Virus record (IMG/VR): IMGVR_UViG_3300009432_000046
Location: 1-21,190 of that record
Source: a virus
DNA: 21,190 bases
Strand: one strand, 5' to 3'
Numbering within the stretch: position 1 is the stretch's first letter; each line of letters starts with the position of its first letter. A program made the position numbers and the translations under genes. The notes below the pieces were generated by a model. That model was not told the origin of the DNA and did not search any database. It saw only the letters and a program-made list of their open reading frames with translations. Below are positions 1-21,190 of the stretch, one piece after another.

Positions 1-146
1 CCTTTAGAACCTGTTGGGCCAGTGTTACCTAAAGGACCTTGTGGACCTACATCACCTTCAGGCCCCTGAGAACCTGTAGCTCCAGTGGAACCTGTACTAC
101 CTTGTGGCCCTGTGTTTCCTGTAGCTCCTGCCTCACCTGAATTACC
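1..146 (-). repeat. Collagen (Gly-X-Y) coding repeat of the second fibre
   Basis: Sixteen consecutive Gly-X-Y triplets, residues 62-109 of the partial fibre gene, continue past the window edge. The last visible block ([13 protein letters not shown]) closely matches a block in the neighbouring fibre gene, so the two genes share alignable DNA. Confidence 0.9.
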
Positions 147-329
147 TTTAGCTGCCATTAGCTGCCATACGGCTGGTTGAGCATAAGGGACAGTCCCAGC
201 AGATGAGTTCTGTAGTGCTGCGTATGACGCACCATCGTATTCAACAGCGTCAAAGGTTTCGTAAGCTGTCGCAGAAGACCATTGGCCTTTCCATGCGATA
301 CGTACCTTACCTATATTTAAAGTTGGCAT
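1..329 (-). CDS. Collagen-like fibre protein, N-terminal part (cut by window edge)
   Basis: Partial gene read directly from the minus strand; its 3' end lies beyond base 1. The ATG shares one base with the TAA of the preceding fibre gene, so the two are translationally coupled. Residues 1-60 form a small aromatic domain with W13, W17 and W55 and a pattern of the type WxGxWSxxxxYxxxDxVxYDGxSYxA, which resembles the small carbohydrate-binding or fibre-tip modules common at the start of phage fibre proteins. From residue 62 it becomes collagen-like: 16 uninterrupted Gly-X-Y triplets run up to the window edge, with Thr, Gln and Lys favoured at Y. Inferred role: an accessory tail fibre or a partner attached to the preceding fibre, contacting the cell surface. 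The sugar-binding assignment rests on pattern resemblance only. Confidence 0.8.
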
Positions 330-1948
330 TAGATTGTTACCTCTAGTTCACCATTAGAATTAATTGAGAAATCTTGGTCTGCGGCACTACCGTAATATTC
401 GATAGTGAGCATTCCTGTGCTGGGGTCCATGTGGAAGTTACCGAAAGCAAGTCCTAATGAAGTAGGTCCCATTGAACCTGTCGGTCCTTTAGAACCTGTC
501 GGTCCTAATGTGCCTTGGTTACCAACAGGTCCTTTGTTACCAAAGTCGCCTTGGATTCCTTGGGGACCTTTAGGGCCTAGGGGTCCTGTGGAACCTGTGG
601 GTCCTTGAGAACCAGTAGAGCCTCGTGGACCATCGTTACCTACTGGACCTTTAGAACCTGTGGAACCTGTCGAACCTTTAGAACCAGCAGGACCGACAGG
701 GCCTAATGGACCATCGTCACCTGTGGCTCCTTTAGCGCCTGTATCTCCTGTAGCTCCTGTAGGACCTTGGGAGCCTGTAGCTCCTGTAGGACCAGTGTTA
801 CCGAGAGGTCCTTGGCTACCTGTGTCACCTTTTTTTCCTGTAGGGCCTTGAGAACCTGTGGGACCTAGGGGTCCATCACCACCAACAGAGCCTTTTGGCC
901 CTGTACCACCAGTTGGTCCTTGTGTACCAGCATCGCCAGTTGGGCCGAGGGGGCCAGCATCACCTTTTGGACCTTGTACGCCTGTAGCTCCTGTGGGTCC
1001 CATGACCCCAGCGTTACCTTTTGGACCTAGTGGACCAGCCCCACCCTTGGGACCTTGTGAGCCAGTATTACCTGTGGAACCCAAAGGCCCTTCGTCACCA
1101 ACAACACCTTGCAGACCTTTAGGGCCAACGGGTCCTGCTGTACCACGGGGGCCTTGCAGACCAGTTATGCCTTGGTCGCCCATTGCACCCGTATTACCTA
1201 ACTCTCCTTGAATACCCCGTGGTCCTTCAGGGCCTATAACACCTTGAGGACCATTTGGGCCTTGAGGACCTGTGCTACCAGACAGCCCCGTTCCACCAGT
1301 TGGGCCTTGCGGTCCTTCAGATAGTGAGAAAGTTAGCTTTCCAGAGTTAGGGTCATACGCCACAGAACCCTCAGTTCCGTAGGGCAGTGAAGTCATATGA
1401 GTTGTTAATGAATAAAGCTCATCACGTATCTGAGTAACGTCACTGGCTTTGATGACGACAGTGTTGTGCTTTTCGAGTACGTCTTTATATTTTGCAGCAA
1501 CACCTACATCAATTTTGTCAACGTAAGCTTTCGTGGCTGCATCCTGTGCATTTACAGGGTCAGTTACGTTCTTAATAACTCGACCCTGTGCATTAAACTT
1601 ACCATCTGTTGCTTTGCCTATAGAAGCATTAGCAATGTCTAGGGCTTCCTGAGTCGCCTGAAAGACCTGAATGTTTGAGTTATCAAGGTCAGATTCAGTA
1701 AGAATAGCACCATTTCTAAAGTCTACTGCACGACTTGTAATAGACGTGGTACGCGCAAGACGCACAATGTCACCACGCGGGGGTGCGGGAGATAAAGAAA
1801 TGGTATTTTCCGATGTAAAAGTAAATGGTTTGGACGTACCACCTACAAAGACCTCAACATCTGCTTGCTGTGTGAAAGTAAACGGGATGGAGAAGGTAGT
1901 CGTACTACCATCTGAGGTGTATTCTATATAGCTAAAAGCCATTGTCAT
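329..1948 (-). CDS. Tail fibre protein with T7-type N-terminus and long collagen shaft
   Basis: Receptor-binding tail fibre of 539 residues. Residues 1 to about 115 match the T7 gp17 N-terminal domain that anchors the fibre to the tail (starting [19 protein letters not shown], with a later [12 protein letters not shown]-type segment). Residues 116-211 are a linker carrying an [12 protein letters not shown]-like segment typical of phage fibres. Residues 212-496 are 95 uninterrupted Gly-X-Y triplets, which should form a triple-helical shaft. The last 43 residues form a small cap ending [12 protein letters not shown]. No enzymatic domain is visible. An AGGAG lies 4 bases before the ATG at 1948 and 10 bases before a second in-frame ATG at 1942, so either may be the true start. 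The ATG at 1948 overlaps the upstream stop (TAATG). The following fibre gene overlaps its stop by one base. T7 gp17 itself has no collagen shaft, so the distal part has been replaced relative to T7. Confidence 0.93.
461..1315 (-). repeat. Collagen repeat, 95 Gly-X-Y triplets with a 9-triplet superperiod
   Basis: Codes residues 212-496 of the tail fibre. Proline is common at X, and Thr, Lys or Gln at Y, as in bacterial and phage collagens that lack hydroxyproline. Triplets 31, 40, 49, 67 and 76 all start an acidic or glycine triplet followed by GPL or GPR. That gives a spacing of 9 triplets (27 residues, 81 bases), or twice that. Confidence 0.92.
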
Positions 1949-4900
1949 TAATCTCCTAATTCTGCGGCAATAGCGTTTAAACCTGCCTTTGTATATGCCT
2001 GATTCACTATTGGAAGCATGTGTATAACTGATCTGTATTCTTGTTCTGTCATTTTCCCTTCAGAGAACATTCCGTGTGCCATGTGTCCTAGTCCGTCAAG
2101 ATAACCAGCTATAGGATTAGATACGAAGCCTGACCCAAAGCCTCTTTCGGCCTTATCATATACTTCAGCAGCCATGCCTATGACACCAAAAGCTCCCGTA
2201 TAACCAACTACGTTTTGAACTATACTTAATGGGTCTAAGTGTTTTTCTAGGTATTCTTTTTGATCTGAACGGCCTACTGAAGACATTTGTGTACGCGCAG
2301 TAGTCACAAGACCTGCTAAAAGCATTTGACCCATAACAACATAAGCAGCTTCAACACCCATACCGTTCAAAGCCCTTCGATTCATACGGGCAAACTGCTG
2401 CTCTTGAGAGGCCACCGCGAAGCTTAAAAACTGACCAATAGTAGAACCTATCTGTCCTCTTAAAACGCTGTTAGTAGCTCCTACGTCAGTCTCTTGTATG
2501 TTGTTACGAACCTCTATAGACACATGATTAGTAAAGGCATCTTGAGCCTCCACATCGTCCCATTTGTCATAGCCCATAACCCGCTTACCATCACCGTGTC
2601 TTTTGATCTGCACTTGGATTTGGTCGTACATAGCATCTGTGATACCTGTGTCCTGACGCATGGCTTTAGGTATGTCACCGTCTATCCATTTCTGACGCAT
2701 TACAGCAGCGTTAAACCTCTGAAGAAGGTCTGTCAATGGGGTAAGCCCTGAGATAACACCCTGAACTTGCCTAGCTTTTTGCCACCAAGGGTCCATGTGT
2801 TCAACCATGCCGCCAATCTCATCTATACGCGTTGATGACGAACCCGTTAAACCGTGAGTACCTAAGCCTGTAGCATCAAGAAGGTTCTGCATATCATTGT
2901 TAGATACTTCGCCATTACGTGCAGCCTTTAGCCAATCTTTATATTGTGGTGCAACTTTAAAGATAACCCCAAGACCTCCATAAGCAATGACGTTTGCAGT
3001 CTCAATGACGCTCATCATTCCAAAGTATCCTGAGTAGGCTAGGTAGGTTAAGTTACGGCCCATCTGTAAGCCTTTAGCCTTGTTCGCTTTTAAACCTAAA
3101 GACGTGTCCTCTATTAACTCAGAACCTTGAAGACCCTTAATAAGCTGGCGTATGATTTTAATATCATCTTTTGTTTTAAGAGGGTCTATACCGTTGTCTG
3201 CGCCCCATTTATCAATCTTTTTAATGGCATCTTCCATAGTGTCCATACCGTCACCGTCAATACCATTTCTGGCAAAACCAATGTGTCGGCCTGACTTAAA
3301 AGCATAGCTTTGAACTATGTCGGACATATTATTATTAAGCATTTCACTGATAGACATAGTTAAACCATCAACAGTAAATTTAGTTTCGTAGTCCATATCA
3401 AGACGTTGGCGCATGTTGGTATCAGGCACCCTAGAGTTGCCTTTACTACTGGACATTTTTGAAGCCATGCCTGAATCAATCTCAGCTTCAGTCATACCTT
3501 CGTCTACAAGAAACTTACGTAATGCTGTGCTGTCATCAAGTATGTCTTCTAGTCTGTTCGCTGTAACACCAGTGTCTAAAGAAGATACCTTTTGAATAAA
3601 CAAGCGACTAAGGCGCACAGAGAAAGCTAAATCCCACCCGTTTTTAGCAGCTATGGATTGACCAAAAATCTTACTGACTTTGGTTCCTCCATGTTCCTTT
3701 ACTACGGCCCGCAATCTAGCAGAGTCCCAATCGGTTGGAACGTAGTTGCGGTCATACTGTATTTCTTTAGCACCTATAACTCTGTAACGCTTTTTCTGAC
3801 TTAAAATGTCTTTGAATACTTCACGTGCGTTGTCTGCGGCTAACTGAATTTCTTTAGGAGAATCAGCATATACGGAGTCATTACGGACTGCCCTAGTCAC
3901 TAATCCTTCAAATTCTTCATGCGCCTTTATGCTAAGACGACCGTACTTAGTGGTTTGCCGCCATTTCTGGAAGTTCGGTCTGTGAACCCTCGCTAACTTA
4001 GCCCTAGCACTACGTGTAATACGTGTCTGAATACTTGAAGTAGATTGTATGTTCGTGCTGGACTTATTGTTTACCCTATTGTCTTGTACTAAGATTCGGC
4101 TTATGTTTCGTACAAGTGGGTTATCAGAACCACGTAAGGCAGCACCTTCAGATAGCAACTTGCTTATCCAGTTAGTGCCGATAATAGTTTTACCTTGTTC
4201 TGGTGCGTCAATTTCATCAATACGTTGGGGTGCGTGTATAGGCTGTGGGGCTTCTAAAGACATTTGAATATCAGGGTTGTTAAGATCACCTCCTGCTAAC
4301 ACAGTAGCGGCTTTTTCGTGTTCTCTTAAGTCATCTGCATGTTTTGCATATCTATGTACAAAGGAACCCATACCGCCTGCAAACCCTGCTGAAAAAGCAG
4401 TATCTACAAGCACATCATTTATTGTGTAATCAGGTAAAACATTACTGGCATAAAGACTCTCTAAGCCTCCTTGTGCGCCATACACTACTCCCATTTTACC
4501 TACTGTACGTATCCTAGTGGTGCCTGTGGTTGCTTTGCTCACGGCATTAGCTAAAGTGCCTATACCTTTACTCACGTTACCTAGTCCCTTAGCTCCTGAT
4601 AACCAACCGCCCGCGAGAGGTATTGCAGCCAGTGCTGCGTTTTCTTCGGTCAGCATACCAGCACCAAACATTGCCACTATTGTTAGAGCAGGGGAATCAC
4701 CAAAATTCTCAGCCATTATTTTCTGGTTGTTCTGAGTCTGCGTTACTTGCTCCATCATCTGCTTTAAAGACCCCTCTGATTCTGCTCCAAACATATAATC
4801 GTGGAACTGTTCAGGGGTGTCATCAAAGTAGGTTTTCATCACTCTGTCATCAAACCTAAACTCAGGGTCGTACTCATTATCTACAGCCATTTGACGTGCG

Positions 4901-5106
4901 GCTATTTCAACTAATGAAGCCCCTTCTTCTCTAAAGGCTCCAAAAGAGTCTGTGACCCCAAAGTCATCAGGTTTATCTATAAAGGCATTAACATTGGGGT
5001 CAAATACCTTACCGTTCTCTGTGGCTTGTCTCATAACCATTGAGGGGTCTTTAGGTGCCACTGAGTCTGAAGTAAAGACCGAAGTAAATTCTTCTGTTGT
5101 TTCCAT
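1948..5106 (-). CDS. Internal virion protein, T7 gp16-like
   Basis: Large protein of 1052 residues in the position of T7 gp16, between the gp15-like gene and the tail fibre. In T7, gp16 is packed in the head and ejected to form the channel through the cell envelope. Several stretches could insert in membrane: about residues 138-175 (Ala/Gly/Leu-rich), a hydrophobic stretch around 690-720, and residues 919-937 and 958-978 near the C-terminus. The rest is largely polar and predicted helical. T7 gp16 is about 1318 residues and starts with a lytic transglycosylase domain. Here the first 130 residues are acidic and show no ESxxxxxA/GLMQ-type transglycosylase motif, so peptidoglycan cleavage must come from elsewhere or be absent. 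The ATG at 5106 follows AAGGAATTTAAACA. The assignment rests on position, size and C-terminal character. Confidence 0.8.
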
Positions 5107-5118
5107 TGTTTAAATTCC

Positions 5119-7128
5119 TTATTGACTTGCCTGACGTTTGTTAGCTTCTAGTTGTTTGGTATCTCTTTCTTGTCTAGCGTTCAAACCATTAAACGTGTCT
5201 AAATGGAGGGGTAAGGTATTGGGTATGGTCATACCACGTGAGTCAGTAATCCAAAATGTCTTACCTCTTCCACTATAGCGAAGAGAAAGCTGGGTAGGGT
5301 CTAAAGCACCCATACCAATAGTTGCTGCTTGAATTTCAAAATAAGCTTGTGCATCTTCTTGGAATGTAGAACTTTCAATATCTTCACCTCCACCCATAAA
5401 TACCAACTTCCCATTTACTACTGAGTGGTCACTTACGATTTCCTTGGCGTACTCATCTATAAATTCTTTAGGGTTCATTCCTGTCATTCTGGCAATAACT
5501 TTGCCGTACTGAACTATCTTATCTGAGAGTAAGGATTTATCTTCTTCTCCAGTAACTATGTCACCCCACCCGAAAGTATCTAATTCATCCATGACTTCTA
5601 TAGAAAACTTTTGAAGGTCTGCTGAACTCGCTTTGGATTCTAAATAATCTGGAGAACCTATAGCGGTTAAAGCCTCTACTTCGTTATTTTCCCCATACAT
5701 AGTCATCACTCGCCAATCTGCAAATTGTGCGCGTTGGTTAGGGTCTGTAAGGTACTTACGAAACATTTGAGGATTACCAGCATGAAGCTGTTTTAGAAGC
5801 TTGAATTTATTCATAGTGGTTTTGAAGGTAGGGGAGGCTGGTAAGAAGTCACCAGTGCCTAAGAAATCAAACGCCTTTCCCGCCATTGCTTTCCAACGTG
5901 TGTTGATAACATCAACTTTAGAATAAATGCCTATTTCAGCCGCTAACTTTTGTTCATCCGTTCCGTCAGGTAGTTTGGTATTAACTATTTCTGTAATAGC
6001 TAGTTGAGTGGCCTTGTCTATTTCATCTTTAGAAAGGGTCTGCTGTTTGCCGTTTTGATCTACGTAAGAACCAGCCGATAGATTAAATACCCCTGTAATT
6101 CTACTAGCCACCGCAGAAGCCATAGCACCGTTTTTACGGACACCAGCTTGTCTTAAAGCACTCGCTGTGCCGTTTCGCCTAATGAGTGCCATTCTTCGTT
6201 CGCGGGATATGTCACCTGACGCTTCACGTTTTGATAACCCAATTAAATCTTCATCAGTAAACTCCCCTGCATCTGCTATAGCACCAACATCTAAAAGATA
6301 ATCTGTAACATTTACTGAATTTACTATTGACGCATTAGTCTTAGCCTTTTCAATTAATCCTAAAACCTTGTTACGATAATCAGGGCCACCATTACCAGCT
6401 TTAATGAGGTAGTCACCAATGACTGTATCCATGAACTCTTCACCACGTCTTTCTTGCTCTTTGAGCCAAAAGTTTTGTAGGTCAGTGTTGGAGAACCCAT
6501 ACTTATCTTTTAAAATAGCTTCCATATCAGCCGCATGAGAACTAAAGAGAATCCCAGCTTCTTCGTTTAACTGCTCCTTTGTTAGACCGTTAGGTGTAAA
6601 TGCAGTCGAACCGTCTGAATTAAACTTGTAAGTAGCTGTAGCATCATTAATAAATATATCTGTAGTGGCAGAACCAAAAACCGCGCCCGAATCACGTAGG
6701 TCTTGTCTTTGATAAAAAGTAGACGTAGAGGCACTAGACGCTTTTGAAGACTGACGCATAGAGTTAGCTAGAATACCCTTAAGGTCTTCGTCATCTACTT
6801 GGTCTAAGCTACCAAGAAATAACTTCTGATATTCAGGAGTTTCTAAAGTCTCTTCGTGAGTCATACGGGCAAACTTCTCTTGCGACATTAAGGATTTAAA
6901 GCCTATGCCAAATGAGTTCTGTGCCGCTTGTTTTTTACTCGCTTGAATCATATCAAGCTTGCGTTCTTTCTTTTCCTCTACACGTTGCACATTACCTGTA
7001 ACGCTGTCTAAAGCCTTACTAATCTGGTCGTTACGCGCTGGACGTACAAAGGTGTCAACAGTTGACGCTTGGGGAGTGAGGCGCACCTGACTTTTTTGGT
7101 ATGGGGTTTGTACTCTATTAGTAGCCAC
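5119..7128 (-). CDS. Internal virion protein, T7 gp15-like (GTG start)
   Basis: Protein of 669 residues between the gp14-like and gp16-like genes, the position of T7 gp15 (747 residues), a core protein ejected to form the periplasmic tube. The N-terminal 70 residues are basic and charged (around residues 51-70, EEKKERKLDMIQASKK). The remainder is a soluble, helix-rich sequence with no signal peptide or clear membrane segment. The start codon is GTG (cac at 7126-7128), preceded by AAGGAATTATAGCC. It ends 12 bases before the gp16-like gene, so the two are probably co-translated. No catalytic motif is visible. The function is assigned by synteny and size; sequence similarity to T7 gp15 itself is not obvious by eye. 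Confidence 0.8.
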   Translation of the reverse strand: MATNRVQTPYQKSQVRLTPQASTVDTFVRPARNDQISKALDSVTGNVQRVEEKKERKLDMIQASKKQAAQNSFGIGFKSLMSQEKFARMTHEETLETPEYQKLFLGSLDQVDDEDLKGILANSMRQSSKASSASTSTFYQRQDLRDSGAVFGSATTDIFINDATATYKFNSDGSTAFTPNGLTKEQLNEEAGILFSSHAADMEAILKDKYGFSNTDLQNFWLKEQERRGEEFMDTVIGDYLIKAGNGGPDYRNKVLGLIEKAKTNASIVNSVNVTDYLLDVGAIADAGEFTDEDLIGLSKREASGDISRERRMALIRRNGTASALRQAGVRKNGAMASAVASRITGVFNLSAGSYVDQNGKQQTLSKDEIDKATQLAITEIVNTKLPDGTDEQKLAAEIGIYSKVDVINTRWKAMAGKAFDFLGTGDFLPASPTFKTTMNKFKLLKQLHAGNPQMFRKYLTDPNQRAQFADWRVMTMYGENNEVEALTAIGSPDYLESKASSADLQKFSIEVMDELDTFGWGDIVTGEEDKSLLSDKIVQYGKVIARMTGMNPKEFIDEYAKEIVSDHSVVNGKLVFMGGGEDIESSTFQEDAQAYFEIQAATIGMGALDPTQLSLRYSGRGKTFWITDSRGMTIPNTLPLHLDTFNGLNARQERDTKQLEANKRQASQ

Positions 7129-7143
7129 GGCTATAATTCCTTT

Positions 7144-7668
7144 TTATCTTGAAGCTCTATGCCCAAGAGGTTTCTTTTTGAAAGGGTTCTTTAACCCCTT
7201 AAAATAACTTGGGTTGCTTTCGTATGCGTCACCACCAATCTGTAAGGCAGTTCCAGCAAAGCTTGGGTACGGGACTGAGTTAATACGGGACTGTCTTCCA
7301 GTTTCCGCACCTTTCTTCTGTTCTGCTATCTGAGCTTTAGTAGCTCCAAGGTTAGAGTCGGCCTTAGTATCATCAAATAAATTCTGACGTAATATGTCGG
7401 ACATAAGGGCATCTACAGATAAACCAGATACGCCTGACTCACCTGAAGCTGTCCTAGCTTTAGACGTGTCCCTCATTGTTTGTATATCAGCTTCCATCCC
7501 ACGTTGGGACTCTGCTTCTTCTTCTTGGCGTTGTCTTAAGTTAAGCTGTCGAGCATCATTGAGATAAGAAGCGTTAGCGTTCTCTTCATTACGTTGGGCT
7601 TGCTGCTGCTGTTCTGCCGCGCCTGCAATACTTGTCATAGCACCAATAATTGTTGCTGCGTCACACAT
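7144..7668 (-). CDS. Internal virion protein, T7 gp14-like
   Basis: Small internal virion protein of 174 residues, in the T7 gp14 position (196 residues). T7 gp14 is ejected first and inserts in the outer membrane. The start MCDAATIIGAMTSIAG is a short hydrophobic, small-residue segment and has the same Met-Cys start as T7 gp14 (recalled, not searched). Residues 19-70 are rich in Gln, Glu, Asn and Arg and look like a coiled coil. A SGVSGLSVDAL segment near residue 80 is typical of this family. The C-terminus is basic (NPFKKKPLGHRASR). The ATG overlaps the end of the gp13-like gene by 8 bases and is preceded by AAGGATTAATCAAA. The first four residues, MCDA, are identical to those of the 275-residue protein upstream of the portal. 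Confidence 0.83.
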   Translation of the reverse strand: MCDAATIIGAMTSIAGAAEQQQQAQRNEENANASYLNDARQLNLRQRQEEEAESQRGMEADIQTMRDTSKARTASGESGVSGLSVDALMSDILRQNLFDDTKADSNLGATKAQIAEQKKGAETGRQSRINSVPYPSFAGTALQIGGDAYESNPSYFKGLKNPFKKKPLGHRASR

Positions 7669-8119
7669 TTTGATTAATCCTTACGAACTCATAAAAAGGA
7701 ACACCCCCCACGCCAAACGTGGGTATTAACTGTACAAAGGAAAAGCCAATGTGGTTTAGCCACCTGATAGACACCTTGTTTCTAGCATCTACATAGTTAA
7801 CGAGTAGGGGGTATTGGTGATTTACTTCTTTGACCCATTCCACTGACTGTGTAAGTAGGTCTTTCTTGATCTGTGGAATCTTGTCAGAACCTAGCATCCA
7901 AGGAGAACCTATAAGGTCATCAACACGGGCGCACCCAAACATTCCGATTAGCTCACCATTGTGGATAATAGATTGAGCGTTAGATATGTCGAAGCCTCTT
8001 TGGAGTGCTTCAAGAGGCGTTACACCGTTAGATGCTTTTATCTCTAACACGTCTGCCTCCCGCATTTTTGCAGCAAGCACAGACACGTCTTCCTGTATGG
8101 AATCACGATAATGGGCCAT
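7661..8119 (-). CDS. T7 gp13-like protein with GNAT-type fold
   Basis: Protein of 152 residues in the T7 gp13 position, directly after tail tubular B. T7 gp13 is 138 residues and is needed for correct virion assembly. The pattern resembles an N-acetyltransferase-like fold (DUF2833 family): a substrate-side half, a central strand around residues 53-64 (NGELIGMFGCARV), and a C-terminal block around 105-135 with NYVDARNKVSIRWLNHIGF, which mimics the N-x-x-A-x-x-x-x-x-x-x-GF end of GNAT enzymes. A full acetyl-CoA loop (Q/RxxGxG/A) is not evident, so it may be structural and not enzymatic. The ATG at 8119 is preceded by AAAGGATTTAACCA. Confidence 0.78.
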   Translation of the reverse strand: MAHYRDSIQEDVSVLAAKMREADVLEIKASNGVTPLEALQRGFDISNAQSIIHNGELIGMFGCARVDDLIGSPWMLGSDKIPQIKKDLLTQSVEWVKEVNHQYPLLVNYVDARNKVSIRWLNHIGFSFVQLIPTFGVGGVPFYEFVRINQNV

Positions 8120-8122
8120 TGG

Positions 8123-10450
8123 TTAAATCCTTTGTGTTCTATTAATTAAGAAACCTTCATACTCAGCACTTTGGAACACACAGGGTAAGTAACTGTCTGA
8201 AGTAACAACGATGTGAGCGTACTTAGAGTTAGTCATAACAGATAACCTAAAGCTTCCTGAAGCAAGATTAGCTTGACCTAGTATGTTACTTAGTGCGCCT
8301 ACGACCCTGCCATTAAACACATGGGTTTGTGTGTCTCTAGCTTTGGGAGTGCTTTCGACTTTAAAGTATGCTGTGTCGCTATATACAATGTAAAATGTGC
8401 GTAGCTGGAGCTTGCCAGTTGTGATAGCTTTGTTATCTTGCTTTAAGACTTGTTCACTAAACTGATACTTAAAGGTGTAAGGTACACCTGAGTAGATAAT
8501 AGCACCGCCATTTATATCTGATATAGCTTCTGCTTTACTTCTCAAAGTTCCTGTAGTGTTCACAAAGAGTGATGAAGCGTTTGTATAAGGTAATGTACTG
8601 CTAGTCATCTTATAACGTCTATCTAGGTGTAAGGCACCACCACCATAGTTAGTTCTGTTTGAGGTATAAACCATATCACTACTGGCCTCATCACTGGCAA
8701 GACTTAGGTTCTCTAGGAACACACCATCTGAATACTGCATTACCATCTTTATGGTTGAACCGTTAAAGGCTACAGAACTTACCCTTCCTGAAAACTTCCA
8801 CTCTGACCACGCACTCTGTAGCTTCTCTTCCCCACGCCAGTAATAGCGGTAAACAAATACTGAGTTAGGTCTATCTTCAGTTAGCACTAACAGCATATCT
8901 TCGTTGGAAGAGGCCGCTAAACCTCTAATAGTACCTTCTAGGTAATTAGGAATGTGTGCAGATACATCAGCAGCGTCATTAGTTTCTGAAGCTTGCTCTA
9001 CGTAATACTCACGTATACCTGACCACTTACCTTTAGAAAACCCAAAGAATATATAGCGACCTGCGCCCACTGGTTTAGCTGTGAGGTTTGCTTCAAAGTT
9101 AGTGGATACGTCTATATGTACCGTATCAGGTGTTAATAGCTCGGAAGCTGTCAACATAAACTGAGTAAGATCAGAGAATATTAACAAGGACTCGTTAAAA
9201 GGAATCGCATGTTTTAAGATAGAGATTTGGTTATTAGACACCGCTACATCTATAGGGTTAGAGTCTAAGGTTGTTAGAACGGTCTTAGGGAAGAAGTTAT
9301 AGAACTCTCCCGCTTCACTGAAGATTACATTTTCATCTGCAAGGAAACCTAAGCGGTTGCGGTGAAAGAATATGTCATTGATCTTATACCCTATGAAAGA
9401 GGGTATTGGGTTAGTGTCTCCATCCCCTGCTTCTCTGTCATCCCACGTTAAAGGGGAAAAGGTAAATGTACCGTCTGTCTCCTTACGGAGTTGGTGGGGC
9501 ATGGTAAGCTTGTCTATGCGACTCTTAAGAGCCGTACCGTCTGCCGCAAGTTCGCCTACAGTTTCCTTCCATATCAACTCATTGTTTGTGTTATCACCTA
9601 CAGTAAGGTGGACATAATGGTCGTCTTGCTTCTTTTCGTTACTACCAGCAATCATTATTTTAAAGCCTACTTTACCCTTGCGGGGTAGGTTCTTAAAGTC
9701 GATTGTTTGACCTTTAAAGGAGTATAGAAACCTATCTCCCGCACCATCACTTGAGGTGATTGTGAAGTCAGTAGTAGGGTTAGTAACGTATATTACAGAA
9801 CCAATCTGTTCTTTAGCATACCCTGACGTTAGGTTTAGGTTGTTAAGTAATTGAGTAGCTATGTAGTCAGTGCCTATTTTTGCTGCGTGAGCTGCAACAC
9901 TACCGTCTGGTGTGGTATACGTGGAGGTCACGGTGCCTACTTTAATAGTGTAGGTTAAGCCATAATCAGCCTGTCTTACGTAAAACATAGCTTCTTTAGG
10001 TCTAACAGTAGGCGCGTAAGAGTCCATTAGGACAGTCTTAGCTTTGTTCACGACAAAGGTGGTATCACCTACAGACACAGCACTTACATCAGTATCAAAA
10101 TCAGCTACACCAGTGAGATAAGTTGGGAGTGACGTAAGAGCGTTGCCGTTTTCGTCATTAACTGTCAGTTCTGTGCCAGCTTGGTTAAACACTTTGACAC
10201 CTGTGGAACTAAAGATTGCCGTATAGTCCTCAACACTTGAGTATTTAATAGCGTGTAAGAACACGTTTGACGTGGTACTTACCCCAGTTAATTTAGCAAT
10301 ATGTTCAGTACAAGGGCGTTTCTCTAAGCCGCGTGTTACAGAGGATAAACCGTTTTCTTGTATTTCAGCTTGGCTAGCGTGTCTTAGGCTTGGGGGTTGT
10401 TGTGATATTCCATTAAGTAAATTAGGAATAGAACCTGAGATTAAAGACAT
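8123..10450 (-). CDS. Tail tubular protein B (T7 gp12-like)
   Basis: Nozzle protein of the short tail, 775 residues compared with 794 in T7 gp12. The N-terminus (PNLLNGISQQPPSLRHASQ, then ENGLSSVTRGLEKRP) is the family hallmark and nearly matches T7 gp12 in pattern (NLKGGISQQP, GLQKRP). The rest is beta-rich, as expected for a propeller-like tail nozzle. It sits right after tail tubular A, with the start at 10450 preceded by AGAGGTTAACCGA, and ends 3 bases before the gp13-like gene. In the virion it binds tail tubular A above and carries the fibres. Identification is firm. Confidence 0.96.
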   Translation of the reverse strand: MSLISGSIPNLLNGISQQPPSLRHASQAEIQENGLSSVTRGLEKRPCTEHIAKLTGVSTTSNVFLHAIKYSSVEDYTAIFSSTGVKVFNQAGTELTVNDENGNALTSLPTYLTGVADFDTDVSAVSVGDTTFVVNKAKTVLMDSYAPTVRPKEAMFYVRQADYGLTYTIKVGTVTSTYTTPDGSVAAHAAKIGTDYIATQLLNNLNLTSGYAKEQIGSVIYVTNPTTDFTITSSDGAGDRFLYSFKGQTIDFKNLPRKGKVGFKIMIAGSNEKKQDDHYVHLTVGDNTNNELIWKETVGELAADGTALKSRIDKLTMPHQLRKETDGTFTFSPLTWDDREAGDGDTNPIPSFIGYKINDIFFHRNRLGFLADENVIFSEAGEFYNFFPKTVLTTLDSNPIDVAVSNNQISILKHAIPFNESLLIFSDLTQFMLTASELLTPDTVHIDVSTNFEANLTAKPVGAGRYIFFGFSKGKWSGIREYYVEQASETNDAADVSAHIPNYLEGTIRGLAASSNEDMLLVLTEDRPNSVFVYRYYWRGEEKLQSAWSEWKFSGRVSSVAFNGSTIKMVMQYSDGVFLENLSLASDEASSDMVYTSNRTNYGGGALHLDRRYKMTSSTLPYTNASSLFVNTTGTLRSKAEAISDINGGAIIYSGVPYTFKYQFSEQVLKQDNKAITTGKLQLRTFYIVYSDTAYFKVESTPKARDTQTHVFNGRVVGALSNILGQANLASGSFRLSVMTNSKYAHIVVTSDSYLPCVFQSAEYEGFLINRTQRI

Positions 10451-10454
10451 TCGG

Positions 10455-11033
10455 TTAACCTCTTCGGCTTATAATTGAATAAGTGTCCCAATTATCAAAG
10501 ATATTGAGGTCTTTAACATCGGACTCATTTTGCATTAGGGATACCCAAGCGGCTTGCTCATCAGCAGTGTTAAAGCTGTGTAGTGCCTCTGAACCGAGGG
10601 CGCGATCTTGGAGGACACGCGCTGCCCTGATTGTTGTGTAACGCCTAGCGGTTTCTGGCATATCACCAAAATCAAGGAGAACAACTATATCCACCTCAAT
10701 AGGTACTGCCATTGAGTAGCTATTCTTAATTCTGTCGTACATCTTCATACCGCGCTGCACTAAGTCCGAACTAGTGGATATACGCAGTGAGGTGGTGTCT
10801 ACATGCAGACAGTTAGCGGGTAAGTTAATCTCATTATTGGCATCAGGTGTTAACTTAAATGTTAAGTCTGTATTGAACGTCCAGCCTATTGACTGCACAG
10901 CACGACTTACGTTGTCTAAAGTCTGTTCTGCAAGACTAGCTTCCACAAGACCAGAGGTTAACGAGTTAACAGGAGATTCGCCAATCGTGGCTAACAAGGT
11001 ATTAACAGCTTCTAGTTTGGTTGTTGGATTCAT
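10455..11033 (-). CDS. Tail tubular protein A (T7 gp11-like)
   Basis: Head-to-tail adaptor of 192 residues, close to T7 gp11 (196). Shared patterns are KLEAVNTLLATIGESPVNSL at the N-terminus, SIGWTFNTD around residue 50, and a GDMPETARRYTTIRAARVLQ segment that corresponds to the DEMPECFRYWI region in T7. It forms the dodecameric ring under the portal and binds tail tubular B. The start at 11033 has a good ribosome site (GAAGGAAAGCTA before the ATG). It is the first gene after the terminator that follows the capsid gene, so its expression depends on read-through or an unseen promoter. Confidence 0.95.
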   Translation of the reverse strand: MNPTTKLEAVNTLLATIGESPVNSLTSGLVEASLAEQTLDNVSRAVQSIGWTFNTDLTFKLTPDANNEINLPANCLHVDTTSLRISTSSDLVQRGMKMYDRIKNSYSMAVPIEVDIVVLLDFGDMPETARRYTTIRAARVLQDRALGSEALHSFNTADEQAAWVSLMQNESDVKDLNIFDNWDTYSIISRRG

Positions 11034-11054
11034 TAGCTTTCCTTCTTATAAAAG

Positions 11055-11093
11055 AAAAAAAAGGGCAGAGAGAAATTAATCTCCCCACCCTTT
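11055..11093 (-). terminator. Rho-independent terminator after the capsid gene
   Basis: On the minus strand, AAAGGG pairs with CCCTTT and an inner GGGGAGA pairs with TCTCTCT, with some G-U pairs. The stem is about 14 bp, closed by a short TTAATT loop and followed by a run of eight T. It lies directly after the capsid stop, the same place as the T7 late terminator T-phi, which leaks to allow lower expression of tail genes. Confidence 0.92.
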
Positions 11094-11111
11094 AGAGTAG
11101 GCTGTTACTGT

Positions 11112-12128
11112 TTACACAGCATTCAACGAAATGGCGCAAGCAGGGCGTAAGATGTTATGACCCATAGCGTACTTAGCTACCATTAACGTACCTTGACGTT
11201 CGATCTGATACTCAGACTCGACACCTAAATCTAACAACTTAACTGTTGCTGCGGCATCCTGACTGAAGATTAAACCCCGTAATTTAGAGTAGTCGCCACG
11301 ATAGGCCGCAGTACGTGCGCTAGTTAACGGCTCAACGTCAGTAGAACTTGAAGTTTGGTCTGTGGCTGGTAGATGATTACTCATCATAATCTTAACGCCA
11401 CCGACTTGAGGGACGACACCCGCTGCTACAGAACCTTCACCGCCAACATCACGGTTTAACCATGCAGCGTTGGCAACACTGGGAACATTCAATAAAGCGT
11501 AATACTGAGAAGGGGGTAGTACACAAACCTTTTCACCGCCTATGTCTTTCTTATCAAACTCTTCAAGAGCCTTATAGATAGCTGCAACGATCTTAGCACC
11601 TTCAAGTGCATGGGCTTGTGTAGTACCGATGTTGACGTTAGCGGTATAAATTTCATCATCAAATTTAGTTCCAAAAGCGGCTGTAGCTTTGGTAGCGTTG
11701 GTTATGCTTGCAGCTTTCGCAATGATACGCGCTACGTTGCGGTCAGATACGTTAGCTAATGCGCTGCCCGACTCTTTAGAGTAAATGCTACGCACATCAT
11801 AGTGATTCATAGCTTCGTCAATCTTTGCAATGAATTGAGTGCTAATTAATAAATCATCGACAGTTACAGTGCGTTCGCCCTTCTTGATTTGATCTGCTTC
11901 AATCATAGTGCCAGGAATGTGATACTTTGCAGAACCAGTGCCAGTTAGAGGGAAGGATGCAGACTTACCATTAGAAATGGTACGGGTGCGGTGTAGAGGC
12001 ATGAAGACGTTCTTTTCTTCGTATGCAGTGAGGACTTCACCAGCATATAGCTTAAGGAATAATGAACGATCATCTCCAGAAGCGTTAGTTTGGCCCAAAC
12101 GTGAGGGTGATTGATGTGGTAATGCCAT
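11112..12128 (-). CDS. Major capsid protein (T7 gp10-like)
   Basis: Major head protein of 338 residues, near T7 gp10A (345). The N-terminal region SGDDRSLFLKLYAGEVLTAY and the following FMPLHRTRTISNGKSASFP are typical of T7-like capsid proteins with the HK97 fold. Other family-like segments are AKIDEAMNHYDVRS and AKYAMGHNILRP near the C-terminus. The gene has its own upstream leader of 224 bases, by far the longest between head genes here. A terminator lies on either side, so it appears to be a separately transcribed unit, consistent with the large amount of capsid protein needed. A weak ribosome site (AGGT, 10 bases upstream) precedes the ATG. Confidence 0.96.
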   Translation of the reverse strand: MALPHQSPSRLGQTNASGDDRSLFLKLYAGEVLTAYEEKNVFMPLHRTRTISNGKSASFPLTGTGSAKYHIPGTMIEADQIKKGERTVTVDDLLISTQFIAKIDEAMNHYDVRSIYSKESGSALANVSDRNVARIIAKAASITNATKATAAFGTKFDDEIYTANVNIGTTQAHALEGAKIVAAIYKALEEFDKKDIGGEKVCVLPPSQYYALLNVPSVANAAWLNRDVGGEGSVAAGVVPQVGGVKIMMSNHLPATDQTSSSTDVEPLTSARTAAYRGDYSKLRGLIFSQDAAATVKLLDLGVESEYQIERQGTLMVAKYAMGHNILRPACAISLNAV

Positions 12129-12145
12129 GTTATATGTACCTAAAT

Positions 12146-12167
12146 GTGTATTAAAAGTGTATTAAAG
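12146..12167. repeat. Two adjacent 11-base direct repeats in the capsid leader
   Basis: gtgtattaaa occurs at 12146-12155 and again at 12157-12166. The start-to-start distance is 11 bases, about one helical turn, just upstream of the capsid ATG. It could be a protein-binding site or chance AT-rich sequence. Confidence 0.5.
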
Positions 12168-12210
12168 TTGTTGAGTGTTTCGATGTTCAGACTCAGCTAC
12201 TTGTCACTTC

Positions 12211-12245
12211 CTTTCCCATAGAGATTGTCCTCCGCAGAGGGTCAA
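12211..12245 (-). promoter_or_regulatory. Candidate promoter for the capsid gene
   Basis: In the leader between terminator and capsid gene, the minus strand carries TTGACC (12240-12245), a 17-base spacer, and TCTATG (12217-12222), followed by GGGAAAG. TTGACC resembles a sigma-70 -35 box, but TCTATG is a weak -10. Alternatively, TCTATGGGAAAG resembles the start region of T7-type promoters (CTATAGGGAGA). A small hairpin, CCTC-TGCG-GAGG (12229-12240), lies in the spacer. T7 also has a strong promoter immediately before its capsid gene. I found no second copy by eye, so the assignment is tentative. Confidence 0.35.
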
Positions 12246-12290
12246 TAGATACTTGGAGCAAGTTAGTTGCATTGTTTTGTTTATTGAAAC

Positions 12291-12328
12291 GAAAAAGCCC
12301 ACCAGAGGCCGTTTAGTGCTTGGTGGGT
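12291..12328 (-). terminator. Rho-independent terminator after the scaffold gene
   Basis: On the minus strand CCCACCA (12321-12327) pairs with TGGTGGG (12298-12304) across a 16-base loop, then CTTTTT follows. It sits about 25 bases after the scaffold stop codon and before the capsid leader. The T run is present only on the minus strand, so it acts in the direction of the phage genes. Confidence 0.85.
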
Positions 12329-12352
12329 GTAAAGGTTGCGGAGACAGAGAAC

Positions 12353-13111
12353 CTACAGGACGTTACTTCTTGATAATTTAGAAGCAACCTGCTGTCGGTA
12401 TGCAGAGTCAGTGCTGTACCTTGGGTCACGCATTGCTGCGGTCAGTTGGGCAGCAGAATCAAAGACCCCACCTGTTACGGATTTAGTCTCGCCCATGACG
12501 AGTGATGGTTCACTCCCGTTAACAGAACGGTACTGTGCTTGTAGACCCTGAATAGCTAGATTTGCTGATTCTATGTTTCCACTGTTTACTGCATTGTTAA
12601 AGGCATCAATGGATGCTTCATTTAAACTTTCAGAAGCCCAAGTAACCATATTTTCATACGCTTCTTGGCCTCCTACCTGTTCAAAGGCTTCTTGTTGCAT
12701 CTGTTCAGCCACCGCCATTTGACCATCTATAAATTGGTCAACCATAGAACGGGGAATACCAGCTTCTATTAAAGAATCGTAAGAAGCTTCAGTTAGTCCA
12801 CCTAGCTCTGCGAACTCTTGGGATAAGGAATCAAAATCAATACCTTCCTCTTCAAGCCCTTCAACTATGTTTTCTAACTCTTCTTCTTCTAACTCTTCTT
12901 CTTCTAACTCTTCTTCTTCGTCTTGAGAGCCTAGCTTCTGTTCTAGGGATTCATAAGCTTGCGCCATATCCTCAACACTGTTGAACTTCTCAGGTAGCCA
13001 TTCAGGGCGGTCGGACACATCAGGATTCTCAAGACCTTCGGCCTTTTCTAACATATCTAATGTGTGCTGACCGTCTTCAACGGTTTCTTCGTATGTGTTA
13101 ACTGTATCCAT
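12353..13111 (-). CDS. Capsid assembly scaffolding protein (T7 gp9-like)
   Basis: Scaffold protein of 252 residues that directs capsid assembly and is then released; T7 gp9 is 307. It is very acidic in its first half, with a (EEEEL) repeat near residues 64-79 and predicted helices throughout. Segments such as GRPEWLPEKF-like (DRPEWLPEKFNSVEDMAQAY) are typical of podovirus scaffolds, as is its place directly before the capsid gene. I chose the ATG at 13111 because GGAGA lies 9 bases upstream. The frame extends to an ATG at 13168, but that extension overlaps the end of the upstream gene and has no ribosome site. The C-terminal region is more basic (QQVASKLSRSNVL), as expected for the capsid-binding end. 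Confidence 0.9.
   Translation of the reverse strand: MDTVNTYEETVEDGQHTLDMLEKAEGLENPDVSDRPEWLPEKFNSVEDMAQAYESLEQKLGSQDEEEELEEEELEEEELENIVEGLEEEGIDFDSLSQEFAELGGLTEASYDSLIEAGIPRSMVDQFIDGQMAVAEQMQQEAFEQVGGQEAYENMVTWASESLNEASIDAFNNAVNSGNIESANLAIQGLQAQYRSVNGSEPSLVMGETKSVTGGVFDSAAQLTAAMRDPRYSTDSAYRQQVASKLSRSNVL
12874..12918 (-). repeat. Three perfect 15-base tandem repeats coding poly-glutamate
   Basis: The unit ctaactcttcttctt (plus strand) is repeated three times without change, coding EEEEL-type repeats in the scaffold protein. The perfect copies suggest recent slippage expansion. Confidence 0.93.
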
Positions 13112-13120
13112 TTTTAACTG

Positions 13121-13125
13121 TCTCC
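13121..13125 (-). promoter_or_regulatory. Ribosome binding site deciding the scaffold start
   Basis: GGAGA on the minus strand lies 9 bases before the ATG at 13111, supporting that start over the longer frame beginning at 13168. Confidence 0.75.
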
Positions 13126-13136
13126 AAACAGATAAT

Positions 13137-14468
13137 TTATTTAGTCTTTGTTGAGTAAGACTTACCATTGAATTTAAAGGTTTTTTTACCTTCTTCTTTA
13201 GCAGCCTTAAAAGCTGTCCCGAAAGACGTTGCTTTCTTACCTGTCTTAGCGTTTAAGTGTCCACGTAGGTCTTTACTACCTGACTTTTTAACGTCATCTT
13301 TAGTTGCCGTTGAGTAAGACTTACCATTCCAAGCAAACTTTGACTTACCAGCTTTCCTAGCTGTCCTAAATGCAGTGCCAAAAGAACTTGTTGTAGCTGC
13401 TGGCTTCTTAGTTTCTATTTCTTTAAAACCAGAAAATAACTTACCGCCTTTAGGTGGTGCGTCAGCAGAAGCGGCTAATTTCTCCACTGTTACAGCCGCC
13501 AGTAGAGGGCTTAACACCCTCCCAAACTTAGCAAACGTACTTAATTTAGAAGCGAGGGTACTGGCTTTACTACCTTTTATAACCGTCTTAGTAGAGCCAC
13601 CAATGCGTTCACCAGCAGGGCCGACAGTTGATGAGCCTTTAATAATTTTACGCTTAGGTGTCGCTGTCTTAGCTGTCGCTGTCTTATTGCCAGTACCAAA
13701 CTTAGGGCCACCAGTGCGCCTAACGTCAACTTTAGTCTTCGTAGGGGGCTTACCGCGAGAAGCGTTAACTTTCTTACGTCTGATCTTGGCATTAGTAGAA
13801 GGTTTTGATTCAGCACTTAATGTTTTAACTGTCGGCTTCTTAGCCTCTACCTTAGTAGCCTTAACTACGCTAGGTTTAACACGCGAGTCTTTAATAGACT
13901 GTAGTAGCTTGCCCTTAACACTGGTTGGTGTGACAGGCTTACTACGCGCACCCTTTCTTAAAGAAGGCTTCAGCTTCTTAGTAGCTACTTTAGGCTTGGG
14001 TTTGGGCTTAGTCCGACCATCCTTAAGAGAGCGTGTTAACGCTTTAGTCGCTTTAGGAGTCTCAGGTTTATTACGTAAAGATTTTAAGGACGTAGTTAGT
14101 TTGGAAGGTGCTTTTTTTTTAACTGTTGGCTTCTTAGCAGCTACCTTTTTGGTAGTAGGCTTTTTAGCTTCGGGCTTCTTAGCAGCTACCTTTTTGGTAG
14201 TAGGCTTTTTAGCTTCAGGCTTCTTAGCAGCTACCTTTTTAGTAGGTGGTTTACCCCTTGTGCTTTTGACCTTAACCTTAGCCTTAACCTCTTCTTTTGC
14301 TACGGTCTTACCTTTGCTATTAAACTTAGGTGTTTTCTGTTTTTTCTTAATATCTGCTAGTTGTTTTTCTAAAGCTGTAGCATCAATTTCGGCTTTCTTT
14401 TTTGAAGCAATTTCTGCTTCTATCTTAGCAATCAACTGTTCGTCTTCTGTACTAAATGCTAGTGCCAT
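13137..14468 (-). CDS. Lysine-rich histone H1-like repeat protein between portal and scaffold
   Basis: Protein of 443 residues with no counterpart at this place in T7. Residues 1-47 are a helical, charged N-terminus (coiled-coil like). Residues 76-119 carry a 15-residue repeat (TKKVAAKKPEAKKPT), the Ala-Lys-Pro composition of histone H1 tails. Residues 124-206 hold four 20-22-residue repeats of the type LxxS[LI][KR]xxRxKP. SRGKPPTK-like segments occur at 69-77 and 236-244. A short hydrophobic helix lies at about 310-335. The C-terminus has two copies of SFGTAF+xA+xxGKxxFxxNGKSYST (362-387 and 415-440). The start overlaps the portal stop (TAATG) and has an AAGGTGA site. The strong positive charge suggests binding to DNA or to the acidic scaffold protein encoded next. 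Function is not known to me; a DNA-condensing or minor virion protein is an inference. Confidence 0.85.
   Translation of the reverse strand: MALAFSTEDEQLIAKIEAEIASKKKAEIDATALEKQLADIKKKQKTPKFNSKGKTVAKEEVKAKVKVKSTRGKPPTKKVAAKKPEAKKPTTKKVAAKKPEAKKPTTKKVAAKKPTVKKKAPSKLTTSLKSLRNKPETPKATKALTRSLKDGRTKPKPKPKVATKKLKPSLRKGARSKPVTPTSVKGKLLQSIKDSRVKPSVVKATKVEAKKPTVKTLSAESKPSTNAKIRRKKVNASRGKPPTKTKVDVRRTGGPKFGTGNKTATAKTATPKRKIIKGSSTVGPAGERIGGSTKTVIKGSKASTLASKLSTFAKFGRVLSPLLAAVTVEKLAASADAPPKGGKLFSGFKEIETKKPAATTSSFGTAFRTARKAGKSKFAWNGKSYSTATKDDVKKSGSKDLRGHLNAKTGKKATSFGTAFKAAKEEGKKTFKFNGKSYSTKTK
13146..13385 (-). repeat. Two copies of a FGTAF...NGKSYST domain
   Basis: Residues 362-388 and 415-441 of the H1-like protein align over about 26 positions, with SFGTAF, GK, F and NGKSYST conserved. 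They are separated by a 26-residue linker. Confidence 0.9.
13851..14099 (-). repeat. Four degenerate 20-22-residue basic repeats
   Basis: Repeats begin at residues 124, 144, 166 and 188 of the H1-like protein. The consensus is L-x-x-S-[LI]-[KR], then two or three residues, then R-x-K-P. The DNA is diverged, so this is an older expansion than the 45-base repeat beside it. Confidence 0.75.
14112..14243 (-). repeat. 45-base tandem repeat coding TKKVAAKKPEAKKPT
   Basis: Two full copies plus a partial third (residues 76-90, 91-105 and 106-119). The copies are nearly identical at DNA level, indicating recent tandem duplication. Confidence 0.92.
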
Positions 14469-16015
14469 TACTGTTCACCTTGTCCTTGTTTCATCATGCC
14501 TTGGGCAATCGGGCCTGTAGCTTTCTCAGCCATAGAAGCCATTAGTTGCTGTTGCTGTTGCTGTCGCGCTTGCTTCTGTTCCTGAGCTTTCTGTTCTGGT
14601 GATTTCACCAAGCCAGTAGTATCAATTCCTAAAGACGCTCCAAGTCGATCAATGTAATCGTCTACGTTTAACTCACGTGCAAGCACTTCATTACCCAATG
14701 GGGCTAACATCTGAAGTAACTGAGAGAGTTTGTTAAGGTCTTGACCACGGCCTAAAGCTTCCATACCAGTAACGATCTGAGGCTTAAGGGTGTTGTCGGG
14801 GAACTTAGGCATCTTGCCGCTTTTCTCCATACGGGAGAGTAGTAGCTTAACTAAGGGGTATTGAAACTCTTGGGAAAGAATTGAATATACCCCACCTAAT
14901 GCTGCCTCAAGTTCTTGAGCCATATAGCGTACCTCTTCAGCAGTAACACGTTCAGCTTTACGCTGTACTGAGCTATTCATTAGGAATGAAAAGGCCAGCC
15001 GTTCAGTAATCTCACGTGCCGTATCCTGTGCTACTCGGAAGTCATTAAACTTCTGAAGTTGTAGTACAGATACATCGTTGGCATCACCTGCTGCTATACC
15101 ACCATTAGGTGTCTGAGCAATTACTTTTGCTTTAGTAGTACCATTTGGTCGTACCAGAAATAGAACCTTAGCGGCTGCGGCTGAACCTTCGACAATAGCC
15201 CTTGTTAGAGTCTCTAGTGAACTTAAGTCACCTATGAACTCTTCAACATAACCACGTCCATAAGATTCACCATCAATACGCACCATACGTAGTGACATAA
15301 AGGGTGTTTTATCTAGGGGGAACGAGCCGACAGAGTTAGGTATAACCTGACCCTCAACTTCTTGGTGTACTTCCCACTTCTTACTAATACGCTTAACGCT
15401 TGTGTAAAGGTCAACGGACTTGAGTTGTGAGTCGCCTGTTGGTTTGGTCAGTAAATCTTGGACTTCTTTAGGAAGCATAAGAGGACTAACGGTTTCTTTG
15501 GTAATAATCTCTAAGACATTACCCATCGCGTCACGTTGACATACGTAACGGTCTAAACGAAATACACGAACACCCCCATCTTTAGGCATGTGGACTAAAA
15601 CATTACCTGAAACGATAAGTTGCTTTAGAGCCTCAAACACTGGGACACGGATTGCTGTAGCTTCAACTTCTTGCATGGCAGCGCGTTCTATACGTGAGAG
15701 TGCTTCTTCTACTTTACCCCTAGCACCTTCTCCACCCGATAGACTTTGAAGGTCAAAGTCATCCATAGTCAAACGGAAGAAAGGAGCATTAGGTGGGAGT
15801 AAGGTCATTAATAACTTAGAACTTAGGTTATTAACACCACGCGCACCAATAGATTGAAATGGCGTAGAGTATGTAGATGAACCTGTATGACCTTCGGGGG
15901 GCATGAGAGTTGGTATGGTTAATACGGCTGCTTCTCTTGCCCTGCTTAAAAAAGGTGTACGGTCACTTTCGAGTTGTGTATATCGTTTAGCTACTGCTCC
16001 TGTGTTTGGTAGCAT
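14468..16015 (-). CDS. Portal (head-tail connector) protein, T7 gp8-like
   Basis: Portal protein of 515 residues (T7 gp8 is 536), forming the dodecameric ring at the head vertex through which DNA is packaged and released. Typical features are the N-terminal YTQLESDRTPFLSRAREAA segment, followed by TLMPPEG and FQSIGARGVNNLSSKLLMTL. There is also an RMVRIDGESYGRGYVEEF block and AERVTAEEVRYMAQELE toward the C-terminus. The tail of the protein is glutamine-rich, with a run of six Gln, as is common in this family. The gene follows two small basic proteins and is followed, by one-base overlap, by the H1-like gene; in T7 the scaffold follows directly. The start at 16015 has an AAGAGAA-type site. Identification is firm. 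Confidence 0.96.
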   Translation of the reverse strand: MLPNTGAVAKRYTQLESDRTPFLSRAREAAVLTIPTLMPPEGHTGSSTYSTPFQSIGARGVNNLSSKLLMTLLPPNAPFFRLTMDDFDLQSLSGGEGARGKVEEALSRIERAAMQEVEATAIRVPVFEALKQLIVSGNVLVHMPKDGGVRVFRLDRYVCQRDAMGNVLEIITKETVSPLMLPKEVQDLLTKPTGDSQLKSVDLYTSVKRISKKWEVHQEVEGQVIPNSVGSFPLDKTPFMSLRMVRIDGESYGRGYVEEFIGDLSSLETLTRAIVEGSAAAAKVLFLVRPNGTTKAKVIAQTPNGGIAAGDANDVSVLQLQKFNDFRVAQDTAREITERLAFSFLMNSSVQRKAERVTAEEVRYMAQELEAALGGVYSILSQEFQYPLVKLLLSRMEKSGKMPKFPDNTLKPQIVTGMEALGRGQDLNKLSQLLQMLAPLGNEVLARELNVDDYIDRLGASLGIDTTGLVKSPEQKAQEQKQARQQQQQQLMASMAEKATGPIAQGMMKQGQGEQ

Positions 16016-16034
16016 AGCTAATCATTCTCTTGTG

Positions 16035-16862
16035 TTATGTAATAATATTTAAGCCGCTAAAACCGCCGCCACTAACAGCAACACCACGGTTTTTATTACG
16101 TGTGCTACGTTTACCTTCACGTTGCTTATTCTTTTTAACAGCCAAAAGATTCTTAAGGTTATCTGGTTGGTTAGTTGCTAACGCTGGGCCGCTACTTCCA
16201 TTAGATGCAGTTGATTGGTTAGAACCTTTAGCTTTTGGTATAGCAAGTTTTGCAGTCTTAGATTCAGCCTTAAAGTTAGCCATAGGTTCTACATTGGAAC
16301 CTTTAGCATGATCAGAGTAGACCTTCTTAAAGTCTGTGGTTTTGAAAGGGCTAGTGCTATCTTTTCGGTAGTTACCTCCACCTGACTTATGAACCTCACG
16401 GCCTTTTTTATTAGCTGCAATTTGTTCACCTTGTACATCACGGCCTTGCTTCTTAGAGCCAAACTCTAATAAGCTTTCTACAGGCTTGTGTACCTCTCCT
16501 GTAGAAATTGACTTATAGATTCCAGTAAAGCTTGTATCTTTATCTAAAGAATCTGACTGTCGCCTTGAGAGTTCTTTAAGACCTTTAGAACCCGACTTAC
16601 CTTCTTTAGCTAGCTTAACTAGCGCAGGGTTAGTCTTAGAGTTTGTAACACCTTTAATAGCATTACCGCTAGAGTCTGTAATATTAGACCTAGCTACGCC
16701 AATGCCCTTGGCTTCCTGCTTTGCTGTGAACTTAGCACCCGCCACTTTGTTCTTATTAATAGACTCTTTTGTTGGTATAAAAATGTCTTTTAAAGTTTTT
16801 TTCTTAGATGGTTTATCATTGCCTCCCCCCGTAGAAGGTTTACTAGCAGTTGCATCACACAT
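16035..16862 (-). CDS. Basic low-complexity protein, likely T7 gp7.3-related virion protein
   Basis: Protein of 275 residues, rich in Lys, Ser, Gly and Asn, with no membrane segment and probably largely disordered. It starts MCDA, like the gp14-like protein. The C-terminus has GKRSTRNK (250-257) followed by VSGGGFSGLNI. This resembles the recalled C-terminus of T7 gp7.3 (GGKKSLSVARSSGGGINI), a tail protein that is ejected into the outer membrane. It sits directly before the portal gene, as gp7.3 does in T7, but is much longer than gp7.3 (99 residues). The ATG overlaps no other gene and follows GGAGGTGGCTAG, one of the best ribosome sites in the window. The link to gp7.3 is inference from motif and position. 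Confidence 0.7.
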   Translation of the reverse strand: MCDATASKPSTGGGNDKPSKKKTLKDIFIPTKESINKNKVAGAKFTAKQEAKGIGVARSNITDSSGNAIKGVTNSKTNPALVKLAKEGKSGSKGLKELSRRQSDSLDKDTSFTGIYKSISTGEVHKPVESLLEFGSKKQGRDVQGEQIAANKKGREVHKSGGGNYRKDSTSPFKTTDFKKVYSDHAKGSNVEPMANFKAESKTAKLAIPKAKGSNQSTASNGSSGPALATNQPDNLKNLLAVKKNKQREGKRSTRNKNRGVAVSGGGFSGLNIIT

Positions 16863-17093
16863 CTAGCCACCTCCCTTTTTACTGTTGGGTATGCTTAAAC
16901 TAGCCGAACCTGAGCCACCCATGTTTAAGCCTGTGGTGGGTACTTTGTTACGAACGCTACGCTTACCTTTAGACTTACGCTTACGCGCTGCTGAAGGTGT
17001 TTGCTCCATATCTGAAAAATCTAAACTAGCGGGAGCTTTAGCAGGGGCAGGTGCCTTTGTTGCAGGTTTAGGTGAACTACCGAATAAACACAT
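16863..17093 (-). CDS. Small basic Met-Cys protein, T7 gp6.7/gp7.3-like
   Basis: Protein of 76 residues. It starts MCLFGSSPKP, similar in kind to the recalled T7 gp6.7 start (MCFSPK). It then has an Ala-Pro-Lys stretch (11-22), an acidic patch (DFSDMEQ, 25-31) and a basic C-terminal motif, KGKRSVRNK (42-50), followed by GLNMGGSGSASLSI. The same GKRSxRNK...GLN pattern ends the next protein, so the two appear related. T7 gp6.7 is a small virion protein released with the DNA. The stop codon lies directly against the ATG of the 275-residue gene, which also uses this gene's 3' end (GGAGGT) as its ribosome site. Assignment is by motif and location and is moderately sure. Confidence 0.68.
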   Translation of the reverse strand: MCLFGSSPKPATKAPAPAKAPASLDFSDMEQTPSAARKRKSKGKRSVRNKVPTTGLNMGGSGSASLSIPNSKKGGG

Positions 17094-17100
17094 TTATGGT

Positions 17101-17289
17101 CTAATCCTCATTGTTAAAATCGTCTTCGGATAACTCTTTAAGTTTTTTTAAGACACTTCTTTGACCTTGGAGAAACCTAAGTTCTTCTAAGGTAAGATTA
17201 CCTGTTGGGAGGGTGTCAGGAAATAACTCTTCGAGAGTTGTAAGAAGTCCTTGGGATACACCCAAAGACTTGTTAAGTATGTTTTTCAT
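17101..17289 (-). CDS. Small protein of unknown function (62 residues)
   Basis: I do not recognise this protein. It has a basic N-terminus (MKNILNKSLG), a Leu-rich middle (LLTTLEELFPDTLPTGNLT), a likely helix (LEELRFLQGQRSVLKKLKEL) and an acidic end (SEDDFNNED). There is no clear ribosome binding site before the ATG at 17289 (AAAACCCTT), so the start or even the gene is less certain. It ends 7 bases before the gp6.7-like gene, and its last codons provide the AGGA that may serve that gene. It opens the virion-protein block after the small intergenic region. Confidence 0.6.
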   Translation of the reverse strand: MKNILNKSLGVSQGLLTTLEELFPDTLPTGNLTLEELRFLQGQRSVLKKLKELSEDDFNNED

Positions 17290-17302
17290 AAGGGTTTTAC
17301 TG

Positions 17303-17337
17303 TAACGGTACGTTAATTCGGAACGCTGTATTTAGCG
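17303..17337. promoter_or_regulatory. Two small hairpins in the gap before the virion genes
   Basis: In the short region without a gene (17290-17358) there are TAACG-(3)-CGTTA at 17303-17315 and CGCT-(6)-AGCG at 17324-17337. Neither is followed by a T run, so they are not terminators. A promoter for the virion genes would be expected here, but I see no convincing -35/-10 or T7-type promoter. Confidence 0.3.
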
Positions 17338-17358
17338 ATAATTACGTCTACTTAATAC

Positions 17359-17508
17359 TCATTCTTCCCTTTCTTCTTTATACATTGACAAGGCTTCTTC
17401 AAACCCATCCCACTTAGCTACACCGCATGTTGTCAGACAGGTTAGAAACTCAGAGTCCCGTTCAATCGTCTTAAAGTAATTTTCATCCACTTCAATTAAT
17501 CTTCCCAT
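17359..17508 (-). CDS. Small acidic protein of unknown function (49 residues)
   Basis: Read directly from the sequence. It begins MGRLIEVDENYFKTI, has FLTCLTTCGV in the middle, WDGFEEAL toward the end, and finishes MYKEEREE. A GAGG lies 6 bases before the ATG, which is good support for such a short gene. Short acidic phage proteins with a WDGY/F-EA segment are familiar to me as a type, but no function is known. It overlaps the preceding 33-residue gene by 13 bases. Confidence 0.65.
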   Translation of the reverse strand: MGRLIEVDENYFKTIERDSEFLTCLTTCGVAKWDGFEEALSMYKEEREE

Positions 17509-17597
17509 ATTGTGCCTCGTTGGTATAACTGAATAGCTGTATTTAGATCACAGTCGAAACCTTCCATGATCTCTTCAAACAAAGTAATAAACATCAT
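17496..17597 (-). CDS. Tiny protein of unknown function (33 residues)
   Basis: Read directly from the sequence: starts MMFITLFEEIMEGFDCD, then LNTAIQLYQRGTIWED. GAGG, which overlaps the stop codon of the reductase gene, lies 5 bases before the first ATG, so translation could be coupled to the reductase. It overlaps the next small gene by 13 bases. It is short enough that chance cannot be excluded. Confidence 0.45.
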   Translation of the reverse strand: MMFITLFEEIMEGFDCDLNTAIQLYQRGTIWED

Positions 17598-17604
17598 ATA
17601 AACC

Positions 17605-19509
17605 TCACACTAGGTCAACGATTTCACAAGAGTCACCAGAACAAGCTAACGTCTGAGAACTAATCGTAGTATCTTCAATTTCGTAGTCCGATAGCTTTGA
17701 CCAATCAATAGCCTTGGGCATATTGCCTAAGAACTTCTCATACACTTCCTGAGTACATTGTTGGTAAGGGGCTTGTTGGTAGATGTGTTCAGAGTACGGT
17801 AAGAAGCTTACGCCACTCATTTCATCAAAGTTCTTGTAGACATAAGCACCTACCTCTAACCACTCGTCTGCTAAGACGTTAATAGTCACTGAGGGCTTGT
17901 GTTCACAATAATGACGTTGATATGCAAGCCAAGTGTCTAGTTGCTGAATAGCCGTTGTGTTCTCTGTAAGAACTGCCTGTTCAGGTGACTTCTGAGGGAA
18001 GCTAAACACCACTGTAGTATCAGGTTGATGGGCGCAAGGCTCCCAAGGAATCCCCTGATCTTTCATAAACTGAGTAAGGGGGTCGTTGAACGCACCACGT
18101 ACTGTCCGAATGTAGTATTCGCTGTGACGCGCATGGATTCCACTAGCAGAGTTAACTAGCTGACTGACTGTGCCACTAGGTTTGACTGCTGTGATTGCTG
18201 TACTCACTGTAATGCCTAACTTACCTGCCCACTCTTTGTTAACTTCTACTGATACGGCACGAAGACGTTCTAGTAGTGCAGGTAACTTAGGGTTAGCTGT
18301 GGTTGTTAGGGGGTTATCCATAATGCCAGTTAGACTTACACCTAAAAGACGTTCTTCGTTAGTGTTATCCTGCCAAACTTGACGCAGATATGGGAACTTA
18401 GTGTAGGTAGCTTGGAGAGTCCCTAGGATGGTAGCTACTGTGATCTTACGCTCAAGGTCTTGCTCAGTATCACCCGAACGAATCACGACTTCAGTAAGAT
18501 TACAGAATTGGTATGGTCTTAGTATTATCTCGCTGCAAGGGTTTGTTCCAAACTCATAGGTGGCATCACGCCTACCATTTTTAGCTGCTTGGTTCTGTGC
18601 AGCCTGTCGGTTAAAGATGCCTCGCTCACCTGTACCTGACTCAACTAGACTTAACCACTCTCGCATGAATGAGGTGGAGTCTGGCTTACTGGTGTAGGCT
18701 ACTGAGTTGTTCGCTAAGTTACGCTGTCCGTTGGTTTCCCAATACGCACCAGATTTAGCATGGCGCATACGGTCATCACTAAGATTTGATAGGCTAATCA
18801 TGGCTGATCTACGTACACCGCCAACAACTACAACCTCACCAATCTTACACATAATGTCATGGCATTGGAGGCTAGTTAGTTTCTCACCTGAAGCTTCTTT
18901 AAACTTACTAATCACAAACTGAAACAAGTCAACCAAAGGTGCAGGGCCACTAGCACGACCACCGAAAGTCTTAAGCTTTGCACCCGCAGGTCGAACCTGC
19001 GTTACGTCCCACTTAGGTATGAAACCTCTATACAAGGAAAGGATTAATGTACGTAGTGAGTATGCCCAACCTTCCTTGCTGTCAGGCACTACGATTCTCT
19101 CATCTAGGTTGATGAGGTTCATAGGAACTTCTGGTAACTTGCTAACGTACTGACGTTCAACAGAAAAACCCACACCTGTGCCGCAGAGTAAAATGAACAT
19201 GGCCTCATCAAAGCTGCGAATATCATCGACAGGTAAGTACGAACAGTTATAACCAGCCGTGTTATCCCGATCAAAGGCTTTGCCTGAACTCATCATGGCT
19301 CTCATAGAGGGCATCACGTCTAGGTTATATATTGCCTCACGCAATGCAAAGACTGTTACATCATCCTTGATCTTGGGTAGCACTAAATTATCTACATAAC
19401 GATCAACAGTTTCGGCCCAATTTTCTCTACGATTTTCTGAATCTAGCCATTTGGCATAGCGACTTGTGTGGATAAATGCTTGGTAGTCGTTGGGGAAGTA
19501 ATTGTTCAT
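17605..19509 (-). CDS. Class II (B12-dependent) ribonucleoside triphosphate reductase
   Basis: Reduces ribonucleoside triphosphates to deoxyribonucleotides using adenosylcobalamin. Numbering from the upstream ATG at 19521: C93 (GYNCSY), the thiyl-radical cysteine C329 with E331 in TNPCSEI, and C340 (QFCNL) form the active site. VGGVRRSAMISL (233-244), NNSVAY (271-276) and AVKPSGTV (445-452) are family blocks. A C-terminal CSGDSC pair (C627/C632) is the reducing shuttle. All match the monomeric Lactobacillus leichmannii enzyme in pattern (recalled), which is about 739 residues; this one is about 634, so loops are shorter. I chose the ATG at 19509 because it overlaps the upstream stop as ATGA and has AGGA 12 bases before it. 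The ATG at 19521 directly abuts that AGGA. It lies after the exonuclease gene, so host DNA breakdown and nucleotide supply are encoded together. Confidence 0.93.
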   Translation of the reverse strand: MNNYFPNDYQAFIHTSRYAKWLDSENRRENWAETVDRYVDNLVLPKIKDDVTVFALREAIYNLDVMPSMRAMMSSGKAFDRDNTAGYNCSYLPVDDIRSFDEAMFILLCGTGVGFSVERQYVSKLPEVPMNLINLDERIVVPDSKEGWAYSLRTLILSLYRGFIPKWDVTQVRPAGAKLKTFGGRASGPAPLVDLFQFVISKFKEASGEKLTSLQCHDIMCKIGEVVVVGGVRRSAMISLSNLSDDRMRHAKSGAYWETNGQRNLANNSVAYTSKPDSTSFMREWLSLVESGTGERGIFNRQAAQNQAAKNGRRDATYEFGTNPCSEIILRPYQFCNLTEVVIRSGDTEQDLERKITVATILGTLQATYTKFPYLRQVWQDNTNEERLLGVSLTGIMDNPLTTTANPKLPALLERLRAVSVEVNKEWAGKLGITVSTAITAVKPSGTVSQLVNSASGIHARHSEYYIRTVRGAFNDPLTQFMKDQGIPWEPCAHQPDTTVVFSFPQKSPEQAVLTENTTAIQQLDTWLAYQRHYCEHKPSVTINVLADEWLEVGAYVYKNFDEMSGVSFLPYSEHIYQQAPYQQCTQEVYEKFLGNMPKAIDWSKLSDYEIEDTTISSQTLACSGDSCEIVDLV

Positions 19510-19745
19510 GCTTGGCGGCATTCCTGTTCTAAGTCTTGAATTAATTTATTGATGTAATAGCGGCACTTCAGTAGGTCTTGCATCGGTGTGGCTTTGTGAT
19601 TGTGTCGGGTTAGGTACTTAATGACGTTACCCTCGCAAAAGTTCATCTCATGGGCGCGTATGTAATCAATAGGCTCTATAGATGCGGTGGTGTAATGAGG
19701 TGGTGTGTTTATAAGGTCAACAGTAGGCTCAATGAGTTTCTTCAT
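19506..19745 (-). CDS. DUF3310 family protein
   Basis: Protein of 79 residues with the pattern of the DUF3310 family, common in tailed phages: NTPPHY near the N-terminus, IEPIDYI, then FCEGNVIKYLTRH and a helical KATPMQDLLKCRYYINKLI end. Some members are annotated as nucleotide kinase-like or related to T7 gp1.7, but no catalytic residues can be assigned here. It overlaps the exonuclease stop (ATGA) and its own stop overlaps the reductase start (ATGA), so the three genes form a translationally coupled chain. Being between a nuclease and a reductase suggests a part in nucleotide metabolism (inference). Confidence 0.85.
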   Translation of the reverse strand: MKKLIEPTVDLINTPPHYTTASIEPIDYIRAHEMNFCEGNVIKYLTRHNHKATPMQDLLKCRYYINKLIQDLEQECRQA

Positions 19746-20488
19746 TTGGATGGTTCCTTATTGATAGGTGGTTGCCACAAAATAGGGGCATTGTCCCAAA
19801 GCTCTGCTATGAGTATTCGGGCCATACGTGCGTTCAGTAGGGCGGCTGCTTCGTCACCTTTGTAAGCTTTTAGTACACCTTCCCAAAGACTCTCAGGGGT
19901 GCCTCGGTGCTTATCAATTAGCTTACGGGCAGTCACTTCACCGACACCTTTAACACCGTAATAGCCGTCTGTTGGGTCGCCTTTGAGTGCTTGGGTAATG
20001 AAGTGTTCGTAAGCTTCTTCTTCAGAGATATGGACAACTTCACCGTCTTTCCAGATACGTGCATTGGGTATGGTCAGCATGTCTTTATCATCGGAGACAA
20101 TGAGGTACTTGTCAGGGTCTTGGGTTGCTAAGATTCCCATAACATCATCAGCTTCAATGTTGTCTAGGATGACGTGGCTGTACTGTTCTTTAACGAAGTC
20201 AAGAAGCGTGTAGAGACATAGAGGTCTGCGGGTAGTCTTACGGTTAGCTTTATACTCAGGGTTAATATCTTTGCGATAGTTTGTTGGGCTAGAGATAGCC
20301 ACTACCACTTCCTTTAACCCTGTCTCTGCTTTTATTTGCTCGACTTTAGATACAAAGCCCTTGTTAACGTCATCTTCGTAGCAGTGGAGAGTCCATAAAC
20401 CGTCACCCCAGTGAATAGGTTTTTCGAGTGCTGCGGCTATACGGTACGCTATTAGATCACCGTCTAATAGTAAGGTGTTACGGGACAT
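19742..20488 (-). CDS. 5'-3' exonuclease (T7 gp6-like, FEN superfamily)
   Basis: Exonuclease of 248 residues (T7 gp6 is 300) that would remove RNA primers and degrade host DNA. Metal-binding acidic residues are in place: D9 and D11 (LLLDGDLIAYR), E112/D114/D115 (NIEADDVMGIL), D133/D134/D136 (VSDDKDML), and D171/D174 (GDPTDGYYG). The helix-hairpin-helix DNA contact GVKGVGEVTARKLI follows at 178-191. The basic arch-like segment NPEYKANRKTTRRP (77-90) is typical of the family. The ATG at 20488 follows TTGGAGAGTCCCT. All catalytic positions look intact. Confidence 0.94.
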   Translation of the reverse strand: MSRNTLLLDGDLIAYRIAAALEKPIHWGDGLWTLHCYEDDVNKGFVSKVEQIKAETGLKEVVVAISSPTNYRKDINPEYKANRKTTRRPLCLYTLLDFVKEQYSHVILDNIEADDVMGILATQDPDKYLIVSDDKDMLTIPNARIWKDGEVVHISEEEAYEHFITQALKGDPTDGYYGVKGVGEVTARKLIDKHRGTPESLWEGVLKAYKGDEAAALLNARMARILIAELWDNAPILWQPPINKEPSK

Positions 20489-20502
20489 AGGGACTCTCCA
20501 AT

Positions 20503-20757
20503 TTAGTGTACTAATTTAAGTTCAAACTGCTTTTTCTCAGCTTCTATCTCTAAGTCTTCCCTGTACAAAGTGTTGGCAAGCTCTAAATAGTGCATAAGAA
20601 TTTCTTCGTTATTTGCTATATCTTGGACTGCGGCATATATCGCTGCCCCATACGCGCTTTGCTCGTTTGTAGGTTCACCGTCACATGCACCTTTGAATTT
20701 TACTGACGTACATTCACTATTAAATGTTATGATTAGCGATAGGCTTCCTGTTTCCAT
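20503..20757 (-). CDS. Protein of unknown function (84 residues)
   Basis: Not recognised. It starts METGSLSLIITFNS, a possible beta strand, then has a polar region with two cysteines, a helix-like AYGAAIYAAVQDIANN, and a charged helical end (YLELANTLYREDLEIEAEKKQFELKL). I chose the ATG at 20757 because AGGAG lies 8 bases upstream. A GTG three codons earlier (20766) overlaps that AGGAG and cannot use it. It starts within the 3' end of the preceding gene (38-base overlap) and ends 14 bases before the exonuclease gene. Confidence 0.75.
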   Translation of the reverse strand: METGSLSLIITFNSECTSVKFKGACDGEPTNEQSAYGAAIYAAVQDIANNEEILMHYLELANTLYREDLEIEAEKKQFELKLVH

Positions 20758-21151
20758 TTGGGTCACTCCTTTCTAATTTATTAAGAACAGCGATAGCACT
20801 GTCAGCGTTAATTTTGAACCACTCGTTCTGGCGACCATCTGCCACTAACTCAAGTTCTTGGTGAACCCGTAACTCGACAATATGACGGTCAGGGACTTTG
20901 ATATGGTGGTGAAGAATGTATGACCTAAAAGGGTCGCTGGTTTGATACGAGTTAAGGCGGTCTGCGGCATCAACAGCTTTACCTACCTTGACCCATTCAG
21001 GCCATGCTGGATTTTTAATGACGTAAACACACCCAACTTTAGATTTTGGGTAATTCTTTAACGAGCTAAATGCAGCATCATTGAATGATTTGTACCGACC
21101 TGATTTCCACAAAGGATGGTCTTGTGGAATGTACTTACCGTCAACGAACAT
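20720..21151 (-). CDS. T5orf172 / GIY-YIG-like nuclease domain protein
   Basis: Protein of at least 143 residues with a domain of the T5orf172 group of GIY-YIG-like nucleases. VYVIKN (42-47) stands for the first YIG-like strand, VKVGKA (54-59) for the second, followed by DRLNSYQTSDPF (64-75). A conserved HQEL (97-100) and a DGRQNEWFKI end (105-114) complete the pattern. The N-terminal 30 residues (GKYIPQDHPLWKSGRYKSF) are a separate short motif. The frame stays open from the ATG at 21151 to the window edge with no stop, no other start and no good ribosome site before the ATG, so the true start may lie outside the window. Role: possibly a DNA-processing or homing-type nuclease; activity is not shown by sequence. 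Confidence 0.8.
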   Translation of the reverse strand: MFVDGKYIPQDHPLWKSGRYKSFNDAAFSSLKNYPKSKVGCVYVIKNPAWPEWVKVGKAVDAADRLNSYQTSDPFRSYILHHHIKVPDRHIVELRVHQELELVADGRQNEWFKINADSAIAVLNKLERSDPNGNRKPIANHNI

Positions 21152-21190
21152 ACGCTTATGGTTCTTATTGTTATGGGGGTCTACCCTGCG

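Follow-up and report, generated by a model that had tools for sequence, protein, structure and literature searches.

Genomic Context of the Capsid Gene

The window, meaning the whole stretch of DNA analyzed here, is a 21,190-base IMG/VR record whose minus strand holds the late half of a T7-like genome. This strand encodes nucleotide metabolism, the portal, a lysine-rich open reading frame (ORF), the scaffold, the capsid, the tail tubes, the internal proteins, and the fibre. With the exception of the capsid, the late gene names (portal, scaffold, tail tubes, internal proteins, fibre) are presumed from gene order and from synteny with T7. The portal gene (14468-16015) is named on this basis, and the scaffold gene (12353-13168), which lies between portal and capsid and upstream of the latter, takes the place of an annotated scaffolding protein in isolates with the same gene order. 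The capsid gene (11112-12128) encodes a 338-residue major capsid protein of the T7 gp10 family, whose nearest counterparts come from LUZ100, RHEph01, P-SCSP2, and marine podophages, with 39-45% identity among the 40 matches listed. Phage records with a related capsid number 1355. These genes and all parts of the capsid unit described below are on the minus strand.

Three other features of the window stand apart from the capsid unit. A 443-residue lysine-rich ORF (13137-14468) lies between portal and scaffold and contains PTTKKVAAKKPEAKK repeats that recall histone H1-like tails. ORFs with long collagen-like Gly-X-Y repeats occupy the fibre region (3-1948), and 315 nt without a gene in the ORF set (17290-17604) separate a short ORF from the large ORF at 17605-19521.

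Predicted Terminators on Both Sides of the Capsid Gene

The sequence-only reading had proposed that the capsid gene stands alone between two terminators, and this arrangement is borne out by a hairpin and T-run at each site, by comparison with shuffled sequence, and by conservation of both elements in relatives. T1 (12292-12327), located after the scaffold gene, in the gap that precedes the capsid ATG, consists of the hairpin CCCACCA/TGGTGGG and a T-run, and folds at -13.7 kcal/mol (z -2.25), which 6 of 200 shuffles equaled. T2 (11060-11093), after the capsid gene, is a strong hairpin of 14 pairs that none of 200 shuffles equaled; the 66 nt folded around it reach -24.8 kcal/mol, a small second hairpin included. 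Both have the G+C hairpin followed by a T-run that is typical of an intrinsic terminator.

Relatives for the terminator scan were found via their capsid protein, and only distinct regions were counted. A T1-type terminator was detected by a separate scan in 44 of 56 distinct upstream regions, vs. 1 of 56 when shuffled, although 42 is the safer count because two of the matches (loci L034 and L035) are hairpins within the scaffold gene. Downstream, a T2-type terminator is found in 53 of 54 regions (shuffled, 8 of 54 at a lax cut-off and none at a strict one). A capsid gene between terminators is not unique to the window phage, since LUZ100, in which transcript ends have been mapped by ONT-cappable-seq, has annotated terminators T14 and T15 before the capsid gene and T16 after it (excerpts of PMC10134795). 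Between the scaffold stop and T1, the short stretch TGTCTC(C) (12340-12346) is kept in 32 of 56 distinct relatives' regions.

A Conserved Hairpin in the Capsid Leader

A leader of 224 bases had been placed between T1 and the capsid ATG; this number is the whole minus-strand gap from the scaffold stop to the ATG, and the leader that does follow T1 measures 163 nt (12291-12129). Judging from comparative sequence analysis, it is mainly a conserved folded RNA that covers most of its length. The leader begins with a 39-nt A/U-rich spacer from T1 to P1 (12253-12291), a possible single-copy phage promoter or RNase site, followed by the 5′ strand of P1, GUAUCUA (12246-12252), the closing helix of a junction. 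The core hairpin P2 (12223-12243) reads GA-C-CCUC(UGCG)GAGG-ACAA-UC and is built from a clamp (12243-12242/12224-12223), a stem (12240-12237/12232-12229), a tetraloop (12236-12233) of the YNMG class, and the bulge ACAA (12228-12225). The general plan of P2 is thus a clamp, a C facing an A[CU]AA bulge, a covarying stem, and a YNMG tetraloop. Downstream are P3 (12211-12205/12159-12153), an inner helix (12202-12199/12168-12165), and P4 (12195-12191/12176-12172), which together span 12153-12211, and finally the 3′ strand of P1, UAGGUAC (12136-12142), which holds the Shine-Dalgarno-like AGG of the capsid gene (12141-12139). A conserved upstream short reading frame was also considered and is ruled out, as its ATG (12219-12217) is missing in most close relatives.

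Alignment of the leader across relatives, which had been suggested as a check, reveals a shared block before the capsid start, GR-C-stem-UGCG-stem-ACAA-YC, whose stems vary on both sides. Among 47 distinct sequences picked by a hairpin finder, 94.6% of P2 cells are paired, compared to 77.3% in shuffles, and 61 cells are doubly changed, compared to 17.9. The finder was run on 45 of 50, 74 of 80, and 80 of 80 loci from three sets; L100 and L166 yielded no start, and L243 and L294 were too short. At a score of at least 13 it detects the hairpin in 32 of 44 Syn5-like, 14 of 28 LUZ100-close, 45 of 45 LUZ100-far, and 78 of 78 HTVC021P-like leaders, and in 4 of 975 shuffles.

Because the hairpin finder selects for pairing, the unbiased count of P2 comes from an anchored, pairing-agnostic pattern, NN-CC-N3-N4-N3-G-A[CU]AA-NN, which leaves pairing and loop unconstrained and was sought within 150 nt upstream of the capsid ATG. 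This pattern is present in 241 of 289 leaders, never twice, and in 41 distinct forms. Full pairing at five positions outside the search pattern is seen in 38 of the 41 forms, and YNMG-class loops (UGCG, UACG, UGAG, UAAG, CACG) likewise in 38 of 41. Outside these leaders the loci served as a control (3.86 Mb, both strands searched); here 172 distinct anchored matches include one that is fully paired and none with a YNMG loop. The 48 leaders without an anchored match comprise longer-stem or expanded-P2 variants (such as L027, L030, and LUZ100) as well as true absences. Furthermore, the cells of the anchored forms include four G-U and no A-C combinations, as expected of an RNA transcribed from the coding strand.

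The element is also specific to one gene. A blind exact scan for GRCCCTCTGCGGAGGACAAYC returned at least 119 stretches in viral contigs and no match in cellular genomes (genome_contigs). Of these stretches 80 were examined, and 78 are followed on the same strand, after 62-124 nt, by the start of a T7-type capsid gene; the remaining two are undecidable, as the contig ends within 98 nt. Compensatory helix changes beyond chance and a constant context before one gene, both seen here, are features of a structured cis-regulatory RNA.

Searches against Rfam 15 gave no family at gathering score in the window, and 18 related loci gave tRNA only (in two isolates). The best of the weak matches to the leader, caiA and L20_leader, are far below gathering. 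Ribosomal-protein leaders and other cis-regulatory leaders in Rfam are alike in that a very abundant structural protein has a structured 5′ leader in cis, with the Shine-Dalgarno in or near a helix, but none of them matches the phage leaders at gathering score. The P2 leader element appears to be a new family of structured cis-regulatory RNA without a match in Rfam 15. Searches of the open-licence literature listed no paper recognizable as a description of such a capsid-leader element. A catalogue by Fremin and others from 2023 is said to hold over ten thousand candidate structured viral RNAs and might include this element. In its excerpted text, a 2010 survey of 104 candidate RNAs (PMC2864571) does not mention 'capsid'.

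The Three-Way Junction and the Shine-Dalgarno

RNAalifold, applied to 23 full leaders, returned a three-way junction unprompted. P2 sits in this junction in the window's clade and in a larger sister group, with the closing helix P1 predicted to pair the Shine-Dalgarno. In alignment A2, in which the clamp and P4 were extended by hand and which draws on leaders outside the window clade, 93.7% of the junction cells are paired, 45 are doubly changed (vs. 14.3 in shuffles), and the covariation score is 0.270 (vs. at most 0.103 for slid versions). Here P1 pairs UUACCUUU with AAAGGUAA, the latter containing the Shine-Dalgarno, and both-side changes occur in three of the eight P1 pairs. The counterparts of P3, the inner helix, and P4 were found de novo and covary in A2.

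In the window itself, the positions of these helices come from its own fold. Model R2, built without the window clade, matches the window leader at E 1.1e-9; of 25 sources searched at E up to 1, it missed L080, L082, and L083. As the R2 match ends at 12149, before the 3′ strand of P1, the window's P1 (12252-12246/12142-12136) rests on the single-sequence fold and on near-invariance within its own clade. The window leader shows no unusual folding stability (z -1.32; 19 of 200 shuffles equally good). P1 is not seen by eye in RHEph01, P-SCSP2, or HTVC021P, and thus the helix that holds the Shine-Dalgarno is not universal. In LUZ100-type leaders inspected by eye (L157, L082, L154), P2 lies inside a longer local stem, for example CACACAA/UUGUGUG, and the P1 letters CCUU/CCUC are free for pairing with the Shine-Dalgarno.

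Distribution of P2 Among Phages

Phages that bear P2 infect a broad range of hosts: Rhizobium (RHEph01), picocyanobacteria (P-SCSP2, P-SCSP1d, Syn5, P-SSP7), roseobacters (CRP-113, CRP-118), SAR11 (HTVC021P), Bordetella (BB8), and Pseudomonas (LUZ100, with an expanded P2 recognized by eye); MedDCM S45-C18 carries it as well. Model R1 was trained on a set that contains most of these phages; it found one P2 copy in 13 of 15 records and two in none. The records it missed are those of LUZ100 and RHEph01, in both of which P2 is visible by eye. R1 also produced two weak second matches, in the loci L076 (E 0.088) and L060 (E 3.1). The P2 of P-SSP7, with the loop CAAG and the bulge AUAC, was missed by R1 but recognized by eye and by the hairpin finder (score 11). 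In the gap before the capsid gene of the same phage, a Glutamine-II riboswitch scores above gathering (L093, 20522-20575).

P2 is absent from the examined leaders of T7, gh-1, SP6, and phiKMV. Capsid-proximal promoters are present in T7 (22904), gh-1 (phi13), and phiKMV (24121-24157), and presumably in SP6, where the site is assigned by consensus. T7 resembles the window phage in having the capsid gene as its own unit with a hairpin in the phi10 leader and a terminator behind (T-phi). It differs in that its promoter lies 63 nt before the capsid ATG, that P2 is missing, and that the annotation shows no terminator between genes 9 and 10. The L135-L142 clade has no recognizable P2 either, and is not known to have such a promoter.

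A 42-row capsid tree places T7 and gh-1 beside HTVC021P (91/92), inside the P2-bearing phages, and the L135 clade within the Syn5 group, so that the P2 label needs three changes; SP6 and phiKMV form very long branches of unsure placement. This fits an old P2 element that was lost more than once, and P2 may instead have been gained at the base of the tree.

In some lineages, elements related to tRNA lie just upstream of P2. This position is taken by a tRNA-Asn in LUZ100 and RHEph01, and among 33 distinct Syn5-like leaders 16 have a tRNA-like T-arm there (for instance L092 at 19842-19882, L093 at 20620-20690, and L097-L127). No such T-arm occurs in the window's group (0 of 60), in HTVC021P-like leaders (0 of 48), or in control windows (0 of 205). 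The best Rfam match of the Syn5 T-arm is the tRNA-like mascRNA family, below gathering. Syn5 has P2 before its capsid gene like the window phage, with a UACG loop and an extended clamp, but a tRNA-like T-arm, not a terminator, is found just upstream.

A Proposed Role in Capsid Output

The leader RNA element probably sets the amount of shell protein made. We assign a probability of about 60% to the reading that this ancient RNA acts in cis and controls capsid output post-transcriptionally, through a protected 5′ end and a gated ribosome site. A discrete capsid mRNA would be split from the upstream message at T1, or in some other lineages at the tRNA or tRNA-like element. P2 would mark and protect the 5′ end of this mRNA and gate the access of ribosomes to it, and T2 would end it, with the outcome that capsid protein is produced in excess over its neighbors with no private promoter. 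Protection of the 5′ end together with gated ribosome access is favored because features at which RNA can be ended or cut (the terminator, the tRNA-Asn, and the T-arm) often lie just upstream of P2. In the four P2-less isolates that were checked, a promoter stands immediately in front of the capsid gene. P2 thus probably fulfils the same task post-transcriptionally, and the T7 lineage appears to have exchanged the P2 RNA for such a promoter.

A wider history can be sketched more tentatively, at somewhat less than even odds. Here the RNA would be ancient, inherited with the capsid gene across most sampled Autographiviridae, and would do at the RNA level the work of the private phi10 promoter of T7, with long transcripts yielding a separate, protected, highly translated capsid mRNA; it would have been lost when the T7 line gained its promoter.

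Phages with one or two promoters need hundreds of capsid copies for each head, yet keep portal and tail proteins low although all are encoded on the same transcript. For the question of how they do so, P2 offers a concrete, mutable target that is common to phages of cyanobacteria, SAR11, roseobacters, Rhizobium, Pseudomonas, and Bordetella. In metagenomes, P2 can serve as a new RNA marker of uncultivated T7-like phages, and its leader is a possible strong expression leader.

Sequestration of the Shine-Dalgarno could also signal repression rather than boosting. The main rival, which we consider unlikely, is a translational operator: unassembled capsid protein, or else the scaffold protein or a host factor, would bind P2, stabilize the closed junction, and stop translation once shell protein is in excess. 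P2 is found only in cis to the capsid gene, its internal loop and tetraloop are fixed in sequence while the stems covary, as would be the case for a protein site, and the Shine-Dalgarno is predicted to be paired in P1. However, P1 is missing in several lineages, and the loss of P2 in the T7 line alongside the arrival of a promoter suggests boosting over repression.

A still less probable account is that transcription units alone matter, with two terminators insulating the capsid gene and the leader fold acting as a passive stabilizer. The conservation of T1 and T2 agrees with this, as do hairpins near the capsid gene in the leaders of T7, SP6, and gh-1 (R10), yet a passive stabilizer has no need for a fixed C/A[CU]AA internal loop and YNMG loop across phages of unrelated hosts, and the restriction to one gene is left unexplained.

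Promoters and the Capsid Leader

The sequence-only reading had also seen a candidate promoter in the leader and, through it, stricter separate control of the capsid gene. The first claim finds no support, as the letters concerned fall in conserved structured RNA, and neither does the second, given a leader that is mainly folded RNA and a P2 in Syn5 about 15 kb from the nearest promoter. The minus strand of the leader has no sigma-70-like site. As a T7-like promoter, CTCTATGGGAAAGG was rejected: it has no second copy in the window at up to three mismatches and varies among relatives, where its counterparts (TTTACGGG, TTTAAGGG, TTTCAGGG, and CTTAGAGAAAAGG) lie inside the conserved RNA structure. 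Neither these letters nor the spacer before P1 recur in the window or its relatives, whereas promoters of the T7 class are a short motif repeated before several genes. A repeated promoter in the T1-P1 spacer was likewise rejected, since across 21 loci including the window the best other copy matches 16-18 of 27 letters, as do reversed-sequence controls, with L037 (20 of 27) as the one exception. A single-copy phage promoter in the 39 nt between T1 and P1 is possible.

A promoter of the phage single-subunit RNA polymerase, in P2 or in the 39-nt spacer before it, is the most doubtful of the alternatives, for although CTATGGGAAAGG is weakly like the T7-class consensus, T1 upstream would otherwise starve the capsid gene, and T7, phiKMV, and gh-1 have promoters at this place, each record has a single P2, none of the 21 loci repeats the spacer, the covariation of P2 is that of a hairpin, with an RNA-type tetraloop and the G-U over A-C bias noted above, Syn5 has no promoter near P2, and the nearest annotated promoter of LUZ100 is elsewhere. 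Syn5 is reported, in the part of its description drawn on here, with only two promoters; their sequences are at 4929 and 44797, and its P2 is at about 19.9 kb. The promoter phi7 of LUZ100 (20586-20635) is annotated about 0.6 kb ahead of the capsid gene, with the tRNA-Asn in between. The excerpted LUZ100 report makes no mention of a leader RNA structure, and its authors describe a local phage promoter for the capsid gene with a strong terminator behind it (PMC10134795). As LUZ100 has both a local promoter and P2, the two are not strictly exclusive.

Follow-up and report, generated by a model that had tools for sequence, protein, structure and literature searches.

A polycationic accessory protein encoded between the portal and scaffold genes in a clade of T7-like phages

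Two minor virion proteins of phage T7, gp7.3 and gp6.7, are encoded immediately upstream of the portal gene. In gp7.3, an N-terminus that is positively charged and not resolved lies around the DNA in the portal-tail channel, and the resolved C-terminus is at the adaptor-nozzle junction; gp6.7 is small, belongs to the core, and is ejected (PMC11784390). The cargo protein C1 (gp45) of PhicrAss001 is stored in the head and tail and is portal-bound (PMC10172136). How podophages load proteins other than capsid proteins into the head is poorly understood.

We analyzed a virus record of 21,190 bases (IMGVR_UViG_3300009432_000046; "the window" is this entire stretch). Read on the minus strand, the window has a T7-like gene order: class II ribonucleotide reductase, b76, b275, portal, a gene that we call HL, scaffold, major capsid, tail tube proteins, gp14-, gp15- and gp16-like genes, and a collagen-like fibre gene (the gp15-like and fibre labels are based on position and sequence only). 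Coordinates written with two dots are on the minus strand. HL is genuine and under selection: it is an accessory, polycationic protein found in a marine T7-like clade, and not a histone.

HL resembles gp7.3 and gp6.7 in its neck-gene location and low complexity, and it shares with gp7.3 (PMC11784390) a basic chain joined to a structured end, which for HL is predicted. It differs from both in that its gene is downstream of the portal, it is 4-5 times larger, and it has two alpha-beta-beta modules. We considered HL as a relative of gp7.3 and rejected this because the gp7.3-like C-terminal tail (GKRxxR...GLNI) is on two other basic proteins, b76 (16863..17093) and b275 (16035..16862). HL ends in NGKSYSTKTK and has no such tail. 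A tail like that of b76 and b275 also occurs in T7 gp7.3 and its equivalents. The b275 homologue in L042 is acidic (pI 4.9) and retains the tail, and b275 homologues with a Lys-rich expansion occur in L010, L030, and L036, with or without HL.

The Rhizobium Paadamvirus genomes contain an ORF (RHEph01 gp034, 166 aa, with equivalents in RHEph21 and TRX32-1) that, like HL, occupies the portal-scaffold slot, is basic, and carries the module (tblastn against HL, E 7e-4; module profile, E about 1e-14). It differs from HL in having an N-terminal module, another tail, no Lys-Ala-Pro array, and a weakly acidic scaffold linker. The initial annotation knew of no standard function at this position. That is correct for T7, where the portal-scaffold gap is 99 bp and contains a promoter, but Paadamvirus has a module-bearing protein in the slot.

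In the crAss-like Jahgtovirus cr107_1, the module (E 4e-18) is present in gp_13165, whose gene is in the slot of cargo protein C1, a synteny judged from weak similarity. This protein has no overall sequence similarity to HL. The module is absent from PhicrAss001 gp45 itself (whole-sequence E 0.33 against the module profile). Homologues of the SoxAX-binding protein (SAXB, NF052674) from Marinobacterium and Neptuniibacter have one module just after an apparent signal peptide; these are bacterial extracytoplasmic proteins of about 140 aa that have nothing but the module in common with HL, and HL has no match to NF052674.

The HL gene and its protein

HL is a complete ORF (13137..14468) that encodes a 443 aa polycationic protein; the portal stop and the HL start codon share the overlap TAATG. 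The protein contains 104 K, 18 R, 10 D, and 19 E, with a pI of 10.8 and a net charge of about +93; K makes up 23% of the whole, A 12%, and P 6-7%. It is preceded by a T7 gp8-type portal gene (14468..16015; PF12236, E 8e-91; phrog_449) and followed by a T7 gp9-type scaffold gene (12353..13111; PF05396, E 3e-17; phrog_1052). The scaffold ORF opens at 13168, and its likely start, MDTVNTY, is further in and is kept in relatives. HL has no match to the PF05396 and phrog_1052 scaffold models; the next gene matches both. The 25-base spacer after the HL stop (13112..13136) carries the scaffold ribosome-binding site, ggagacag, and abuts the portal stop in relatives without HL. The initial annotation had placed a basic 443-residue ORF with three repeat families between portal and scaffold, within a T7-like gene order and directly ahead of an acidic scaffold gene; all of this is seen on the minus strand, and the acidic run DEEEELEEEELEEEELE is present in the scaffold.

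The HL frame is open in 21 full-length relatives and pN/pS is 0.28 in the first C-terminal module (0.63 in the basic middle of HL); HL is thus a selected protein, not a frame that is open by chance. A plus strand frame (13375-14520, 381 aa) overlaps HL. We considered and rejected a chance antisense ORF, because that frame is open for the reason that lysine codons in reverse give no stops.

HL contains 17 repeated 8-mers, compared to a mean of 0.00 in composition shuffles, and TRF identifies a tandem 45-bp unit at 14128-14245 (97% matches). The Lys-Ala-Pro repeats (residues 77-114; 14127..14240) have a 15-aa (45-bp) unit of the KKPEAKKPTTKKVAA type, and their copy number varies among relatives. 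A second family, S(L/I)K..R.KP, covers residues 127-199 (13872..14090), and a third, SFGTAF...NGKSYST, is at residues 362-387 and 415-440. AlphaFold2 (AF2) predicts a long N-terminal helix (residues 7-43; 14340..14450; pLDDT about 80-88) that is kept in relatives except L037. A polycationic region with net charge +65 (residues 58-283; 13620..14297) is predicted to be disordered, based on composition and a pLDDT mostly <50. The VGPAGERIGG block that follows (residues 282-291; 13596..13625) is conserved in the alignment of relatives, with G283, P284, A285, G286, and R288 invariant in A4. There is also a low-confidence, weakly hydrophobic predicted helix (residues 315-333; 13470..13526), with a 19-residue hydropathy of 0.36-1.74 across relatives.

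HL had been annotated as histone H1-like. This holds for composition over about 70 residues: the H1-like composition is confined to residues 60-130, with K at 37%, A at 14%, and P at 11%, and here HL shares Lys-Ala-Pro-rich low complexity with H1 C-terminal tails and bacterial H1-like proteins. It differs from these in having no globular H1 domain and a lower overall content of K, A, and P, and its ordered parts are unrelated. A globular winged-helix H1 domain is not seen in the AF2 model. HL has zero matches in each of Pfam (E ≤ 1), PHROG, NCBIfam, and PDB chains. The repeats are not conserved, being nearly absent in L016-L020 and L037. With no family match, no H1 domain, and no conservation of the repeats, we reject H1 homology; the likeness is compositional. 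We found no description of H1-like phage virion proteins in a literature search.

Relatives and the acidic scaffold linker

We surveyed the portal-scaffold gap in portal-anchored loci from viral contigs. An HL homologue is present in 27 surveyed loci, in 21 of them at full length (253-565 aa). In the alignment of these relatives, the Lys-Ala-Pro repeats are expanded in L009 and nearly gone in the six loci named above. Conserved across relatives are the positive charge, the N-terminal helix, the VGPAGERIGG block, and one or two C-terminal modules. The full-length copies are always basic, with net charges of +48 to +135.

Eight loci (L029-L036) have portals 84-85% identical to that of the window and a scaffold gene 26-34 bp after the portal. 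In L038, whose portal is 83% identical to that of the window, the scaffold likewise follows the portal within this 26-34 bp range, with no HL. In more distant relatives the gap is empty (as in L084, L085, L088, and L089) or contains unrelated ORFs. The HL gene is a clean cassette: the spacer after the HL stop in carriers is the same as the spacer after the portal stop in non-carriers. On the portal tree, HL presence needs two changes, which we read as one gain and one loss. Since the loss is in a clade of apparently viable phages, HL is not essential.

One unrelated ORF family (MSELMDATISYL... or MATALQTATIAY..., 54-225 aa) fills the portal-scaffold gap in more distant relatives (L044, L046, L054, L057, L058, L060, L061, L068, L072, L073, L075, L077, and L078). 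The gap looks like an insertion hotspot.

The scaffold contains an acidic linker (12845..12934), LGSQDEEEELEEEELEEEELENIVEGLEEE, with 18 acidic and 0 basic residues. Mean scaffold charge per 100 aa is -17.6 in carriers of HL compared to -11.1 in non-carriers, and this difference is confined to the one linker. As delimited after the alignment was seen, the linker separates the two groups without overlap: its net acidity is 14-20 in 19 loci with HL and 2-11 in every other locus. A phylogenetic regression (lambda 1, full Brownian motion) gives t 3.35 and p 0.0018, for an association that derives from about two events because HL state changed only twice on the tree. In the nested clade that lost HL, the linker is both shorter and less acidic than in the sister L037, which carries HL. 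The charge of portal, capsid, b76, and b275 shifts less than that of the scaffold linker (capsid numbers are small). HL charge and linker acidity are not significantly correlated within carriers (Spearman 0.33, p 0.17), and the linker is weakly acidic (net 3) in the Paadamvirus carriers. These sequence comparisons make a functional tie between HL and the scaffold probable. The comparison of linker acidity in carriers and non-carriers lends independent support to the earlier suggestion that HL balances the acidic scaffold.

The presence or absence of a natural HL cassette beside the scaffold gene, with matching scaffold acidity, makes the question of head loading testable in close relatives.

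The C-terminal alpha-beta-beta module

The third repeat family corresponds to two copies of a module, at residues 361-387 (13308..13388) and 414-440 (13149..13229). The module consists of a helix and a beta-hairpin, with the consensus SFxxAFxxARxxGxxxFxWNGKxYxT and invariant F, G, F, GK, Y, and T. Both HL copies match the module profile, which was built with the window's own copies (i-Evalues 4e-14 and 7e-11), and AF2 predicts a helix and two strands in each (pLDDT about 87-89 and about 78-90). In the model of the entire protein the helix-strand-strand elements are at 363-386 and 416-439, with pLDDT mostly 87-90, and a separate AF2 run on an alignment of 80 module sequences gave the same fold. 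The Paadamvirus and csAssE-Sib proteins were found by tblastn from HL alone, and in tblastn of whole HL in annotated phages only the C-terminal module was matched. The initial annotation had listed this C-terminal repeat, which is present, but had not recognized it as a conserved small fold.

A degenerate DNA search of viral contigs for the 10-residue module core found at least 80 loci. Among the matches listed, the helix signature is upstream of the core in 77 of 80 loci, compared to 2.9 in shuffled flanks. The module is N-terminal in 19 of the matches listed, C-terminal in 29, and internal in 30, in proteins that are otherwise unrelated. These proteins have almost no family matches among the matches listed, and 54 of the 63 shorter than 700 aa have a pI above 9. 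The genes beside module genes encode, among others, T7-type portals, terminases, and major capsid proteins. In the HL clade, Paadamvirus, L160, and L111, a module-bearing ORF comes directly after a T7-type portal. Two microviruses have the module fused to an M15 peptidase, and it is also fused to a SleB-type hydrolase and, in a crAss-like protein, to Phage_lysozyme2. CRP-13 gp63, a Lys/Ala-rich protein encoded near an endolysin gene, carries it as well.

In 84,980 bacterial and archaeal genomes the module is at 17 loci only. One (L226) is a member of the HL gene family in a MAG contig and one (L228) is Paadamvirus-like; most of the others appear to be secreted or membrane-anchored, as judged by eye, and two match the SoxAX-binding protein (NF052674). 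The module was not found in the records (25-37 kb, possibly fragments) of six relatives without HL.

Profile and fold searches of the module against the PDB gave nothing significant. A fold search in BFVD returned only unnamed or uncharacterized proteins, including the module carrier of MedDCM-OCT-S28-C3. A literature search for the motif found no description, and within the libraries searched we therefore regard the module, which is widespread, as apparently undescribed. It groups many "hypothetical" genes that adjoin portal, terminase, and capsid genes as one set and is a common handle on proteins of marine, freshwater, rhizobial, gut, and single-stranded DNA phages. For HL, the module fold is the best handle on function.

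In the 201-kb Pseudomonas phage vB_PpuM-KoPa-5 (L219), a 46-aa ORF at 4956-5096, within a non-structural region, encodes little beyond the module. A second recurrent tail, about SASRRADGIAQRGKTKGR, is at or near the end of many module proteins (L093, L095, L097, L100, L105, L109, L137, L156, L157, and L164) and may be another tag.

Possible roles of HL, and other genes of the window

We tentatively suggest, by analogy with T7, that HL may be an accessory virion protein of the portal and ejection (neck) apparatus in this T7-like clade, with a probability of roughly 0.42. The gene slot, the place of the cr107_1 carrier in the C1 slot, the coupling to the scaffold, the T7 precedent, the conservation of charge though the repeats vary, and the module pN/pS of 0.28 argue for a virion role. 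The acidic linker could bind and shield the HL polycation, and through this binding HL would be carried into the prohead together with the scaffold. On scaffold exit and DNA entry the polycation would shift to DNA near the portal, as compared with T7 gp7.3, and the modules may dock HL to the portal or core, or to the host envelope after ejection. DNA contact or ejection of HL is plausible by analogy with gp7.3 and gp6.7 (PMC11784390). Several observations argue against a virion role. HL was lost in an apparently viable clade, the scaffold association comes from about two events and from a linker delimited after the alignment was seen, and there is no significant correlation within carriers. 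For some module proteins a place in the virion is not obvious (the 46-aa ORF of the 201-kb phage and the extracytoplasmic bacterial proteins), PhicrAss001 gp45 lacks the module, and the cr107_1 synteny comes from weak similarity. A broader proposal joins two parts and is doubtful as a whole: the co-evolving polyacidic scaffold linker and polycationic cargo would represent charge-paired head loading, and the alpha-beta-beta mini-domain of dsDNA and ssDNA phages and extracytoplasmic bacterial proteins, widespread and undescribed, would be a tag by which virion and envelope proteins dock.

HL might act in assembly only: it would pair with the acidic scaffold as a co-scaffold or counter-ion, help to form or clear the prohead, and not be kept in the virion. 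This would fit the occurrence of HL with the acidic linker, the location of its gene between portal and scaffold with a start overlapping the portal stop, and its dispensability where the linker is less acidic. We consider it unlikely, given that the module also occurs in wall hydrolases and extracytoplasmic bacterial proteins, which have no link to a scaffold, so that scaffold pairing fails to explain the most conserved part of HL, and that the Paadamvirus carriers have weakly acidic linkers (net 3). In another reading, HL would be a polycationic protein active on the envelope at lysis or entry, with modules that bind the cell wall or a different envelope component. The fusions to M15 peptidase, SleB-type hydrolase, and Phage_lysozyme2, the bacterial proteins that appear to have a signal peptide or a membrane anchor (the SoxAX-binding protein homologues among them), and the module protein CRP-13 gp63 near an endolysin gene are in its favor, and because of this association with hydrolases and the bacterial envelope we retain a lysis or envelope role at a low probability. 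However, we see neither an apparent signal peptide nor a clear transmembrane segment in HL (the 19-residue hydropathy of the window copy peaks at 1.18), its gene is within the head-gene block and not by lysis genes, and the scaffold association is left unexplained.

The initial annotation had proposed that HL could condense DNA, and an intracellular histone-like protein that condenses host or phage DNA or disturbs transcription in late infection would agree with the Lys, Ala, and Pro content of residues 60-130 and with the positive charge kept in all relatives. We find this improbable: there is no H1 domain or family match, the H1-like repeats are not conserved, and such a role would account for neither the C-terminal modules nor the association with the scaffold. 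The wide variation in repeat number and HL length (253-565 aa) and the clean loss of the gene could also indicate a low-complexity passenger, a neutral or selfish insertion with a composition that arose by repeat slippage. This is very unlikely, as the module pN/pS is 0.28, the frame is kept in 21 full-length relatives, the motif residues are invariant, and the charge is always conserved.

The N-terminal part of T7 gp16 contains the wall-degrading domain. The gp16-like protein of the window (1948-5106) aligns to positions 215-1225 of phrog_342, and the N-terminal part of the profile is missing. In the searched records of HL-lacking members of the HL clade, gp16 was not found. Collagen-like Gly-X-Y repeats occur at 3-1948 of the window, in a 539-aa fibre-like protein and an adjoining truncated ORF.
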